Positions 1 through 64,000 of a DNA stretch of 64,000 bases are shown one piece after another (positions within the stretch are counted from its first letter, which is position 1; each line of letters starts with the position of its first letter). The stretch is from NCBI GenBank assembly GCA_002709295.1, contig PAQL01000003.1, forward strand, positions 18,894-82,893, in the 5' to 3' direction. The DNA is from Phycisphaerae bacterium. GTDB taxonomy: Bacteria > Planctomycetota > Phycisphaerae > Phycisphaerales > SM1A02. The translations under genes were made by a program, and so were the position numbers. The notes beneath the pieces are model-generated. The model was not told the origin of the DNA, made no database searches, and saw only the letters and a program-made list of their open reading frames with translations.

Positions 1-190
1 GACCAGCCCGCCCGGCCGATCCCGGACTGATCCGACCGGCAGGCTCGAGGCGGGGCGGTTTCGTCCAATATTTTCCACTCCTGGGATGAATCCCGTCTTT
101 CGCCGTCAAAGGGCTGTGAGAAACGGGGTCCGATCGCGGACAGTGGTGGTGGAGGCAACCGCCTCGGCCAACACCCGCAAGGAGATGATC

Positions 191-1129
191 ATGTCGTGTC
201 GCTCATCGCTCGCTCTCGCCGCCTGTCTCGCGTTCCTTCTTCCGGAGACCTCCTTCGCAGGAGATTCCGGCGATTTCGAGGGGGTCGGGATTCGCGTCGT
301 CGAGATGCAGGGAGAGTCGATCATCCTCTTCACGGAGGTCGATGAGACGACCCTTGCGGTCACCCGCACGTTCGAGGTCGTTCTCGGAAGCGACTCGTCG
401 GCCCGCATGAACCTCGGACTCGAGGTCCAGGGGGTCGCGGCAGAGGAGGTGACCATCGAGGTCACGACCGGCTCCGTCCTTCTTCGCGAGCTGGGAGCCG
501 GCAGCACCACGCTCGTGCCCTCGGATCCGGACGTGGTCCCCCTCACCGAAGGCAGCTATCTCGTCTCGGCCGGTGCCAATGCCAGCCTGAACTTCACCTT
601 CACCGAGACCATCCCCTTCAGCGAGGGTGACATGACGATCTGGTCGATCCAGGCCGAGGACTCCACGATCACCTTCCATCCCTCGGGGGACACCGGTGCC
701 CTGTGGCTCGGCACCAGCGGATCGACGGGATCCGAGGTGACGGCGGGTTTCCGGGTGTTCGGTGGCGCGAAGGGCAAGGGGTCGCCGGTCGAACGTTCCC
801 TCGTGTGGGTCAACCAGGTCAACGGCACCGGATTCACCATGCCGGCCGAAGGGTCCGATCAGGTTCCGACCACGTTCCCGGTCGGAGACAGCACCATCGT
901 GGTCGGGCCGAACTCGCTTGCCGCGATCGTGTTCGACCGCGGTGACGATTCCGACGACGGATCATCCGGCACGCCCGGCGACATGGACGGCGACGGCGAC
1001 GCGGACGAGGTCGACTACGCCCTGCTCGGGGATCAGCTCGGGATCTGCGTGGGGGATCTCAACCTCGATGGCGAAGTGGGCGGGGCCGACGTCGGCCTGC
1101 TGCTCGGCGCCTGGGGCCTGTGCCCCTGA
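191..1129 (+). CDS. Secreted protein with dockerin-like C-terminal tail
   Basis: Predicted exported protein of 312 residues, function unknown. ATG 191 is preferred over the track start at 86 because AAGGAG lies six bases upstream of it and the product then opens with a clean signal peptide (MSCRSSLALAACLAFLLPETSFA). ATG 185 directly abuts the Shine-Dalgarno and is less likely. The middle region is probably beta-rich and matches no family I recognise. The last 50 residues hold two Asp-rich calcium-loop repeats (GDMDGDGDADEVD and GDLNLDGEVGGAD) ending in LLLGAWGLCP, like a type I dockerin. The same tail ends three proteins at the other end of the window. Surface or extracellular location is inferred. 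Confidence 0.8.
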   Translation: MSCRSSLALAACLAFLLPETSFAGDSGDFEGVGIRVVEMQGESIILFTEVDETTLAVTRTFEVVLGSDSSARMNLGLEVQGVAAEEVTIEVTTGSVLLRELGAGSTTLVPSDPDVVPLTEGSYLVSAGANASLNFTFTETIPFSEGDMTIWSIQAEDSTITFHPSGDTGALWLGTSGSTGSEVTAGFRVFGGAKGKGSPVERSLVWVNQVNGTGFTMPAEGSDQVPTTFPVGDSTIVVGPNSLAAIVFDRGDDSDDGSSGTPGDMDGDGDADEVDYALLGDQLGICVGDLNLDGEVGGADVGLLLGAWGLCP

Positions 1130-1196
1130 TTTCGCCTCGGATGATGAGCCGGGGCCGGCGGCGTCCCTGATGCGATCGTGCCTCGATTCGATCGGA

Positions 1197-1202
1197 TAGG
1201 CT
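1197..1202 (+). promoter_or_regulatory. -10-like TAGGCT for a leaderless transcript
   Basis: TAGGCT ends seven bases before ATG 1210 and no Shine-Dalgarno is present. No clear -35 box is visible. The same hexamer, in an ATAGGCTCGT context, precedes the SRAP gene at 51319. Confidence 0.4.
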
Positions 1203-1209
1203 CGTGCCG

Positions 1210-2667
1210 ATGACGCAGGAGCCGGCCAGGAAATCCCCGCGAATCTCGCTCTTCGTCCTCGCGATGATGAACACCGCGGTGGTCGTGGGTCTCGAGGGCC
1301 TTCCGGAGGTCGGTTCCTTCGGGCTCCCCCTGATCGTCTACTACGCGTTCTTCACGCTTCTCTTCTTCCTGCCGGTGGGGCTGGTGGCGGCGGAGCTCGG
1401 GGTCGGCTGGCCGCATGACGGCGGGGTCTATCGCTGGATCCGTGAGGCCCTCGGCGAACGATGGGCGTTCCTCGGCATCTGGTGTCAGTGGGTTCAGATC
1501 CTCGTCTGGTATCCGACGGTCCTCGCGGTCTGCGCGGTCTCGCTTTCCTACGCCATCGCCCCCGGCCTGCACGACGTGGGCTGGTTCAAGGTGGTGGTCG
1601 CCCTGGTGATCTTCTGGGGTGCCACGCTGGTCAACTTCCGGGGCCTGAAGATCAGCGGCTGGTTGACCACGGCCCTGCTCTATCTCGGCACCCTGCTGCC
1701 GGTGGTGCTCGCGATCGGCCTTGCGGCCTGGTGGCTCGGTTCGGGAAGGCCGTCGGCGATCCCTCTTCGATGGTCAGATGTCGTGCCTCGGATCGATTCG
1801 ATCGGCGAGGTCGTCGGGGTCTGCGCGATCTTCTCGTTCCTGTCCGGCCTCGAGGTGAACTCGGTCCACTTCAAGCATGTGCGGAATCCGCAGCGGTCGA
1901 TCCCGCTCTCCCTGCTCTTCTCGGGAATGCTCGTGCTGGGCATCTCGGTGCTGGGCGCCCTCAGCGTCGCGGTGCTGGTTCCGGTGGGGGAGATCGATCT
2001 GGCGGCGGGTGCCCTGCAGGTCTTCTCGACCGTCCTCGATCCGATGGGATTCGGGTGGATGGTGACGGTCCTGGCGGTGCTGGCCCTCGCCGGCATGATC
2101 GGTCACATCATGGTCTGGGTGATCGGGCCCACGGAATCCCTCCGCGTCGCCGCGGAGGACGGCCTCATACCCCCGGTCTTCCAGAAGACCACCTCCGAGG
2201 GAGCGCCCCGGAACGTGATGCTGTTGCAGGCGATCGTGGTGACGGCACTCTGCGTCTCGATGATGTTCTTCGATCTCAACCGCATCTTCTACTTCCTCAC
2301 GATCTCCTCCGCCCAGGTCTACCTGGTGATGTACGTCCTGATGTTCATCTCGGTGATCGTGCTTCGGATCAAGAAGCCCTTCGTGCCCCGGGCCTTCGTC
2401 ATCCCGGGTGGCATGCCGGGGCTCCTGGTGGTCGCCGGGGGCGGCGCTCTGACCGCACTGGTCGGCATCGTGATCATGTTCTGGCCGCCCTCGACCGAGG
2501 ACATGGCGATGGAGGGGGCGTCCTTCACCCCCGTCCTCATGATCACCTTCGTGGTGATCATGGTTCTGCCGCTGGTCTTCTACGTCTTCCGCAATCCGGC
2601 CTGGAAGGATCGTCCGGGACTTCCCTCGGCGGAGTCCCGACGGGGCGGATGGAAGCGGGGCGACTGA
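1210..2667 (+). CDS. APC-superfamily amino acid permease
   Basis: Integral membrane transporter of 485 residues, probably with about twelve transmembrane helices. The opening (MMNTAVVVGLEGLPEVGSFGLPLIVYYAFFTLLFFLPVGLVAAELG) and the following GWPHDGGVYRWIREALGERWAFLGIWCQW segment are typical of the APC family, closest in style to glutamate/GABA antiporter-like members (GadC/YjeM group). Substrate cannot be read from the sequence. The track begins at GTG 1204, but ATG 1210 fits the -10-like TAGGCT seven bases upstream better. It stands alone, followed after 68 bases by a convergent gene. The family call is firm; the substrate is open. Confidence 0.85.
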   Translation: MTQEPARKSPRISLFVLAMMNTAVVVGLEGLPEVGSFGLPLIVYYAFFTLLFFLPVGLVAAELGVGWPHDGGVYRWIREALGERWAFLGIWCQWVQILVWYPTVLAVCAVSLSYAIAPGLHDVGWFKVVVALVIFWGATLVNFRGLKISGWLTTALLYLGTLLPVVLAIGLAAWWLGSGRPSAIPLRWSDVVPRIDSIGEVVGVCAIFSFLSGLEVNSVHFKHVRNPQRSIPLSLLFSGMLVLGISVLGALSVAVLVPVGEIDLAAGALQVFSTVLDPMGFGWMVTVLAVLALAGMIGHIMVWVIGPTESLRVAAEDGLIPPVFQKTTSEGAPRNVMLLQAIVVTALCVSMMFFDLNRIFYFLTISSAQVYLVMYVLMFISVIVLRIKKPFVPRAFVIPGGMPGLLVVAGGGALTALVGIVIMFWPPSTEDMAMEGASFTPVLMITFVVIMVLPLVFYVFRNPAWKDRPGLPSAESRRGGWKRGD

Positions 2668-2735
2668 ACCCTCGTTGCCGGAGAGGGCGACGGTTCCCTT
2701 GAACCCGTTCGACAGCACCCCCGCGAAGTCGGCTG

Positions 2736-3332
2736 TCACCGCGCCCTCGGGGGCGCGTAGAGCTGGATCTTCTTGAGATTACCGATGACCGCGGCGATGC
2801 CGTCGTTCGCTCCGACCTTCCGAAGGGAATCTCCCATCCCGCTCCTCCCGAGGTCGATGATCGAACGCTCCGCCTGCAATGCGAGATCCAGGGTCGTCCA
2901 GAGGACGTTCGGGTCGCCGTCGGTGCGGAAGCGTTCCGGTTCGATGATCGCGAAGGCGCGTCGGGCATCGACATCCGCCTGCTTCAACGTGTCCATGCAG
3001 CGAGCGGCGAATTCATCGGGGTCATCCAGGATCTCCTCCCCGGTGATGGTGTCCTCGAAGCCTTCGTTCTCGATCATGGCCTCGAGCCTCTCTCCGCCAC
3101 GGTCGAGGTAGACGACCTCGGCCTCCGCGAGTTCGATGACGAGTCGAAGAATCCCGCCACGAGCGAACTGAAGGGCCTGGGTCGTGTCGGCCGCAGGTGC
3201 ATCGATTCCGAGATGCTCACGGACCAGATCGGGTCGTCGCAGCCATCCGAAGACCCCGACCCCGCCGAGGATGATAAGAAGCACGCCGATTCGAATCGTC
3301 GACGCCCTGGTCAGGCCCCGGCTCGTCGACAT
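2736..3332 (-). CDS. Hypothetical single-pass membrane protein
   Basis: A 198-residue protein whose true start is ATG 3332; the 781-residue ORF in the track is a read-through into antisense of the next gene. Residues about 10-30 (STIRIGVLLIILGGVGVFGWL) form one transmembrane helix or signal anchor. The rest is a soluble, acidic and helical domain (LVIELAEAEVVYLDRGGERLEAMIENEGF and onward) of no family I recognise. It diverges from the deiodinase-like gene across about 260 bases, so the two may share a control region. Confidence 0.65.
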   Translation of the reverse strand: MSTSRGLTRASTIRIGVLLIILGGVGVFGWLRRPDLVREHLGIDAPAADTTQALQFARGGILRLVIELAEAEVVYLDRGGERLEAMIENEGFEDTITGEEILDDPDEFAARCMDTLKQADVDARRAFAIIEPERFRTDGDPNVLWTTLDLALQAERSIIDLGRSGMGDSLRKVGANDGIAAVIGNLKKIQLYAPPRAR

Positions 3333-3590
3333 CGATGGGGTTCTCGTGCTCTGATGCTTCTGTTTCAAGGGATCCGGGCCTCCGGGTCTATTCGAGCCGA
3401 TCAGGGTAACGGACCGCGTCCCTCCCCAATCGTTCTTGAGGCAGGGTGGGGTCCCGGCTCCGATTCGGACCACGATCCCGGGTTCGCATGGTCGGGAGAT
3501 CCCATTTCCGGCATCCGTGCATTTCACGGCAATCACCCGATCGCATGTCCCCGAAGAGGGGTGTTTCATCAATCCGAGCATGGAGTCGAC

Positions 3591-4937
3591 ATGATGCACA
3601 CCCGCTTTCTCCTCGTTGCCGCCCTCGGTGGTCTTCTCTGTCTTCCTTCCGTGATCCATGCCCAGGACGGGATGGATCGCCGTCCGGATCGCCGGAGTCG
3701 CCAGTTCGAACGTGGCCGGGACATGGGGCAGGGTCGTGATCGGGATCGGTCGAGTGGTGGGAAGGACCCTTTCGTTCGAAGTCCGCACATGAAGGCCGGC
3801 GGCACGATCCGGGGATGGGACGGCCTCGAGGTGCATGGCGAGGATGGAGGGCTGATCTCCGTCGAATCCATGGTGCCTGAAGACGGCATGCTCGTGGTCG
3901 TCAACGGATGCCTGACCTGTCCGAAGTTCCTGAGGTCGTACCCGGGCATGGAGGCCGTCGCCCGCGACCATGCCGGCAACGAGAAGGTCCGATTCGTCTA
4001 TCTCTACAAGACGCTCGCTCATCCGGAGAACGATGGTTTCATCCAGGCTTTCACGATCGAGGAGCGTCTCGAACAGATGGCCATGGCGAAGGAGCGGCTG
4101 AAGACGACGATCCCCTTCGTCTGCGACGGGATCGACAACACGGCGATGCAGGCCTTCGGTGGGAGTCCGAATTCCCAGGTGGTGGTCGATGGTGAAGGCG
4201 GGATCCTGCATGCCGCCGGCTGGGCCGATGGGGACGTGCTCCGCGAGGCACTCGTCGGCATCGTGGGGGAGACCGAGACCACGACCGAGGTGGACGATCT
4301 CGATCTGCCGCGGTTCCGTGGTGTGACGAGGCCGGCAGGGAGGGTGGTCCCCCGGGTGCGTCCCACGGAATCGCTTTCTCCGCTGCGCATGGAGCCGGGC
4401 GCTTCGAAGGAGAAGTACTTCGTGAAGCTCCGTCCCGAGGCGAGCTCTACGGCGATCGCCGGTGGAGAAGGCCAGCTCTATCTGGGATTCCATCTGGACC
4501 CTCTGCATGACGTCCACTGGAACAACCTCGTCGATCCGATCACCTTCGAGGTCACGGCTCCCGAGGGAGTGGAGCTTGCACCCACGACCGGTTCGGGCCC
4601 GAAGGTCGAGGCCGTGAGCGACACCGATCCCCGTGAGTTCCTTCTGACCATCAAGGGGTGGAAGGACCAGGGGCCCCTCGAGGTCAAGGTCGTCTATCAC
4701 GCCTGCTCGGACGGTGACGGCGACGAGGCCGAGGCCTTCTGTCGGAAGGTCGAGCAGGTCTATCTGGTGCATCCCGACCGCGAGCGGGGGGCCGGATTCG
4801 TACAGTCGCGATCGCGTATCGGAGGTCGGGGAGGTCCCGGAGGTCGTGGTGGCGAGGGTGCACGCGGGGGTCGCGGGGGCCGTGGCATGCAGGGCGGGCG
4901 TCGGGGCCCCCGAGATCGACCGTTCGGCGAGAATTGA
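3591..4937 (+). CDS. Secreted deiodinase-like thioredoxin-fold protein with RGG tail
   Basis: Predicted exported protein of 448 residues. ATG 3591 or 3594 follows GGAG and gives a signal peptide (MMHTRFLLVAALGGLLCLPSVIHA). Residues about 85-220 resemble iodothyronine deiodinases: NGCLTCPKF lines up with the family's GSCTUPPF, with cysteine (TGT) in place of selenocysteine; VRFVYLYKTLAHPENDGF matches the YIxEAHxxDGW block, and IPFVCDGIDNTAMQAFGG matches IPxxxDxxDN. A second domain (about 270-410) is beta-rich with the cysteine pair HACSDGDGDEAEAFC, perhaps similar to DsbD N-terminal-like folds. The last 45 residues are an Arg/Gly-rich tail. A thiol redox role is likely; iodothyronine as substrate is unlikely. 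Confidence 0.75.
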   Translation: MMHTRFLLVAALGGLLCLPSVIHAQDGMDRRPDRRSRQFERGRDMGQGRDRDRSSGGKDPFVRSPHMKAGGTIRGWDGLEVHGEDGGLISVESMVPEDGMLVVVNGCLTCPKFLRSYPGMEAVARDHAGNEKVRFVYLYKTLAHPENDGFIQAFTIEERLEQMAMAKERLKTTIPFVCDGIDNTAMQAFGGSPNSQVVVDGEGGILHAAGWADGDVLREALVGIVGETETTTEVDDLDLPRFRGVTRPAGRVVPRVRPTESLSPLRMEPGASKEKYFVKLRPEASSTAIAGGEGQLYLGFHLDPLHDVHWNNLVDPITFEVTAPEGVELAPTTGSGPKVEAVSDTDPREFLLTIKGWKDQGPLEVKVVYHACSDGDGDEAEAFCRKVEQVYLVHPDRERGAGFVQSRSRIGGRGGPGGRGGEGARGGRGGRGMQGGRRGPRDRPFGEN

Positions 4938-5116
4938 CGACCTCCCGCACCCCGCCATCGCCCTCCTTGGTGTCTGGAGAGGGCATGCCAGGGGTGTTCG
5001 AGGGAGGGCGAAATCGCTCGTCAGGTGGTCCGAATACGGGGCCGGCCACGCAATTCTTGCCTTTAAGGTCCGCCATTCCATGAATTACGGGATCTCGAGG
5101 TCCCTCAGGACGTATT

Positions 5117-5312
5117 CTTGAGCAGCACATGGGCGGAGGGAACTCCGGGTCACTTGCGTGACCTGGTGCCGCCAGGATCCGGACGACGACGTTTCACGCG
5201 TCGCCGCACGGAGACGCTGGGAAATGGGGGCCCGACCCCGTCGGCTTCGGCCGACCCCAATTCGGGCACAGGGAACTCGGACGCCCCGCTCAGGCGGGGC
5301 GTCCGACTTTTT
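5117..5312 (+). ncRNA. Candidate structured RNA with intrinsic terminator
   Basis: The 500-base gap between the deiodinase-like gene and the PqiA-like gene holds a run of hairpins: CGGAG-GGAA-CTCCG (5134-5147, GNRA loop), GGTCAC-TTGC-GTGACC (5148-5163), CCTGG/CCAGG (5162-5176, competing with the previous one), CGACG/CGTCG (5187-5203), and GTCGGC-TTCG-GCCGAC (5240-5255, UUCG loop) enclosed by GCCCGA/TCGGGC (5230-5267). A strong terminator follows at 5278-5312. This could be a free small RNA or a terminating leader of the PqiA-like gene. I found no match to SRP RNA, tmRNA, RNase P RNA or common riboswitch consensus motifs. The 5' end is a guess; a weak TATTCT sits at 5113. Confidence 0.4.
5278..5312 (+). 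terminator. Strong intrinsic terminator
   Basis: A perfect 12-bp stem, CGGACGCCCCGC/GCGGGGCGTCCG, with a four-base loop is followed by ACTTTTT. It ends the structured region upstream of the PqiA-like gene. Confidence 0.85.
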
Positions 5313-5436
5313 GCCCCTCCTCGGTGTCGGCATCCGGATCTGGGTCTCCCGCGGAGTGGAAAGGCAGGTGCGGCGGGAGCCCCGAGCCCTTCTCAAAGCT
5401 GCGGTATGGATGGCCCGACGGTCGATCTAGCTGGAC

Positions 5437-6522
5437 ATGGACTCGAAGAAGACCAGGCCGCTTGCCTTCGACTACGACCAGTCCGCCATGGTGTGGGTCA
5501 TCCCTCTGATGATCCTTGCTGCCCTGACCTTCAACATCACCGCCCTCACGATGCCGTTTCTCGAGATCAAGATCGGGCTGGCCCCGGTCGAGAACTACAG
5601 CATCCCCCACACCGTCCATCTGATGTGGTTCGAGTTCAAGGTCTATCTGATCGCGGTCCTCGTGGCGGGATTCTCGCTGGTCTTTCCGTTCGTGAAGCTG
5701 CTCCTGCTGATCTGCGGCTGGTACCTGCCGCTCACCGAGCATCGTCGGGGTCGCGTGCTGTCGGTGCTGGGTGCCCTTGGGAGATGGTCCCTGCTCGATG
5801 TCTTCGTGGCTCTGGTCCTGATCGTGCTGGCTCATGACCAGGGGCGGCTGTTCGTGACCGGTGTGAAGCCCGGTCTCGCCCTCTTTCTCGCCGCGATCAT
5901 CATCGCCATGATCACCGGTGACATCATGCATCGTCTTCATGATCGGACCTCCGTCGACCAACCGGTTCCGCGCCGGGCGAAGCAGCTCTCGCCACTGATG
6001 ACCTGGGGTGTTCCGGTTCTCGCCCTCGCGGCACTGGGAACCCTCGTCGCTTCGCTGCAGGCTCCGTACCTGAAGATCACCGCCTGGTTTCTCGACCGGA
6101 CCGAATACAGCATCCTCGGCACGATCCAGGCCCTGATCGAGGAGTCGGACTTCATCTTCGGCTTCGCGGTCGCGATGTTTCTGGTGATCATGCCGAGCCT
6201 TCGTGTCCTGCTCATCGGCGGCGCCTGGTGGTGGAGGGGGGATCCCCTGAAGCTCTTCCGGATCTCCGGGGTCCTCAGGGTCGTCGAACGCTGGGCGATG
6301 CTGGATGTCTTCGCCCTCGCCATCGGGCTGTTCCTTCTCGAGGGGGGGAATCTCGTGCCGATCGAGCATCGTTCCGGGGTCTGGTTGCTGCTGGCCGCGG
6401 TGGTGTCCACGGTGGTGCTCTCCAAGGTGGCCGGATCGCTCATCCTGTGGTCCTCGACCGAGCGGCCCGCAGACGGGCAGAACGGCGGGGCCGCCCCCAT
6501 GGATGTCTCGAAACCGTCATAA
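5437..6522 (+). CDS. Paraquat-inducible protein A (PqiA)-like membrane protein
   Basis: Inner-membrane protein of 361 residues with two repeats of the PqiA domain. Each repeat has about four helices and carries the family block GRWSLLDVFVALVLI (about residues 110-125) or VERWAMLDVFALAIGLFLL (about 285-305). PqiA proteins work with MCE-domain partners in envelope lipid transport or stress defence. No pqiB or pqiC lies next to it here, so the partner is unknown. The start at ATG 5437 has no strong Shine-Dalgarno. The gene lies 125 bases downstream of the structured RNA and terminator, which may be its leader. The CxxC zinc motifs of some PqiA proteins are absent. Confidence 0.8.
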   Translation: MDSKKTRPLAFDYDQSAMVWVIPLMILAALTFNITALTMPFLEIKIGLAPVENYSIPHTVHLMWFEFKVYLIAVLVAGFSLVFPFVKLLLLICGWYLPLTEHRRGRVLSVLGALGRWSLLDVFVALVLIVLAHDQGRLFVTGVKPGLALFLAAIIIAMITGDIMHRLHDRTSVDQPVPRRAKQLSPLMTWGVPVLALAALGTLVASLQAPYLKITAWFLDRTEYSILGTIQALIEESDFIFGFAVAMFLVIMPSLRVLLIGGAWWWRGDPLKLFRISGVLRVVERWAMLDVFALAIGLFLLEGGNLVPIEHRSGVWLLLAAVVSTVVLSKVAGSLILWSSTERPADGQNGGAAPMDVSKPS

Positions 6523-6561
6523 TCACCCGTTCGCCGCCGGATGGTGTCGAACGGAGGTCCG

Positions 6562-7506
6562 ATGGAAGCCATGCATGCATTCCTTGATGAACTGATCGAC
6601 TACGCCGGTCTGTTCCCGCCCGCCCGCCTGGACATGACGCCCGCGGTCGATTCCTACGCCCGGCACCGCGGGGGGGCGCTCCATGCTGCGCTGGGCCGGT
6701 TCATCGTCCCCCTCTCCCGGATCGAGGAGTTCGAGGTCGCTGCATCGTCGTTGCTGCCGGTGGTGCCCGCGATCGAGGACGAGGCTCAGGCTCCGGAGCT
6801 CTGGGGCGTGTCGGCCCTGGTGTCGTCCGCCGAGGATCTCGATTCGGTTCGAGCGGACCTGGAGACCATCGAGGCGTTCAACGACCGGCACACCGAGGTC
6901 GGCGCCGGGGCCGCGATCATCGACACCATCGAGTTGAAGGCGGGGTCGGGTGAAGCCGTCGACGCGGTCCTCGATCTGCTCGATGACGAGCTGTACCCGT
7001 ACTTCGAACTCGATCACCGGACCGACGTCCGGGGGACCATCGCCGCCATCGCAGGTCTCGACGGCGGCGCCAAGATCCGGACCGGCGGACTCGATCCCGA
7101 GTCTCATCCGTCGGTCGACGAGGTCGCTGCCTTCATCGAGGCGTGTCGCATGGCCGGAGTGCCCTTCAAGGCCACGGCGGGGCTCCACCATCCGGTCCGT
7201 GCCCATCAGGAATCGGTCGGGGCCCGTCAGTTCGGGTTCCTCAACATCTTCCTCGGGGCGGCGATGCTCCATGCGGGACGGATCGATGGCGGGGGACTGA
7301 GGAAGCTGCTTGCGGAGGAGGATCCCTCCGCATTCGGTTGCGAAGAGGCCGGAATCTCTTGGCGCGACGTCACCATCGACGTCGAATCGCTCGCCGAGGC
7401 CCGCAGTCGCTTCGCGCATTCATACGGCTCGTGCAGTTTCGACGAGCCCACCGACGAACTTCGAGAGATGGGCTGGCCGGTTCCAGCCCTGGAGAATCGA
7501 GCATGA
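6562..7506 (+). CDS. Conserved protein of unknown function coupled to fahA
   Basis: A soluble protein of 314 residues. ATG 6562 is preferred to the track start at 6541 because GGAGG lies four bases upstream. Its stop overlaps the fahA start (ATGA), so the two are translationally coupled. The pattern of strands and helices and motifs such as GGAKIRTGG (about 165) and GVPFKATAGLHHPVR (about 200) suggest a TIM-barrel-like fold; this is inference. No maleylacetoacetate isomerase gene, which usually sits beside fahA, is visible in the window, so a role in homogentisate breakdown is a reasonable guess. Function is not established. Confidence 0.8.
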   Translation: MEAMHAFLDELIDYAGLFPPARLDMTPAVDSYARHRGGALHAALGRFIVPLSRIEEFEVAASSLLPVVPAIEDEAQAPELWGVSALVSSAEDLDSVRADLETIEAFNDRHTEVGAGAAIIDTIELKAGSGEAVDAVLDLLDDELYPYFELDHRTDVRGTIAAIAGLDGGAKIRTGGLDPESHPSVDEVAAFIEACRMAGVPFKATAGLHHPVRAHQESVGARQFGFLNIFLGAAMLHAGRIDGGGLRKLLAEEDPSAFGCEEAGISWRDVTIDVESLAEARSRFAHSYGSCSFDEPTDELREMGWPVPALENRA

Positions 7507-8792
7507 CTGAACGTCAGAAGAGCTGGGTCGATTCGGCGCAGGATCCCGAGGGCGACTTCCCGATCGACAACATCCCGTTCGGTGTCTTCGAGGCATCCTC
7601 GGGCGACGGCGGCCGGGTCGGCACCGCGATCGGAGACCGGGTGGTCGATCTGGAGGCGCTGGCCAGCGCAGGGATGCTCGACGAACTTCCCGACACGGTG
7701 AGGCGTTCACTCGCCTCCTCGACCCTGAACGATCTCGCGTCCTTCGGTCGTCCCGTGGTCGGCGGCGTCCGTGCCGCGATCAGGTCGCTGCTGGTCGAGG
7801 GCGACGACCGGCTCCGCAGCCATCCCGACCGTGACCGGATCGTCCGTCCCGCGTCCGAGGTCCGGATGCTTCTTCCCTTCGCGATCGGTGACTACACCGA
7901 CTTCTATGCGAGCGAACATCATGCCACCAACGTGGGCTCGATGTTCCGCCCCGACAATCCGCTGATGCCGAACTGGAAGCACCTGCCGGTGGGATATCAC
8001 GGCCGGGCGAGCTCGATCGTGGAAAGCGGTCGGGCCATCCGCCGCCCCTGCGGTCAGACCGTTCCTCAGGAGGGCCCGCCGCCGAGTCACGGCCCGGTCC
8101 GGCTGCTGGACTACGAGCTGGAAGTCGGCTTCTTCATCGGTGCCGGCAGCGAACTCGGGTCTCCTGTCCCCATCGCCCACGCTCTCGATCACGTCTTCGG
8201 TCTGGTGCTGGTCAACGACTGGTCGGCCCGCGACGTGCAGAAGTGGGAGTACCAGCCTCTGGGGCCGTTCAACGCGAAGAACTTCGCCACCACCATCTCC
8301 CCGTGGGTGGTCACCATGGACGCCCTCGAGCCGTTCCTCGTGCCCGGCCCCCCTCGGGCGGAGGGTGATCCGGAGAATCTGGACTACCTGCGCTGGGGCG
8401 AGGACGTCGCCGTCGATCTGGAACTCGAGGTTCTGGTGGCCTCCGAGACGATGCGGGAGCGTGGCATGGCCCCCGAACGCATCAGTCTGGGCAACTACCG
8501 GGACATGTACTGGACGATCGCCCAGATGGTGGCTCATCACACCTCGACCGGCTGCGATCTCAATCCCGGGGATCTGATGGCCTCGGGAACCGTGAGCGGG
8601 CCGGGGGAGGACAGCCGGGGATGCCTTCTCGAGCGCACCTGGCGGGGTCAGAATCCGGTTCCGCTTCCGGATGGGACCGAACGGAAGTTCCTCCAGGACG
8701 GGGACGACGTCATCATCCGTGGCTGGTGCCGCCGGAACGACATCCGCATCGGTTTCGGTGAGTGCGTGGGAAGGGTCCTGCCCGCCGGGTGA
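7503..8792 (+). CDS. fahA: Fumarylacetoacetase
   Basis: Cytosolic hydrolase that splits fumarylacetoacetate into fumarate and acetoacetate, the last step of tyrosine catabolism. The 429-residue length is normal. The true start is ATG 7503, overlapping the upstream stop; the track's 549-residue version adds antisense-like residues. The N-terminal FAH domain shows DNIPFGVF and GDYTDFYASEHHATNVGSMFRP. The catalytic domain has LDYELEVGFFIGAGSELG with metal-binding acidic residues, VLVNDWSARDVQKWEYQPLGPFNAKNFATTISPWVV, and GTVSGP. hmgA and hppD for the earlier steps lie 1 and 9 kb away on the opposite strand, so this is a dispersed pathway locus rather than one operon. Confidence 0.96.
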   Translation: MTERQKSWVDSAQDPEGDFPIDNIPFGVFEASSGDGGRVGTAIGDRVVDLEALASAGMLDELPDTVRRSLASSTLNDLASFGRPVVGGVRAAIRSLLVEGDDRLRSHPDRDRIVRPASEVRMLLPFAIGDYTDFYASEHHATNVGSMFRPDNPLMPNWKHLPVGYHGRASSIVESGRAIRRPCGQTVPQEGPPPSHGPVRLLDYELEVGFFIGAGSELGSPVPIAHALDHVFGLVLVNDWSARDVQKWEYQPLGPFNAKNFATTISPWVVTMDALEPFLVPGPPRAEGDPENLDYLRWGEDVAVDLELEVLVASETMRERGMAPERISLGNYRDMYWTIAQMVAHHTSTGCDLNPGDLMASGTVSGPGEDSRGCLLERTWRGQNPVPLPDGTERKFLQDGDDVIIRGWCRRNDIRIGFGECVGRVLPAG

Positions 8793-8814
8793 CGTCCGCT
8801 TCCGGACTGCCGCT

Positions 8815-9414
8815 CTACCGGCGGGCGAGGGCCTGGAGGGGCTGGTGGGGGAGCGGGATCGTCCCGCCGACCTTGAGCCCGAGGCGGGAGAGCTCTCCCG
8901 CAGGAAGTTCGAGGGCGTATCGCGCCGGTCGACGGCTGGAATAGCGATGCAGTCGGGCGGTGTAGCGATCCAGGCTCTCCCCCGGCTTTCGGGGAGCCGC
9001 CGCCTTCATGCGGTGCATGGCGGTGATGCGTCCGAATCGGTCGATGAACGCGACGTCGATGTCGACGCTGCATTCCAGCATCCAGTATCGCCGGACGATG
9101 TCGTTCGGATTGACGAACAGCATCGCGGTGCCGGGGGGGAAGGTGCGGCGGCCTCCCATGCCCCGGGCCCGGCTGGCCTCGGTGGTGGCCAGCTCGACCG
9201 CGTATCGCGTGTCGCCCACCTCGAGTCCGATGATCCGGAGTCCTGCGGGGGACCGTCGAAGCTCGCGAATCGCGGCGGCATCGGAGGGTGTGATCTCGTC
9301 CTCGCCGACGCCGTGCGGTGGCGGGGGGGTGACCGCCTGCGATTCGCATGGTGACGGTGCGGATTCCGGAGGATCGGTCGATGCCGGCGCGGTGACGACC
9401 AGCAGGGCGATCAC
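8815..9414 (-). CDS. DUF192-family secreted protein
   Basis: DUF192 protein (PF02643) of about 199 residues. The family core is clear: ATTEASRARGMGGRRTFPPGTAMLFV, then RRYWMLECSVDIDVAFIDRFGRI. No ATG exists between the hmgA stop and this domain. GTG 9414 (MIALLVVTAPASTD) is the simplest start and gives a hydrophobic signal-like N-terminus, although the preceding ARTRAIA would make a better n-region, so a rare start further upstream (CTG 9459, overlapping the hmgA stop) is possible. It follows hmgA on the same strand by 41 bases or fewer. The role of the family is unknown. Confidence 0.75.
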   Translation of the reverse strand: MIALLVVTAPASTDPPESAPSPCESQAVTPPPPHGVGEDEITPSDAAAIRELRRSPAGLRIIGLEVGDTRYAVELATTEASRARGMGGRRTFPPGTAMLFVNPNDIVRRYWMLECSVDIDVAFIDRFGRITAMHRMKAAAPRKPGESLDRYTARLHRYSSRRPARYALELPAGELSRLGLKVGGTIPLPHQPLQALARR

Positions 9415-9455
9415 GGCGATCGCCCGGGTTCGGGCCCCGGGTGCGGGACGGGGAC

Positions 9456-10754
9456 TCAGGATCGGGTGCTCGCCGTCTTCTTGCCCCTGGCGCCGGCCTT
9501 GATCGCCTTGCCGTTGCTGGATCCGTTGCGGTGCGTGCCGTCGGCATGGTGGCTGCCTGCGGCGGACGGGAAGTGTTCGCCCTCCCAGCTCGCGGGGTAG
9601 GCGGCGTCGTCCATGTCCAGGGCGGCCCTGGTCATGTAGAGCGGTCTGAACGTGTCGCACATCACCGCGAGTTCGTCGCTGAAGGTGGCGCCCAGGGAAC
9701 TCTCGATGGTGCCCGGATGGGGGCCGTGAGGGATGCCCTGCGGGTGGACGGAGATCGACTCGGAGTTGATTCCCTTGCGGGCCTTGTAGTTGCCCTCGAC
9801 GTAGTAGAGCACCTCGTCGGAGTCCAGGTTGGAGTGGTTGTAGGGGACCGGAATCGCGTCCGGATGCCAGTCCAGGGTCCGGGGGCAGAACGAGCAGATC
9901 ACGAAGTTGTGCCCCTCGAAGGTCTGGTGGGCCGGCGGAGGCTGATGAAGCTTTCCGGTGATCGGGGCGAAGTCGTCCACGTTGAAGCAGTACGGGTAGT
10001 AGCACCCGTCCCAGCCCACCACGTCGAGCGGGTGATACGGGTAGTCGTAGGAGTGGACGCAGTTCCGGGCCTTGATCCTGACCTCGAAGGATCCGTGCTC
10101 GTCGAAGGTGAGCGGAAGCTCGGGGGTTCTCAGATCCCGTTCGCAGTAGGGGGAGTGCTCGAGGAACTGGCTCGTCTTCTTGGAGAGGTACCGAGGAGGC
10201 GGAAGGATGTGGGAACCGTTGGCGGTCTCGAAGACCAGGAACTTCGGGTTCGGATCATCCTCCCCCGGCTCGTCGAACACCATGCGGTAGATGGTGCCCT
10301 TGGGAATCACGATGTAGTCCTTGGGGCCGAACTTCAGGGTTCCGAACTGCGAGTTGAGGGTTCCAGATCCGTAATGGATGAAGAGGCACTCGTCACCCTG
10401 GCCGTTCTTGTAGTGGTACTCCATCGCTTCCGCGGGGACGCAGATCGACATCTCCACGTCGGAGTTGCCCATCACCACGACTCGTCCGGTGATCGGATCG
10501 CCCTTGGGAGGCATGTTCCTGGAGACCAGGTGCCGCATCCGCATGGTGTCCGTCTCGACGTACTCGGGACTGGTTCCGTACAGGGTCTTCCAGCCGTCGA
10601 CCTGGGTCGGAGGGTGGATGTGGTAGATCGTGGAGGTCGGGCCCACGAATCCCTCGGTGCCGAAGACTTCCTCGGAATAGAGCGCGCCATCGGGGCGTCG
10701 GAACTGGACGTGGCGCTTCTTCGGGATCTGGCCGAGCGTCGTGTAGTAGGGCAT
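9456..10754 (-). CDS. hmgA: Homogentisate 1,2-dioxygenase
   Basis: Iron(II) cupin-type enzyme that opens the ring of homogentisate to give maleylacetoacetate. It has 432 residues from ATG 10754, where AAAGG lies a few bases upstream; the longer track ORF is extended into non-coding sequence. Recognisable blocks include the N-terminal GFVGPTSTIYHIHPPTQVDGW, the VEGNYKARKG segment that carries the expected glutamate ligand, and IPHGPHPGTIE with the expected histidine ligand. The substrate is supplied by hppD 7 kb away. A divergent small membrane-protein gene lies 259 bases upstream. Confident by family similarity. Confidence 0.93.
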   Translation of the reverse strand: MPYYTTLGQIPKKRHVQFRRPDGALYSEEVFGTEGFVGPTSTIYHIHPPTQVDGWKTLYGTSPEYVETDTMRMRHLVSRNMPPKGDPITGRVVVMGNSDVEMSICVPAEAMEYHYKNGQGDECLFIHYGSGTLNSQFGTLKFGPKDYIVIPKGTIYRMVFDEPGEDDPNPKFLVFETANGSHILPPPRYLSKKTSQFLEHSPYCERDLRTPELPLTFDEHGSFEVRIKARNCVHSYDYPYHPLDVVGWDGCYYPYCFNVDDFAPITGKLHQPPPAHQTFEGHNFVICSFCPRTLDWHPDAIPVPYNHSNLDSDEVLYYVEGNYKARKGINSESISVHPQGIPHGPHPGTIESSLGATFSDELAVMCDTFRPLYMTRAALDMDDAAYPASWEGEHFPSAAGSHHADGTHRNGSSNGKAIKAGARGKKTASTRS

Positions 10755-11013
10755 CGGTGGGCCTTTCGGTGTCGTGACCGGGCGGTGCCCGGTGTCGAGG
10801 TCCGTTCGCTCATGGTACGTCGGAGCCCCCGGGCGAGCCAATGCCGACCCTGGAAAGCCGGCCTCCCGGGCGTCGTTTCCGGACGACGGGCTCCGTCGAA
10901 CACTGGTTGAATCGGCTTGAACGAGGGGGTTTCATGAGACCGGGCCCCGGGAGGCCGCCCGGTGCCTTCCGGTGGCTTGGGGTACGATCCGGTGCCAGCA
11001 CATGGAGCCACGA

Positions 11014-11331
11014 ATGTCCACGGTTGATACGCCCGTAGTCCGGATCGCGATGCAGGTCGGCACCGATGCCGGCGAGTCGCCCATCGAGTCGGTCCCCATG
11101 GATGGAACGCTCCCTTCCGAGCTGTCCCCGGCGGTGCAGAACGCCGTTCTGCTCATCACGATTCCGGTGATCCTCCTCGTCGCCGGTGCTCTGACCTACC
11201 TTCTCAACCGGCGCTCAGGCGGAGATTCGGGATCCGGCATGAGCCCGGGCGAACGCGGGGGTGCGATCCTCATGGCCGTGGGCGGCCTGCTCACCGGGCT
11301 CATGCTCGTCTATCTGATGCTGGCCCAGTGA
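11014..11331 (+). CDS. Small two-helix membrane protein
   Basis: A 105-residue protein of unknown function. ATG 11014 has GGAG six bases upstream, and a TACGAT -10-like box at 10983-10988 would place transcription start near 10995. Residues about 40-65 (NAVLLITIPVILLVAGALTYLLN) and 82-104 (GGAILMAVGGLLTGLMLVYLMLA) are transmembrane helices joined by a short Gly/Ser linker. Its stop overlaps the start of the pseudouridine synthase gene (GTGA), so the two are co-translated. Confidence 0.7.
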   Translation: MSTVDTPVVRIAMQVGTDAGESPIESVPMDGTLPSELSPAVQNAVLLITIPVILLVAGALTYLLNRRSGGDSGSGMSPGERGGAILMAVGGLLTGLMLVYLMLAQ

Positions 11332-12044
11332 ACGGATCCCACGATGGCTCGGTCGATGGTGGTGACACCGATCCGGTGCACGGCGATCCCGTGGCCCCCC
11401 GGATCATCTTCGAGAACGACGAGCTCATGGTCCTCGACAAGCCGTCCGGCTGGCACACCGTCAGTGGCAAGGGCGACGCCCGCGGCGAGCCCAGCATCGA
11501 GGCGTGGCTCCGCAAGCGGGATCCCGAGGCGGAGCACCTCCCGGAAGCCGGACTGATTCATCGACTGGATCGCGGTACCAGCGGCTGCCTCATCGTGGCC
11601 AGGACCCTCGATGCCAGCGAGGTCCTCCAGGAGGAGCTGCGGGACGGCCGCATCCAGAAGCGGTACCTCGCGGTCATCCAGGGCCGGATCGGGAGGAAGG
11701 GCGACTTCGTCCTTCACTTCACCAGTCGCTATCGGGGCTCGAGGAAGATGCGGGTCACATCCGAAGGCGATCACACCGTTCGTGGCAGGTGCCGGTGGTG
11801 GCGTCGTGACGACCTGCATCCCGGGCCCGGACGTCAGACGGTCGAAGTCGATCTCATGGGCGCCGGTCGAAGGCACCAGGTCCGCGCCGGGCTTGCGTTC
11901 CTCGGCACGCCCCTGGTCGGTGACACGCTGTACGGCGGGCCGGACGCCCCGCGAATCATGCTCCATGCATGGGCCGTGATCATCGAGGGACGACGGATCG
12001 AGGCTCCGATCCCTCCGGGGTTCGGGGCTGAAGCCGACGACTGA
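11328..12044 (+). CDS. RluA-family pseudouridine synthase
   Basis: RNA-modifying enzyme of 238 residues that isomerises uridine to pseudouridine in rRNA or tRNA. The catalytic motif HRLDRGTSG places the nucleophilic aspartate at residue 81. The RIIFENDELMVLDKPSGWHTV opening and RRHQVRAGLAFLGTPLVGDTLYGG block are typical of the RluA/RluC/RluD class. There is no S4 domain, and the protein is short for the family. It starts at GTG 11328, overlapping the preceding stop. The exact target base cannot be inferred. It converges with the Alg13-like gene, with 10 bases between stops. Confidence 0.9.
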   Translation: MNGSHDGSVDGGDTDPVHGDPVAPRIIFENDELMVLDKPSGWHTVSGKGDARGEPSIEAWLRKRDPEAEHLPEAGLIHRLDRGTSGCLIVARTLDASEVLQEELRDGRIQKRYLAVIQGRIGRKGDFVLHFTSRYRGSRKMRVTSEGDHTVRGRCRWWRRDDLHPGPGRQTVEVDLMGAGRRHQVRAGLAFLGTPLVGDTLYGGPDAPRIMLHAWAVIIEGRRIEAPIPPGFGAEADD

Positions 12045-12054
12045 GAACGGGTCA

Positions 12055-12531
12055 TTACCCGGCGATGAAGTCCTTCAGGTGCGCGATCAGTTCGGGTGAG
12101 GCCGTGGAAGGAAGCGTCGGGGCGGCTTCGAGGTTCTGGAGACGATCAAGGGCCCGGGCCAGCTCGGTCTCGTCCATGGCCACCTCGATCCCGGGGCGGT
12201 CGGCGAGCTTCCGGGCCGTGGCCAGCTGGTGATCGTTCCTCGTCTCCTGAAGATCGCCACGGCGAGGCATGACGACGATCGGCTTTCCGTACTGAAGAGC
12301 GGTGAGGATCGATCCCATCCCCGCATGGGCGACCAGCACCGTCGACTCCCGAACCCGCTGGACGAACTCGGCGGGATCCATGAACTCCGTGAACGGGAGA
12401 TGGCCCGGGCGATGGTCGGTGGGACCGATCTGGGCGAAGACGTCCGCGTCCGGATGGTCGGCGGCCCAGGCATCGACCGCCTCGATCATCCGATCGAACG
12501 ACATCTGATAGCCGACGGTGACGAAGATCAC
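12055..12531 (-). CDS. Alg13/PssE-like glycosyltransferase subunit
   Basis: A 158-residue GT28 C-terminal-type domain that would bind the nucleotide-sugar donor. Motifs are IFVTVGYQMSFDRMIEAV at the N-terminus and VLVAHAGMGSILTALQYGKPIVVMPRRG in the donor site. It starts at GTG 12531, overlapping the stop of the Alg14-like gene by four bases (GTGA). In Alg13/Alg14 and bacterial PssE/PssD pairs the two proteins form one enzyme that adds a sugar to a lipid-linked precursor. The same is inferred here, for a polysaccharide or glycan of unknown structure. Confidence 0.85.
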   Translation of the reverse strand: MIFVTVGYQMSFDRMIEAVDAWAADHPDADVFAQIGPTDHRPGHLPFTEFMDPAEFVQRVRESTVLVAHAGMGSILTALQYGKPIVVMPRRGDLQETRNDHQLATARKLADRPGIEVAMDETELARALDRLQNLEAAPTLPSTASPELIAHLKDFIAG

Positions 12532-12983
12532 AGGACGCTCCCTGCGTGCTCGACTCCCTCCGCGGCCGCGACGTCCGGCCACTGGGAGAGGACCCTGGTG
12601 GCATGGCTGCGTATCTTCCGGCCCGAGAGCGAGAGTTCCTCGGCGTTGGCGATCGAGTCGACCCAGCAGGTGCGAGCTCCGAACCACCCGCCGAAACGGA
12701 TGGCGAAATATCCCGGGGCGGCGCCGGTGGAGATGATGACGTCGGGGCGAATCGTCGCGACGAGCCACAGGATGCGGGTCGCCATGACCAGCAGCTTGAA
12801 CTTGTTCCAGCGGGTGGCATCGGGAACCACCCGGAGATCCTCGCCCGGGATGTCGGTGGAGTAGGAGCGGCGCACCGTCACGTAGGTCACGTGGGTGCCC
12901 TCGAACGCGGGTCGCAGTCGCAGAAGCTGCACCCAGTGGCCGCCGCCGGAGGCGACCGCGAGGATCCTCGTCGGCCTGCTCAT
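12528..12983 (-). CDS. Alg14/PssD-like membrane-anchoring glycosyltransferase subunit
   Basis: A 151-residue partner of the Alg13-like protein. The N-terminal ILAVASGGGHWVQLLRLRPAF and central VIISTGAAPGYFAIRFG segments are typical of the Alg14 family, which binds the acceptor and recruits the donor subunit to the membrane. ATG 12983 overlaps the deacetylase stop (ATGA), so three genes in a row are coupled by four-base overlaps. The longer track ORFs in this region are extensions into other frames. Confidence 0.85.
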   Translation of the reverse strand: MSRPTRILAVASGGGHWVQLLRLRPAFEGTHVTYVTVRRSYSTDIPGEDLRVVPDATRWNKFKLLVMATRILWLVATIRPDVIISTGAAPGYFAIRFGGWFGARTCWVDSIANAEELSLSGRKIRSHATRVLSQWPDVAAAEGVEHAGSVL

Positions 12984-13699
12984 GCGATCCGTCCCCAGTC
13001 CTCGAGGGAGTGGACGATCCGCCAGTCCCGGCGTTTCGCGAGGTCGATCAACCCTTCGGTCACGGCGAGCACGAAGGCCGCTCGAGTCGGGTCCTCCCGG
13101 TCCATGTCGTGCATGAGCACCACGCCTCCGCCGGACCGGTCCACCTCCCGGATGAACGATTCGGTCGACGGCAGCTCCCGGTGGGTGTCGCCGGAGACGT
13201 GGGTCCAGGTGATGATTCTCCATCCTCGAACCAGGCAGGTCGCGACGGTTCCGAGGGTCATTTTTCCGTAGGGGGGTCTGAACAGGCGGATCGAACCGAC
13301 GCCGTCCCCAAGGAGCCCCGCCGAGGGGACGAGATCGGCGAGGCCGCGTATCGGCCCGGTCTTCCACTGGTTGTGGTGGGTCCGGGTGTGCCAGCCGACG
13401 GTGTGGCCCTCATCCTTCAATCTGGAGACGATCTCGGGATCCTCTTCCGCGGAGTCGCCGATCAGAAAGAAAGTGGCCCCGGTCGCGTGCTTGTTCAGGA
13501 GATCCAGCAGCTCGGGGGTGGTTCGGTTGCCGGGGCCGTCGTCGTAGGTCAGGGCGAGGATTCCTCGGCCGGTGACCGACGCTCGGAGTCTTCTGTCGCA
13601 CCGCCATCTCGTGAGGATCCCCACCAGAAACCAGCTGGAGATCAGGCCGCTGACGGCCAGGATGATGGCGGGGAGAAACACCATGGGCTTGTAGATCAT
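12980..13699 (-). CDS. Membrane-anchored polysaccharide deacetylase (NodB domain)
   Basis: A 239-residue protein with an N-terminal transmembrane anchor (MVFLPAIILAVSGLISSWFLVGIL) followed by a carbohydrate esterase family 4 domain. Motif 1 is LTYDDGPG, motif 2 is HTRTHH, and RLFRPPYGKM is the usual downstream arginine-proline block. It probably removes acetyl groups from an N-acetylated polysaccharide at the periplasmic face. ATG 13699 is preferred to the TTG at 13726 given in the track. First gene of the coupled deacetylase-Alg14-Alg13 cassette. Confidence 0.88.
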   Translation of the reverse strand: MIYKPMVFLPAIILAVSGLISSWFLVGILTRWRCDRRLRASVTGRGILALTYDDGPGNRTTPELLDLLNKHATGATFFLIGDSAEEDPEIVSRLKDEGHTVGWHTRTHHNQWKTGPIRGLADLVPSAGLLGDGVGSIRLFRPPYGKMTLGTVATCLVRGWRIITWTHVSGDTHRELPSTESFIREVDRSGGGVVLMHDMDREDPTRAAFVLAVTEGLIDLAKRRDWRIVHSLEDWGRIA

Positions 13700-13779
13700 C
13701 GGCGATGTGACGGGGTGATTCCTCAACTATCGTCGGGTTCGCTGGTGGTTTCGTCCCCAGGTGGGCACAATCGGAGGCC

Positions 13780-15153
13780 ATGAAGCCTTCTGGTGCCCAG
13801 CCCATTCGTCGCGACCTTCGATTCCTCGTCGGGGACGGCGTGGCGTGGGCGGTGATGACCGGAGCCGGCGAGTGGCAGTTCGTCCTCTTCGCTCTGGCGA
13901 TCGGCATGGGGGAGGTGGCCAGTGGCCTGGTCGCCACCGTGCCGATGTTCCTCGGGGCGATTCTCCAGCTGGTCACCCCGTGGGGAGCCCGAAGGGTCGG
14001 ATCGCTCCGTCGCTGGACCGCGATCTGTGCCGGGGTTCAGACGGCGTCGATCCTGCCGCTGGTGATCGGTGCGTGGATCGGGTCGATGCCGGCCTGGCTC
14101 CTCTACGCGACGATCTCGCTCTACTGGGCGAGCGGTTACATGACCGGGCCGACGTGGATGACCTGGTTCACCACCCTGGTTCCAAGGCGGATCCGGCCGA
14201 TGTTCTGGGCCCGACGCAGCATCTGGATCCAGGGCTCGCTGGGTCTCGGCCTGTCCGCGGCGCTGATCCTTCAGAAGGGCGAGTCGATGGGACGTCAGCT
14301 CGAGGCGTTCGCCCTGGTCTTCGCGATCGCCGCCCTCGCCCGCGGGGTGTCCACCTGGTGCCTGCGATCCCAGTCCGAACCGCGACCGGAGCTCGCCACA
14401 GCCATCGAGCCGGCGACGCCGGAGGTGATGCGGAGGTTCCTCTCGGAGCCGCGTACTCGAGGCCTGCTGGTCTACATGCTCGCCTTCTACTTCTGCGTCT
14501 TCGTCACCGCGCCCTTCTTCGGCCCCTACATGAGGGAGCATCTGGGGCTCGAGTACTGGCAGATCATGTGCATCCAGTTCGGCACCTTCGGCTCCAAGGT
14601 GCTGTTCATGCCGCTGGTCGGACGCATGGTGCGCGGGCTCGGGCCCGGGCGAGTCCTCTGGCTGGGGGCCCTCGCCACCACCCCGGCGGCGGTCTTCTGG
14701 GTCTTCGCCGAGCCGTGGTGGCTCCTCATCCTGCTCCAGGTCTATGTGGGTTTCGGCTGGGCGTGCTGGGAGAACGGGTCCTTCCTGCTGACCTTCGACA
14801 CCATTCCCGAGGATCGACGGACCCCGATCATGACGGTCTATCAGCTGGCTCTCGCGACGGTGATGGTCGTGGGAAGTCTGGTCGGAGGCGGGATCCTCGA
14901 GCTCTTCGGCACCGAGGCCGTGGCATCCATCGGCGGCTTCACGGTGGCGATCGGGTACGGGGCGATCTTCGTCCTCACCAGCGGGATGCGGATCGTCTCG
15001 CTCTTCATGCTGGCCTCGATCGAGCCCAGCGGACTGCGGATCCGGAACCGGGCCCGACGCGTGCTGGTCTGGACGGTCGGGGCCATCCCCGGCATGCCCG
15101 GAGGCGAGATCGAAGCCGAGGTCGAGGACGACGAGATGGTCGATCGCGACTGA
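13780..15153 (+). CDS. MFS-type transporter
   Basis: A polytopic membrane protein of 457 residues with about twelve helices, consistent with the major facilitator superfamily. The central loop is short, and the tail (EIEAEVEDDEMVDRD) is acidic and cytosolic. No substrate motif is recognisable. ATG 13780 has GGAGG only two bases upstream and a CACAAT box at 13766, so the start is fairly safe but initiation could be unusual. It diverges from the polysaccharide cassette and converges with the DUF6159-like gene. Confidence 0.75.
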   Translation: MKPSGAQPIRRDLRFLVGDGVAWAVMTGAGEWQFVLFALAIGMGEVASGLVATVPMFLGAILQLVTPWGARRVGSLRRWTAICAGVQTASILPLVIGAWIGSMPAWLLYATISLYWASGYMTGPTWMTWFTTLVPRRIRPMFWARRSIWIQGSLGLGLSAALILQKGESMGRQLEAFALVFAIAALARGVSTWCLRSQSEPRPELATAIEPATPEVMRRFLSEPRTRGLLVYMLAFYFCVFVTAPFFGPYMREHLGLEYWQIMCIQFGTFGSKVLFMPLVGRMVRGLGPGRVLWLGALATTPAAVFWVFAEPWWLLILLQVYVGFGWACWENGSFLLTFDTIPEDRRTPIMTVYQLALATVMVVGSLVGGGILELFGTEAVASIGGFTVAIGYGAIFVLTSGMRIVSLFMLASIEPSGLRIRNRARRVLVWTVGAIPGMPGGEIEAEVEDDEMVDRD

Positions 15154-15164
15154 TCGAAGTGGGC

Positions 15165-16208
15165 TCAGCCCATGCTGAAGGACTTGCGGGACTTCCGACT
15201 CTGGAAGGCTGCCTCCAGATGCTCCCGATCGAATCCGTCCGGGACATCTCCGGTCTTGGCGAACCGGTACAGCGCCGTCTGGGTGATGCCCTTGAGGGTG
15301 CCCTCGAGGATCGCCCAGGAGATCAGGGCCACGATGCCGGCGAGTCCGACGAGGATGCCGATGGCCTCGAGGCTGTAGTTCGCGGCGGTCGAGGTGCTGT
15401 CTCCGGTGACGCCCATCGCGACCATGATGGAACCGACGACGATGCACACGATCGAGACGAGGGTGATCAGGGTTCCGATCACGTAGAAGCCGGCCGCGAG
15501 GACCAGGGACTCGCCCCATGTCTCCTTGAGCGTCGTCACCGAGAGCTTGAGGGCCTTGAACGGGCCCACGCCCTCGATCACCAGGGCGGGAACCGCGAAG
15601 TAGCTGGCGATGGTCCAGACCATGCCGACGAGGGCGATCACGATCCTGCCGATGAGGCCGGATCTCTCGGAGATCAACCGGAGGATGGTGCCGACCGTAG
15701 CCGCGACCAGGGCCCATCCGAGGATCTGAGGGAGTCGTCGCGAGGCGAGTCGGAGGCCGACCCCGAGACCCGACGGGTTGCCCTTGAAGTGCTCGTTCGC
15801 CGCCGCGATCAGCGCGGCGTTGAAGAAGATCACCACGAAGGACGTCGTGACGTAGAAGACGAAGAGATAGACGAGTCCGGCGACCTCCCAGCCCTGGGAG
15901 ACGCCCCCGTCCTCGCCGACGGATGCGGCGTCCGGTCCCGATGCCGCGGTGTCCGACGTCGAGGCGGCCACCGGCTCGCTCCCCGCCCGATCGCTCTCTC
16001 GTGCATCGTTCGCTATCTGCGTGGTGATCTCGTTGCGCAGACCGTCGTCGAGCATCACCGTGGCCACCACCGGAGCGACGAAGCTCGCCACCACCACGAG
16101 CGTGGCGACACTGCTGAGCACGGGGAGCAGGAGGAGGGCCCGGTGGGTCTTGAGCACCGCCCAGGAGGACTTGAAGAGGGCGGCGGATCGCTTGATTCGA
16201 TTTGCCAT
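15165..16208 (-). CDS. DUF6159-like integral membrane protein
   Basis: A 347-residue membrane protein with about six helices. The opening RIKRSAALFKSSWAVLKTHRALLLLPVLSSVATLVVV and later FKALKLSVTTLKETWGESLVLAAGF follow the pattern of the DUF6159 family as I recall it. A low-complexity acidic/serine loop lies at about residues 70-105. ATG 16208 has a GGAG nine bases upstream. Function unknown. Confidence 0.75.
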   Translation of the reverse strand: MANRIKRSAALFKSSWAVLKTHRALLLLPVLSSVATLVVVASFVAPVVATVMLDDGLRNEITTQIANDARESDRAGSEPVAASTSDTAASGPDAASVGEDGGVSQGWEVAGLVYLFVFYVTTSFVVIFFNAALIAAANEHFKGNPSGLGVGLRLASRRLPQILGWALVAATVGTILRLISERSGLIGRIVIALVGMVWTIASYFAVPALVIEGVGPFKALKLSVTTLKETWGESLVLAAGFYVIGTLITLVSIVCIVVGSIMVAMGVTGDSTSTAANYSLEAIGILVGLAGIVALISWAILEGTLKGITQTALYRFAKTGDVPDGFDREHLEAAFQSRKSRKSFSMG

Positions 16209-16278
16209 GATTCAGGCTCCGGTGGTACGTGTGCGGTCGGGGCGGTACGGCCTCTCGGGTGACGCGGTCTCCACGGAA

Positions 16279-17460
16279 TCAATCGTACACCGCGTCCCTG
16301 ATCATGCCGGGAAGCGGCCAGTGGAAATCCCGGGTGCGACTCAGGTAGATCGCGTAGAGGTCGTTGGCGGGATCGATCCAGAACTGGGTGCTGTGGTACC
16401 CGAACCAGCCGAAGGTGCCGGCGGGGGTGCCGTGGCCGTCGGCGTCGTCGTCGGAGATCACGAAGACGCTGAAGCCCATGTCCAGGCCGGGCCAGGTCGC
16501 GCCCGCGATGTCCTCGCTGGTCACCTCGGTCATGCGATCGATGCTCGCTTCGGACAGGATCCTCCTCCCTCGGAACATCCCGCGGTTCAGAAGCATCTCC
16601 GCGAATCGTGCGTAGTCGTCCAGGGTCGACACCAGGCCCTCGCCCCCGAAGTGCGCCCTGCTCTCGGGGGAGTAGTTCAGTTCGTCGAGGATCTCGGTGT
16701 AGCCACGAAGCGTGCCGCGGTTGATGTACAGGGGCTGGAACCTCGTGCGTCGTTCCTCGTCGAGGACGAAGCTCGTCTGTTCCATGCCCAGCGGCTCGAG
16801 GATGGTCTCCTCGAGGTACTCGGCGAACGGCTTCCCGGAAAGCACCTCGACGAGTCGGCCGAGGATCGCCTGGTTTATGCCGTAGACGTAGGCCGACCCG
16901 GGATCGGACTCGAGCGGATATGCCGCCGCGGTCTCGCAGAACTCCTGGAGGTCGCGGAAGCGGGTCTGGTCGGGCTGCGGCTGGTCAACGGTCGGCGGCG
17001 GACCCTCGCCGAGGTTGTAGTAGCTCCAGCCGGCTCGGTGGGTCATGAGATCGATGATTCGAAGGGGGGTCCGGGCGGGCCGGATGGTGTCGCCGTCGCG
17101 GACCGTGAGTTCGGCGAAGCAGGGGAGGTACTTCGCCACCGGGTCTTTCCAGTCGAAGAGTCCCTGTTCGTGGAGGGTCAGCATCGCGGCGATCGTGATC
17201 GGTTTCGACATCGACCAGATCGGAAAGAGGGTGTCGGGCTGGATGTCCCGGTCGCCCTCCCGGCCGGAGTTCTCGACGTGCTCGTGGACCACCTCGCCGT
17301 CGCGGACCACCAGCAGGACGTTGCTGCCGCTGAGCCCCTCCTCGATGATCGAGGCCTGGATGGACTCCAGGTCCTTCGACATGGTCGGGGACACGGTCTG
17401 GGCGAGGGTTGCGGGGCCGAGGAGGCCGGCGAGGGCGAGGGCTGGAAGGAGCGGCTTCAT
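16279..17460 (-). CDS. Secreted serine hydrolase of the beta-lactamase/class C family
   Basis: An exported protein of 393 residues with a signal peptide (MKPLLPALALAGLLGPATLAQ). The catalytic S-x-x-K is SMSK (in FPIWSMSKPITIAAML), about residue 85. The second motif region reads YVYGINQAILGRLVE, and the third is FGWFGYHSTQFWIDP, as in esterase EstB-like members rather than true beta-lactamases. ATG 17460 follows GGAG by six bases; the 576-residue track ORF is read-through. It probably acts on esters or peptides in the periplasm; the substrate is unknown. Confidence 0.88.
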   Translation of the reverse strand: MKPLLPALALAGLLGPATLAQTVSPTMSKDLESIQASIIEEGLSGSNVLLVVRDGEVVHEHVENSGREGDRDIQPDTLFPIWSMSKPITIAAMLTLHEQGLFDWKDPVAKYLPCFAELTVRDGDTIRPARTPLRIIDLMTHRAGWSYYNLGEGPPPTVDQPQPDQTRFRDLQEFCETAAAYPLESDPGSAYVYGINQAILGRLVEVLSGKPFAEYLEETILEPLGMEQTSFVLDEERRTRFQPLYINRGTLRGYTEILDELNYSPESRAHFGGEGLVSTLDDYARFAEMLLNRGMFRGRRILSEASIDRMTEVTSEDIAGATWPGLDMGFSVFVISDDDADGHGTPAGTFGWFGYHSTQFWIDPANDLYAIYLSRTRDFHWPLPGMIRDAVYD

Positions 17461-17558
17461 CGGGTCTCCAGTCGCGGCATGGGATCTGACGAGGATGCCG
17501 GATGGCGTTCCGGCGATCCCGAGAATATCGATCCGGCGACTGCAAGGGGGGATGCGAG

Positions 17559-17587
17559 GACACCCCGCGCCGTCGGCACGGGGTGTC
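17559..17587 (-). terminator. Hairpin downstream of hppD
   Basis: GACACCCCG/CGGGGTGTC, a 9-bp stem with an 11-base loop, lies about 30 bases after the hppD stop. There is no U-tract, so it may be a weak terminator or a 3'-end stabiliser. Confidence 0.4.
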
Positions 17588-17615
17588 GGTGTCCGATCCG
17601 GTCCCGATGCGCGGC

Positions 17616-18815
17616 TCAGAGGTTGCCGCGTCGTTCCTGTTCGATCTCGAGGGCCTCGAAGAGGGCCTTGAAGTTGCCCTTTCCGAAGCTCTGGCTGCCC
17701 CGGCGGCTGATGATCTCGAAGAACAGGGTGGGGCGGTCCTGCAGCGGCTTGGTGAACAGCTGGAGAAGGTAGCCCTCGTCGTCGGCGTCCACGAGGATCC
17801 CCAGATCGCGGATCCGTTCGTGATCCTCCTTGACCGGCTGATGGCCGTGCTCCACGAGGGTCGTGTTGACGCGATTCCAGACCGCCTCGTAGTAGGTGTC
17901 CGGCAGGGTCAGGAAGTCGACGCCTCGGCGTCGGAGCTCGGCGACGGAGGACAGCTCGTCGTTGGTCCGGAGGGCGAGGTGCTGGACGCCGGGCGTCATC
18001 GAGTGCCACTCGAGGTACTCGAGGATCTGGCTCTTCTTCTTGCCCTCGGCCGGTTCGTTGATGGGCATCTTGATCAGCTGGTTGCCCGAGGCCATCACCT
18101 TGGACATCAGTGCGGAGTACTCCGTCGAGATGTCGTTGTCGTCGAAGTGCTTGAACATCGAGAACTCGAGGACGTTCTCGTACCAGTCGACCCAGTGGTT
18201 CATCCTGCCTTCCTCGACGTTGCCCACGCAGTGGTCGACGTACTTGAGTCCGCAGGGGTTCTTCAGGTTGTACTCGTTCAGCGCGAAGTCGATCGGCTTG
18301 AACTCCGGGCCGAAGGCGGCGCCCTTGCGGATGTGAAGGAGGTCGTAGCCCCCGGTCCGGCTGACGAAGGAGTGGATCGCGCGTCCGTAGCTCTTCACTC
18401 CGGCCGTGGTCACCGATCCGTGTTCATCGGAGACGGTCCGGGGCTCGTAGGCCGACTCGCCACCATTCGCGATGGCCCTTTCGTACGCCTTCTCCGCGTC
18501 GTGGACGTTGAAGGCCACGTCCTTGACACCGTCGCCGAAGCGTCGGAGCTCGTCGTTGATCGGGTTGTCGGGGTTCAGCGGGGTTTCCAGAACGAAGCGG
18601 ATGTTGCCCTGGGTGAGGAGGTACCGGGCGGTCTCGCGGCTTCCGGTTGTCAGGTCCGCCAGCTGAATGACCTGGAATCCGAAGGTCTGGGCGTAGAAGA
18701 ACGCCGCCTGCTTGGCGTTGCCGACGTAGAAGCGGACGTGGTCGACGTCGATGAGCTGAAGGGGGTCCGTGGCGGGGCCGCCCGTGGGGGCCGGTGATGT
18801 GGTCGCGGTGGTCAT
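17616..18815 (-). CDS. hppD: 4-hydroxyphenylpyruvate dioxygenase
   Basis: Iron(II) enzyme that converts 4-hydroxyphenylpyruvate to homogentisate, feeding hmgA and fahA in this window. It has 399 residues from ATG 18815. Two vicinal-oxygen-chelate domains are present: VDHVRFYVGNAKQAAFFYAQTFGF at the N-terminus and YVDHCVGNVEEGRMNHWVDWYENVL in the catalytic half. The metal triad is visible as the His of VDHCVG, the His of VQHLAL and the Glu of FFEIISRRG. The C-terminal SFGKGNFKALFEALEIEQERRGNL matches the family end. The track ORF extends 62 codons too far upstream. Confidence 0.96.
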   Translation of the reverse strand: MTTATTSPAPTGGPATDPLQLIDVDHVRFYVGNAKQAAFFYAQTFGFQVIQLADLTTGSRETARYLLTQGNIRFVLETPLNPDNPINDELRRFGDGVKDVAFNVHDAEKAYERAIANGGESAYEPRTVSDEHGSVTTAGVKSYGRAIHSFVSRTGGYDLLHIRKGAAFGPEFKPIDFALNEYNLKNPCGLKYVDHCVGNVEEGRMNHWVDWYENVLEFSMFKHFDDNDISTEYSALMSKVMASGNQLIKMPINEPAEGKKKSQILEYLEWHSMTPGVQHLALRTNDELSSVAELRRRGVDFLTLPDTYYEAVWNRVNTTLVEHGHQPVKEDHERIRDLGILVDADDEGYLLQLFTKPLQDRPTLFFEIISRRGSQSFGKGNFKALFEALEIEQERRGNL

Positions 18816-18989
18816 GGTTGAATCTCGGGGACTGCGGCCGGAATCGGCGTTGCGATCGAGTCGTGCTGTGCGAACATGTATGGTACCCGTGTGGGCCCTG
18901 TGGTTCGAGGCCTGATCAACGTCACGGGTCGGGGTTTTCTGCCTCATTCCCCCCTCGATCCACTCATCATCCGAAACCGGAGCACCCAC

Positions 18990-19262
18990 ATGGTCCCTCA
19001 CCGCGGCACCCTCATTCTGGTCCTTGGCATCCTTTCGATCGTCGGCTGTGGCTTCTTCACCGGCATTCCGGCCGCCATCATGGGCGGTGGGGATCTCAAG
19101 AAGATGGACGCCGGACAGATGGACCCTGAAGGACGACAGCTGACCAACATCGGTCGGATCCTCGGCATCGTCAGCATCGTGCTCACCCTGGTCGGCTGCC
19201 TGATCTACGCCGTCCTCGGCGGCATCTTCGTCGCGGCCGGTGTGGAAGGTGCCGCCAACTGA
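18990..19262 (+). CDS. Small DUF4190-like membrane protein
   Basis: A 90-residue protein with two hydrophobic segments, GTLILVLGILSIVGCGFFTGIPAAIMGGG and IGRILGIVSIVLTLVGCLIYAVLGGIFVAAG, joined by a short loop containing KKMDAGQMDPEGR. This is the layout of DUF4190-type proteins. ATG 18990 is chosen because the upstream codons of the 128-residue track ORF (MYGTRVGPVV...) look non-coding. Function unknown. A stable hairpin follows. Confidence 0.65.
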   Translation: MVPHRGTLILVLGILSIVGCGFFTGIPAAIMGGGDLKKMDAGQMDPEGRQLTNIGRILGIVSIVLTLVGCLIYAVLGGIFVAAGVEGAAN

Positions 19263-19287
19263 ACCTGTTCCTGGAGTTCACGAACCA

Positions 19288-19319
19288 CGAGCCCCGGGGG
19301 CGATCGTCCCCGGGGCTCG
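19288..19319. terminator. Symmetrical hairpin between convergent genes
   Basis: CGAGCCCCGGGG/CCCCGGGGCTCG, a 12-bp stem with an eight-base loop, lies between two convergent stops (19262 and 19366). It lacks a T-run on either side and probably acts in both directions. Confidence 0.65.
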
Positions 19320-19365
19320 CGTTCATGATCGATGTCGCCGGATCCGGGGCCACCGGGCCTTCCGC

Positions 19366-19893
19366 TCAGTAGCGGATCGCGGAGTGCACGGGCACCTCGC
19401 CGAGGCGCTTCCGGCCGTCCAGGAACTCGAGTTCGATGAGGAAGGTCGCCGCGGCGATCGTGGCGCCGGTCCGTCGGACCATCTCGATGCAGGCGGACAT
19501 GGTGCCGCCGGTGGCGAGCAGATCGTCCACCATCAGAACCCTCTGGCCGGGTCGGACCGCGTCGACGTGCATCTCGAGGACGTCCTTCCCATACTCGAGT
19601 TCGTATTCCGCCCGGTGCGTCTCGCCCGGAAGCTTGCCCGGCTTGCGGATCGGAACGAAGCCGCAGGAGAGCGACTGGGCGATGGCGGTGCCGAAGATGA
19701 AGCCGCGACTTTCGGCTCCGATCACCAGGTCGACGCGGTCCTTCCGGAAGGGATTGGCCATCACCTCGACCGCCATGGCGAGGCCGGCGGGGTCTCCCAG
19801 CAGTGGCGTGATGTCCTTGAAGATGATTCCGGGCTTGGGGAAGTCCGGAATGTCCCGGATCAGGCCTCGGAGAGTGGGAATCGCGTCGCTCAT
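19366..19893 (-). CDS. apt: Adenine phosphoribosyltransferase
   Basis: Purine-salvage enzyme that makes AMP from adenine and PRPP. It has 175 residues, the usual length. The PRPP-binding motif is VLMVDDLLATGGT, and FPKPGIIFKDITPLL, GAESRGFIFGTAIA and IRKPGKLPGETHRAEYELEYG are family blocks. ATG 19893 has no Shine-Dalgarno, but a TACGAT box ends seven bases upstream, suggesting a leaderless message. It diverges from the GroES-like gene across 56 bases. Confidence 0.95.
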   Translation of the reverse strand: MSDAIPTLRGLIRDIPDFPKPGIIFKDITPLLGDPAGLAMAVEVMANPFRKDRVDLVIGAESRGFIFGTAIAQSLSCGFVPIRKPGKLPGETHRAEYELEYGKDVLEMHVDAVRPGQRVLMVDDLLATGGTMSACIEMVRRTGATIAAATFLIELEFLDGRKRLGEVPVHSAIRY

Positions 19894-19900
19894 GGTCGGG

Positions 19901-19906
19901 ATCGTA
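19901..19906 (-). promoter_or_regulatory. -10-like TACGAT for leaderless apt
   Basis: On the minus strand TACGAT ends seven bases before ATG 19893, with no Shine-Dalgarno between. Confidence 0.4.
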
Positions 19907-19937
19907 CTCGCCCGCCCCCGGAGACGCCCCGGATCCC

Positions 19938-19943
19938 TATCAT
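19938..19943 (+). promoter_or_regulatory. -10-like TATCAT for leaderless GroES-like gene
   Basis: TATCAT ends six bases before ATG 19950. No convincing -35 box is visible. It mirrors the apt promoter on the other strand. Confidence 0.4.
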
Positions 19944-19949
19944 TGAGGC

Positions 19950-20270
19950 ATGGGAACAAGTTCGTCCAACAAGAATCAGATCGAAGTGGTGGAGCCCATC
20001 GGCACCCGGGTCCTGATCCGCAAGGATGAGGACAAGAAGGTGACCAAGGTCGGCATTCATCTTCCCGACAAGATCGAGATCCCCACCCTCACCGGTCGGA
20101 TCGTCTCGATCAGTGCCCAGGTCGACCGGGACGAGGACTACCCCATCCGCCAGTACGACCGGGTCCTCTTCAACCCCAAGAACGGCGTGCCCGTGGACTT
20201 CGAGGGTGACAACCGGTTGTTCGTCATTCCCGTCGAGGATGTCGTGGCGGTGTTCCGGCGCGAGTCCTGA
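19950..20270 (+). CDS. GroES-like (Cpn10) protein
   Basis: A 106-residue protein with the Cpn10 layout: VVEPIGTRVLIRKDEDKKVTKVGIHLPD, then TLTGRIVSISAQVDRDEDYPIRQYDRVLFNPKNGVPVDFEGDNRLFVIPVEDVVAVF. The mobile-loop region (KKVTKVGIHLP) lacks the usual GGIxL sequence, and no groEL is adjacent, so it may be a divergent paralogue rather than the main co-chaperonin. It lies three bases upstream of aroA and is probably co-transcribed with it. Confidence 0.8.
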   Translation: MGTSSSNKNQIEVVEPIGTRVLIRKDEDKKVTKVGIHLPDKIEIPTLTGRIVSISAQVDRDEDYPIRQYDRVLFNPKNGVPVDFEGDNRLFVIPVEDVVAVFRRES

Positions 20271-20273
20271 ACC

Positions 20274-21626
20274 ATGTCTGGCCAGGGTGAGACCCCGACC
20301 CGGCTGATCCGATCTCGAACCGAGCCGTTCGAGGCGGTGGTCCGGCCTCCCGGATCCAAGAGCCTGACCAATCGTCTGCTGCTCCTCGCCGCCCTCACCC
20401 GTGGTGAGGGGGTGCTTCGGCATCCGCTTCGAGCCGACGACACCGACCGGCTCGCGGAGGCGATCGAGACCCTTGGTGCGATCGTGCGCCGCGAGGGGGA
20501 GGTCATCCGGATCGACGGTGGCGAGGGACGTTTCCCCGGAGGTGGCGAGGTCGATCTCGGCGCCGGAGGCACGCCCACCCGATTCATGATCGCGGCCGCG
20601 ACCCTCGCGCGTCTGCCGGTCCGCATCGACGGTTCGCCACGGATGCGCGAGCGTCCCGTGGGCGAAGGAGTCGCCATGCTTCGAGACCTTGGGGCCTCGA
20701 TCGAGGAGCTCGGTCGTCCCGGTTGCATTCCGGTCCGGGTCGAGCCGGGATCGGATGGGCTTCGTGGAGGCGGGCTCAGGGTCGGAAGGACCGCCAGCAG
20801 TCAGTTCGTCTCCGCGGTCATGCTCGTCGGGTCGTCCACCCGGGACGGAGTGGTCATCGAGTTCGAAGACGTCCCGACCAGCCAGGCGTATCTCGATCTC
20901 ACGATCGGCGTCCTCGAACAGGTGGGGATTCCAGTCCGGGTCGGTCGGGACGATGCCGGAAACCTGCAGCGGATCGAGATCGAACCGGGATCGGTCCCTT
21001 CCTTCGACCTCGAGGTCGAGCCCGATGCCTCGAGCGCGATCTATCCCGCCATCCTCGCGGCATCCCGTCCCGGATCCCGGGTGGAGATCCCGGGGCTGGG
21101 TTCGGGCAGTCTCCAGCCGGATGCGGCGGCGATCGGGGCCCTCGAGTCCTTCGGAGTCGGTGTCGAATCAAGGATCGATCGCACCATCGTCACCAGCAGC
21201 GCCCGGCCGAGAGGCGTCGAACTCGACTGCACGGCCTTCCCCGACGCCGCGGTCGGTCTGGCGGCTCTGGCCGCGGTCGCGGAGGGGCCCAGTCTGCTCA
21301 CCGGGTTGCACACGCTTCGAGTGAAGGAGTGCGACCGCGTCGCCGCCCTGGCCTGCGAGCTTCGGAAGGTCGGCTGCGAGGTGATCGAGTCCAGCGACGC
21401 TCTGGAGATCCGCCCCGGCGGAGGCGTGCGGATCGCCGACGAGGTCTCCATCGGGACCTGGGACGACCATCGCATGGCGATGGCCTTCGGAATCCTCGGC
21501 CGCACCCTCGGTCCGCTGCGGATCGAGGATCCTGACTGCGTGGCCAAGAGTCATCCGGGGTTCTGGAGGGAGCTGGACGGTCTGGAGGACGCCTCAGGCG
21601 GGCCCGGGCCCCTCGGGGGAGGGTGA
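20274..21626 (+). CDS. aroA: 3-phosphoshikimate 1-carboxyvinyltransferase (EPSP synthase)
   Basis: Shikimate-pathway enzyme that joins phosphoenolpyruvate to shikimate 3-phosphate. It has 450 residues. PPGSKSLTNRLLLLAALTRGEG is the N-terminal substrate site, GAGGTPTRFMIAAAT the second signature, and LRVKECDRVAALACELRKVGCEV the usual RxKExDR block; GTWDDHRMAMAFGI is also conserved. It starts three bases after the GroES-like stop. An MsbA-like gene follows after 30 bases, perhaps in the same operon. Confidence 0.95.
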   Translation: MSGQGETPTRLIRSRTEPFEAVVRPPGSKSLTNRLLLLAALTRGEGVLRHPLRADDTDRLAEAIETLGAIVRREGEVIRIDGGEGRFPGGGEVDLGAGGTPTRFMIAAATLARLPVRIDGSPRMRERPVGEGVAMLRDLGASIEELGRPGCIPVRVEPGSDGLRGGGLRVGRTASSQFVSAVMLVGSSTRDGVVIEFEDVPTSQAYLDLTIGVLEQVGIPVRVGRDDAGNLQRIEIEPGSVPSFDLEVEPDASSAIYPAILAASRPGSRVEIPGLGSGSLQPDAAAIGALESFGVGVESRIDRTIVTSSARPRGVELDCTAFPDAAVGLAALAAVAEGPSLLTGLHTLRVKECDRVAALACELRKVGCEVIESSDALEIRPGGGVRIADEVSIGTWDDHRMAMAFGILGRTLGPLRIEDPDCVAKSHPGFWRELDGLEDASGGPGPLGGG

Positions 21627-21656
21627 TGCCGTAGGCTCCCGCATCGACGCTGATTC

Positions 21657-23513
21657 ATGAGAGGCTTTCGCTACCTGCTTCCGTTGCTGCTCCGCCACCC
21701 CTGGCTTCTGGCCGGAGGACTGTTCTTTGCACTGATCTCGGCCGGGGGCCTCAGTGCGGGACTGGTGAGTCTCGGGCCGATCTTCAAGATCATCCTCGAC
21801 GGCCAGGCGCATGAATCGGTCTCCGCCCTCATCGAGCAGTACAACCAGTCGCGCACCTGGGCCCGCATCCCGGAGGGGGTGGTCCGGCTCATTCCCGATG
21901 ATCCGTTCCGGGCGGTGGTGACGATCCTCTCCGCTCTGGCGGTGTTGACGGTCGTGGGCGCGGTTGCCAACTTCCTGCATCAGTTCTTCTCCCTCGAGAT
22001 ATCCAGTCGCTCCGTGGCGGACGTTCGACGAGAGGTGTTCCAGCACGTTCTCTCGATGCCCCTGGGCGAGGTCCAGTCCCGGGGCGCCGCCGAGCTGGTC
22101 AGTAGGATCAACAAGGATTCGATGGCCCTGCAGGGCGGCATACTCGCGCTGACCAGCAAACTGGTGGCGAATCTGACCAAGGGACTCGCGGCGTTCGCCG
22201 CCGCGCTGTGGTTCGATGCTCGTCTGACGCTCTTCGCCCTCGTGATCGCCCCGGTGCTCGGGGCGGTGCTCCGATGGATCGGTCGACGCATCCGACGGGC
22301 CACCCGGGCGGCGCTCGAGGCCCAGGAGGACCTGCTCCGGGTCTCCAACGAATCGATCCAGGGGATCCGGGCGGTGAAGACCGCGACCGCCGAGTCGGCG
22401 GCGGAGACCCGGTTCGAGAGTGCGAATCGGGAGGTCCTGCGGGAGGAGCTGAGGGTGCGATTCGCCCGGGCCCTCGCCAGTCCGGTGGTCGAGCTGCTCG
22501 CGGTCCTGGTGATGATCGGGCTGGTGATCCTCGCGGTCCGGCAGATTCTCACCACCCGGGAGCTCATGGCCGCCGGGGAGCTGGTGAGCGGCGGGCTGAC
22601 CACCGAATCCTTCCTGCTGACCCTGGGGTCCCTCGGGGTGGCGGGCGGCAGCCTGCGTCCCCTTGCCGGACTGATCACCGAGATCCAGGCCGCCTCGGCG
22701 CCTGCGGAGCGTCTGCAGGAGCTCATGGATCTGCCCGACGAGTACGAGGCGACCGCCTCCTCGCCGCCCCTGGAACGGCATGCCGGTTCGATCCGCTTTC
22801 GCGACGTCGCCTACCGGTATCCCGGGGCGGATCGTGACGTCCTCGACGGCATCGATCTCGAGATCTCCCATGGTGACCAGGTCGCGCTGGTCGGGCCCAA
22901 CGGCTGCGGAAAGACCACGCTGTTGTCGCTGCTTCCCCGCCTCTTCGACCCCTCGAGGGGGGCGATCGAGATCGATGGCCTGGACATCGCCTCCGTCGAA
23001 CTCGGATCCCTTCGCGCCCAGATCGGGGTGGTCACCCAGGAGACCGTGCTCTTCCGCGGGTCCATCCGCGAGAACATCGTGTTCGGACGCGAGGCGGATG
23101 ACGACGCCATCCGGGTGGCGGCCACCCGTGCCCACGCCCTCGGGTTCATCGAGGAGACGCCCGGTGGTTTCGACACCGAGGTCGCGGAGCTGGGGGCCTC
23201 GCTCTCGGGCGGACAGCGGCAGAGGATCGCGATCGCCCGGGCACTGCTACGTGATCCGTCCATCCTCATCCTCGACGAGGCGACGAGTCAGATCGACGCC
23301 GAGAGCGAGGAGCAGATCAACCAGGCGGTCTCGGAGTTCAGCCGGGGCCGGACGGTGCTGGTCATCGCGCATCGCCTGAGCACGGTGCTCGCCGCGGATC
23401 GCATCGTGGTGATGGATGCAGGGCGGATCATCGATGTGGGGGTCCATCAGGACCTGCTCGATCGCTGCGAGGTGTATCGAAGGCTCGCGAAGACCCAGCT
23501 GGCGCCCGGTTGA
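21657..23513 (+). CDS. MsbA-like ABC exporter
   Basis: A fused half-transporter of 618 residues: an N-terminal six-helix membrane domain (about 1-340) and a C-terminal ATPase. Walker A is GPNGCGKTT, the signature is LSGGQRQR, Walker B is ILILDEATS, and the H-loop is VIAHRLST. The overall pattern is that of lipid exporters of the MsbA group, which flip lipid A core or other lipids; multidrug export is an alternative. In the membrane half, a long periplasmic insertion (IFKIILDGQAHESVSALIEQYNQSRTWARIPEGVVRLI) separates the first two helices. Confidence 0.88.
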   Translation: MRGFRYLLPLLLRHPWLLAGGLFFALISAGGLSAGLVSLGPIFKIILDGQAHESVSALIEQYNQSRTWARIPEGVVRLIPDDPFRAVVTILSALAVLTVVGAVANFLHQFFSLEISSRSVADVRREVFQHVLSMPLGEVQSRGAAELVSRINKDSMALQGGILALTSKLVANLTKGLAAFAAALWFDARLTLFALVIAPVLGAVLRWIGRRIRRATRAALEAQEDLLRVSNESIQGIRAVKTATAESAAETRFESANREVLREELRVRFARALASPVVELLAVLVMIGLVILAVRQILTTRELMAAGELVSGGLTTESFLLTLGSLGVAGGSLRPLAGLITEIQAASAPAERLQELMDLPDEYEATASSPPLERHAGSIRFRDVAYRYPGADRDVLDGIDLEISHGDQVALVGPNGCGKTTLLSLLPRLFDPSRGAIEIDGLDIASVELGSLRAQIGVVTQETVLFRGSIRENIVFGREADDDAIRVAATRAHALGFIEETPGGFDTEVAELGASLSGGQRQRIAIARALLRDPSILILDEATSQIDAESEEQINQAVSEFSRGRTVLVIAHRLSTVLAADRIVVMDAGRIIDVGVHQDLLDRCEVYRRLAKTQLAPG

Positions 23514-23523
23514 ATCCCTCCGA

Positions 23524-24195
23524 TCAGCCTGAGGTGGATCCCAGGACCGCCCAGGCCAGGGCGAGGGAGGCCGCGGTGGCGGCGATGCAGGCCACGACGC
23601 AGGTGACGACCCAGCCCTGCAGGGCGCCGGCTCGATCCTCGGCCCGCTGCTCCCGGTCCCTGATCTCCGAGACCATCGCTTCCATCGCTTCGCCGGTGGC
23701 TCGGTTGGTGCGGGCGGTGTCATGAATCGCGGAAGCGACCTCCTCGAGTCGAAGCGAGGTCTTCTCAACCGCCTGCTGGTTCGCATCCAGCTGGGTCTGC
23801 ACCAGGCCGAGCAGGGCGGTCTCGCGTTCGATGAGATCCGAGAGGCGCTCGAGCACCTTGGATTCCGCCTTCGTCCGTTCGGCACCCGATGCCTCGAGGG
23901 CACGAATGGCCTCGACCATCTCCTTCTGGCCGCTGGCGATCCGTTCGAGCTCGCTCACGGCGTGAGGCAGTCGTCGGACCGCCTCGAGGGTCCTGTCCTG
24001 GACGTCGCGGCCGGACTGCAGGGTCGATTCGAGCCGCTCGATGGTGGCCGCCGGGTCCACCAGCGGGAGAACGGGCTCCACGGGGGCGAGTTCGTCGGCG
24101 ACCTCCTCGGTCGAGGTCCGACCCGACTGGTCGACGGTCATCTCGACGGGGCGGTGGCCGGTGAAGAGTCGGCGAAAGCCAGCAAGGATCGGCAT
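23524..24195 (-). CDS. Coiled-coil protein with C-terminal membrane anchor
   Basis: A 223-residue protein of unknown function. Residues about 50-190 are heptad-like and charged (IERLESTLQSGRDVQDRTLEAVRRLPHAVSELERIASGQKEMVEAIRALE...), predicting a long coiled coil. Residues about 195-220 (GWVVTCVVACIAATAASLALAWAVLG) form a transmembrane helix. AAGGAG precedes ATG 24195 by about nine bases; the 617-residue track ORF is read-through. It diverges from the binding-protein gene by 48 bases. A membrane-tethered structural or chemoreceptor-like adaptor role is possible but unsupported. Confidence 0.75.
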   Translation of the reverse strand: MPILAGFRRLFTGHRPVEMTVDQSGRTSTEEVADELAPVEPVLPLVDPAATIERLESTLQSGRDVQDRTLEAVRRLPHAVSELERIASGQKEMVEAIRALEASGAERTKAESKVLERLSDLIERETALLGLVQTQLDANQQAVEKTSLRLEEVASAIHDTARTNRATGEAMEAMVSEIRDREQRAEDRAGALQGWVVTCVVACIAATAASLALAWAVLGSTSG

Positions 24196-24229
24196 CAGGG
24201 GGCTCCTTCGAACGGGCGTGGGCTCGGGG

Positions 24230-24235
24230 TACTGT
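24230..24235 (+). promoter_or_regulatory. -10-like TACTGT upstream of the uptake operon
   Basis: TACTGT ends eight bases before ATG 24244. The overlapping ACTGTA reads as TACAGT on the minus strand, suitably placed for the divergent coiled-coil gene, so this may be a two-way promoter. Confidence 0.3.
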
Positions 24236-24243
24236 ACGTTGCG

Positions 24244-25194
24244 ATGCATGCCCGCCACGATTCCCGCCCCATGGCCCACCGCGGCCCCGTGAGCACCCCG
24301 GGCCGAGGGTTTCTCCGAAGCCTCGTCACCCTGGTGGTCGCGTGGGGGCTGCTGCCTGGGTGTGGGGACCACACTTCGGTCGGGCCTCGTGTGGCGGAGG
24401 AGGGATCCGCAACCGTGGTGAGTCTGTCTCCGGCGATCACCACCACCATGGTCGATCTGGGGGAGACCGACCGCCTGGTGGGCCGCACGCCCTGGTGTCG
24501 AGGCATCGACGATCGACCGGTGGTGGGCACCCTCGAGGGGGTCGATGCGGAGATCCTCGTCGCTCTGCAGCCCGGCGTGGTCCTTCATCAGCCTCCTGCC
24601 AGCGGAACCGACCCCGTGCTGGTCGGACTTCAGGAGCGTCTGGGTTTCAGACTGGGGGGTGGTCGACTGGACGGTGTCCGGGACCTCCTCGTCCTGCTCG
24701 ACCAGATCGAGGGGATGGAGCTGGCGGCTCCGGATCGGATCCGGCAACGCCGTCTGTCTCTCGAGGCGATCGGGGCTTGCGAGATTCCGGATGAGGCTCC
24801 GGGAGCGGTGCTTCTGTATTCGGTCGATTCGGTCGGAGTCGCCGGTGAGGACACCTATCTCGGCGAGCTCGGTCGCGCGGCGGGCCTTCGCAATCTCGCC
24901 GGTCCGGGTGGTTGGCGGGAGTGGTCCATCGAGATGCTGTTGTCGGCCGAGGCGGATGTGGTCATCGCCTTCACCACGCCGGAGATGGAGTCGTTCGCGC
25001 AGGAACGCCTTGCTGCCATCGAGTGGTTGAAGTCTCCGGCGATCGCGGTGATCACGAATCCGAACGCCTTCGAACCCAGCACCCGCATGCCCGAGGTCCT
25101 TGCCGAACTGCGACGTGGACTCGAGGAGGCCGGTGTGACGTCGGCGGGAGCGGATGACGGCTCGATCGAAGGCGAGGTGGAACGTGGAGCATGA
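24244..25194 (+). CDS. ABC-type metal-chelate/cobalamin binding lipoprotein (BtuF/FecB-like)
   Basis: Periplasmic substrate-binding lipoprotein, about 316 residues from ATG 24244. The lipobox is LLPGC, with the acylated cysteine near residue 40, so ATG 24271 or GTG 24289 would give more usual signal lengths. The mature part has the helical-backbone receptor pattern: TVVSLSPAITTTMVDLGETDRLVGRTPWC, LEGVDAEILVALQPGVVLHQ, and SIEMLLSAEADVVIAFTTPEM. It overlaps the permease gene and is followed by the ATPase, making a complete BtuFCD/FecBCD-like importer. Ligand (cobalamin, haem or siderophore) is not determined. Confidence 0.88.
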   Translation: MHARHDSRPMAHRGPVSTPGRGFLRSLVTLVVAWGLLPGCGDHTSVGPRVAEEGSATVVSLSPAITTTMVDLGETDRLVGRTPWCRGIDDRPVVGTLEGVDAEILVALQPGVVLHQPPASGTDPVLVGLQERLGFRLGGGRLDGVRDLLVLLDQIEGMELAAPDRIRQRRLSLEAIGACEIPDEAPGAVLLYSVDSVGVAGEDTYLGELGRAAGLRNLAGPGGWREWSIEMLLSAEADVVIAFTTPEMESFAQERLAAIEWLKSPAIAVITNPNAFEPSTRMPEVLAELRRGLEEAGVTSAGADDGSIEGEVERGA

Positions 25195-26212
25195 GGGCAG
25201 GTCCCGATCCCGGTGGGGCGGCATCGTCGTTCTGATGGTGCTGGTCCTCCTCGTCGTCGCAGGGAGGTACCTGCTCGGTCGGACGATCGGCGACGGAGGG
25301 GAGACCATGATCCGGTTCGGGATTCCGACCGGCACCGTCATCGATCTGCGGATCTCCGCGATCCTCTCCGGGTTCATCGCGGGGTCTGCGCTCGGGCTCT
25401 CGGGACTCGCCTTTCAGGTGCTCCTGAGGAATCCCCTCGCGAGCCCCTGGGTGCTCGGTGTCTCCAGCGGCGCTGGTTTCGGCATCCTTCTGGCCAGTTG
25501 GCTGGCGGGGCTCGGCGGGGTCTGGGCGGTGATCGGGGCATGGGCGCTGTGGGGAGCGGGTCTTCCCGCGGCGGCGGCAGGTGCGATCGCCGCGATCCTC
25601 GTGGTGGGAGGGGTGGCCCGGCGGCTTGGTGGTTTCGACCCGGTGGGGCTCGTCCTCTGCGGGGTGATCGTCGGGGCGGTGTTCGGGGCCGCCACGATGC
25701 TCGTCCAGCATCTGGTGCCCAATGGCGTGCGTGGTGACATCGTGGCCTGGATGATGGGTCGTATCCCGGAGCTGTCGCCGGCCTGGATGCTCTGGGGTGG
25801 TGCGGTGATGGTCGTCGGGATCGGACTGCTCGGGGTGCTCAAGTCGCCGCAACTCGATGCCGCGTGTCTCACCGAGGACGAGGCCAGAAGCGTGGGGGTG
25901 CCGATCGACGCCCTGCGGCGATCCCTCTTCGTGACAGGCGGTCTCCTCGCCGCGGTCGCGGTGTGCATGGTCGGCCCGATCGCCTTCGTCGGTCTGCTCT
26001 CTCCGCATGCGGCCCGTCTGGTGGTCGGGCCTCGTCATCGCCTGCTCGTGCCGGCTTCGCTGCTGGCCGGCGGGGGGGTGCTGGTGTTCGCGGATGCGGT
26101 GAGACAGCTCGTCGATCTCGGTGGGGGACGTCTGCCGGTCGGGGTGGTCACGGCGATGGTGGGAGGCCCGATCTTTCTCGCCCTGCTCCTGCGAGGGAGG
26201 GCCGGGTCATGA
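25184..26212 (+). CDS. FecCD/BtuC-family ABC permease
   Basis: A 342-residue inner-membrane permease with about ten helices. The family signatures LSGFIAGSALGLSGLAFQVLLRNPLASPWVLGVSSGAGFG and VGPIAFVGLLSPHAARLVVG are clear. GTG 25184 (preceded by GAGG) overlaps the binding-protein stop by 11 bases; the track start at 25154 lies deeper in that gene. Its own stop overlaps the ATPase start (ATGA). Transports the chelate captured by the lipoprotein. Confidence 0.92.
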   Translation: MEHEGRSRSRWGGIVVLMVLVLLVVAGRYLLGRTIGDGGETMIRFGIPTGTVIDLRISAILSGFIAGSALGLSGLAFQVLLRNPLASPWVLGVSSGAGFGILLASWLAGLGGVWAVIGAWALWGAGLPAAAAGAIAAILVVGGVARRLGGFDPVGLVLCGVIVGAVFGAATMLVQHLVPNGVRGDIVAWMMGRIPELSPAWMLWGGAVMVVGIGLLGVLKSPQLDAACLTEDEARSVGVPIDALRRSLFVTGGLLAAVAVCMVGPIAFVGLLSPHAARLVVGPRHRLLVPASLLAGGGVLVFADAVRQLVDLGGGRLPVGVVTAMVGGPIFLALLLRGRAGS

Positions 26213-26967
26213 GCCTCGAGGTGCACGGCCTCTCGGTCGCCTTCGGATCCATCGTCGCCCTCGACGAGGTCTCGCTCTCCCTCCGTCCCGGAGAGGTGAC
26301 GGCGGTGCTCGGACCCAATGCGGCCGGCAAGAGCACCCTGCTTCGGGCCATGGCCGGATTGCAGTCGGTCGATGGGGGGCGGGTCGTGCTGGACGGGCGT
26401 GAGATCGATGAACACCCCATCGGTCTGCGGGCGCGTCGGCTCTGCTACCTCCCACAGCAGCCCGACGTGGTCGGACCGTTCAGGGTCGGTGACGTGGTCG
26501 GCTTCGGTGGACTCGCCTGGCGAGGCTCGCGACGGGGATCGAAGGCGGTCCGGGAGGCCCTCGCGATGGTCGGGCTCCCCCACGATGAACATCGGCTCTA
26601 TCACGAGCTCTCGGTCGGCCAGAGACAGCGCGTCTCCCTCGCGCGTGCCGTGCTGCAGCTGGGAGACGCTGGCTGGATGCTCCTCGACGAGCCTCTCTCG
26701 GCCCAGGATCCCGGGGAGGCCTCCCGGCTTCTTCATCTGCTGGCCGGCCTGAGGGACCGAGGTCACGGCCTCGGTCTGGTCGTCCACGATCCGTCGGTGG
26801 CATGGGCCCTCGCCGATCGGGTGGTGGTGCTCCAGGGCGGAAGGCTCGTGGAGGAGGGGGCCCGCGAGGAGGTTCTGGAGCCCGGGCGCCTCGAATCGAT
26901 CTACGGGGTCCGATTCCAGATGGGGCCGATGGGACCGGTACCGATGCTGAGGGACGCTTCGGCGTAG
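26209..26967 (+). CDS. ABC transporter ATPase (FecE/BtuD-like)
   Basis: A 252-residue ATPase that powers the FecCD-type permease. Walker A is GPNAAGKST (about residue 35), the signature is LSVGQRQRVSLARAVLQ, Walker B is WMLLDEPLS, and the H-loop is LVVHDPS. The signature has V in place of the usual second glycine (LSVGQ). It is coupled to the permease by ATGA. The C-terminal SIYGVRF block is typical of chelate-import ATPases. Confidence 0.93.
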   Translation: MSLEVHGLSVAFGSIVALDEVSLSLRPGEVTAVLGPNAAGKSTLLRAMAGLQSVDGGRVVLDGREIDEHPIGLRARRLCYLPQQPDVVGPFRVGDVVGFGGLAWRGSRRGSKAVREALAMVGLPHDEHRLYHELSVGQRQRVSLARAVLQLGDAGWMLLDEPLSAQDPGEASRLLHLLAGLRDRGHGLGLVVHDPSVAWALADRVVVLQGGRLVEEGAREEVLEPGRLESIYGVRFQMGPMGPVPMLRDASA

Positions 26968-26970
26968 ACT
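26965..26970 (+). promoter_or_regulatory. -10-like TAGACT for a leaderless transcript
   Basis: TAGACT overlaps the stop of the ATPase gene and ends seven bases before ATG 26978. No Shine-Dalgarno is present. Confidence 0.35.
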
Positions 26971-26977
26971 TCACCCC

Positions 26978-27715
26978 ATGGGCAACATGATCTACATCGT
27001 CATCGCCATCGCCGTGATCCAGGGGATCGTCGGTGCGGTGGCCAAGGCGAAGGAGAAGCGCAACAAGGCGAATCTCAAGGCCGGGCTTCGCGGATTGGAG
27101 AATCGGCGAGCCGAGGCGTCCCAGAAGCCGTCCGAGCCGAAGAAGATCCGGATCGGACGCCGTGAGGTGGAGACCGACCGCATCGCGGAAGCGATGTCCA
27201 TGATCATGGGGGGGGAATCCGGGGCCTCCGCGGCCAGGCCCGAGCGATCGCCGAAGAGTGGCGTCACGCGAAATCCCGATCTGGAGGAGTTGCGTCGTCG
27301 CCGCGTCGAGGCCCTTCGCCGCCGACAGGGGGCACCTGCTCCTTCGGCTCAAGTGACGCCGGCCACGCCGCCGCCCGCCCCGCCGGCCGCCCCGCCGCCT
27401 CCGGTGGTGGCGCAGCCCGTTCCGAAAGCCCCGGCTCGACCTCCGCGTGCCACCCGGCCCCCGGCCGCGGCACCGCAGCCACACCGGGAGTCCGTCACCC
27501 GATCCCGCACCGTCCCGCGGGCCGCGCCTCGGGCCGCCTCTGCCGTGCCGTCCCCGACGCCAGCCGCCTCGACGGGATCGCTCCCCGGATCGGGAAGTCT
27601 CGCCAATCGCCTGCGGTCCGATCTCAGGACTCCGGGGCGATTCCGGCAGGCCTTCATCCTGGCCGAGCTTCTGCAGCCTCCGGTCTCGATGCGACGACCG
27701 GATGGCCTGGGCTAG
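26978..27715 (+). CDS. Proline/alanine-rich membrane-anchored hypothetical protein
   Basis: A 245-residue protein with an N-terminal hydrophobic anchor (MIYIVIAIAVIQGIVGAVAK), a basic helical segment, a long Pro/Ala-rich linker (about 120-200) and a short folded end, LANRLRSDLRTPGRFRQAFILAELLQPPVSMRRPDG. A similar closing motif (RxAFxLxExLxPPxxLR) occurs at the end of several planctomycete membrane proteins, as I recall; its role is unknown. It lies ten bases after the ATPase. Confidence 0.65.
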   Translation: MGNMIYIVIAIAVIQGIVGAVAKAKEKRNKANLKAGLRGLENRRAEASQKPSEPKKIRIGRREVETDRIAEAMSMIMGGESGASAARPERSPKSGVTRNPDLEELRRRRVEALRRRQGAPAPSAQVTPATPPPAPPAAPPPPVVAQPVPKAPARPPRATRPPAAAPQPHRESVTRSRTVPRAAPRAASAVPSPTPAASTGSLPGSGSLANRLRSDLRTPGRFRQAFILAELLQPPVSMRRPDGLG

Positions 27716-27786
27716 GCCGCAGGCCGGTTCCCAGTGCCCGACGGGCATGGCAGATTCTGAGAAGCCGCCCAGATCGCCGATGATCC

Positions 27787-27816
27787 CTGCCAGATCCGGG
27801 GCAGATCTGCTAATAT
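27787..27816 (+). promoter_or_regulatory. Promoter of accBC
   Basis: CTGCCA (-35, 27787-27792) and TAATAT (-10, 27811-27816) are 18 bases apart. A good Shine-Dalgarno, GGGAGG, follows at 27836, five bases before ATG 27847. Confidence 0.55.
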
Positions 27817-27846
27817 CCCGCCCTGATCCGGTGTTGGGAGGATCCC

Positions 27847-28335
27847 ATGATCGATATACGAAAGCTCAAGGAACTCGTCCGCCTGATGGTCGCCAACGAC
27901 CTGACGGAACTCGACCTTCGTGACGAGCAGCAACAAGTCACCGTCAAACGCGGGAGCGATCAGGTTCCCGTGATCCAGCAGGCACCCGTGGCCATGGCTC
28001 CAGCCGCGGCTCCGGCGGCGGCTCCGCCCCCGGCGGCCGCTCCGGCGGCACCCGCTGCTGCGGACGAGCCTGCGGCACCAGCCGAGGATGAGGGGCTCAT
28101 TCCCATCGAAAGTCCGATGGTCGGGACCTTCTACGCCAAGCCCAGTCCTGAGAAGCCTTCCTTCGTCTCGGTGGGCGACTCCGTCGGCGAGGATACGACC
28201 GTGTGTCTCATCGAGGCGATGAAGATCTTCAACGAGATCAAGGCCGGACAGACCGGCACGGTCGCGAAGGTTCTCATCGAGAACGGTGACGCGGTCGAGT
28301 TCGGCCAGCCCATGCTTCTGATCAAGCCCGCCTGA
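27847..28335 (+). CDS. accB: Acetyl-CoA carboxylase biotin carboxyl carrier protein
   Basis: A 162-residue BCCP that carries the biotin used to carboxylate acetyl-CoA for fatty-acid synthesis. The N-terminal helix MIDIRKLKELVRLMVANDLTELDL is followed by an Ala/Pro-rich linker (about 45-80) and a biotinyl domain. The biotinylation motif is EAMKI with Lys126, and IPIESPMVGTFYAKPSPEKPSFVSVGDSV is the usual thumb region. It lies eight bases before accC, as in most bacteria. Confidence 0.96.
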   Translation: MIDIRKLKELVRLMVANDLTELDLRDEQQQVTVKRGSDQVPVIQQAPVAMAPAAAPAAAPPPAAAPAAPAAADEPAAPAEDEGLIPIESPMVGTFYAKPSPEKPSFVSVGDSVGEDTTVCLIEAMKIFNEIKAGQTGTVAKVLIENGDAVEFGQPMLLIKPA

Positions 28336-28343
28336 GCCCCATC

Positions 28344-29693
28344 ATGTTCAATCGCATCCTGATCGCGAATCGTGGGGAGATCGCCCTTCGGATCATCCGG
28401 GCCTGTCGTGAGCTCGGGGTCTCTCCGGTCTGCGTCCATTCCACCGCGGATGCCGACGGCCCCTGGCTGGACTGGGCGGATGAGACGATCTGCATCGGTC
28501 CCGGCCCTTCGGTCGACAGCTACCTCCGGATGGACCGCCTGATCTCGGCGGCCGAATGCACGCACGCCGATGCGATCCACCCCGGGTACGGGTTTCTCTC
28601 CGAGAACGCCGAGTTCGCGTCGGTCTGTCGGGATTCCGGTTTCACCTTCATCGGCCCGAGTCCCGAGGCGATGGCCCTGCTGGGCGACAAGGTCTCGTGC
28701 AAGCGGATGGCGAGGAAGGCCGGCACCCCGGTGTTCCCCGGTACCGAGGGCGAGATCGAGGAGATCGACGAGGCGATCACCGTCGCCCGCGAGATCGGCT
28801 TCCCGGTGATCGTGAAGGCCGCCTTCGGCGGTGGCGGCCGGGGCATGAGGATCGTTCGCGGCGACGACGAGCTGGCCGATGCGGTCGAGAGCGCGGCCCA
28901 GGAGGCCGCGGCGGCCTTCGGCAACGGAAGCGTCTACGTCGAGAAGTATCTCGAGAAGGCCCGTCACTTCGAGGTCCAGACCATCGGTGACGGACGCGGG
29001 AACGCGGTTCATCTCTACGAGCGGGACTGCACGAGCCAGCGGCGGCACCAGAAGCTCGTCGAGGAGGCTCCCGCGGCCGGAGTCGATCCCGAGAAGCGTG
29101 ATCACGTCTGCGAGAGTGCGGCCCGTCTCATCGGCAGTGCCGAGTACGGCGGGGCCGCCACCGTCGAGTTCCTGATGGACCACGAGCAGAACTTCTACAT
29201 GCTCGAGGTCAACACCCGGGTCCAGGTCGAGCATCCGGTCACCGAGATGATCACCGGCGTCGACATCGTCCAGGAGGGCATTCGTGTCGCGGCCGGGGAA
29301 CCCCTGTCCATCCGACAGGAGGACATCTCGGTCGACGGTCATGCCATCGAGTGCCGGATCAACGCCGAGGACCCGGATCGCAACTTCATGCCGCAGGCCG
29401 GTCTGATCGAGACCTTCGATCCTCCGGGAGGGCCCGGCGTCCGACTCGACACCCACGCCCGGTCCGGCTACCGGATCCCCCCGAACTACGACTCGATGAT
29501 CGGCAAGCTGATCGTCCATGCCCCCACCCGCGAGCAGGCGATCGCCCGATCGCTGGAGGCGCTGCGTCAGTTCCGGATCGGGCCCATGAAGACCTCGATC
29601 TCACTCCACCGACGACTGCTCGATCGGCCGGAGTTCCGCACCGCGGACTTCGACATCAAGTGGGTCGAACGATGGCTGGCCGACGAGACCTGA
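28344..29693 (+). CDS. accC: Acetyl-CoA carboxylase biotin carboxylase subunit
   Basis: ATP-grasp enzyme that carboxylates the biotin on AccB, using bicarbonate. It has 449 residues, the usual length. FNRILIANRGEIALRIIRACRELG opens the protein; KAAFGGGGRGMRIV is the ATP glycine loop, and MLEVNTRVQVEHPVTEMITG contains the active-site arginine. The C-terminal domain (GHAIECRINAEDP...) is complete. accA and accD are not in this window. Confidence 0.97.
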   Translation: MFNRILIANRGEIALRIIRACRELGVSPVCVHSTADADGPWLDWADETICIGPGPSVDSYLRMDRLISAAECTHADAIHPGYGFLSENAEFASVCRDSGFTFIGPSPEAMALLGDKVSCKRMARKAGTPVFPGTEGEIEEIDEAITVAREIGFPVIVKAAFGGGGRGMRIVRGDDELADAVESAAQEAAAAFGNGSVYVEKYLEKARHFEVQTIGDGRGNAVHLYERDCTSQRRHQKLVEEAPAAGVDPEKRDHVCESAARLIGSAEYGGAATVEFLMDHEQNFYMLEVNTRVQVEHPVTEMITGVDIVQEGIRVAAGEPLSIRQEDISVDGHAIECRINAEDPDRNFMPQAGLIETFDPPGGPGVRLDTHARSGYRIPPNYDSMIGKLIVHAPTREQAIARSLEALRQFRIGPMKTSISLHRRLLDRPEFRTADFDIKWVERWLADET

Positions 29694-29741
29694 CCAGGGG
29701 GGGCTCCCCGGTCCACCTCACCGATTCGGGCGATTCACGCC

Positions 29742-31322
29742 TCAGTTGGTCACCGGCACGTTGGTGACCCCGATGGTCTGGTCGCCGATCATGATCGCAA
29801 CGATGGTCTTGCCCACCGGGATGCTGTAGATCACGTCCAGCTGATCACGGCCGGCCGAAGAGAGCAGAGGCAGGTCCTCGACGCTGGGGACGCCGTCGCG
29901 GGGATCGAACTTGATGTTCAGAAGGTTGTCGGCGGCCTTTTCGTGCAGCCATCCGACCGGTTCGTAGGCGCTTCCGTCTTCGGTCACCAGCACCAGTGGG
30001 TTCTGGGCGCCGCCCGCGGAACGCTTGTCGCCCCAGATGTCGATCGGGCTCTTGCCGCGGCTGACGTTGACCTTGACGATCCTCGTGTCGGGCTGTTCGT
30101 AGAACCGGGTCACGCGAAGGCTCGAACTCACCGATCCGCTGTCGCGGCTGGGGACGTCGTCTCCGTAGGCGAAGCTGATGTAGTTCTTCTCGGCCTCGAT
30201 GCCGCTGGGGAGGTTGTTGCGGTTGAGGGTCACGCCGAGCCGGCTCTCCAGCTTGAGTTCGCTGGCGGGGATGCTCTTGGCGGCGGCGTCGAAGGCCACT
30301 CGGGTGGTGCCGCTTTCGCCGAGATCGGCGAGGTCGGTGCTGGCCTCGGCCAGAGGGACCCGGAGGCTCTTGTACATCAGGTACTTCGGAGCCTGGTTGT
30401 TCAGATCCGCGGCGGGGAATGCCAGCAGGATCCTGACCTTCTGTTCGCCCGGAGGATTGGTGGCATAGGCGGTGAGCCCGTCGAACAGGTAGTTGCGTCC
30501 GCCTTCGAGCCATCCCGAGGGGAAGGCGACGGCGGGCTTGCTTCCATTGCCGATGAGGTAGGTCTGGGCGGAACTCAGAACGAAGTTCGACCCCTTGTGG
30601 AAGCCGCCTCTCTCGACGTCGATCGGGACGATGTACGCCTCTTCACCGGCTCCGACGCCATCGAAGGCGCCGTAGTAAGGGGTGCCGACCCTGAAGTCGG
30701 AGGGCGCGGCGCTCAGTTCGATCTTGCCGCCCTCCGCGGTGTCCCTGTGGAGTCCCCAGGCCTGTCGCGAGAGAATGGGGTGGCTGGTGGCGAGGGAGCC
30801 CTTGTTGAGCAGGGGTCGGAAGGCCCCGGTCCCGAGCATGTCGTAGAACTCCTCGGTCAGGGTCACCGTGAAGTTGATCGCGTTTTTCTTCGCGGGCTGG
30901 GCGGCGTTGGCCTGGGTGCGGACGTATCCCTTGCCGAAATCGTTTCCCATGCCCACCGGCATCATGCCGATGCCGATGAGTCCGATGCCCGCGGTGAGGA
31001 TGCCGATCCCCGCACCGCAGAGCGAGCCACCCACGATGTCGACGATGTGGGGGAAGTTCTGCTTGTCGGGCACCAGGAAATTCGAAGCCAGCCGGAGGCA
31101 GAACAGGATGAAGCAGAAGAGCAGCAGGAGCGACACGCCCCAGGCCCACTCCTTCATCCCGGTCCCCAGCATCGCATGAGCCAGCGGTTCCCAGAACGCG
31201 AAGGCGAGGGCGCCCGCGACGACCACGCAGGTGAGGTGCACGACCCCGCTGAAGAAGCCTTCCTTGAAGCCGAACCAGTAGACGGCGAGAAGGAGGAAGA
31301 CGATGCTGGTGCCAAGGATCAT
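29742..31322 (-). CDS. CvpA-like membrane protein with large periplasmic domain
   Basis: A 526-residue protein. The first 130 residues contain four helices in a CvpA-like layout (VFLLLAVYWFGFKEGFFSGVVHLTCVVVAGALAFAFW; WGVSLLLLFCFILFCLRLASNFLV; IVDIVGGSLCGAGIGILTAGIGLIGIGMM). The remaining 390 residues look extracytoplasmic and beta-rich (SGWLEGGRNYLFDGLTAYATNPPGEQKVRILLAFP...) and match nothing I know. It is the last gene of the minus-strand run pilT, GspE-like, CvpA-like, 60 bases downstream of the GspE-like gene. Confidence 0.65.
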   Translation of the reverse strand: MILGTSIVFLLLAVYWFGFKEGFFSGVVHLTCVVVAGALAFAFWEPLAHAMLGTGMKEWAWGVSLLLLFCFILFCLRLASNFLVPDKQNFPHIVDIVGGSLCGAGIGILTAGIGLIGIGMMPVGMGNDFGKGYVRTQANAAQPAKKNAINFTVTLTEEFYDMLGTGAFRPLLNKGSLATSHPILSRQAWGLHRDTAEGGKIELSAAPSDFRVGTPYYGAFDGVGAGEEAYIVPIDVERGGFHKGSNFVLSSAQTYLIGNGSKPAVAFPSGWLEGGRNYLFDGLTAYATNPPGEQKVRILLAFPAADLNNQAPKYLMYKSLRVPLAEASTDLADLGESGTTRVAFDAAAKSIPASELKLESRLGVTLNRNNLPSGIEAEKNYISFAYGDDVPSRDSGSVSSSLRVTRFYEQPDTRIVKVNVSRGKSPIDIWGDKRSAGGAQNPLVLVTEDGSAYEPVGWLHEKAADNLLNIKFDPRDGVPSVEDLPLLSSAGRDQLDVIYSIPVGKTIVAIMIGDQTIGVTNVPVTN

Positions 31323-31382
31323 TCGTTGCGGTCCGTTCTGCTTCGAAGGGGACGGTGGTTCGGTGTCGACGGGGGGGTGGGC

Positions 31383-33086
31383 TCAGCCCGCGGCAGGGGT
31401 CGAGGTCGCGGTCGGGCGGCTGGTCTTCTCGGGACTCAGGACCCTGGCGACCTCCTCGAGGCTGGTCTCGCCGCGGGAGACCTTCCGGAGGGCGGCCTCC
31501 TGCATGAGCATCATGCCGAGGCTGCGACGGGCGTGGGTGTAGGCGCCCTTGAGATCGCCTCCGGAGAGCATCCTGCGTGAATCACGATCCACGGGCATGA
31601 CCTCGAAGACGCCGAGGGTCCCGAAGAAGCCGGTTCCACGGCAGAGGGGGCATTCCTCGATCTTGTTCTTCACCTGGACGCGACCGCTCTGGCGGTAGAG
31701 CTGGACGGAGGAGGGGTCCTTGATGCCCAGCTTCTTCGCCTGCTCCGCGCTCGGGGTGTACGGCACCCTGCATTCGGGACAGAGCTTCCGCATGGTCCGG
31801 CCGCAGATCACGCCGACCAGGGGCTTGGCGGCCTCCTTCATGTCCCCGACGGCTCGGAACCACTCCGTGATGGCTCCGGGGATGCCGTCCTTGGTCTGGA
31901 TGCCGACGTAGACGAGCGGGCCGTCGGTGCCCACGGCGGCGGCCTGGACGCCGGTGGCCGGATCCTGAAGGTCGCTCACCATGACGATGTCCGGGCCGCG
32001 GCGGATGATCGACCGCAGCTGCGTGGGGAAGTCGAGGTCGGGGTTGGAGGGGTCCCATTCGGAGTGGTCGACGCCCTCCACCGACCGCTGGACATCGCGT
32101 TCAAGGGTCTTGATGTTGCAGGTGTAGGCGTCGTGACGCTTGAGCAGCGTCGTGAGCATCGAGGTGAGTCCCTGGCCGGGGGCTGCGGCGACCAGGACGA
32201 TGCCCTTTCGCTGGGCCCCGTCCGCGGTCTGCTCGAGGATCTTCAGCTGCTCGGGTTCGAAGCCGAGTTCGTCGAACTCTCGCTCGAGCTGGGCATCGCG
32301 ATCGATGTCGATCCGAAGCATGATCCCCTGGGAACTCCCACTGGTGGTGAGGTCCAGCGTGTAGCTTCGGGCGTCGTCCTGGATCCTGAGTCCGCATCGG
32401 CCTCGCTGCTTCTTGCGACGTTCGTCGACGTCGAGGCCGGCGGCCTGCTTCAGGTAGTCGATGATGCTTGCCGCGAGCTCCTTGCCGAGGGGTTCCCTCT
32501 TGTAGCGGACGCCATCGACCATCTGGGCGACGCTGCCGCCCTTGGCGGTGACTGCGACCTCCATGCGGGTCGAACGGGCGGTGAGCCCGGGCAGGAGCAG
32601 ATCCTCCATGGCCAGATGGATCGGGCGTCGGGGGTCCTCCTCCTCGGGGACGGTCAGCTCGGTCCGGCTCGAGTCGAGCAGCACGGCGGAGGCGCTGCGC
32701 TGGGCGGCCTTCTGCTTCCTCGCCGCCATGCGGTCGCTCATGGCCGCGGCACCGAGCTGGAACTTCTGCGACTCGTTCTCGACGTTGTCGTTGCGGTACT
32801 TCCAGTACGCCAGGAGCGGGATCACGAGGATCGCGAGCATGGCGGGGAAGCCGGCGAGGAACAACGGGATGAAGAGGCCCGCGGCCAGCGCGAGGCATGC
32901 GGTCACGAGGAAGATGCTGTTCCACAACGCGACGTTGTGGTTGAAGTACCGCATGTCCTTCTCGATCGACGAGCTGATCACGCGCAGGTAGACCAGGAGA
33001 GGGATCGCGAACAGCACCGGCTTGATGAAGTCCACCAGGTTGAGCGCGGGGGCGTTGGCGGCAAGCAGGGCGACGGGGTCGTTCAT
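31383..33086 (-). CDS. Membrane-anchored GspE/PilB-like protein with degraded P-loop
   Basis: A 567-residue protein with about three N-terminal helices (LVDFIKPVLFAIPLLVYLRVI, NSIFLVTACLALAAGLFIPLFLAGFPAMLAILVIPLLAYW) and then a GspE/PilB ATPase fold. The fold is recognisable from LGFEPEQLKILEQ, SIIRRGPDIVMVSDLQDPATG at the Walker B/Asp-box position, and the zinc-type tetracysteine CPECRVPYT...CPLCRGTGFFG. The P-loop reads AAAPGQGLTS instead of GxTGSGKTT, lacking the lysine, and the Walker B glutamate (GEIRD) is SDLQD. ATP hydrolysis is therefore doubtful. It lies 46 bases after pilT. A membrane scaffold for a pilus or secretion machine is inferred. Confidence 0.8.
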   Translation of the reverse strand: MNDPVALLAANAPALNLVDFIKPVLFAIPLLVYLRVISSSIEKDMRYFNHNVALWNSIFLVTACLALAAGLFIPLFLAGFPAMLAILVIPLLAYWKYRNDNVENESQKFQLGAAAMSDRMAARKQKAAQRSASAVLLDSSRTELTVPEEEDPRRPIHLAMEDLLLPGLTARSTRMEVAVTAKGGSVAQMVDGVRYKREPLGKELAASIIDYLKQAAGLDVDERRKKQRGRCGLRIQDDARSYTLDLTTSGSSQGIMLRIDIDRDAQLEREFDELGFEPEQLKILEQTADGAQRKGIVLVAAAPGQGLTSMLTTLLKRHDAYTCNIKTLERDVQRSVEGVDHSEWDPSNPDLDFPTQLRSIIRRGPDIVMVSDLQDPATGVQAAAVGTDGPLVYVGIQTKDGIPGAITEWFRAVGDMKEAAKPLVGVICGRTMRKLCPECRVPYTPSAEQAKKLGIKDPSSVQLYRQSGRVQVKNKIEECPLCRGTGFFGTLGVFEVMPVDRDSRRMLSGGDLKGAYTHARRSLGMMLMQEAALRKVSRGETSLEEVARVLSPEKTSRPTATSTPAAG

Positions 33087-33132
33087 GACTCGGAGTCCGT
33101 TTCGGCGGGTCGGCGGATCGACGGGGCGGTGG

Positions 33133-34266
33133 TCAGGAGATGCCCTTGAGGCGCATCTTCAGTTCCTCGGGCTTCGGAGTCGCACCGAGGGCGACGTCCT
33201 GGTGGATGTACTCCTCCTCCACCAGTCGGACGAGGGAGGTGGTGAAGTCCACCATGCCCTCGTCGTGGCTCTGATTGATGATCTGCAGCAGCTCGCCCTC
33301 GCGGGCCTCGAGGATGTACTTCTGCACCGCGGGGGTGTTGAGAAGGATCTCGAGGGCGGGGATCCGACCGATGTTCTTGTGCAGGGTCGGCAGGAGCTTC
33401 TGGTAGATGATCGCCCGGAGGTTGTAGGCGAGGAGCTTGCGAAGCTGCTCCCGCTCGTTCTCGGGGAAGAGGTCGTAGATGCGCCCGAAGGTCTGCCAGG
33501 CGCTCGAGGCGTGGATGGTTCCGAAGACGAGGTGGCCGGTCTCCGCGGCGCGGATGGCGGCCTCGAAGGTCTCGTAGTCACGCATCTCGCCGACCAGGAC
33601 CACATCCGGATTCTCCCGGACGAGGGCTCGCAGGGCATCGTTGAAGTTGAGGCAGTCGATCCCGATCTCTCGCTGGTTGATCGTCGCCTTGTCGTCGTTG
33701 AAGATGTACTCGATCGGGTCCTCGATGGTCACGATGTGGACGCGCTTGCGCTCGTTCACGTACTGGAGCATCGAGGCGATCGAGGTCGACTTGCCCGATC
33801 CGGTCACGCCGGAGAAGAGGATCAGTCCCTGGGCGGACATCGAGACGTCGCCGAGGATCTCGGGCAGGTAGAGGTCCTCGAACTTCATGATGTCCGAGGT
33901 GATCAGTCGTGCGGCGACCGCAGGCTTGCCGCGGGCCATGAACATGTTCACACGGAAGCGGCGGCGTTCGTCGAAGTCGTAGGCGAAGTCGATGGAGCCT
34001 CGCTGGCGGAAGTACTCGAACTGGTTGGGGTCCAGCACGTCCTTGGCCACGCGGAAGAGCAGGTCGACCGTGCAGGGCTCGATCTGCATGCCCTTGAGCG
34101 AGCCCCGGACGCGGAGCCGCGGCGACTGGCCGGCCTTGACGATGAGGTCGCTGGCCTCGAATTTGATGCAGGTGTCGAGCCAGCTTTCCCACGCCTTCAG
34201 GCCTTCGCCTTCGGGAATCGTGATCTTGTGGTCGATCGGGGCCGCGATCAGGGTGTCGGAGTGCAC
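33133..34266 (-). CDS. PilT-like type IV pilus retraction ATPase
   Basis: A 377-residue hexameric ATPase that depolymerises type IV pili. Walker A is GVTGSGKSTS, Walker B is PDVVLVGEMRD, and the His box is TGHLVFGTIHAS; LLAYNLRAIIYQKLLP is at the place of the AIRNLIRE motif. The start is GTG 34266, six bases after GAGGG; the track start at 34503 includes non-coding residues. It is intact, unlike the neighbouring GspE-like protein. No pilin gene lies nearby. Confidence 0.9.
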   Translation of the reverse strand: MHSDTLIAAPIDHKITIPEGEGLKAWESWLDTCIKFEASDLIVKAGQSPRLRVRGSLKGMQIEPCTVDLLFRVAKDVLDPNQFEYFRQRGSIDFAYDFDERRRFRVNMFMARGKPAVAARLITSDIMKFEDLYLPEILGDVSMSAQGLILFSGVTGSGKSTSIASMLQYVNERKRVHIVTIEDPIEYIFNDDKATINQREIGIDCLNFNDALRALVRENPDVVLVGEMRDYETFEAAIRAAETGHLVFGTIHASSAWQTFGRIYDLFPENEREQLRKLLAYNLRAIIYQKLLPTLHKNIGRIPALEILLNTPAVQKYILEAREGELLQIINQSHDEGMVDFTTSLVRLVEEEYIHQDVALGATPKPEELKMRLKGIS

Positions 34267-34502
34267 GGGAATCCCTCGGTCGTTCTCCGCGGTCGACGGG
34301 TGTCGTGACGGAGGCTTTTCTGGGGTCCTGGCGGGTGCCGGGACCGGTTGCAGATGGGGCGTCGCCGGCGTCCGGCCGGGAATCGACGTAAGCAGAGCAG
34401 AGTACCAGACAGGCCCGTCCTCGGGGGCTGGAAAGCGCCTCGGACCGCCCCTTCGCAGGCCCGTCATCCTCGGTTCCAGATTCGTGAAGGCACTTCCCCG
34501 CA

Positions 34503-34531
34503 TTGACAGCGGGACGGGGGTCTGACATCAT
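34503..34531 (+). promoter_or_regulatory. guaB promoter placing transcription start at the ATG
   Basis: A perfect TTGACA (34503-34508), a 17-base spacer and CATCAT (34526-34531) end six bases before ATG 34538. No Shine-Dalgarno is present. The expected transcription start coincides with the A of the start codon. Confidence 0.7.
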
Positions 34532-34537
34532 CCCTAG

Positions 34538-36049
34538 ATGGAAGACCACCCAGCCCCTGCCGCTCAACCCAAGATCGTCCAGGACGGATTCACGTTCGAC
34601 GATCTTCTTCTGGTGCCCTCCTACAGCGAAGTGACGCCCGACTCGGCGTGCACCCGGACCCGGCTGACCCGCGAGATCGATCTGGAAATCCCGATTCTGT
34701 CGGCTCCCATGGACACCGTCACGGAGTCCTCGCTCGCCATCGCCCTCGCTCAGGAGGGGGGGATCGGGATCGTGCACAAGAATCTGCCCCCCGAGGATCA
34801 GGCTCGGGAGGTCCAGAAGGTCAAGCGGAGCGAGAACGGCGTCATCGCCGATCCGGTGACCCTGTCGCCGGAGGACACCATCGCCTTCGCCGTCGAACTG
34901 ATGACCAAGCAGGGGGTCAGCGGCTTTCCGATCACCATGGACGGGTCCGGTCGGGGTCGGGTGGCGGGCATCCTCACCCGCCGTGACATGAAATTCCTCG
35001 ACCCCTCTCGTCATGCGGAGGCCCGGGTGGGCGAGGTGATGACCCGGGAGAACCTTGTCACCGCCCCTCCCGGCATCGCCCCCGACGATGCCGAGCGCCT
35101 GCTGAACGAGGCCCGCGTCGAGAAGCTGCTGCTGGTCGATGCCGAGGGCCGTCTCGCAGGGCTCATCACCATGCGGGATCTCGAGAACGTCCAGAAGCAT
35201 CCCCGGGCGTGCCGTGACGACCGTGGCCGGCTCCGGGTCGGGGCCGCGACCGGGGTGATGCAGTTCGACCGGATCCAGGCCCTCATCGACGCAGAGGTCG
35301 ACGTGCTGGTCGTCGACACCGCTCACGGCCACAGCACCAACGTCATCGAGACCGTCCGTCAGGTCAAGGCTTCGCACGACATCGAGGTGATCGCCGGAAA
35401 CATCGCGACCGCGGAAGGAGCCCGGGCCCTGGTGGATGCGGGTGCCGACGCGGTCAAGGTCGGAATCGGACCGGGTTCGATCTGCACCACCCGCATCGTG
35501 ACCGGAGTCGGAGTGCCGCAGATCACCGCCGTGCTCAACGCGGTCTCGGTCTGCAAGGAGCTCGGGATTCCGGTCATCGCCGATGGAGGCATTCGTCAGT
35601 CCGGAGACATCGCCAAGGCTCTGGCCGCCGGAGCCAGCGCGGTCATGCTGGGCAGCCTCTTCGCAGGCATGGACGAGAGCCCCGGGGAACTGGTGCTTCA
35701 TCGGGGTCGTCGGTTCAAGACCTACCGCGGCATGGGAAGCCAGGGGGCGATGGCCGCCGGCAGCGCCGACCGCTACGGGCAGGCCTCCAAGGCCGAGACG
35801 CAGAAGTTCGTCCCCGAAGGCGTCGAAGGCATGGTGCCGTATCGGGGCGGCCTCGCCGAGTACGTCTATCAGCTGGTCGGCGGAGTTCGCAGCGCCATGG
35901 GCTACTGCGGCTGTGCGACCATGGAGGAGTTCCGCGAGCGCAGCCGGTTCGTCCGAGTCACCGCGGCCAGCATGATCGAGAGTCATCCTCACGACATCAC
36001 GATCACCAAGGAGGCGCCGAACTACGCCTCCACGACCGCTGGCGCCTGA
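34538..36049 (+). CDS. guaB: Inosine-5'-monophosphate dehydrogenase
   Basis: Converts IMP to XMP with NAD+, the committed step of GMP synthesis. It has 503 residues. [15 protein letters not shown] opens the barrel; two CBS domains (about residues 105-225, [25 protein letters not shown] and [22 protein letters not shown]) are inserted; the active-site loop is [17 protein letters not shown] with the catalytic cysteine; and the flap contains the [18 protein letters not shown] block. The message is predicted to be leaderless. Confidence 0.97.
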
Positions 36050-36064
36050 ACCCGCACCCGACGT

Positions 36065-37639
36065 TCAGGCCCCGTACCTGGTGCGCAGGACGGCCAGTTC
36101 CTTCTCGAGCTCAGCCTTGATCCCGGCGTGTGCCGGATCGTCGGCCAGGCTGCGGAGTTCATCGGGGTCCGATTCGAGGTCGAAGAGCTCCCAGCATCCG
36201 GGGCCGGCGGGGCCGTCCCCGTCGGGGTCGACCTCGGGGTACCAGATGAGCTTCCAGCGATCGGTCCGGATCCCGTCGTGCATGGGCACGGTGTGGGGGC
36301 CCTTGCTCTCGTAGTAGCGGTAGTAGACGCTGTCCCGCCAGCCCTTCGGGCTCTCCCCGGCGCCCTGCACGAGCCAGTCGGCGAAGCTCTCGCCGTGCAT
36401 GCGATCGGGGACCTCGCCGCCGGCAAGTTCGATCAGGGTCGGGGCGAAGTCGATGTTCTGAGCCATGAGGTCGCTGGTCCGGCCGCCCTCCAGCCTGGCC
36501 GGCCACCGGATGATGAACGGGGTCCGGAAGCTCTCCTCGTACATCCACCGCTTGTCGTACCACCCGTGTTCGCCGAGGTACCAGCCCTGGTCGCTGGTGT
36601 AGACGACGATCGTGTTCTCTCCGATGCCGAGGCGGTCGATCTCGTCGAGGATCGCGCCGACGCCCTCGTCGACCGCGGTCACGCAGGCGAGGTAGTCCTT
36701 CACGTACCTCTGGTACTTCGACCTGACCAGATCGTCGCCGGAGAGGGCCCCCGAGGCCACGGCCTCCCGATACGCCCGGTTGATCGGTTCGTAGTAGGCG
36801 TCCCAGGCCGCCCGCTGGGTCTCGTCGAGTTCCGGGGGCGGCTTCAGCTTGAGATCCCGCTCGTCGAGATGACGGGCGATGGTCATGGTCTGCAGGGTGC
36901 TCGCGGGACTCCGTCCCGAGTAGTCGTCGAGGAGGGTCGCGGGTTCCGCGATGTCGGTGCCCTCCCACAGTCGGAAGTGCCGCGGGTGGGGATCCCATCG
37001 GCGATGGGGCGCCTTGTGCTGGATGCAGATCGCGAAGGGACGTCCGTCCTCCTCGGAGGCCTCCGCGAAGCTTCGCAGTGCCGCGACTCCCTTCTCGGTG
37101 ATGATGTCCGTGGTGTAGCCGTGATGTCGCACCCGTCCCCCGGGCGTCTTCATCGGGGGGTTGTAGTACGGGCCCTGGCCGATGAGGACGCAGTAGTCGT
37201 CGAAGCCGACCGGATCGGAGCCAAGGTGCCACTTGCCGAAGACGCCGGTGCGGTAGCCCCTCTCCTGAAGGATGCCCGGCCAGCTGGGCTGGGATCCGTC
37301 GAAGGTCTGCTGGTTGGTTCGGAAGCCGTGACGGGCGGAGAAGCAGCCGGTGAGGAAGGCCGCGCGGCTCGGGCCGCAGATGGCGTTCTCGACGAAGAAG
37401 CGATCGAAGCGGACGCCTTCGCGGGCCAGACGGTCGATCTGGGGAGTCCGGTTCACCCGGGTTCCATCCGGACGGCCGTAGGCGCTCACCGCCTGCCATG
37501 CGTGGTCGTCGCTCATGATGAAGACGAGGTTCGGTGGGGCCGCGGAGGGCTTGAGATCGACGGCCGGCCGCCCAAGGGCGGATGCGGAGGCGGTCAGCAT
37601 GGCGGCGAGGGAAAGGACGCGGAACGCTCGTGATCGCAT
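36065..37639 (-). CDS. Secreted sulfatase
   Basis: Exported type I sulfatase of 524 residues with a signal peptide (MRSRAFRVLSLAAMLTASASALG). The sulfatase signature CGPSRAAFLTG contains Cys88, which would be oxidised to formylglycine. VFIMSDDHAWQA gives the metal-binding aspartates and GVFGKWHLG the second signature; VYTSDQGWYLGEHGWYDKRWMYEES is the C-terminal metal site. The length and sequence style resemble planctomycete sulfatases acting on sulfated polysaccharides; the substrate is unknown. GGAGG lies a few bases before ATG 37639. No sulfatase-maturing enzyme is in the window. Confidence 0.93.
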   Translation of the reverse strand: MRSRAFRVLSLAAMLTASASALGRPAVDLKPSAAPPNLVFIMSDDHAWQAVSAYGRPDGTRVNRTPQIDRLAREGVRFDRFFVENAICGPSRAAFLTGCFSARHGFRTNQQTFDGSQPSWPGILQERGYRTGVFGKWHLGSDPVGFDDYCVLIGQGPYYNPPMKTPGGRVRHHGYTTDIITEKGVAALRSFAEASEEDGRPFAICIQHKAPHRRWDPHPRHFRLWEGTDIAEPATLLDDYSGRSPASTLQTMTIARHLDERDLKLKPPPELDETQRAAWDAYYEPINRAYREAVASGALSGDDLVRSKYQRYVKDYLACVTAVDEGVGAILDEIDRLGIGENTIVVYTSDQGWYLGEHGWYDKRWMYEESFRTPFIIRWPARLEGGRTSDLMAQNIDFAPTLIELAGGEVPDRMHGESFADWLVQGAGESPKGWRDSVYYRYYESKGPHTVPMHDGIRTDRWKLIWYPEVDPDGDGPAGPGCWELFDLESDPDELRSLADDPAHAGIKAELEKELAVLRTRYGA

Positions 37640-37854
37640 GGTTCCTCCATTTCAGGCGTCAGGCCCCTCGGAGTGGGCCCTCATCGGCGAGAATACCCTT
37701 CCGGTTCCCCGGGGCTCCACTCGGGGGCATGAAACGACGGTTTCCTTTTCCCGAATCCCGGGTCGACCGACCGATCTATCGTTCCTGAGGCTTGTCCGGA
37801 GTGAGCCCGCACCCCGTCATCGCCCGGAACTCTCCAGACCGTGGATCTTCCTGA

Positions 37855-40332
37855 ATGAGCACTTCGCAGCCCGGCCCTCGACATCCTCTCTCCTGCGATC
37901 CCACCGATGTGACCTCCGAGGACATCGCGGCGGGCCTGCTGGGCCATCTGGCGGTGGAGAGCGCCCAGCGTCTCTACGAGGCGCCGGACCGTGACCGCTT
38001 CCATGCCCTTGCCTCCGAGATCCGCGAGGTGCTGATGAAGCGATGGCTGGACACGCGGGACCGCTACCGGCAGGAGCGATGCAAGCGGATCTGCTTCCTG
38101 TCGATCGAGTTCCTGCTCGGTCGGGCGATGCGGAACAACATTCTGAACCTCGGACTCGAACCGCGGGTTCGTCAAGCGCTGGAGGGATTCGGCATCCAGC
38201 TCGAGACGCTCGAGGAGCGGGAGCGTGACGCGGGCCTGGGCAACGGCGGTCTCGGACGCCTCGCCGCCTGCTTCCTGGATTCGATGACCACCATGGGCCT
38301 GCCTGCGGTCGGATACACCCTTCGCTACGAGTACGGCATCTTCAAGCAGGAGGTCCGGGGCGGGTATCAGGTCGAGCGTCCGGACAACTGGCTCAGACAC
38401 GGCGATCCGTGGATGGTCCGACGCGGGGATCTTCAGCAGCCCGTCGAGTTCGGCGACATCGGTCATGGCGCCCGCGACCGGGTCATCGGCGTGCCCTACG
38501 ACTATCCGGTCGCCGGCTGGGGCGGCGAGACCGTCCACACCATCCGCTGCTGGTCGGCCTCCGCTCCAGATGCGATGCATCTCTCGGAGATCGCCGCCGG
38601 CGACTACGAGGCCGCGGTCTCCCGGCGAATCGAGGCCGAGCGACTCACCAAGCTTCTGTACCCCGACGATCGGACCGAGGCCGGCCGGGAGCTTCGGCTG
38701 CGACAGGAGTTCTTCTTCGTCTGCTGTTCGGTCGGGGACATCGTCCGTCGGTACCTCTTCGAGCACGACGACATCCGTGGTCTGCCCGACGGGGTCGCGA
38801 TCCACATCAACGACACCCATCCGGCCCTGGCCATCGCGGAGCTGATGAGGATCCTCATGGATCGTCACGGGATGGGATGGGACGAGGCCTGGGACATCAC
38901 GGTCCGGAGCGTCGCCTACACCAATCACACCCTGATGCCCGAGGCCCTCGAGAAGTGGCCGATGCCGCTGCTCGAACGGCTGATGCCGCGGCACCTCGCG
39001 GTCATCCTCGAGATCAATCGTCGGTTCCTCGAAGGGCCGGGTCAGGCGCTCGTCTCCACCCCCGGGCGACTCGAGGAGGCCAGCATCGTCGAGGAGTCCG
39101 AGCCCAAGCAGATCCGCATGGCCAACCTCGCGGTCATCGGCTCGCATTCGGTCAACGGCGTCTCCCAGCTGCACGCCAGACTCATCCGCGAACGCCTGAT
39201 GCCGCAGTTCGCGGAGGTGTTCCCCGAGCGTTTTCGCGGTGTGACCAACGGAGTGACTCCGCGTCGCTGGCTCCTGCAGGCGAATCCCGATCTCGCCCGT
39301 CTCATCCTCGACACCATCGGCGACGGATGGATCACCGATCTCGACCGGCTTCGGGATCTGGAGCCCCATGCCGAATCCTCCGAGTTCCGGTCCTGCTTCG
39401 CCGGGGCCAAGCTGGCCGCCAAGCGTCGATTCGCCGACTGGGTGGGGGAGAACCTCCGCATCGAGCTCGATCCGTCCTTCCTCTTCGACGTCCAGGTCAA
39501 GCGGATCCACGAGTACAAGCGGCAGCTGCTCAACCTGCTCCACGTCTGTTCGCTCTATCGCCGGCTGAAGGAGGACCCCGGCTTCCTTCCCCAGTCCAGG
39601 GCGGTGGTGTTCGCCGGCAAGGCGGCTCCCGGTTACGAACGGGCGAAGGACGTCATCAAGGCCATCACGAGCGTCGCCGACGTCATCAACGCCGATCCCG
39701 ATGTCGAGGATCGACTTCGCGTGGTGTTCATTCCCGACTACGGGGTGTCCAACGCCGAACGGATCATCCCGGCCGCGGATCTCTCCGAACAGATCTCCCT
39801 CGCGGGCACCGAGGCCAGTGGCACCGGAAACATGAAGTTCTGTCTCAACGGCGCCCTCACGATCGGCACGAGGGACGGAGCGAACATCGAGATCTCCGAG
39901 GAGGTCGGCGAGGAAAACATGTTCCTCTTCGGGCTCTCCGCCTCGGAGGTCGCGGACAGCGAGGAGTGGTACGACCCCCGCTGGCACCTCGATCACGAGC
40001 CGCGGGTCCGGGCCGCGATCGAGTTCTTCCTCGGGGAGACCTTCGCCTGGAAGGATCCGAAGGTGTTCGAGCGACTCGGAGCGATGCTGGTGGAGGAGGG
40101 CGACCGTTGGCGCCACCTTGCCGACCTCTCCTCCTATCTGGACGCCCAGGAACGGGCCGAGGCCCTGTTCGCCGAGCCGGATGCATGGTGGCGGACCGCG
40201 GTTCTGAACACGGCTCGTGGCGGACGCTTCTCGAGCGACCGGGCGATTCGCGAATATGCCGAGGGCATCTGGGACGTCCATCCTCTGCGGACCGGATTCC
40301 TCGCGGATCACGGCCTGCCGACCGGTGACTGA
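37855..40332 (+). CDS. glgP: Glycogen/starch phosphorylase
   Basis: PLP enzyme of 825 residues that releases glucose 1-phosphate from alpha-glucans. N-terminal CFLSIEFLLGRAMRNNILNLG and ERDAGLGNGGLGRLAACFLDSM are hallmark blocks. VHINDTHPALAIAELMR-type and VAYTNHTLMPEALEKWP segments line the active site. The PLP lysine lies in EASGTGNMKFCLNGALTIGTRDGANIEI. The last eight bases overlap the start of the amidohydrolase gene. Full length and intact. Confidence 0.97.
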   Translation: MSTSQPGPRHPLSCDPTDVTSEDIAAGLLGHLAVESAQRLYEAPDRDRFHALASEIREVLMKRWLDTRDRYRQERCKRICFLSIEFLLGRAMRNNILNLGLEPRVRQALEGFGIQLETLEERERDAGLGNGGLGRLAACFLDSMTTMGLPAVGYTLRYEYGIFKQEVRGGYQVERPDNWLRHGDPWMVRRGDLQQPVEFGDIGHGARDRVIGVPYDYPVAGWGGETVHTIRCWSASAPDAMHLSEIAAGDYEAAVSRRIEAERLTKLLYPDDRTEAGRELRLRQEFFFVCCSVGDIVRRYLFEHDDIRGLPDGVAIHINDTHPALAIAELMRILMDRHGMGWDEAWDITVRSVAYTNHTLMPEALEKWPMPLLERLMPRHLAVILEINRRFLEGPGQALVSTPGRLEEASIVEESEPKQIRMANLAVIGSHSVNGVSQLHARLIRERLMPQFAEVFPERFRGVTNGVTPRRWLLQANPDLARLILDTIGDGWITDLDRLRDLEPHAESSEFRSCFAGAKLAAKRRFADWVGENLRIELDPSFLFDVQVKRIHEYKRQLLNLLHVCSLYRRLKEDPGFLPQSRAVVFAGKAAPGYERAKDVIKAITSVADVINADPDVEDRLRVVFIPDYGVSNAERIIPAADLSEQISLAGTEASGTGNMKFCLNGALTIGTRDGANIEISEEVGEENMFLFGLSASEVADSEEWYDPRWHLDHEPRVRAAIEFFLGETFAWKDPKVFERLGAMLVEEGDRWRHLADLSSYLDAQERAEALFAEPDAWWRTAVLNTARGGRFSSDRAIREYAEGIWDVHPLRTGFLADHGLPTGD

Positions 40333-41200
40333 CCCGGTGGACCATCCCCTGGTCGATGCGCATCTGCATCTCTGGAATCCGGCGCGGATCAGGATGTCCT
40401 GGATCGATGCCGTTCCGGCCCTTGAAGGCGTCTTCGAGGTGCCCGATCTGCTCCAGTCCCTCGGGCCCCTCGCCTCGCGACTGGCCGCCGCGGTGCTGGT
40501 CGAGTCGGCGGTGGACGACGAGGCCCTCGACGACGAGCTCGAGTGGATCGCCGCCTGTCTCGAATCTCCGGGGCCGGTGCGGGCCGCGGTCGCGGGATGG
40601 CGGCCGTTCGAGGGGGCCGACTCGGTCGACCGGCGTCTCGATGTGGTGAGCGGCCTGCCCGGAGTGGTGGGACTGCGACATGTCCTGCATCCTCCAGACC
40701 GAACGGCCACCGACGTGCTTGACGAAGCTCATGTTCGGGCGGTGCGTCGGGCCGGTGAACGAGGGCTTCTGATCGAGCTCTGCATGCGACCGGACCAGCT
40801 CGAGGCCGCCGTCGAACTCGTGGATCTGGCTCCCGACACGATCTTCGTGATCGATCACCTGGGGCGACCCCGGACCGCTGGAACGCCGGAGATCGGCTGG
40901 CGGGAGGCGATGGGCAGGCTCGCCGAACGCCCCCGCATCTCGACGAAGCTGTCGGCCCTGATCGAATGTGCGGAGGGATCCGCCTGGGATGCCGAGCGGT
41001 TCCGCCCGTTCTTCGATGCGGCCCTGGCCGCCTTCGGTTCCGATCGGATCCTGTGGGGATCCAACTGGCCGGTGTGTTTCACAGATTCGACCCCGGGGGA
41101 CTGGATCGCGGCGGCCGATCGGCTGACGGCCGGGCTCTCCGAATCCGATCGGGCCGCGATCGCGGGGGGGAACGCCCGTCGGATCTACCGGATCTCCTGA
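40325..41200 (+). CDS. Amidohydrolase-2 family TIM-barrel hydrolase
   Basis: A 291-residue metal-dependent hydrolase. LVDAHLHLWNP gives the HxH metal motif, DTIFVIDHLGRP the central histidine, and DRILWGSNWPVCF the C-terminal block of the amidohydrolase-2 family, which includes sugar lactonases such as L-fucono- and L-rhamnono-lactonase. It starts at GTG 40325 inside the end of glgP (or GTG 40337); the track start at 40217 is too far upstream. A lactonase role is plausible but not shown. Confidence 0.85.
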   Translation: MTDPVDHPLVDAHLHLWNPARIRMSWIDAVPALEGVFEVPDLLQSLGPLASRLAAAVLVESAVDDEALDDELEWIAACLESPGPVRAAVAGWRPFEGADSVDRRLDVVSGLPGVVGLRHVLHPPDRTATDVLDEAHVRAVRRAGERGLLIELCMRPDQLEAAVELVDLAPDTIFVIDHLGRPRTAGTPEIGWREAMGRLAERPRISTKLSALIECAEGSAWDAERFRPFFDAALAAFGSDRILWGSNWPVCFTDSTPGDWIAAADRLTAGLSESDRAAIAGGNARRIYRIS

Positions 41201-41218
41201 ATCCGGACCTCGGATCCG

Positions 41219-41247
41219 TTGACGTGGTGTCGCGCACCATTCACACT
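41219..41247 (+). promoter_or_regulatory. Promoter of the sigma-like gene
   Basis: TTGACG (41219-41224), a 17-base spacer and CACACT (41242-41247) end five bases before ATG 41253. The layout matches that of guaB. Confidence 0.45.
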
Positions 41248-41252
41248 CGCGG

Positions 41253-42311
41253 ATGACGAGAGCGACGAGCCCTCGCAGGACGCGGCCGACGGAGATGAGC
41301 GTGCATCAGGCGGATGAGGCCGACATCGAGGAACGCTGGGCGACGCTTCGGGTCGCCCTGGCCGACGGCCGGGTCGACGACGAGTCCCGGATGGAGTTCT
41401 GGTGTCTGCTGGAACGCCGTCTGAGAAGGATGATTCTCGATGGTCCGGCCAACGATGTCGGTGCATCCAGGGTGCGTGGCCGTTTCGCCGGGATCCTTCG
41501 AGACCCTCACGCCGCCGAGGACTTTCTCAGCGAACTCGCGGTCGATCTGGTGCGACGATTCGAGGAGGGGTTCTATCACCACGAGGATTTTCGAAATCTC
41601 GGTTCCGTCGAGGGGCTCGGGCGGATCGCCTCCTTCGGCTTCGTCCGCAAGCGGGCGATCAGTCATCTGCGTCGCGGCGCCGCCGCGGGGGTGGTGGGCC
41701 TGCCTCGGGACGCGGGGGGGGCGAGGTCCCTGGACGGTGGCGAGGAGGGCGGGCTTGCGGCGACCCTGGTCGCGGCCGAGGGGGATTCGATGGATGAGGA
41801 TTCGAGTAGCGGTCTGGAACTTCTGGCCGGAGCCCGCGACGGGCAACCCGTGCTTCAGCTCGATCTCGACCGCATCCGGGCGACCGCGGTGATCGCGACC
41901 GCGGGCCTCGAGCTCGATCCGGTTCTGGATCCGGGCGCCGAGTCTCATCCCCGTATCGTCGAGGCGGTCGGTTCGACCCTGCGTCGCGACCTCGAGCCCG
42001 ACCCCGACACCGCAGTCTCGGAAGCCCATGCCCGAGCCCGACGTGAGCTCGAGGGCGAGATCGGGCGTGCCGTGGACGAGATCGTGGAGCATCCCGGCAT
42101 GGAGGTGGCGACGATCGAACGATGGGAGCGGCGGATCGCCCAGGCGAGGGCTCGTCTGGTGATTCAGCCGCTGGATGGGCGGACCCTTGCGGATCTCTGC
42201 GGGCTGCCGTCGACCAACGCCGGCGAGCAACGGATCTCCAACTACCGCAAGGCCCTCCATGACCTCCTGCCCCAGCTTGCGGCCCTGGTCGCCGGGGAGG
42301 GCGACTCATGA
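41253..42311 (+). CDS. Divergent sigma-70 region-2-like protein
   Basis: A 352-residue protein. Residues about 50-140 follow the sigma region 2 pattern: FWCLLERRLRRMI, then LRDPHAAEDFLSELAVDLVRRFEEGF, then GRIASFGFVRKRAISHLRRG, comparable to the DAEDxxQxxF...WLxxIARNxxIDxLRR frame of ECF factors. A long acidic insert (about 150-290) follows. The end, GRTLADLCGLPSTNAGEQRISNYRKALHDLLPQL, could be a helix-turn-helix. ATG 41253 fits the promoter for a leaderless message; ATG 41295 or GTG 41301 (after GGAG) are alternatives. It ends before a terminator and heads an unknown three-gene cluster. The sigma role is inference. Confidence 0.6.
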   Translation: MTRATSPRRTRPTEMSVHQADEADIEERWATLRVALADGRVDDESRMEFWCLLERRLRRMILDGPANDVGASRVRGRFAGILRDPHAAEDFLSELAVDLVRRFEEGFYHHEDFRNLGSVEGLGRIASFGFVRKRAISHLRRGAAAGVVGLPRDAGGARSLDGGEEGGLAATLVAAEGDSMDEDSSSGLELLAGARDGQPVLQLDLDRIRATAVIATAGLELDPVLDPGAESHPRIVEAVGSTLRRDLEPDPDTAVSEAHARARRELEGEIGRAVDEIVEHPGMEVATIERWERRIAQARARLVIQPLDGRTLADLCGLPSTNAGEQRISNYRKALHDLLPQLAALVAGEGDS

Positions 42312-42343
42312 CGACGGAACGACTCGGTTCTCGCCACGAGTTT

Positions 42344-42366
42344 CGGGGGGGGCTGCCCCCGTTTTT
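42344..42366 (+). terminator. Intrinsic terminator after the sigma-like gene
   Basis: CGGGGG/CCCCCG with a six-base loop is followed by TTTTT. It lies in the 173-base gap before the next gene and may separate or attenuate transcription of the cluster. Confidence 0.7.
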
Positions 42367-42484
42367 CCTCGAAATCCCAGATTGATCGCTCAGCAACGGA
42401 CTGGCGGAGGTGTCCACCGCATGACGGCGGCGTCGTCCTCCGTACGCGATCTCGATTCCTTCACTCTCCTCGGACCTCGCACTC

Positions 42485-43453
42485 ATGACCGCGGACCCCG
42501 ATTCAAGCCACATCGATCCGCAGGATGCCCGTGAGAGGCTTCGGGCGGATCTGGAATCCCGGGCCGATCGCTGGCTCGGTGGGGAGGCGTCGTCCTTCCC
42601 CGATGACGACTCGTCGATCGATGGTTTCGTCACGTGGTTGCTCCGATCGGGACGGCTGGCCGCCCTGGGCGAGGATCGCATGCTTGCGTCGTGGCCTCGG
42701 GTGGCATCGGTCCTGGGGATCGATGTGCCGCAGGCCCTCGCGGATGCGGCGCTGGCCGGCATTCGACGCATCGAATCGCTGGACGGCGTCGTGCTCGCCG
42801 AGTCGATCGCGGAAGCAGAGGATGCATCCTGTCTGGAGCTCATGGAGGGACGCACCACCGACCTGCTGGGCACGACCCTCGCGGGTCGCTGGCTTCGATC
42901 CTGGTCCGATGCCGTCTCGCACGTTCCGCTCGACGAGGATGGCCTGGCCTTCCTTGATGAACGAAGGCGTCTCTGGCCGCTCCCCGACGAGATGAGGCTG
43001 CCGGTCGTGGAGACGCCCCTTGGTGAGATCGATCTGATCGCGGGTGCTGCCGCTTCGATGCCGGCCAGGCGTCTGGTGCCGCAGTTCGTGCATGAGGAGG
43101 AGGCGGCACTCTTCGACGATGGTCGACCGACCCCCGGCATGATTCGTCGATTCGCCACCCGTCGCGGGGCCGGGGCGACCGGGTCGGGACGATGGCTGCG
43201 GGCCGATGCCGAACTCGATCCCTACTGGCAGGTGTCCCTGGGGCTTCAGGCACCGGGCGTGGGCGTGCGAATGGTCCGGATCGGGCCGGTTCGGATGGAG
43301 CTTCATCCTGATTCCGCTGGTCCGGGTGAGGATGAGGAGGCGTCCATGCTCTGGACGGCATCCCTGAGCGATCTTCCGCTGGACGTTCGTACCCGGGTGG
43401 TGTGCGGGGACATCTCGATCGTGACCGACGAGGGTGACCGCTTTCTGCTCTGA
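42485..43453 (+). CDS. Unknown protein in the sigma/Lon-like cluster
   Basis: A 322-residue soluble protein that I do not recognise. The first 170 residues are mostly helical and acidic (ARERLRADLESRADRWLGGEASSFPDDDSSIDGFVTWLLRSGRLAAL). The C-terminal 100 residues look beta-rich (PYWQVSLGLQAPGVGVRMVRIGPVRMELHPD, then RVVCGDISIVTDEGDRFLL). No signal peptide or membrane helix. It lies 36 bases before the Lon-like gene and probably shares its transcript. Confidence 0.7.
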   Translation: MTADPDSSHIDPQDARERLRADLESRADRWLGGEASSFPDDDSSIDGFVTWLLRSGRLAALGEDRMLASWPRVASVLGIDVPQALADAALAGIRRIESLDGVVLAESIAEAEDASCLELMEGRTTDLLGTTLAGRWLRSWSDAVSHVPLDEDGLAFLDERRRLWPLPDEMRLPVVETPLGEIDLIAGAAASMPARRLVPQFVHEEEAALFDDGRPTPGMIRRFATRRGAGATGSGRWLRADAELDPYWQVSLGLQAPGVGVRMVRIGPVRMELHPDSAGPGEDEEASMLWTASLSDLPLDVRTRVVCGDISIVTDEGDRFLL

Positions 43454-43489
43454 TATCCCGCCGGTCCGTGGGATCGGCGGAGGTCTGGC

Positions 43490-45469
43490 GTGCCCGCACC
43501 GAATGAAGACAGGACATCGGGAACCGGTTCGGATTCCATCGTGAACACCGGTGTCGACCGGGCGGAGATCTACCGCGCTGGGAGCCTTCAGGAATGTGCC
43601 GATCGATATCGCGCCGATCCCCGGCGATACGAATGGCTCGCACTCGGCCGGGGTCTGGCGGCCCGGCTCGGCGTGGAGCCGACGGCCTTCGAGGGATGTC
43701 GGGAGGAGGTTCTTCCAGATCATCTGCCGGCCACCACGGTGTTCATGCTGGGGGCGGCCGCGAGCCCGGGGTCCGGCTGCATGGGCCACGTGGCGGCGAG
43801 GCCGACGACCCGGACCATCGGTCTTCCACCGGTCTCCGAATCGAGATCGAGAATCAGCGGATCGGCATCGGTGATCGAGCCCATGTTGTCCCGTCTGCTC
43901 GACGTGGTCCGACCGCTGGCGCCCGACATCTCGGCGCCTCGCCTCGAGGTCGTCACGCCCGTCGAGGGGGTGGGTGACAGTCACGCCCTCGCAATCGCGG
44001 TCTCGGCGATGCATGCCCTGGTCGGCGCCGAGGTTCCTCCGGGGACGGCGGCCAGCGGCGGGTTCGACGTGCAGGCGGGATGCTTCCGTTCCGTGCCGCC
44101 CGGCACGCTGGTCGGGAAGGCCGAGGCGGCGGCCCGCTGGGGCGTCCGGCGGATCCTGGTGGTCGAAGGTCAGGAGATCCCAGAAGCGGCCAGGCTGGAT
44201 GGTCTGGACTGGATCGAACTGCCATGCACCCCGGCTGCATTGCCGTTGCAGGTGCTCGAGCTGGCTCGATCCACGACATCAGGGCCCATGCCCCCCGGGG
44301 TGATCGACGCCCTGCGTCTCGCCCTTGCGGTCTACGACTTGCAGGTCGCCCGCCATCCCGGCACCGATCTCGAGACGATCCTCGACGTGACCGGATCGTT
44401 CCTCTCCGACGACGAGTCCGAGCCGGGCGATGCCATCCTCGCCTTCCTTGCCGCGGACATCCGCAGCCGCGTGCTCCTGCACGCCGGAAGATCCCCGGAG
44501 TCGGCGACGTGGAATCGCCGTGCGATCTCGCTGCTGGGCCGGGGTGATCTTCCCTCCGGCCTGCTCGGCGACCATCTGCTCTACGAACACCCGGCCCATG
44601 CCTCGGTGATCGCCATGGATCTCGGGATCCTCGAGCCCGATGGAGACGACGGCGAGCCTCATCGCCGACTCGACGCTGCCATCGACGATCTGGACGGACG
44701 ATGGTGCACCCGTCACCAGGTTCTTCTGCGACTGTTCGCCCGCAACACCCGATGGCGTCGACGGCTGCACCAGGCACGATGGCATCTCGATGCCGATCGT
44801 CTCGTCGCGGCCGAGGCGGATCTCATGGCGGAGCGGGATCGCTGGCATGAACTGCTCGCCGAACATGCCACGGACGGTCTGAGGATGGGTAACAGCGACC
44901 TGTCCCGTCAATGGAACTACGTGCTCGAGCATCTCGTCACCGATGCGGCGCTGACGGATCCCGAGCGATTCGTTGATCGTCGAGCCGGATCACCCGGCGG
45001 TCCGCGAGAGAGACTGCTCGGGATGCCGGCCCTGTTGGAGGAATTGAGGGTTCGGGCCCTCGACGTCGGTTCCCTCTCCGCATTCGACCTGCGAGGTCTG
45101 CTGCAGGGGTGGTGGCTTCTGGGCGAGGCCGATGATGCCGCCCTGGACGATCTGGTCCGATCGGTCGAGACCGACGGTGACCCGAGGCGCCATCCACGAT
45201 GGGCGGAGTGGTTGTGGCGGTTCGGATCCTCCCCCCATCGTCTGGTGGGGGAGATCCTCGGAGGGGAGATCGATCTCCATCGGCAGGCGGTACGGGGGGG
45301 CATCGGAAGCCTTCTCGCCCTGCGTCGGGCGGCGATGCTCGACCTGGCGGCGGGAGGCGGTGACCGGGTGGAGTCGATCGCCCCGCCCGAGGGCCCGGAG
45401 ACCCTGGTGAGGGCGTTCGAGGATCTTCGATCAACGCCGTCGACGATGATCGTCCGTGCGCCGTACTGA
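43490..45469 (+). CDS. Large protein with a degenerate Lon (S16)-like domain
   Basis: A 659-residue protein starting at GTG 43490, six bases after GGAGG. Residues about 130-235 align with the Lon protease proteolytic domain: GDSHALAIAVSAMHALVGAEVPPGTAASGGFDVQAGCF at the place of GPSAGxxxxxALVSALTGxPVRxDVAMTGEITLRGxV, then PPGTLVGKAEAAARWGVRRILV at PIGGLKEKLLAAxRxGIKxVLI. The catalytic serine position is kept, but the dyad lysine position reads valine, with a lysine two residues on. There is no ATPase domain. The C-terminal 400 residues are helical, rich in Leu, Arg and Asp, and unrecognised. Proteolysis is uncertain; a scaffold or regulated protease is possible. Confidence 0.65.
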   Translation: MPAPNEDRTSGTGSDSIVNTGVDRAEIYRAGSLQECADRYRADPRRYEWLALGRGLAARLGVEPTAFEGCREEVLPDHLPATTVFMLGAAASPGSGCMGHVAARPTTRTIGLPPVSESRSRISGSASVIEPMLSRLLDVVRPLAPDISAPRLEVVTPVEGVGDSHALAIAVSAMHALVGAEVPPGTAASGGFDVQAGCFRSVPPGTLVGKAEAAARWGVRRILVVEGQEIPEAARLDGLDWIELPCTPAALPLQVLELARSTTSGPMPPGVIDALRLALAVYDLQVARHPGTDLETILDVTGSFLSDDESEPGDAILAFLAADIRSRVLLHAGRSPESATWNRRAISLLGRGDLPSGLLGDHLLYEHPAHASVIAMDLGILEPDGDDGEPHRRLDAAIDDLDGRWCTRHQVLLRLFARNTRWRRRLHQARWHLDADRLVAAEADLMAERDRWHELLAEHATDGLRMGNSDLSRQWNYVLEHLVTDAALTDPERFVDRRAGSPGGPRERLLGMPALLEELRVRALDVGSLSAFDLRGLLQGWWLLGEADDAALDDLVRSVETDGDPRRHPRWAEWLWRFGSSPHRLVGEILGGEIDLHRQAVRGGIGSLLALRRAAMLDLAAGGGDRVESIAPPEGPETLVRAFEDLRSTPSTMIVRAPY

Positions 45470-45514
45470 CCCCCGGCCGGTGCCGGGTTGCATGGAACGT
45501 CCCATGACCCGACC

Positions 45515-46288
45515 ATGCCGTCCATGGCCGACGACGTCGACACCCGGGTGTTCAAGAGTCTGCAGCGGATCTCCCGTGACCTGGTCGCGGATGTCGAGGG
45601 TCTGGAGTTCGGCGAGCCGGTGGACGTGGTCTACAACCCGCTGGACTACGCCTGGCGCCCGCATCGGGAGTATCTGAAGCTCGCTCGTTCCGGGATCGAT
45701 GCCCTGATGCTCGGCATGAACCCCGGCCCCTGGGGCATGGCGCAGACCGGCGTCCCGTTCGGCGAGGTGGCTCATGTTCGTGACTTCCTCGGCATCGAGG
45801 AGTCGGTGAAGCGTCCGGAGATCGAACATCCCAAACGACCGGTCACCGGCTTCAAGTGCACCCGCAGCGAAGTCAGTGGTCGACGGTTCTGGGGATGGGC
45901 GAGGGACACGTTCAAGACCCGGGAGGCGTTCTTCAAGCGGTTCTTCGTGTGGAACGACTGCCCCCTCGCCTTCATGGAGGCTTCGGGCCGGAATCGCACC
46001 CCGGATCGCCTGCCCGCGGAGGAGCGGGCTCCGCTTTCGGCGGCCTGTGATCGTTCGCTCCGAAGGCTGGTCGATCTTCTCGAGCCTCGGATGGTGATCG
46101 GCATCGGGGGACACGCGACCCGGCGGCTGGCGGCCTGTCTGGGTGATGCGGTGTCGGAGGATCCGGATGCCGGCCGGATCCGGCTCGGCACGATCCTGCA
46201 TCCCTCGCCGGCCAGTCCCGCGGCCAATCGCGACTGGGTCGGCACCGTCGAACGGCAGTTGAAGACTCTCGGCGTGTCGACGGGCTGA
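45515..46288 (+). CDS. SMUG1-type single-strand-selective uracil-DNA glycosylase
   Basis: Base-excision repair enzyme of about 257 residues that removes uracil and oxidised pyrimidines from DNA. Motif 1 is GMNPGPWGMAQTGVPFGEV, HPKRPVTGFKCTRSEVSGRRFWGWAR is the following SMUG1 block, and motif 2 is LHPSPASPAANRDW. SGRNRTPDRLPA is also conserved with vertebrate SMUG1. The track begins at TTG 45488; ATG 45515 or 45524 is preferred. SMUG1 is best known from animals, with scattered bacterial homologues. Confidence 0.94.
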   Translation: MPSMADDVDTRVFKSLQRISRDLVADVEGLEFGEPVDVVYNPLDYAWRPHREYLKLARSGIDALMLGMNPGPWGMAQTGVPFGEVAHVRDFLGIEESVKRPEIEHPKRPVTGFKCTRSEVSGRRFWGWARDTFKTREAFFKRFFVWNDCPLAFMEASGRNRTPDRLPAEERAPLSAACDRSLRRLVDLLEPRMVIGIGGHATRRLAACLGDAVSEDPDAGRIRLGTILHPSPASPAANRDWVGTVERQLKTLGVSTG

Positions 46289-46303
46289 GCACCCGCGATG
46301 GAT

Positions 46304-47023
46304 TCAGGGCGTCCCCCCGCCCTCCGGAGTGGGAGGGTACGGAACCGGAGTCCATCTCAGATCCGCGGCATGGGCGCCGTCCAGGATCAACACCTCCAGG
46401 GTCGTGCGAAGCAGCTGGTCCATGGCCGTCGCCGCGGGTTCGACCGTGGTGCGGTTGACGTTGCCGCCGTGGGTCGCATTGCCGTGGATCAGTTGTCCGC
46501 GAAGGAGCAGCATCCGTCGCACGAACTCACCGTAGAGGCGATCGAGCCGGTCCCGGGTCCGCCATTCGGTCAGGCGGCCGGTGACCCGTTCCTGACCGCC
46601 GAGATCCTCGGATCCGGGCTCGCTCCAGAACTCCCGGTGGAAGAAGGGATTGGCGTAGATGCCCTCGAGCAGCGCGGAGTCCGCGGTGATCCATCTCCGA
46701 AGGCGACCATGGGGATCGTGGCTGGAGACATCGAGCAGGAAGTTCATCCACTCGTGAAGCTGTGAGGGTCGATCGCTTCCCGGTCGATACTCCTGGCCCC
46801 AGAGGGCGTTGAATCCGATCGTGCGAAGCACGAATGAGAGATCGACGTCGCCATCCTCCGCGGAATTCGCGACCGAATCGGCCCGGTCCGCCCAGGACAG
46901 GCATCGGTAGATGCGGAGATGGACACCGTCGGAGTAGCGACGTCCCTCACGATGCTGGTCGTTGAGAGGCTGCCAGGCGGCTCGCAGGCTTTCCAGGCTG
47001 GAGATCGGGTCCATGCATCCCAT
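46304..47023 (-). CDS. HEPN-like protein with RxxxxH motif
   Basis: A 239-residue soluble protein. The region DRLDRLYGEFVRRMLLLRGQLIHGNATHGGNVNR (about residues 150-190) has the R-x4-H arrangement (RGQLIH) of HEPN domains, followed by a long helix (TAMDQLLRTTLEVLILDG), as in Apea-like HEPN proteins. Many HEPN proteins are metal-independent RNases in defence or stress systems, but others are non-catalytic. It converges with the SMUG1 gene (15 bases between stops). ATG 47014 is an alternative start. No antitoxin is visible beside it. Confidence 0.65.
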   Translation of the reverse strand: MGCMDPISSLESLRAAWQPLNDQHREGRRYSDGVHLRIYRCLSWADRADSVANSAEDGDVDLSFVLRTIGFNALWGQEYRPGSDRPSQLHEWMNFLLDVSSHDPHGRLRRWITADSALLEGIYANPFFHREFWSEPGSEDLGGQERVTGRLTEWRTRDRLDRLYGEFVRRMLLLRGQLIHGNATHGGNVNRTTVEPAATAMDQLLRTTLEVLILDGAHAADLRWTPVPYPPTPEGGGTP

Positions 47024-47047
47024 TCTCGGGTGTGGGGGGGATCCTCG

Positions 47048-47905
47048 CTAGGCCCCGCAGCGTGGATCGTTCCGGCGAAGCCATGGGGCGAGCGAGCGTG
47101 GGAGATCCGTGCCGATGTGGTCGACCCGGGCATCGACGAGGGCCTTCCAGACCGATCTCGATTCGACATGGCCCCAGAATCGCAGTCGCCTGCCCTCTTC
47201 ATGGGTTCGATCGGTCACCGTCGCGAGGCGGGTTCGTGCCTCTTCATCGAGACCGGTCAGGCCGAACGTCCCCAGGGTGGGCTGCATCGAGGCGGAGACC
47301 AGGGGCATGAGCTGGGTCGGAATCCCCCGTTCCAGGTCCGAGATCCGTCCGTCGATGAAGACCGGACGATCCGTCAGGGCTCGGACCGCACGGGTCGGTC
47401 GGGAGCCGGACAGGATCACTTCGACCGGTCCGTCGACGAGTACGCCGTTCTCCACGCGCCGCAACCACGGTTTCAGGGGGACCAGCATCGGAAGCAGGAG
47501 TTCGAGCGTCCGGGTGCCGTGTCGCTTGATGTCGATGAGCAGGGTCAGTCGATGCCCGTCTGGCAGGGGGCCGCGTCCGGGGTCCGCCTCCCTGCATCGG
47601 GACAGGATCGGATCCAGGTACATCGATCCAAGGTCCCGGTCCGGTCGAAGCTCCTCGAGGTCGTGACCCACCAGAATCCGGTCGTCGACCGGGAAGACGT
47701 CGATCTCGATGCTGGTGAACCCCAGATCGAGGGCACCGATCAGAGGCCTGGGCTGACGGTAGTCGTTGTGGGCGTGGGCGGTGGGGAGCGAGGAGGGCGG
47801 CGCAGGAGTGGGGAAGGACACCGCAGGCCCCGGGAGCGGGGAGACGGCGGTCATGGCTCCGATGGCGATGAGTGTTCTGCGATCGATCCGGGTCGAATCT
47901 TCCAT
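47048..47905 (-). CDS. Exported glycerophosphodiester phosphodiesterase-like protein
   Basis: A 285-residue PLC-like phosphodiesterase. An N-terminal twin-arginine-like segment (MEDSTRIDRRTLIAIGAMTAVSPLPGPAVS) suggests export, perhaps by Tat. The motif AHAHNDYRQPRPLIGALDLGFTSIEIDVFPVDDRILVGHDLEEL is typical of the AIM6-like branch of the GDPD/PI-PLC superfamily, with the expected catalytic histidines and acidic residues. Likely substrate is a phosphodiester lipid head group. Confidence 0.82.
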   Translation of the reverse strand: MEDSTRIDRRTLIAIGAMTAVSPLPGPAVSFPTPAPPSSLPTAHAHNDYRQPRPLIGALDLGFTSIEIDVFPVDDRILVGHDLEELRPDRDLGSMYLDPILSRCREADPGRGPLPDGHRLTLLIDIKRHGTRTLELLLPMLVPLKPWLRRVENGVLVDGPVEVILSGSRPTRAVRALTDRPVFIDGRISDLERGIPTQLMPLVSASMQPTLGTFGLTGLDEEARTRLATVTDRTHEEGRRLRFWGHVESRSVWKALVDARVDHIGTDLPRSLAPWLRRNDPRCGA

Positions 47906-47996
47906 CCGTGTATGGTTTCATCATGAGGGTCGAAACGCCAGCGGAATGGCGGCACATCGGCCGGGACTTCCCATTCGACCCCGAGGCCCAGCATCC

Positions 47997-49244
47997 ATGC
48001 AGCGACGCGGACTCTGGAATCGCAATTTCGTCGGTCTGATGGTCACGCAGTTCTCGGGGGCGACCAACGACAACATCCTGAAGGCGGTCCTCCTCATGGC
48101 GGTCGCCACCGGGGGGATGTGGGACGGGATGCTCGGCGACGGTGGTGCCGGCATCGTCAACCAGTTCCTGACCATCCCCTTCGTCCTCCTGCTCGGTTAT
48201 GCCGGTCAGCTGGCCGACCGGGTGGCCAAGCACCGTCAGATCATCGCGACGCGGATCGCCGAGGTGCCGATCGCACTGCTGGCGCTGGTCGGCTTCTGGA
48301 TGGGGAACGCCTGGATCGTGATGGTGGCCTTCATTCTCCTCGCCTCGGAGTCGGCCTTCTTCGGTCCTGCGAAGTACGGCTGCGTTCCGGAGATCGTCGA
48401 TCAGGAGAAGGTCAACCGGGCGAACGGCTTCATGACTCTCGCCACCAACATCGGCATCCTGCTGGGTGTGGGCATCGGTGGTCCGCTCCTCCAGTACTTC
48501 CCCGACATGGTCGGTGTCGTCCTCGTCGGCATGGCCATCATCGGTCTGTCATCCAGTCTCCTGATGCGGGGACTGAAGCCGATCGCCCCCGGAACCCCCT
48601 TCCAGTGGACGCCGTACGGGCCCTATCTGGACACGCTTCGTCTGGTGCGGGGGACGATGCTCTGGGACACCATGCTGGTCTGGAGCTGGTTCTATGCCGC
48701 CGCGATCGTGGTCCTGGCGATACTTCCGGAATACAAGGTCCCCCTGGACATCTCGGAGACCCAGGTCTCCATGCTTCTCGGTGCCATCGGACTGGGCATC
48801 GGCATCGGTTGCCTGGTGGCGGGATTCCTTTCGGGAGGGAGGATCAACGGCAGGATCTCGGTGACCGGTGGATTCTCGACGGGTGCGATCTTCTACCTGC
48901 TGGGAGTGCTCCATCCGGACGCCATTCCATTCCCCTGGTTGCTGGCGCTCCTGCTGCTGCTCGGTGCCAGTGGCGGATTCTTCCTGATTCCGCTGCAGGC
49001 GATCCTTCAGCTCTGCTCGCCGGCGGCCGAGCGGGCTCGCGTGCTCGCCACCGCCAATGCCCTGTCCTTCGTGCTGATGTCCGTCGCCTCGGTCCTCTAC
49101 TGGATGGCGGCGACCGCTCTGGACATGTCCCCGAATCGGGCCAGCATCGGCTGCGGCGTCCTGATGCTGGGCGTGTCGGCCTGGATGTCGTTCGGAAGAG
49201 GCCGGAGGATCCTGCACGCCCGGGCCCCCGAATCGGTCGCCTGA
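47997..49244 (+). CDS. LplT-like MFS transporter
   Basis: A 415-residue membrane protein with about twelve helices. WNRNFVGLMVTQFSGATNDNILKAVLLM is the hallmark opening of lysophospholipid transporter-like MFS proteins (QFxGAxNDNxxK). ESAFFGPAKYGCVPEIVDQEKVNRANGFM is the conserved loop after helix four. ATG 47997 has GAGG about ten bases upstream; the longer track ORF reaches into the control region. Unlike Aas fusions, it carries no acyltransferase domain. It may return lysophospholipids to the inner leaflet. Confidence 0.85.
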   Translation: MQRRGLWNRNFVGLMVTQFSGATNDNILKAVLLMAVATGGMWDGMLGDGGAGIVNQFLTIPFVLLLGYAGQLADRVAKHRQIIATRIAEVPIALLALVGFWMGNAWIVMVAFILLASESAFFGPAKYGCVPEIVDQEKVNRANGFMTLATNIGILLGVGIGGPLLQYFPDMVGVVLVGMAIIGLSSSLLMRGLKPIAPGTPFQWTPYGPYLDTLRLVRGTMLWDTMLVWSWFYAAAIVVLAILPEYKVPLDISETQVSMLLGAIGLGIGIGCLVAGFLSGGRINGRISVTGGFSTGAIFYLLGVLHPDAIPFPWLLALLLLLGASGGFFLIPLQAILQLCSPAAERARVLATANALSFVLMSVASVLYWMAATALDMSPNRASIGCGVLMLGVSAWMSFGRGRRILHARAPESVA

Positions 49245-49269
49245 TTCCCTCTCGGCCCCCTTCGACCAC

Positions 49270-49275
49270 TACAAT
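49270..49275 (+). promoter_or_regulatory. -10 box of tRNA-Leu
   Basis: TACAAT lies 22 bases before the first base of the tRNA. The -35 box is not clear. Confidence 0.45.
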
Positions 49276-49297
49276 GCTCCCACGGACGCTCGATACC

Positions 49298-49381
49298 GCC
49301 GGAGTGGCGGAATCGGCAGACGCGACGGATTCAAAATCCGTTTCCCGCAAGGGAGTGTGGGTTCGAGTCCCACCTCCGGTA
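49298..49381 (+). tRNA. tRNA-Leu (anticodon CAA)
   Basis: A complete class II tRNA. The acceptor stem is GCCGGAG/CTCCGGT with a terminal G-U. The anticodon stem ACGGA/TCCGT encloses loop TTCAAAA with anticodon CAA at 49332-49334, reading UUG. The long variable arm (TTCCCGCAAGGGAGT) and the T-loop GGTTCGAGTCC identify a leucine tRNA. The 3' CCA is not encoded and must be added. Confidence 0.95.
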
Positions 49382-49419
49382 TTCGGGACGTCCGAGGTCT
49401 GACTCAAGGGAGTGCAACG

Positions 49420-49515
49420 ATGGGTTACGTGGTCGGAATGTTCATGGTGATCACCGCCATCGCCGTGGGGCTTGGAGTCGTGTTCCACATCTTCGGCGGA
49501 CAGCCTCGCTCCTGA
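49420..49515 (+). CDS. 31-residue single-helix membrane peptide
   Basis: A small ORF missing from the track: MGYVVGMFMVITAIAVGLGV then VFHIFGGQPRS. It has a good Shine-Dalgarno (AAGGGAG, about seven bases upstream of ATG 49420) and encodes one hydrophobic helix with a short polar tail. It lies 38 bases after tRNA-Leu. The signal for translation is strong, but expression is unproven. Confidence 0.55.
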   Translation: MGYVVGMFMVITAIAVGLGVVFHIFGGQPRS

Positions 49516-49600
49516 GCCGGGTCGTCCGCCGGTCGATCCGGGTTCGGCCCCCCCGAAGATCGTCCGAACGGTCGAGTTCACCCGGAGGGTGATCGATTTC

Positions 49601-51187
49601 TCACTCGACTGGACGATCCGGACCCGCGAACAGCTGAAGTCTCTGCCAGGGAAGGTCACCCACCGTCTCTCCGACGAGGGTGAATCCGGCGGCTTCGAAC
49701 TCGAGTCTCGACTGTTCCGCGGTCATGGTGTGGAGGGGCTTGATCGGGACTCCGGGATCGTCGGCCCGGTACTCGACCAGCGCCACGACGCCGTCGGGCT
49801 TGAGGGCTCGAAGCATCGACCGGGACATCTCCCATGGATGATCGAACTCGTGATAGACGTCGACGAGCAGGATCATGTCGACGCTCGACGGCTTCAGCCC
49901 GCAGTCGGTGATGGTTCCGAGCATCGGCTCGACGTTGGCGATCCCCTCGCGAAGCAGTCCGCTCTCCAGGATCTCCAGCATCTGAGGCTGGATGTCGGTG
50001 GCGATGACCGTGCCCTCGTCGCCCACCATGCGGGAGAGGCGTCGGGTGAAGTAGCCGCTGCCCGCTCCGATGTCCGCGACCGTGTCGCCGGCCTCGAGAG
50101 GAAGCATCGACAGCAGGAGCTCGGTGCGTTCCTCTCGTTCCCGTTCGGGTCGCTCCAGCCATGATGCCCCGAAGTGGCCCATGACCTGGGCGATCTCCCG
50201 ATCGAAGTACAGGCGTCCGATGCCGTCCCGGCTCGCCTCGACCTGGACGTACGGAGTCGAGGGAATGGTGTTCCGCAGCCCGTCGATGGTTCCGGCGGAA
50301 GGCGTCGCGATGATCACGACCGCCGGCTCGTCCCCGGGTGCCGCGGATGGAAGCGTTCGTCGGCCACCGTCGAGCAGTCGGACCGTGGCATCGGCGAAGG
50401 GGCCGGTGGTGGTGGCGACGGAGACCCCCGGAGAGGTCGTGCGTCGACGGTCGCTGGCCCGGGCACCCACGCGGTCGGTGCGACGTCCGAGGGTCCGGCT
50501 CCGAGCGGTCTCGGCGTCGATGCGGACCTCGAACTCCTCGCTGGCGTCACCGGGCCCCAGCCCGATCTCCACCACGGTCCGCGTGCCGGAGTCGTCCTTC
50601 CATTCAAGCCGTTCGGTGGTGCCGGGGACCACGGTGATCCGACCGTCGGCGATGAGGCGGCCTCCGTCGGGAGTCGCCGTGGCCAGTGCCTGGACGATCG
50701 GTCCGCGGGGGTCGCGGCGGATCGAGGTGAGCAGGTCCTCGGGGTCCTCCTCGGGCAGCTCGATGACCCGGACGTCGAACAGCACCGGGGGGTTCTCGGT
50801 GGACAGGGTGGCGGCGTACCAGGTGCGGAAGGCTTCCACGGATTCCGGCGGTCCGCACACGATGAACCAGTGATCGAGCCGACGAAGTTCGAGCCCCTTC
50901 AGGACGCGGGGGGCCGGTTTCCATGCGCTCCGTACCGAATCGATGTTCTCGAGCACCGGCAGAAGACTGCGAGGAACGGACCGAAGATCGATCAGCGCGA
51001 TCGAGTCCGGTTTCACGGCATCGACCTCCGGACCGGACGCCACACGTCGGCCGGGGGTGGTCGGAACTCCCGGAGGGCCCGCCTCCGTCTGGGAGGCCCA
51101 TGCGGGCAGCATGACGGCGGTGAGAAGCATCGCCATGAAGGAATGGAGTCGGGGTGATGTCGTCCGGTCTGGTGCGCTCAGGGCCAT
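49601..51187 (-). CDS. Exported protein with C-terminal SAM methyltransferase domain
   Basis: A 528-residue protein. A signal peptide (RLHSFMAMLLTAVMLPAWAS) precedes about 290 residues of beta-rich sequence (VLFDVRVIELPEEDPEDLLTSI; DATVRLLDGGRRTLPSAAPGDEPAVVIIATP) that faintly resembles secretin-type repeats. From about residue 330 there is a class I methyltransferase: GASWLERPEREREERTELLLSMLPLEAGDTVADIGAGSGYFTRRLSRMVGDEGTVIATDIQPQML. Motif I is VADIGAGSGY. SAM in the periplasm would be unusual, so either the protein is retained, or the fold binds something else. ATG 51187 with GGAG eight bases upstream is preferred. Confidence 0.75.
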   Translation of the reverse strand: MALSAPDRTTSPRLHSFMAMLLTAVMLPAWASQTEAGPPGVPTTPGRRVASGPEVDAVKPDSIALIDLRSVPRSLLPVLENIDSVRSAWKPAPRVLKGLELRRLDHWFIVCGPPESVEAFRTWYAATLSTENPPVLFDVRVIELPEEDPEDLLTSIRRDPRGPIVQALATATPDGGRLIADGRITVVPGTTERLEWKDDSGTRTVVEIGLGPGDASEEFEVRIDAETARSRTLGRRTDRVGARASDRRRTTSPGVSVATTTGPFADATVRLLDGGRRTLPSAAPGDEPAVVIIATPSAGTIDGLRNTIPSTPYVQVEASRDGIGRLYFDREIAQVMGHFGASWLERPEREREERTELLLSMLPLEAGDTVADIGAGSGYFTRRLSRMVGDEGTVIATDIQPQMLEILESGLLREGIANVEPMLGTITDCGLKPSSVDMILLVDVYHEFDHPWEMSRSMLRALKPDGVVALVEYRADDPGVPIKPLHTMTAEQSRLEFEAAGFTLVGETVGDLPWQRLQLFAGPDRPVE

Positions 51188-51304
51188 GCCACGGTCTCCG
51201 AGAAGTGGGCTTCCTTCCATCGGTGAACGGTATCCGCCACGGCCTTGCAGGGGCTGTGGATCGACGCCTGATCCGGGATGCTCGCTCGTCCCGTCCGCTC
51301 CGAA

Positions 51305-51310
51305 TAGGCT
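51305..51310 (+). promoter_or_regulatory. -10-like TAGGCT for leaderless SRAP gene
   Basis: TAGGCT ends eight bases before ATG 51319; no Shine-Dalgarno is present. The surrounding ATAGGCTCGT is identical to the site at 1196-1205. Confidence 0.4.
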
Positions 51311-51318
51311 CGTCGACC

Positions 51319-52077
51319 ATGTGCGGAAGGTATGCGCTGGATGTCACAGGAACGGACCTCGCCGCCGTGTTCGGGGCGGTCCCGGGCACGGCGGAGGCGT
51401 GGTCGCCCTCGTGGAACGTCACGCCCTCCTCGCTGGTTCCGGTGATTCGGAGGCAGGCGTCGGAGATCCGGGTGGATCTTCTTCGCTGGGGCCTCGTCCC
51501 GGCCTGGTCCGGCGATCCCGGCGTTGGCGCTCGCATGATCAATGCCCGATCGGAGACGATCCGGACCAGGCCTTCGTTTCGCGACTCTTTCCGGGATGCC
51601 CGATGTCTGGTCCCGATCCGAGGGTTCTACGAGTGGACCGGCGGTGCACGGCGACGGCGTCCCATGGCGGTTCGAGCCGTGGACGGCGGCCTGCTCGCCC
51701 TGGCCGGGGTGTGGGCGAGGTCGGTCATGGATGATGGAACCATGCTGGAGACCTTCTCCATCGTGACCAGTGATGCCGGCCCCACGCTGGCCCGCATCCA
51801 CCATCGCATGCCGGTGATTCTCCGAGATGATGACGCCGATCGCTGGCTCGACGCTCGTCATCCTGCCGATGGTGGGCCCTCGGCCGAGGAGCTGGAATCG
51901 ATGCTCGCCAGTGCGGATGATCGGGAGCTGCGGGTTCACCCGGTCTCCACCCGCGTCAATGCACCCGGCCATGACGACCCCGGTCTTCTGGAGGAGTGTC
52001 CCCATGATGATGTCGGGACCGAACCCGGGCTCTTCGATGGGAACGACGACGAGGAACCGGATGCCGGAATCTCGTGA
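51319..52077 (+). CDS. SRAP/HMCES-family abasic-site protein (YedK-like)
   Basis: A 252-residue SRAP protein that forms a covalent bond with abasic sites in single-stranded DNA. Cys2 of MCGRYALD is the reactive residue after Met removal. NARSETIRTRPSFRD, CLVPIRGFYEW and RIHHRMPVIL supply the conserved Asn, Glu and His of the site. The C-terminal 20 residues are acidic (DGNDDEEPDAGIS). MCGR at ATG 51319 fixes the start; the track ORF extends 55 codons too far. Confidence 0.95.
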   Translation: MCGRYALDVTGTDLAAVFGAVPGTAEAWSPSWNVTPSSLVPVIRRQASEIRVDLLRWGLVPAWSGDPGVGARMINARSETIRTRPSFRDSFRDARCLVPIRGFYEWTGGARRRRPMAVRAVDGGLLALAGVWARSVMDDGTMLETFSIVTSDAGPTLARIHHRMPVILRDDDADRWLDARHPADGGPSAEELESMLASADDRELRVHPVSTRVNAPGHDDPGLLEECPHDDVGTEPGLFDGNDDEEPDAGIS

Positions 52078-52248
52078 GGCCATCGGTCGTCGCCGTTTCC
52101 GGACTCGGTGGAACAGTCGGTGAAGGAGGCGCCTTCCGCATCACTCCGGTCTTTCACGGGAAGGATTTCGATCGGCACTTTGTTCCACATTCCGATCATT
52201 CGATGATGAAGGAGGTTCGGGGAACCCGGGGCATGGAGAAGGTTCGGG

Positions 52249-53118
52249 ATGATCACCAGCCACGTCATGACGGGTCTGATCGCCCTGGTTCTGGCCGTCC
52301 CCTCGACGCACGGCTCGAACCCGGAGTCCGCGATCGATCATCCCGGAACCGTCCGAGCACGCATCACCACCACGATGATTCTCAAGGTCGATGGCGAGGA
52401 GCCGAGGCGGCTTCCCGTCGTAGGCGTGGTGGGTGAGAATGGCGTGCGCTTCAAGGGCGACCGGCGGGTCGATGATCTCCAACTGGTGCTCGCCTGGGAC
52501 TGGTTGGCGGATCTGGATCCTCGCGGGGGCGGCGCCCGGATCGCCGGCGTGCTGGGGCTGCTCAACGACACCGATCGAGACCGTCGGTTCGAGGTTCGGG
52601 TCGACTTCCCGCTCGATCCTCTGATCGCGGAATCCGCACGGATCGGCGGAACGGTGCGGGCGATCCTGGTGATGGACGACGGAGGCGGTCGGGTCGACCT
52701 GCCCGCCGGAGAATCCCTCTTCACCGCCCTGATCGACGGCACCCCGGTCCGCAGGCTCCATCCCGGTCCCATCGCCATGGGCGGGGCGAGGGCGGGCACC
52801 GCGGTCGCCGATGCGAGCTTCGGAGCTCCGTATCCATCGCTCGAGTCGCCGGCCGTGCATGACGCGGTCGGCATGTCGAACTGCTTCAACCTCTCCGGAG
52901 GGGATCAGTTGCAGTTCGGATGCGAACTCATGGTGGCGGGCGATCCTGCGGACTTCATCCGTCGACGGTCCACGGATCCGGTCCGCATCGAGGACCGGGA
53001 CCGGAGAATCGTGATCGACCTCGATGGACGACCCCGAACGAAGTCACGGCGAGGCGGGGTCAGTCGCAATTCCCGGGACCATGCAGGCGAGCGCGGGCCC
53101 GGAATCGTCCTCGACTGA
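52249..53118 (+). CDS. Hypothetical secreted protein
   Basis: A 289-residue protein with a signal-like N-terminus (MTGLIALVLAVPSTHG) and a beta-rich body (ARITTTMILKVDGEEPRRLPVVGVVGENGVRFKG; RRFEVRVDFPLDPLIAESARIGGTVRAILVMDDGG). Two cysteines (SNCFNLSGGDQLQFGCEL, about residues 210-225) may pair. The last 45 residues are charged and probably disordered. AAGG precedes ATG 52249 by about seven bases. No family recognised. Confidence 0.6.
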   Translation: MITSHVMTGLIALVLAVPSTHGSNPESAIDHPGTVRARITTTMILKVDGEEPRRLPVVGVVGENGVRFKGDRRVDDLQLVLAWDWLADLDPRGGGARIAGVLGLLNDTDRDRRFEVRVDFPLDPLIAESARIGGTVRAILVMDDGGGRVDLPAGESLFTALIDGTPVRRLHPGPIAMGGARAGTAVADASFGAPYPSLESPAVHDAVGMSNCFNLSGGDQLQFGCELMVAGDPADFIRRRSTDPVRIEDRDRRIVIDLDGRPRTKSRRGGVSRNSRDHAGERGPGIVLD

Positions 53119-53158
53119 TCATCGGGAGCATGCGGGCACGCCGCCCGCCGACCCGGGA

Positions 53159-54352
53159 TCAGGGTCGGACCGGGCCGTGACTCACCATGATCGGGGAGAT
53201 GACGTTGGTCACCTGCCCGGGAGCGAACGACCGTGAGTTCACCCGCCAGGACCACCCGGCCGGCCAGTCGGGAGTGACTCCGAAGGCGTAGGGGGCGAAG
53301 TCGTATCCCAGCGGGATCCGTCGATTCATGTCGTCGATGGAGCCGAACCATCGCCACTTGTTGCGGACGTCCTTCCGAGGCAGGCCCTGGCCGCGCATCT
53401 GCCACGGGTCGAAGGGCACCCAGCCCGCTCCCGGAAGATGAAACTCGGCCCATACGCACATGGACGTCCGGCCGCGGGGCAGCTTCGAGCCGTCCTTGCG
53501 ATCACGTCCATGGTCCATGCCGATCACCGGTCGGGCGGGGATCCCGGCGGCACGGAGGACCGCGATGCACGCACAGGTGAGATCGGCGGGCGTGCCGACC
53601 AGTTCCTCGGTCGCCACGGTGGCTCCGCGGACGCGGTATCCCCGAACGAACCCTGCTTCCTCCGAGACCATCGTCGAGCCGCTGATCGATCGGAACTCGA
53701 TGATGGTCCGTCGAACCAGGTCCTTGGCGGCCAGATAGACGGGGGTCTTGCGAAGGCGACCTTCGGTCACCCGGGTGACGAATTCGCCGAACATCGGAGA
53801 CCGGGACTCGATGAATGCACTCGGCTCCAGATAGGGCATGACCTCCGGATCCCACTGCCGGGGCCAGGCGATGGTCGAGGCGACGGGTTCGTCGATCCGA
53901 CTGCTGAAGGCGATCACCGGCCAGGTCGCCCGGACCTTCAGGGCGGCCAGCGGCCGTGAAGGAACCTCGAAGACGAGCTGGCGTTCGGCCGCGTCATCGG
54001 GGCCCAGCAGCTTGAAGTCGGCCGCGTTGTGCCTGGTCTCGAGACCGCGGAGATCCGCCACGCAGAAGGGGTCTCGATTCACCAGTCCCACCGTGAGGGT
54101 GCCGCCACCACCGTCGACCAGCGGGCCGAGGCTGCCGTCTCCGGCGATGCTGACGGTGAGGTCGATCCCGGTGGTGTATCCGCGTGGATTGCCGCGATGG
54201 ATCGGCGGGAGCGGCCAGGCGGGCCAGGGGTCGGTGGGAACCGGCGTGGTGAGAACGGCGGGGGGAGGGGTGGCCTGCTGGATCTCGGCCCACGGGTGAC
54301 CGGGACCGGCGGTGCAGAGGGCGATGGCGATCGGGATGGCGTTGCTGATCAC
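53159..54352 (-). CDS. Transglutaminase-like secreted protein lacking the usual Cys and His
   Basis: A 397-residue protein beginning at GTG 54352, eight bases after GGAG, with a short hydrophobic N-terminus (MISNAIPIAIALCTAGPG). The core resembles bacterial transglutaminase-like proteases: VGTPADLTCACIAVLRAAGIPARPVIGMD and SMCVWAEFHLPGAGWVPFDPW. In the standard pattern (GxCxxxA...GIPAR and HxWxE...D) the catalytic Cys position reads Pro and the His position reads Cys; the Asp of FDPW is kept. Two cysteines lie seven and five residues beyond the usual position. It is downstream of the MlaE gene (64 bases). It may be inactive or a variant enzyme. Confidence 0.75.
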   Translation of the reverse strand: MISNAIPIAIALCTAGPGHPWAEIQQATPPPAVLTTPVPTDPWPAWPLPPIHRGNPRGYTTGIDLTVSIAGDGSLGPLVDGGGGTLTVGLVNRDPFCVADLRGLETRHNAADFKLLGPDDAAERQLVFEVPSRPLAALKVRATWPVIAFSSRIDEPVASTIAWPRQWDPEVMPYLEPSAFIESRSPMFGEFVTRVTEGRLRKTPVYLAAKDLVRRTIIEFRSISGSTMVSEEAGFVRGYRVRGATVATEELVGTPADLTCACIAVLRAAGIPARPVIGMDHGRDRKDGSKLPRGRTSMCVWAEFHLPGAGWVPFDPWQMRGQGLPRKDVRNKWRWFGSIDDMNRRIPLGYDFAPYAFGVTPDWPAGWSWRVNSRSFAPGQVTNVISPIMVSHGPVRP

Positions 54353-54416
54353 GGTCGTCTCCGTGGTGAGGGGCCGGTCGGTCCACTCTTCGCATCCGGA
54401 CCGGGGGGCGGTTCCA

Positions 54417-55265
54417 TCATCCCAGCACCGACTTCACGCCGGTCGGGAAGATCACGTAGTAGAGCTCGTTGAGGAACCTGGCGAGCACGAGGTTGATGAT
54501 GATGATCGCGATGAAGCTGGTCACGAAGGCGCTGGTGGCGGCCCGGCCGACGCCGCTCGCCCCGGCACCGCAGGTGAACCCCTTCCAGCAGGACACCAGT
54601 CCGATCGCGGCACCGAAGAACACGCTCTTGAGGATGCCCGCGAAGGGATCCCACCAGTGGACCACCAGCCCGGTGTAGTACCAGTAGTCGGCGCTGTTGA
54701 CCCCGAAGAGGCCGGTCAGCACGATCCAGGCGCCCCAGACACCGAGGGCGTTGGAATACATCGTCAGGATCGGAGTCATCACCACACAGGCCACGAAGCG
54801 CGGAACCACGAGATTCCGGACCGGGTCCACCGACATCGCCCGCATCGCATCGAGCTGTTCGGTGACCCGCATGGTGCCGAGCTCGGCGGCCAGGGCTCCT
54901 CCGACCCTGCCCGCGACCATCACCGCCGCGAGGACGGGGCCGATCTGCTTGACCACGCTGGAGTTGATGATCCCGCCCATGCGATCGGCCAGGCCCACCG
55001 CATCGAACTGGTTGAACCCCTCGAAGGCGAGGATCATGCCGATGAACATGCCCGTGGTCGCCACGACCGGGATGCTCGCCACGCCCACCGTGAAGAGCGG
55101 CGGTGCGATCCGTCTTCGGCTGAACCAGGTGCCGGGGCTGGTGAAGGTCCACAGCACGACGGAGGTCGAGAACCGGGTGAAGATGCCGACCCGGGCGAGC
55201 ATCGTTCCCATCGCGGCGCCGACGATGGCGAGGAACGTGATCACCGGTTGGATCGCGACGGACAT
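54417..55265 (-). CDS. MlaE-family ABC permease
   Basis: A 282-residue inner-membrane permease of the phospholipid/MCE transport family (PF02405). The signature GPVLAAVMVAGRVGGALAAELGTMRVTEQLDAMRAMSVDPVRNLVVPR is clear. MlaE works with an MlaF ATPase and an MCE-domain MlaD in moving lipids between membranes, but neither lies beside it here. ATG 55265 lacks a Shine-Dalgarno and is preceded by a TACGCT box. Confidence 0.92.
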   Translation of the reverse strand: MSVAIQPVITFLAIVGAAMGTMLARVGIFTRFSTSVVLWTFTSPGTWFSRRRIAPPLFTVGVASIPVVATTGMFIGMILAFEGFNQFDAVGLADRMGGIINSSVVKQIGPVLAAVMVAGRVGGALAAELGTMRVTEQLDAMRAMSVDPVRNLVVPRFVACVVMTPILTMYSNALGVWGAWIVLTGLFGVNSADYWYYTGLVVHWWDPFAGILKSVFFGAAIGLVSCWKGFTCGAGASGVGRAATSAFVTSFIAIIIINLVLARFLNELYYVIFPTGVKSVLG

Positions 55266-55271
55266 TCAGAC

Positions 55272-55277
55272 AGCGTA
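55272..55277 (-). promoter_or_regulatory. -10-like TACGCT for leaderless mlaE-like gene
   Basis: On the minus strand TACGCT ends six bases before ATG 55265. No Shine-Dalgarno or clear -35 box. Confidence 0.4.
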
Positions 55278-55372
55278 TGCGACGAGGCCGCCTTCGGCGG
55301 GAAGCGAGGCATCCCTGCCGGACCGCCATCCGGGAGTCGGTCCTGAAGAAGAGGTCGGCATGCGGAGCAGGC

Positions 55373-57355
55373 TCAGGGGCATGGACCCCACAGGCTCAGG
55401 AACAGTCCGAGATCGGCTGCTCGCACTTCGCCGTCACCGTTGAAATCGGCGTCGCAACCCTTGCAGGGACCCCAGTCGCCGATCAGAAGGCCCAGGTCCG
55501 TGCCGTCGACCACCCCGTCGCCGTCGAAGTCGCCGGGGCATGGCGGGTCGTCCTCGCATCCGGCATCGCCTTCGATCCGGACGACCCAGTTGTTGTCGGG
55601 GAAGCCGATGTCGACCAGGTCCGTGAACGTGTTGATGCCGCAGGGTGCGGTGAGGATCCAGGTGGGACTGGTGGTGGGCTGGGCGTTTCCATGGTAGGAG
55701 GCGTAGCCGTCGTTCGAGGGCTCGATGGCCATGGTCACCACCAGCGTGCTGTCCGCCGGAACGCAGATCGGTGGCTCGAAACTCACGGACTGGAAGTTCG
55801 ATGGCCCGGTGGTGATGACCGTGTCCCTCGTGCCCAGGAGTTCGAGGTCGGTTCCGGGCGAGGTCGGTGCCCCTCCATCGAGATCGATCCAGAGCTGAAT
55901 GCTCGCCTGGACCGGCGAACCGCTGTTCTCGCAGCCGAAATTGACGCAGCTGACGTTGAAGTCGGTTCCGGAGACGTCGCTGGCGGCGAGATCGATGCTC
56001 ACCGCATAGGTGTTCTCGACGGTGACGCCGTCGGCCTGACAGGCGATGCCCGCGGTATCGAGCTTCTGACTCGAATTCGGCGAGAGTGATGCTTCTCCAG
56101 GCTCGCAGACGTCGAAGCCGGGGCAGTTCTCGAGCGGCTCGACGAGCAGCTCGGCGGTGTAGGCCGTGAAGTCGGTGAGCTCGCAGGGGAGGTTTCCGCC
56201 ACCGGTGTCGGGGGCGACGAACGCGGCGTAGGTGCCGGGCTGGAGGCAGATCTGGTTGATCGCCGGGCATTCGCCGGAGCCGCTGGAGACGACCTGGGCA
56301 CCCGCGACGCAGTCGGTGGTCACGATGAGGGCATCGACCGGGACGCGGCTGTTGACCGTCCAGGTGACGTTGGAGGGCTGGTCGATGGTGAACTGGTACC
56401 AGTCGGTGTCACGGAAGTCCGCCGTGGCGTCGACGTGGCAGGTGCCGGCGACGACGTCACCGCTGGCGATCGACTCGAAGGCGGGGATGTCCATGTTGCA
56501 GCCGCCGTTGGTGTCGCTTCCGCAGGGCTCGGCTTCGGCGATCGTCGAGGTGGGCAGATCGCACTCGAAGCCGGTGAAGTTGCAGAGTGTGTCGGCGTAG
56601 GCCGCACAGGTCTCGTCCCACGAGTCGGTGCAGCAGACGGGGTCGATCAAACAGACCACCGATTCGCAAAGCGGGTCGTCGCATCCGACTTCGTCCGGCC
56701 TGGGAATCGCGCAGTCACTGCCTGTGTAGCAGTCGCAGGGCTGGTCGCCGTTGGTGGACCCCACGAGCTGCTGGGCCCAGAAGTTGTCCGGGAAGCCGAT
56801 GGAGGCATAGCTGACATAGGTCGATAGACCGCAGTCGTCGGTCCGGATGAAGGTCTGGGCGTCGGGGCCGGTGTTGCCGGAGATCGAGCAGAAGCCGTCG
56901 GCGGAGGCGGCGATGAACAGTTCGACGACGTAGACCCCGCCGGCCGCGAGAAGCACCGGGGTGCCGTAGCTCACCTGTAACAGGCCGTCGGGGCCGGGGG
57001 CGAGTTCGCCCACGATCCGACTTCCCGGAATCTCCACCATGTCGACCCCGGGCGCCTGGGGATCACCACCGTCGGTGTCGGTGTAGATCGCGATCTCGAT
57101 CGGGACCGAGGTCGTGCCGGTGTTGCCGGCTCCGAAATCGATGCAGCTGACGTAGAGGTCGTCGGTCTCGCCGGTGCGGTCGTAGCTCTTGGCGAAGATG
57201 TTGATCGTGGTGATACCCGCGGCGGCGCATGAAACCCCGCCCTGGGTGATCTCGATCGATCCGGTGTTCAGGACGGCGTCGCAGTCCTGGGCTCTGACTT
57301 CGGTGTCGATCGCGGCAGCCGACAGTCCCAGGGTGATCGCGGTGAGGATCTTCAT
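55373..57355 (-). CDS. Secreted dockerin-tailed protein, tandem paralogue 1
   Basis: A 660-residue exported protein with signal peptide (MKILTAITLGLSAAAIDTEVRAQ). ATG 57355 is preferred to 57373 because AAGGA lies upstream. The body has two related beta-sandwich-like segments (VSCAAAGITTINIFAKSYDRT...VSYASIGFPDNFWAQQLVG and IACQADGVTVENTYAVSIDLA...VDIGFPDNNWVVRIEG), joined by a Cys-rich linker (CCTDSWDETCAAYADTLCNFTGFEC) and a DTDWYQFTIDQPSNVTWTV module. It ends in a dockerin-like double repeat (CPGDFDGDGVVDGTDLGLLIGDWGPC...ADFNGDGEVRAADLGLFLSLWGPCP). It is a close paralogue of the next gene upstream; function unknown, surface location likely. Confidence 0.85.
   Translation of the reverse strand: MKILTAITLGLSAAAIDTEVRAQDCDAVLNTGSIEITQGGVSCAAAGITTINIFAKSYDRTGETDDLYVSCIDFGAGNTGTTSVPIEIAIYTDTDGGDPQAPGVDMVEIPGSRIVGELAPGPDGLLQVSYGTPVLLAAGGVYVVELFIAASADGFCSISGNTGPDAQTFIRTDDCGLSTYVSYASIGFPDNFWAQQLVGSTNGDQPCDCYTGSDCAIPRPDEVGCDDPLCESVVCLIDPVCCTDSWDETCAAYADTLCNFTGFECDLPTSTIAEAEPCGSDTNGGCNMDIPAFESIASGDVVAGTCHVDATADFRDTDWYQFTIDQPSNVTWTVNSRVPVDALIVTTDCVAGAQVVSSGSGECPAINQICLQPGTYAAFVAPDTGGGNLPCELTDFTAYTAELLVEPLENCPGFDVCEPGEASLSPNSSQKLDTAGIACQADGVTVENTYAVSIDLAASDVSGTDFNVSCVNFGCENSGSPVQASIQLWIDLDGGAPTSPGTDLELLGTRDTVITTGPSNFQSVSFEPPICVPADSTLVVTMAIEPSNDGYASYHGNAQPTTSPTWILTAPCGINTFTDLVDIGFPDNNWVVRIEGDAGCEDDPPCPGDFDGDGVVDGTDLGLLIGDWGPCKGCDADFNGDGEVRAADLGLFLSLWGPCP
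56101..56610 (-). repeat. Near-identical segment shared by the tandem paralogues, copy 1
   Basis: This stretch aligns without gaps to 58249-58758 at a constant offset of 2148 bases. Between about 56160 and 56340 only a handful of bases differ. The flanking parts of the two genes are clearly more divergent. Confidence 0.8.
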
Positions 57356-57463
57356 TCTGATCGTCCTTCTCATTCGTGTGGGGATCGGATGCGGCTGTCC
57401 GCATCGGCGAGGTTAACGACCGCCTGAGCATCCTTCGCGTGGAATCGGGATCTTTCATGAGAA

Positions 57464-57491
57464 GACGGGGCGGCCGTGAGGCCGCCCCGTC
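57464..57491 (-). terminator. Hairpin between the tandem paralogues
   Basis: GACGGGGCGGCC/GGCCGCCCCGTC, a perfect 12-bp stem with a four-base loop, lies 27 bases after the stop of paralogue 2. No long U-tract follows. Confidence 0.65.
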
Positions 57492-57517
57492 GAATGGTTG
57501 ATGGGATGTCGGTGCGA

Positions 57518-59503
57518 TCAGGGGGCGCAGGGTCCCCAGATCGCCAGGAGCAGACCCACGTCCGCACCGCTGACCTCGCCGTTGCCGTCGAGGTCCTCGG
57601 GGCAGCCTGCACAGGGACCCCAGGCGGCGAGGATGGAACCGAAGTCGGCACCGTTGACCACGCCGTCATCGTTGAAGTCGCCCGGGCAGGCCGGGCCGTC
57701 GTCGCAGCCCAGCGTGCCTTCGAGGTCGACCACCCAGTTGTAATCGGGGAATCCGATGTCGACCAGGTTGGTGAACGTGGTGAGGCCGCAGGAGTTGCTC
57801 AGCACGTAGGTGCCGCTCTGGCTGGGCAGGTTGTTGCCCGAGAAGGTGGCGAAGCCGTCGGTGGAGGGCTGGATGTCCAGCGTGACCACCAGCTGGCTGT
57901 CGGCCGGCACGCAGATCGGCGGATCGAACTTGGCGGTCTGGAGGTTGGCGATCCCCTGGGCCAGCACCGTTTCACGGGAGCCGAGAAGTTCGAGGTCCGT
58001 GCCCGGAGCGACCGGATCTCCACCGTCGGTGTCGATCCAGAGTTCCACCTTGGCGTCGACCAGCGATCCACTGTTGTCGCTGCCGAAGGTCACGCAGCTG
58101 ACGTTGAAGTCGCTGCCGGCGGCGTCGCCTCCGGCAAGGTCGATGGACACCGCGTAGAGGTTCTCGGTGGTGATGCCGCCGGCCTGGCAGGCGATGCCGC
58201 CGAGGCCGAGAGCGAGATCCGAGTTGGGCGAGACGGTCGTGTCGCCGGGCTCGCAGATGTCGAAGCCGGGGCAGCTCTCCAGCGGCTCGACGAGAAGCTC
58301 CGCGGTGTAGGCCGTGAAGTCGGTGAGCTCGCAGGGGAGGTTTCCGCCACCGGTGTTGGGGGCGACGAACGCGGCGTAGGTGCCGGGCTGGAGGCAGATC
58401 TGGTTGATCGACGGGCATTCGCCGGAGCCGCTGGAGACGACCTGGGCACCCGCGACGCAGTCGGTGGTCACGATGAGGGCATCGACCGCGACACGGCTGT
58501 TGACCGTCCAGGTGACGTTGGACACCTGGTCGATGGTGAACTGGTACCAGTCGGTGTCGCGGACGTCCGCCGTGGCGTCGACGTAGTAGGTGCCGGCGAC
58601 GATGTCACCGCTGGCGATCGACTCGAAGGCGGGGATCTCCATGTTGCAGCCACCATTGGTGTCGCTGCCGCAGGGCTCGGCTTCGGCGATCGTGGTGCCC
58701 GGGAGGTCGCACTCGAAGCCGGTGAAGTTGCAGAACGCGTCGGCGTACGCCGCACAGGTGTCGTCCCACGAGTCGGTGCAGCAGAAGTCGTCGAACGCGC
58801 AGACGAGCGACTCGCAGATCGGGTCGTCGCAGCCGGCCTCGTCCGGACGGGCGACGAAGCAGTCGCTGCCGGTGAAGCAGTTGCAGGGAGCGTCGGAGGT
58901 CGAACCCACGAGCTGCTGGGCCCAGAAGTAGGTCGGGAAGCCGATGGATGCATAGCTCACGTAGTTCGCGATGCCGCAGTCATCGGTACGGATGTAGGTG
59001 TCCGAGTCGGGCCCTTCATTGCAGGCGATCGAGGCGAAACCGTCGGTGGAGGCGCCGATGAACAGTTCGACGACATAGACCCCGCCGGCCGCGAGAAGGA
59101 CCGGGGTGTCGTAGCTGAACTGGAGGATGCCGTCGGGACCCGCGGCAAGTTCGCCGGTGATGCGGCTGCCGGTGATCTCGACCATGTCGACGCCGGGAGC
59201 CGTGGGGGCACCGCCGTTGGTGTCGGTGTAGATCGCGATCTCGATCGGGACCGAGGTCGTGCCGCCGTTGCCGGCCCCGAACTCGATGCAGTTCACGTAG
59301 AAATCGTCGGTCTCGCCGCTGCGGTCGTAGCTCTTGGCGAAGAAGTTGTTCGTGGTGATGTTGTCGGCGGCGCAGGAGATTCCACCCTGCGTGATCTCGA
59401 TCGATCCGGTGTTCACGATGACGTCGCATTGATCCTGGGCGTTGGCCGAGGTCAGGACGCCTGCGGTCGCGACGAAGGCGATACTGGCAAGCTTCAGATT
59501 CAT
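57518..59503 (-). CDS. Secreted dockerin-tailed protein, tandem paralogue 2
   Basis: A 661-residue exported protein with a clear signal peptide (MNLKLASIAFVATAGVLTSANAQ) and an AGGAG ribosome site upstream of ATG 59503. The same modules occur in the same order as in paralogue 1: first beta segment, Cys-rich linker (CCTDSWDDTCAAYADAFCNFTGFEC), DTDWYQFTIDQVSNVTWTV module, second beta segment, and a dockerin-like tail (CPGDFNDDGVVNGADFGSILAAWGPC...EDLDGNGEVSGADVGLLLAIWGPC). The two genes arose by duplication; the central parts are almost identical in DNA. Confidence 0.87.
   Translation of the reverse strand: MNLKLASIAFVATAGVLTSANAQDQCDVIVNTGSIEITQGGISCAADNITTNNFFAKSYDRSGETDDFYVNCIEFGAGNGGTTSVPIEIAIYTDTNGGAPTAPGVDMVEITGSRITGELAAGPDGILQFSYDTPVLLAAGGVYVVELFIGASTDGFASIACNEGPDSDTYIRTDDCGIANYVSYASIGFPTYFWAQQLVGSTSDAPCNCFTGSDCFVARPDEAGCDDPICESLVCAFDDFCCTDSWDDTCAAYADAFCNFTGFECDLPGTTIAEAEPCGSDTNGGCNMEIPAFESIASGDIVAGTYYVDATADVRDTDWYQFTIDQVSNVTWTVNSRVAVDALIVTTDCVAGAQVVSSGSGECPSINQICLQPGTYAAFVAPNTGGGNLPCELTDFTAYTAELLVEPLESCPGFDICEPGDTTVSPNSDLALGLGGIACQAGGITTENLYAVSIDLAGGDAAGSDFNVSCVTFGSDNSGSLVDAKVELWIDTDGGDPVAPGTDLELLGSRETVLAQGIANLQTAKFDPPICVPADSQLVVTLDIQPSTDGFATFSGNNLPSQSGTYVLSNSCGLTTFTNLVDIGFPDYNWVVDLEGTLGCDDGPACPGDFNDDGVVNGADFGSILAAWGPCAGCPEDLDGNGEVSGADVGLLLAIWGPCAP
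58249..58758 (-). repeat. Near-identical segment shared by the tandem paralogues, copy 2
   Basis: Gap-free counterpart of 56101-56610; see that entry. Confidence 0.8.
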
Positions 59504-59597
59504 CTCTGGTTTACTCCTGGCGGAAAAACGTTAGGGAACGAGCTTTAAGCGTATATCCGCCGCGAAACGTTTCACCCGACAATCGGCCAGAGGGTCG

Positions 59598-59639
59598 AAA
59601 AAAAACGAAACGGGCCGGTCTCTCGACCAGCCCGTTTCG
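59598..59639 (-). terminator. Strong intrinsic terminator of the four-repeat protein gene
   Basis: Read on the minus strand, CGAAACGGGC/GCCCGTTTCG with an inner 4-bp extension is followed by eight Ts. It lies about 47 bases after the stop at 59686. Confidence 0.9.
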
Positions 59640-59685
59640 ATGTTGAAACGCCCGTTTGAGCGATTGGGACGGTATCGGTCCCTGA

Positions 59686-62586
59686 TCAGGGGCAGGGGCC
59701 CCAGACCGACAGAAGGAGCCCGACGTCGGCACCGCTGACGAGGCCGTCGTCGTTGAGGTCCTCGAGGCAGCCGTCGCAGACCCCCCAGGCCGCCAGCAGC
59801 GAACCGAAGTCCGCACCATTGATCTGGCCGTCGTCGTTGAAATCGCCTTCGCAGGCATCTCCACCGGCCTCGCATCCCGCGTTCAGGACTCCGGGGGTGT
59901 CGGTCTTCCCGACCGGGTCGATCAATCCGATCTCCCAGGCGTCCATCCCGCAGTCGAAGTAGACGTGTGCGGGCACGAAGATGTCGTCGGGCCCGACCCG
60001 GGTGTCGCAGTAGACCTGGTCGCCTTCCTTGGAGGGATCGGTCTCGATCAGGGCGACGCAGGAGGTCGATTCGACCCATGGAGTGGAATCAAGCACCCCG
60101 TCGTCCTCGGCATCGAGGTCGGGGGCGAGCGCCTCGCCACTGAATCCGTAGACGACGAGACAGGTGATGTTGTCGCTGTTCTCGATGTCGAAGGAGAAGT
60201 CGAAGGACGGGGTCCCGAGGGTGAACGTGCTGGAGTCGGCGATGAGCACCAGTCCGTTCGCATCGGCAGTGACGTCGACCAGCGGGATCCGCGTCTCGAC
60301 CTGCCCGGATCCCGTGGATCCATCGCCGATGACGACGACCGTGTAGCCGTCGAGCGACTGCCCGGGTGCCGTGGCGAGCTCGATGTACTCGTCGTTGTCG
60401 TCACCGAACTGATCCATTCGGATCTCGACGACCTCGACAAGGGCCGGAGCAGTCGAGTCGAAGGTCAGGTTCCGTGCCACGAACTCGTCGCATGCCGCAT
60501 CCCATGCCGTGCAGCATTCGGGGACGTAGGCCTGGACCAGATCGATGGCGACCGCGTCGAGCCCCCGGGCGATCGCCTCCTCGCAGTCGGTGGTGTCGCA
60601 GTCCTCCGGGTTGGTCGTGCCCGGCGTGTCCGCGTTGTCAACGTCGCCGACCACGAAGGTTCCGACTCCCCAGGTGCCGCTGCCCGAGTCGCACACGTAG
60701 GCGTGTCCGGGTGAATAGTCACCGTCGGGGCCCGCCGTGGTTGTGGAATACACGCAGTTGCTGTCGAAGCCGCTGAGCCATGCGACCCCGTCGATCAGGT
60801 CGCCCCAGGGCTGGCTGTCGAGGGTGCAGTCGGCATCGGCGTCGAGGTCGCCGTTCACGGTGCCCGTGAAGTTGTGGACCAGGAGCAGCGTCTTGTTCAT
60901 GGTGTCGTTGAAGACGAGATCCAGGGTGGCGTCCGCCGTGCCGAGGGTGAACGTCTCCTCGGCGACGACGAAGTAACCGCTGCTCCCGATGCTGAAGCCG
61001 GAGAGGTTCACGGCCGTCTCCACGGCACCATCGGAGTCTTCGGCCACGCTGCCGATGACCACGAGGCTGACGCCGTCGAGGGAGGTTCCCGGGGCTCCGA
61101 TGAGTTCGAAGTACTCGTCGGCGTCCTCGCCGGCCTGCTTCATCCTGACCTCTGAAAGAGTGAGCGATGGCGCGGGACCCTGTGAAAGACAGGTCTGCTG
61201 GGCCAGAGTCACGCAGCTGTCGTCCCATTCCAGGGTGGCGCAGGCGGGGTCGATGTCGCTGACCAGATCGCAGCAGGAGACGTCGGAGCAGCCGGGTTCC
61301 GCCCTTGCCTCGAAGCAGTTGCGGGGATCGGCTCCGCCGCACTGCAGGACGGGGCAGCCGAGGTTGGCGGCTCCGGGGGTGTCCGTCTCGCCCAGCGGGG
61401 AGAAGAGGCCGATGGTCCAGGTGCCGTCGGGCGTGCATCGGTAGCCCTGGGCGGGCACGAAGCTTCCGTCGGGACCGAGAGTGTTGTCGGAGTAGACGAG
61501 TTCGCCGGAGCCGAAGGTCTCGATCAGCGCCAGCCCGTCGATGATCCCGCTCCAGGGGAGCGGGCTGTCGATGACTCCATCGTCGTCGGCATCGAGGTCG
61601 TCGTTGCGCTCGCCGGTGAAGTCGCTCACCAGCAGGTAGGTGACGTTGTCGCTGTTCTCGAGGTTCAGCTCGTTCTCAAGGATCAGATCGGCGATGCCGA
61701 GACTGAAGGTCGATTCGGCGATCACGAAGAAGCCGGAGGCGCCGATCGAGTAGCCGGTGAGGTCGATCACGCACTCGGCGACTCCGCTGCCACCGCTGCC
61801 GTCGCCGATGGAGATGAAGAACACTCCGTCGAGCGAGGACCCCGGAGTCCCGGAGATTTCGATGTATTCGTCATTGTCGGAGCCGGACTGGTCCAGGCGG
61901 AACTCGCTGAGGGTGAGGCCCTCGGGATCCCCGCCACCGCCGCCACAGGTCGGGTTGACGAGACCGGGGGTCTCATCCGCTCCGCCGAGCGCATCGTCAC
62001 CGGAACGCCATGCAAGGGTGTCTTCGCACTGCCAGACATGCAGCGGAGGGAAGCCGGCCACCGGGCCCACGGTCTGGTCGGAGTAGTAGAAGTCGCTGGA
62101 AAACCCGTCGGGGCTGGCGTTGGCAAGGATGGCGACGGAGTCGATCTCCACGATGCCGGACTTGGGATCGAGGATGCCGTCGTCGTTGGTGTCGACGTCG
62201 TCACCGACGGAACCGCCGTAGCCGTCGGCGACGATGATGGTGAGGTTGTCGCCCTGTTCGAACGTCAATGGCACGATCTGATCGGGCGTGCCGAAGGAGT
62301 AGGTGTCCGCGGCGAGGATGAACCGACCGCTGGCGCCGATGGTTCCGTTGAGCGAGGCCACGAATTCCACGCCACCGTTCTGGGCGGGCGGGAACTGTCC
62401 CTCGAGGTCGCCGATCACGACGATCTGGAGACCGCCAAGATCCGTGCCGGGGGCGCCGGCAAGCTCGATGTAGAGATCGGAGTCGACGCCGGGCTGACCG
62501 ATTCTCGCTTCGGTGATCGACACCTGGGCGGAAACGGGGACGGCGGCGGCAAGACCAAGAAGGCCGGCAATGACACTCGTACGCAT
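59686..62586 (-). CDS. Secreted four-repeat lamin-tail-like protein with dockerin-like tail
   Basis: A 966-residue exported protein from ATG 62586, with AGGAG upstream and a signal peptide (MRTSVIAGLLGLAAAVPVSAQ). Four tandem domains of about 200 residues begin with related sequences: ITEARIGQPGVDSDLYIEL, LSEFRLDQSGSDNDEYIEI, LSEVRMKQAGEDADEYFEL and VEIRMDQFGDDNDEYIEL, each followed by G.PG.SLDG...VIGDG. This opening resembles lamin-tail-type domains (ExxxNPxGxDxxEYIEL). Cys-rich connectors (CSDVSCCDLVSDIDPACATLEWDDSC) separate some. The end is a dockerin-like double repeat (CEGDFNDDGQINGADFGSLLAAWGVC...LEDLNDDGLVSGADVGLLLSVWGPC). Surface or extracellular role inferred. Confidence 0.85.
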   Translation of the reverse strand: MRTSVIAGLLGLAAAVPVSAQVSITEARIGQPGVDSDLYIELAGAPGTDLGGLQIVVIGDLEGQFPPAQNGGVEFVASLNGTIGASGRFILAADTYSFGTPDQIVPLTFEQGDNLTIIVADGYGGSVGDDVDTNDDGILDPKSGIVEIDSVAILANASPDGFSSDFYYSDQTVGPVAGFPPLHVWQCEDTLAWRSGDDALGGADETPGLVNPTCGGGGGDPEGLTLSEFRLDQSGSDNDEYIEISGTPGSSLDGVFFISIGDGSGGSGVAECVIDLTGYSIGASGFFVIAESTFSLGIADLILENELNLENSDNVTYLLVSDFTGERNDDLDADDDGVIDSPLPWSGIIDGLALIETFGSGELVYSDNTLGPDGSFVPAQGYRCTPDGTWTIGLFSPLGETDTPGAANLGCPVLQCGGADPRNCFEARAEPGCSDVSCCDLVSDIDPACATLEWDDSCVTLAQQTCLSQGPAPSLTLSEVRMKQAGEDADEYFELIGAPGTSLDGVSLVVIGSVAEDSDGAVETAVNLSGFSIGSSGYFVVAEETFTLGTADATLDLVFNDTMNKTLLLVHNFTGTVNGDLDADADCTLDSQPWGDLIDGVAWLSGFDSNCVYSTTTAGPDGDYSPGHAYVCDSGSGTWGVGTFVVGDVDNADTPGTTNPEDCDTTDCEEAIARGLDAVAIDLVQAYVPECCTAWDAACDEFVARNLTFDSTAPALVEVVEIRMDQFGDDNDEYIELATAPGQSLDGYTVVVIGDGSTGSGQVETRIPLVDVTADANGLVLIADSSTFTLGTPSFDFSFDIENSDNITCLVVYGFSGEALAPDLDAEDDGVLDSTPWVESTSCVALIETDPSKEGDQVYCDTRVGPDDIFVPAHVYFDCGMDAWEIGLIDPVGKTDTPGVLNAGCEAGGDACEGDFNDDGQINGADFGSLLAAWGVCDGCLEDLNDDGLVSGADVGLLLSVWGPCP

Positions 62587-62771
62587 GTCTGGAAGTTCTC
62601 CTCTGGGGCGATGCGTGGGCCGGGACGGGCAGCGCAGGGATCGCGCCACCTCAGGCTCCTAGACTAGGCCACAACCCCCCCCGGAGAGAACACAAACTCC
62701 GGGGTTTCATGGCTTCAGTCACAAACCCCGGAAATCCACCGCCCGGGACCGGTCCGGATTCCCACCATGAA

Positions 62772-62800
62772 GAACCCGCCGAGCAGGGCTCGGCGGGTTC
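62772..62800 (-). terminator. Hairpin after the OmpA-type gene
   Basis: GAACCCGCCGAGC/GCTCGGCGGGTTC, a 13-bp stem with a three-base loop, lies 64 bases after the stop at 62865. Only a short TTCTTC follows on the minus strand. Confidence 0.65.
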
Positions 62801-62864
62801 GGGTTCGGAGCAGTGGGGGTCGACGGGATATCGGCGGATGCCCCTCGAAGGGGACCCGGCGTTC

Positions 62865-63707
62865 TCACTTCATCGGTTCGCCGGCGGGGGCCGGGGGGGT
62901 GCTGGTCGCACCGGAGGGGCCGGGATCGGGCTCGATGACCTCGATCTCCTCGGTTTCCAGGACCGGCATGGGAACCAGGCGGATCTCCACGCGGCGGTTG
63001 GCGGCGGCGCCACGGCGGCCGTTCTCCACCAGGGGACGGAACTCGCCGAAGCCACCGATGAGCACGCGTTCCGGGCTCACCCCGTCCTTGACCATGGCGT
63101 TGCGCACCGAAATGGCCCTCTGGGCCGAAAGCTGGACGTTGGAGCGGTAGATCGATCCGGCGCGGAGCCGGACGTTGTCGGTATGCCCGATGACCTGGAT
63201 CTCGAAGGCCAGGCCGTCCCCTTCGTCGAGGATGTCGGCGAGGGTCTGCACTGCAGCGAGGGCCTCCGGACTCAATTCGACCGAGCCCATGGCGAAGGTG
63301 ACGTCGCTGGCGAACTGCAGGGTGCCCGTGGCCTCGTCGTAGTCGAGGAGATCGGGGTTCTCGCGAGCCAGGCGGAGCAGCTTCTCGTTGAGCTCGGGGT
63401 TCATGGGCCCGAAATCGAGGTTCTGGACCTGCTCGAGCAGCAGCTCGTAACGATCGCGGAGATCGGAGATCTCGTTGTTCTGGCCGCCCATCTGCAGTTC
63501 GGCCTGTTCGAGCTTGTCCATGTAGTCCTGCATCTGAGTGCGGACCGAGGCTTCGTTGGCCCGCATACGCTCGGTTTCCTGACGAGCGGAGGCGACCTGC
63601 TGTTCCTTGGCCCGGTAGGCCGAGAGCAGATCGTCATACTTCTCCTGAGGAACACAGCCGGCGGCGAAGATGACGGCGGGGGCGGTGAGGAGGATGGTTC
63701 GACGCAT
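62865..63707 (-). CDS. OmpA-family lipoprotein (Pal/MotB-like)
   Basis: A 280-residue outer-membrane lipoprotein. The lipobox is FAAGC, with acylation at Cys18. Residues about 25-95 form a coiled coil (SAYRAKEQQVASARQETERMRANEASVRTQMQDYMDKLEQAELQ). The C-terminal domain is OmpA-like: VTFAMGSVELSPEALAAVQTLADIL, IQVIGHTDNVRLRAGSIYRSNVQLSAQRAISVRNAMV and LIGGFGEFRPLVENGRRGAAANRRVEI, which should bind peptidoglycan. A Pro/Glu-rich tail follows. It probably ties the outer membrane to the wall. Confidence 0.93.
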   Translation of the reverse strand: MRRTILLTAPAVIFAAGCVPQEKYDDLLSAYRAKEQQVASARQETERMRANEASVRTQMQDYMDKLEQAELQMGGQNNEISDLRDRYELLLEQVQNLDFGPMNPELNEKLLRLARENPDLLDYDEATGTLQFASDVTFAMGSVELSPEALAAVQTLADILDEGDGLAFEIQVIGHTDNVRLRAGSIYRSNVQLSAQRAISVRNAMVKDGVSPERVLIGGFGEFRPLVENGRRGAAANRRVEIRLVPMPVLETEEIEVIEPDPGPSGATSTPPAPAGEPMK

Positions 63708-63832
63708 GCAAGGTTCCCAGGTGGGGAGGCGTGATTGGACGTTGACCCGACAGGTCCCGGTCGGCTGTGCGAAAGTGTACGAAGACCGGCGTCGGCAGGA
63801 AGACGCGGACCCGACTCAAATCGACCGATCCG

Positions 63833-64000
63833 ATGAATACGCTTGAGCCCCCATCAGACTCTTCCGCCCCTTTCGCCCCCGATTCCGGGCGTCGGATCCT
63901 GCATGCCACGGCCGCCGCGGATGCCGGGGGGGTGATCTCACCCGCCGCGGTCCTGGTCGAGGGTCGCCGGGTGATCACCGTGGGGCCCCCTCAGGAGCTG
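63833..64000 (+). CDS. N-terminal part of an amidohydrolase-like protein (cut by window edge)
   Basis: An open frame from ATG 63833 to the window end, not in the track, giving 56 residues: a disordered start (MNTLEPPSDSSAPF), then RRILHATAAADAGG and VISPAAVLVEGRRVITVGPPQEL. The pattern of a small beta-sandwich strand with VLVEGxRVxxVGP matches the N-terminus of metal-dependent amidohydrolases (MtaD/SsnA-like). The catalytic residues lie beyond the window, so the call is tentative. It diverges from the OmpA-type gene. Confidence 0.55.
   Translation, partial: MNTLEPPSDSSAPFAPDSGRRILHATAAADAGGVISPAAVLVEGRRVITVGPPQEL

Follow-up and report, generated by a model that had tools for sequence, protein, structure and literature searches.

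Locus and folding of the intergenic region

The window analysed here, a stretch of 64,000 nucleotides from a Phycisphaerae contig, contains an intergenic region of 499 bases (4938-5436) between an ORF of thioredoxin-like appearance, for which no Pfam match was found, and a pqiA-like membrane-protein gene on the plus strand (5437-6522) encoding 361 aa with two PqiA domains (PF04403, E 7e-28, in two stretches). A strongly folding RNA composed of a core and an intrinsic terminator was located in this region at 5130-5312 (+) (z -4.0), and its length is about 183-195 nt depending on the start position. The ATG at 5437 lies 124 bases past the T run, in agreement with the roughly 125 bases given in the first-pass annotation.

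The fold of 5090-5330 was 4.0 standard deviations better than dinucleotide shuffles, and 1 of 200 shuffles was as good. The minus strand of the same segment folded equally strongly, so that folding energy by itself cannot assign the RNA to a strand; the assignment was based on the T run, on the direction in which the homologues run and on the orientation relative to pqiA. The equal folding of the two strands and the readiness with which GC-rich DNA folds would suit a trivial explanation, namely a terminator of the upstream gene beside neutral GC-rich DNA folding by chance. Against it stand unpaired segments that are invariant and compensatory changes across seven genomes, together with conservation of the RNA where the spacer is random and the upstream genes are different. 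Since both covariation and conservation among homologues were found, the chance fold is effectively refuted.

One-base indels separate the homologues in the central part of the RNA (GTCAAAACC vs GTCAAACC). These indels ruled out a coding function, in line with the first-pass annotation, which found no ORF to account for the region, and the ORFs that overlap the RNA are therefore regarded as mechanical.

Conserved fold and covariation

In the conserved fold, the outer helix P1 (5132-5173) pairs GGCGG (5132-5136) with CCGCC (5169-5173), which changes in a compensatory manner to GGCAG/CUGCC, and leaves an invariant AGGGA bulge at 5137-5141. P1 is capped by the hairpin P1a (5145-5153/5158-5166), with compensatory changes inside each of the two genera that carry the RNA, the window's own (g1) and a related one (g34). 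P2 (5178-5212) is an irregular hairpin closed by UCCG (5178-5181) and CGGA (5209-5212) with an inner stem at 5187-5192/5198-5203; its sequence varies while the hairpin is kept, with compensatory changes in g34 and a different build in G002, the window's relative in g1. A purine-rich junction, GAGAnnCUGGGAAAUGGGG (5211-5229), largely invariant over the columns of the seven sequences, leads to the nearly invariant P3 (GCCCGA/UCGGGC, 5230-5267), which encloses P4 (GUCGGC-UUCG-GCCGAC, 5240-5255). In the hand alignment, most of P4 is replaced in G215, by UCGCC-UAAC-GGCGA. The linker ACAGGGAAC (5268-5276), found as AnAGGGAAY in all homologues, is followed by the intrinsic terminator detected by a pattern scan (5277-5312, +), with a 13-bp stem (5277-5289/5294-5306), a UCAG loop and T5 at 5308-5312. 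Several pairs of the terminator show compensatory changes, and the T run is present in every homologue. The invariant unpaired segments of the seven sequences are all purine-rich: the AGGGA bulge, GAGAnnCUGGGAA..GGG and AnAGGGAA, or, written as consensus, AGGGA, CUGGGAA..GGG and CAnAGGGAA.

Several hairpins had been proposed from the window alone. The UUCG hairpin proved to be P4 and is part of the conserved structure, and the strong terminator was kept in the homologues, with a stem of 13 bp rather than the 12 counted earlier. Although the window sequence allows the GNRA hairpin CGGAG-GGAA-CTCCG, the five homologues in g34 are unable to form it, and we have dropped it from the fold.

In a hand alignment whose arms were picked by eye, 306 of 307 pairs were standard, with both-sided changes in P1, P1a, P2, P4 and the terminator, the five helices that carry compensatory changes. 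Because the arms had been chosen by eye, the model structure was recounted on a MAFFT alignment (A4), in which 88% of cells were paired compared with 30-47% in slid versions. The covariation score was 0.161 vs 0.106 in shuffles and was reached by 0 of 500, in an alignment that misaligns P1a and the outer part of P2 between the two genera and so lowers the score. The weight of any covariation count is limited by the sample of seven related sequences in two clades; the compensatory changes bear out the covariation expected of a structured RNA. On comparative grounds, the RNA forms a well-supported, previously uncatalogued family whose fold is preserved where the letters have changed.

Homologues and distribution

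A BLAST search recovered one relative from the same genus (G002), and the same RNA was present upstream of the next-closest pqiA (G035). The covariance model R1, built from the window and these two sequences, found full-length homologues in 7 of 181 family genomes (E 5e-45 to 4e-23): the window (G000) and G002 in g1, and G035, G108, G213, G215 and G217 in g34. With a second model built without the terminator (R2), no further member was found, either among 400 genomes from the order or among 392 from the phylum, in covariance searches that combined a loose first look with strict filters over 40 genomes and that diverged members could escape. Those of the weaker matches that were inspected (E 1e-5 to 0.8 with R1, 0.002 to 0.09 with R2) were terminator hairpins or unrelated sequence in which the motifs were absent. 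When 85,462 species genomes from across GTDB were scanned for the motif, the RNA was seen at seven Phycisphaerae loci, in records of Phycisphaera sp. TMED9 (two contigs), Phycisphaerae bacterium MED708 and Plancto1, Phycisphaerales bin93s and ANT-54, and Phycisphaera ERR2206776_bin.149; the other 10 of its 17 stretches had no convincing match to the covariance model. Viral, phage and plasmid collections gave no match.

The two contigs of TMED9 (G213) that carry the RNA-pqiA locus (L158 and L159) differ at 16 of 1500 positions downstream and 269 of 1000 upstream (ungapped), and the pair may represent a duplication or mixed strains.

No Rfam 15 family matched the region or four homologous loci at gathering score, and matches at a low threshold were centred on the terminator hairpin and mostly due to chance. 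A housekeeping RNA (6S, RNase P, SRP or tmRNA) was rejected on this lack of a match and on the presence of the element in only 7 of 181 family genomes. Across the entire window, only a tRNA gene at 49298-49381 (+) reached an Rfam gathering score. In our literature searches we found no work dedicated to regulatory RNAs in Phycisphaerae, and no paper on a pqiA leader or on an sRNA neighbouring pqiA. Of the outcomes that would have counted against the first-pass annotation, neither a lack of covariation nor an Rfam hit was seen. The description of the element as an unassigned structured RNA is supported by the homologue search, the covariation, the Rfam scan and the linkage to pqiA described below: the RNA before pqiA is real, structured, conserved and narrowly distributed.

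Promoter-like block and conservation profile

A block of the form GGAAC-N15..18-CGTA, written GGAAC-N16/17-CGTA for the homologues, was exact in six of the seven (0-3 of 2000 shuffles each) and sits at -31 to -37 from the core. The window carries a one-mismatch version at 5090-5118 (+), with GGATC at 5090-5094, 16 bases upstream of the CGTA, and CGTATTCT at 5111-5118. We take GGAAC-N16/17-CGTA to have the shape of an ECF sigma promoter. A TATnCT or TAATCT, also conserved, could be a housekeeping -10, and a simple sigma-70 scan found no sigma-70 consensus. Any sigma class for this promoter-like block is putative, being read from the motifs.

Within g34, the four closest members share 93-98% identity in the core, against 75% between G035 and G215, and the pairwise identity is 88-100% for the terminator and 65-93% for the 60 bases upstream of the RNA. 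The pqiA coding sequence is 72-93% identical in this genus (79-93% for the four closest members), so the RNA and terminator are conserved as well as the coding sequence, or better. The spacer between the terminator and pqiA is 47-65% identical, compared with about 51% (maximum 56%) in shuffles. The spacer alignment contained no conserved promoter-like block; the one stretch it did show, close to the start codon, resembles a ribosome-binding site.

Linkage to pqiA

The RNA lies directly before pqiA on the same strand in all seven genomes, at a distance of 71-118 nt plus the terminator in the homologues. The set of genomes with the RNA, 7 of 181 in the family, coincides exactly with the set that has the closest pqiA orthologues (E below 1e-90). 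On the upstream side the neighbouring gene varies, being Trx-like in the window, Exo_endo_phos in g34 and another gene in G002. Downstream, the RNA is followed in both the window and g34 by pqiA, a gene for 321 aa and fumarylacetoacetase, in that order; g34 alone has one extra gene, placed after pqiA and before the 321-aa gene. In G002 the RNA and pqiA are likewise present, followed by the first part of the 321-aa gene where the contig ends. In G001, which belongs to the window's genus, the 321-aa gene and fumarylacetoacetase are retained and a different gene replaces both the RNA and pqiA; a single deletion would also explain this joint loss.

The gene inserted in g34 (L156 4602-6536 and equivalents) encodes a protein of 610-645 aa with a weak dockerin-like match. 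The 321-aa protein of the window (6541-7506, +) has no Pfam match and its gene stands directly before fumarylacetoacetase (7488-8792), as in all g1 and g34 genomes where both are readable. It is possibly an unrecognised partner in the fumarylacetoacetase pathway.

Leader of pqiA or autonomous sRNA

We propose, with a probability of about 0.48, that the RNA is a terminated leader of pqiA, which limits read-through into the gene and releases an RNA of about 185 nt. The conserved promoter-like block would drive this structured RNA as the 5' leader of pqiA, and a stop at the strong terminator would release the short RNA. P1/P1a with its AGGGA bulge, P2 and P3/P4 probably present the invariant purine-rich segments to a protein or ligand, and the frequency with which polymerase passes the terminator would set pqiA expression. 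Three findings favor this reading: the RNA is linked to pqiA, both are absent from the locus in G001, and no conserved promoter was found in the spacer. The comparison establishes the linkage and the absence of a conserved spacer promoter, as it does the conserved structure and the terminator; from these we infer a conditional or leaky terminator, dependence of pqiA on read-through and a recognition site in the purine segments. Like terminating leaders and riboswitches, the element combines a structured 5' region, invariant unpaired segments and an intrinsic terminator with one specific gene on the same strand. Unlike them, it matches no Rfam family and shows no conserved antiterminator: when the 3' arm of the terminator was omitted, the 5' arm paired strongly upstream only in the window and not in the other six. 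Two further points count against a leader. The spacer is long enough to hold an unconserved promoter of its own, and linkage in only two related genera can be maintained by common descent.

Two alternative pairings were considered and set aside. A strand exchange between P1 and the terminator, whose arms are alike (GGCG in g1, GGCA in g34), could have served as an antiterminator, but when truncated RNAs were folded it was supported in the window only. In a second pairing (P0), the 5' leader would pair with the CUGGG junction; this is plausible in g34 but not in G002, and it hinges on where the transcript starts. Protein-dependent antitermination is possible.

Nearly the same probability attaches to a stand-alone sRNA that acts in trans. 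In that case the element would be a gene of roughly 185 nt, equipped with a promoter and a terminator of its own, that merely lies beside pqiA and whose product acts by base-pairing or by protein binding. Such a gene is favored by the missing antiterminator and by the compact arrangement of promoter block, RNA and terminator, which are preserved as a single unit, with a core at 93-98% against 79-93% for pqiA in the four closest g34 members and a spacer near random. On the other hand, the RNA was never found away from pqiA, either in the genomes searched or in the scan of 85,462 species, and the two are missing together in G001. The compact unit, with a promoter possibly of ECF type, resembles stress-regulated intergenic sRNAs such as the enterobacterial sigma-E sRNAs. 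It differs from them in lacking an Rfam match, in its constant link to one gene and in having purine-rich unpaired segments, where sigma-E sRNAs use pyrimidine-rich segments to block ribosome-binding sites. Of the earlier suggestion of an sRNA or a terminating leader, either part fits the data, which do not choose between them.

The purine-rich segments also raised the question of CsrA. A decoy RNA that, in the manner of CsrB and RsmY, captures the translation regulator CsrA through its conserved ANGGA segments and so frees the targets of CsrA is quite improbable here. Each RNA carries 2-3 ANGGA sites, where shuffles would be expected to have 0.5-0.8 (P 0.01-0.08). In all seven, the AGGGA bulge has a probability of 0.93-0.98 of being unpaired, and every genome with the RNA encodes CsrA. 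However, CsrA was found in 20 of 20 family genomes tested and the RNA in only 7 of 181, and CsrA adjoins FliW, the usual protein antagonist of CsrA in flagellated bacteria. Only two ANGGA sites are universal, and they lie in the bulge and the linker, not in hairpin loops. More generally, the GGA sites of the RNA occupy bulge, junction and linker, away from the hairpin loops expected of CsrA decoys, and the conserved stretch extends well beyond GGA. The element is thus like CsrB, RsmY and RsmZ in having several GGA motifs, some unpaired, and a host with CsrA, and unlike them in its few sites outside repeated hairpin loops, its lack of an above-threshold Rfam match and a host that also has FliW. 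Two CsrA paralogues were present in almost every family genome examined, and the one with the better score was encoded close to FliW (L081, L082, L203).

A metabolite- or protein-sensing regulator of pqiA of an undescribed class, with the invariant GGGAA segments forming the sensor, is rather unlikely. If the RNA controls pqiA, it would be an RNA sensor linked to an envelope-maintenance protein. With its defined fold, its partner gene and the short list of members, its function is directly testable.

Follow-up and report, generated by a model that had tools for sequence, protein, structure and literature searches.

ATPases of the PilB/GspE family (T2SSE, PF00437) share their core fold, zinc tetracysteine and C-terminal domain with the protein described here, which differs from them in lacking the catalytic residues and in having three transmembrane helices in place of their soluble N-terminal region. 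A likeness is also offered by CpaE/TadZ of Tad pili, an atypical P-loop protein that acts as an assembly hub of a pilus machine, but CpaE/TadZ has the ParA/MinD fold rather than that of PilB/GspE and is not an integral membrane protein. In Vibrio cholerae, PilU-driven retraction persists when PilT carries the Walker-A substitution K136A, presumed to leave it ATPase-dead, and is abolished when PilT is lost (PMC6821130, PMC6762196). What it has in common with our case is that an active motor needs another member of the motor family that is presumed to be ATPase-dead; PilT(K136A), however, is a soluble PilT mutated in the laboratory, whereas the dead state in Phycisphaerae is natural, class-wide and found in a membrane-anchored, PilB-like protein. 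No report of a natural pseudo-ATPase of the PilB/GspE/PilT family, or of a pilT/pseudo-E/cvpA operon, was found in open-access titles and abstracts, which is weak evidence of absence as the terms used for pseudo-enzymes vary.

The window, by which we mean the whole stretch of 64,000 nucleotides analysed from a Phycisphaerae bacterium, contains a gene with the following features:

31383 to 33086, minus strand: PilB/GspE-fold membrane-anchored pseudo-ATPase, ATG start, 567 aa, the ORF matching these coordinates exactly
32784 to 33026, minus strand: three predicted transmembrane helices, aa 21-101 (hydrophobicity and AlphaFold2)
32160 to 32183, minus strand: degenerate P-loop APGQGLTS, aa 302-309, with Leu307 for Lys and with G306 and T308 kept
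31962 to 31976, minus strand: degenerate Walker B/catalytic Glu region SDLQD, aa 371-375, standing where GEIRD is expected
31641 to 31781, minus strand: tetracysteine zinc-type motif CPEC...CPLC, aa 436-482 (Cys 436, 439, 479 and 482), kept

A first-pass annotation had proposed a GspE/PilB homologue preceded by three helices, and this is borne out by a Pfam T2SSE match of 110.7 bits (cut-off 24.9) and by an AlphaFold2 model built from 51 family members (mean pLDDT 91.6), in which hydrophobic helices at residues 21-47, 52-72 and 76-101 precede the ATPase core. Solved GspE/PilB structures match the protein by sequence with E about 1e-32; by structure, the core agrees with PilB 5tsh/5tsg at a TM of about 0.84 by target length, the Foldseek hit of the model to 5tsh_C having E 1.5e-32 and TMt 0.84. 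With a T2SSE domain and a PilB-like core, the protein belongs to the fold family of the PilB/GspE traffic ATPases. Its scores of 163.3 bits against the NCBIfam GspE equivalog and 144.6 bits against the PilB equivalog are far under the curated cut-offs (630.25 and 675.65, respectively). The Pfam search returned no N-terminal domain, and the three transmembrane helices occupy that region; the N1/MshEN-type soluble domain that docks to GspL/PilM is accordingly missing.

The altered P-loop, the SDLQD in place of GEIRD and the zinc tetracysteine, all pointed out in the first-pass annotation, are read directly in the ORF. The P-loop codons on the minus strand are GCC CCC GGC CAG GGA CTC ACC TCG and, since Leu is encoded by CTC at the Lys position, a one-base error cannot have produced it from a Lys codon. 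For the remainder of the active site, residue roles were taken from Geobacter PilB (PMC5424180), whose numbering was checked before it was mapped onto the pseudo-ATPase. Both arginine fingers are gone (PilB R271 and R286 correspond to D245 and D260 in the window protein), ASP-box Glu357 has become Q333, HIS-box H413/H420 have become P390/Q397, and the catalytic Glu (PilB E395) is D372. The protein thus lacks the Walker A Lys, the catalytic Glu, ASP-box E357, two arginine fingers and the HIS-box histidine that mark the enzymes. Across the class, the HIS-box histidines are lost in nearly all members and the catalytic Glu, Glu357 and both arginine fingers in most, while P-loop Gly306, Thr/Ser308, the first ASP-box Glu (E329) and the tetracysteine motif are kept, the last in 53 of 57 members of the order, 22 of 22 from other orders and 78 of 80 from named genomes. 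Class-specific new constants, such as P147, Q280, H318, Y393 and D415, have also appeared. An assignment of E329 as the Mg-coordinating ASP-box Glu was rejected, as the PilB mapping places E357 later and E357 is lost.

Judging from these residues, the kept G306 and T308 may still allow nucleotide binding. Together with E329 and the Asp often found at the catalytic Glu position, G306 and T/S308 also speak for an NTPase that has diverged and taken on an unusual catalytic chemistry but is still active. No Lys or Arg has been conserved as a substitute, however, the Lys position being mostly Leu but also Arg, Val, Ile and others, and the arginine fingers and HIS box vary freely, and we regard such an enzyme as very improbable.

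Comparison with the other PilB/GspE proteins of the same genome, also proposed in the first-pass annotation, found GPTGSGK and GEIRD intact in eight of eight, leaving the pseudo-ATPase alone without the Lys. With these eight active paralogues encoded, and the overall PilB fold kept in the pseudo-ATPase, it is conceivable that the latter is a subunit of mixed hexamers, in which it modulates or curbs an active PilB/GspE of its own cell; the first-pass annotation had suggested modelling such a hexamer. That proposal is weakened by the finding that the residues acting across subunits (arginine fingers R271/R286, T411 and H413) were lost along with the P-loop. Because the arginine fingers are lost, the pseudo-ATPase could hardly complete a neighbour's active site. 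It moreover has its own membrane anchor in place of the usual soluble N-terminal region, and its gene is linked to pilT and cvpA rather than to pilB-type genes. Mixed hexamers therefore appear improbable.

A search of 60 relatives recovered full-length members in nearly all, and the loss of the P-loop Lys proved constant among the aligned members of the class. None of the 57 aligned members of the order has the Lys, which is mostly replaced by Leu or Arg; it is likewise missing in 22 of 22 members from other orders of Phycisphaerae and in 79 of the 79 members that could be read from named genomes, a set of 80 (one of them a fragment without the P-loop) that partly overlaps the first set and comes from genomes titled mostly Phycisphaerae or Phycisphaerales; the scan of these genomes used a closer set of 16 members, as an alignment of all 51 gave no pattern. 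Of 198 genomes sampled from the class, 197 have a match at E 1e-70 or better, and of the best matches listed most are full length, although the weakest may include a few PilB/GspE of the ordinary kind. Close pairs of the gene have dN/dS of 0.06-0.26. A sequencing error or a decaying pseudogene, which intact P-loops in related species would have indicated, is refuted by the loss of the Lys in every aligned class member, the full-length frames, these dN/dS values and the near-universal presence, and its probability is practically nil. Intact orthologues were met only in other lineages of the phylum, as described below. Catalytic residues lost throughout a clade under purifying selection are what is expected of a conserved pseudo-enzyme, and we conclude from the sequences that the gene very probably encodes a retained pseudo-ATPase; the class-wide loss of the Lys, the further catalytic residues gone, the purifying selection and the conserved operon all lend strong support to this reading, which had first been drawn from the window protein alone. 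One member of the order, genome G060, has an operon-type pilT but no match to the pseudo-ATPase; an unrelated 580-aa protein follows that pilT (L227:4135-7032), an apparent loss within the order.

In two groups from other Planctomycetota lineages (f49 and f56; L127-L141), the best-matching protein is an orthologue of full length and bears the membrane signature of the pseudo-ATPase. Like the window gene, these orthologues have a cvpA-like gene downstream and, in part, pilT upstream; they differ in that the active site is intact in 15 of 15, with GPTG(A/H)GK(S/T), GEIRD and the HIS box, so that they are presumably active motors. The membrane-region residues W/D44/W55/P74/Y94/R98/N99/V102 are common to the pseudo-ATPase and the active orthologues, and only P74 among them also occurs in PilB paralogues. 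A tree computed without the motif columns sets all membrane-anchored proteins apart from the PilB/GspE paralogues; in it, the dead Phycisphaerae proteins form a single clade (support 100) with a long stem branch. Orthologues in two further groups, f90 and f99 (L143 and L142), are dead too, and an AU test of whether the class and f90/f99 lost the Lys once or separately gave a p-AU of 0.361, which leaves room for either history. Given this tree, the active state would be ancestral, and a membrane-tethered active motor appears to have lost catalysis in the stem of Phycisphaerae, after which the inactive form was kept. As the intact f49/f56 orthologues look ancestral, they are no proof of decay in the Phycisphaerae copy.

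The gene is flanked by two others on the same strand:

33133 to 34503, minus strand: intact PilT-family ATPase, 46 bp upstream of the pseudo-ATPase gene
29742 to 31322, minus strand: CvpA-domain membrane protein, 60 bp downstream of the pseudo-ATPase gene

The intact, co-oriented PilT of the first-pass annotation is confirmed at this position, with GVTGSGKS and GEMRD, and its TIGR01420 score of 397 bits (cut-off 319) assigns it to the PilT/PilU model. The catalytic residues of the operon PilTs, Lys238 and Glu306 among them, are invariant across 29 species. The ORF in the window is some 60-80 residues longer at the N-terminus than most operon PilTs (about 370-400 residues), and its true start is probably internal. 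The downstream protein matches PF02674 (Colicin V production) at 36.2 bits (cut-off 29.3) and is modelled (pLDDT 78) with four membrane helices, forming the CvpA domain, followed by about 390 aa of beta-rich C-terminal sequence; a fold search of the model against solved structures gave nothing significant and left the beta-rich region without a relative. This C-terminal region (window 29742-30950, minus strand) is fast-evolving. In group f4 (L041, L063) the CvpA-like protein is shorter and ends in an extra hydrophobic helix.

Throughout the order, the arrangement pilT > pseudo-E > cvpA-like is found at practically every locus with flanks. An automatic rule placed pilT directly upstream at 54 of 55 loci and cvpA directly downstream at 53 of 55, the exceptions (L021, L049, L051) being long-ORF artefacts with normal gene order; over all loci, the median intergenic gaps are 31 and 48 bp. 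For other orders of the class, the same rule found the cvpA-like gene downstream at 24 of 24 loci and pilT upstream at 13, the remaining 11 including L110, where pilT lies one gene further upstream. The full layout also surrounds active orthologues: cvpA lies downstream of 11 of 12 active f49 genes and pilT upstream of 3 of 12, and both genes are in place at 3 of 3 f56 loci. In the dead groups f90 and f99, pilT is directly upstream as well. A non-adjacent pilT may sit elsewhere in the genome, as in G458 and G379, while family f11 has kept pseudo-E and CvpA and has only lower-scoring PilTs of other types, the operon-type PilT seemingly missing. Directly upstream of the pseudo-ATPase gene in f11 lies a gene for a small, similar-looking membrane protein (L107:5546-6064 and L118:5357-5872). 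In family f8, the operon-type PilT is followed by a PilB/GspE-type ATPase with an FHA-like domain (L110:1857-3608, L228:3503-5212), which in L110 has an intact P-loop and sits between pilT and the pseudo-ATPase; it was considered as an active twin of pseudo-E and rejected, given its FHA-looking N-terminus and lack of N-terminal membrane helices. Separately, contigs C9 and C13 of genome G000 (L066, L067) carry two paralogous clusters of identical order, each with two active PilB/GspE genes flanking a PilT-like gene.

No neighbour is as constant as the CvpA-like gene (24/24 in other orders, 11/12 in f49, 3/3 in f56), and pilT has been lost or moved in several lineages; this would suit a pseudo-ATPase that works mainly with the CvpA-like protein, the two making up a membrane complex with a structural or sensory task in the envelope, to which the PilT linkage is historical or secondary. 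Against this, pilT immediately precedes the E gene at virtually every locus of the order as well as in f56, f90 and f99, and the catalytic sites of the operon PilTs are intact; we consider a complex of this kind unlikely, if far from negligible.

We favor a model in which the pseudo-ATPase is the non-hydrolysing descendant of a membrane-tethered, catalytically competent motor of PilB/GspE type and serves PilT as a platform. It would sit permanently, as a ring or platform, at the cytoplasmic side of the inner membrane, where its own three helices would hold it in place of a GspL/PilM-type adaptor, and the ATP-driven PilT hexamer would dock on it; platform and CvpA-like protein would then pass the movements of PilT to a part in the membrane or periplasm, be it a pilus, a pseudopilus or some other part of the envelope. 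By analogy, the support that PilT(K136A) still gives to PilU makes such a role feasible in the PilB/GspE/PilT superfamily. We give the explanation as a whole, from the tethered motor to the platform for PilT and the CvpA-like protein, a probability of roughly 0.55, and hold the specific role as a platform for PilT only tentatively, at somewhat short of even odds. Its main weakness is that the pilT linkage fails in several lineages where the cvpA-like gene stays. More doubtful is the wider notion that pilT, the membrane-anchored E gene and its cvpA-like neighbour form the operon of a machine of the planctomycete envelope, present at the level of the phylum Planctomycetota and neither type IV pilus nor type II secretion system, whose 'extension' motor has in Phycisphaerae become a non-hydrolysing platform driven by PilT.

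The loss of catalysis, the selection on the gene, the membrane location and the adjoining working PilT suggest that an engine of pilus or secretion type has been turned by evolution into a structural part. The finding also draws attention to an operon not described before, almost universal in Phycisphaerae, a class whose envelope biology is poorly understood. Active membrane-anchored orthologues elsewhere in the phylum and dead ones in Phycisphaerae offer a before-and-after comparison, and it can now be tested whether, as the Vibrio PilT/PilU work suggests, a motor ring has a structural role separable from its role as an ATPase.
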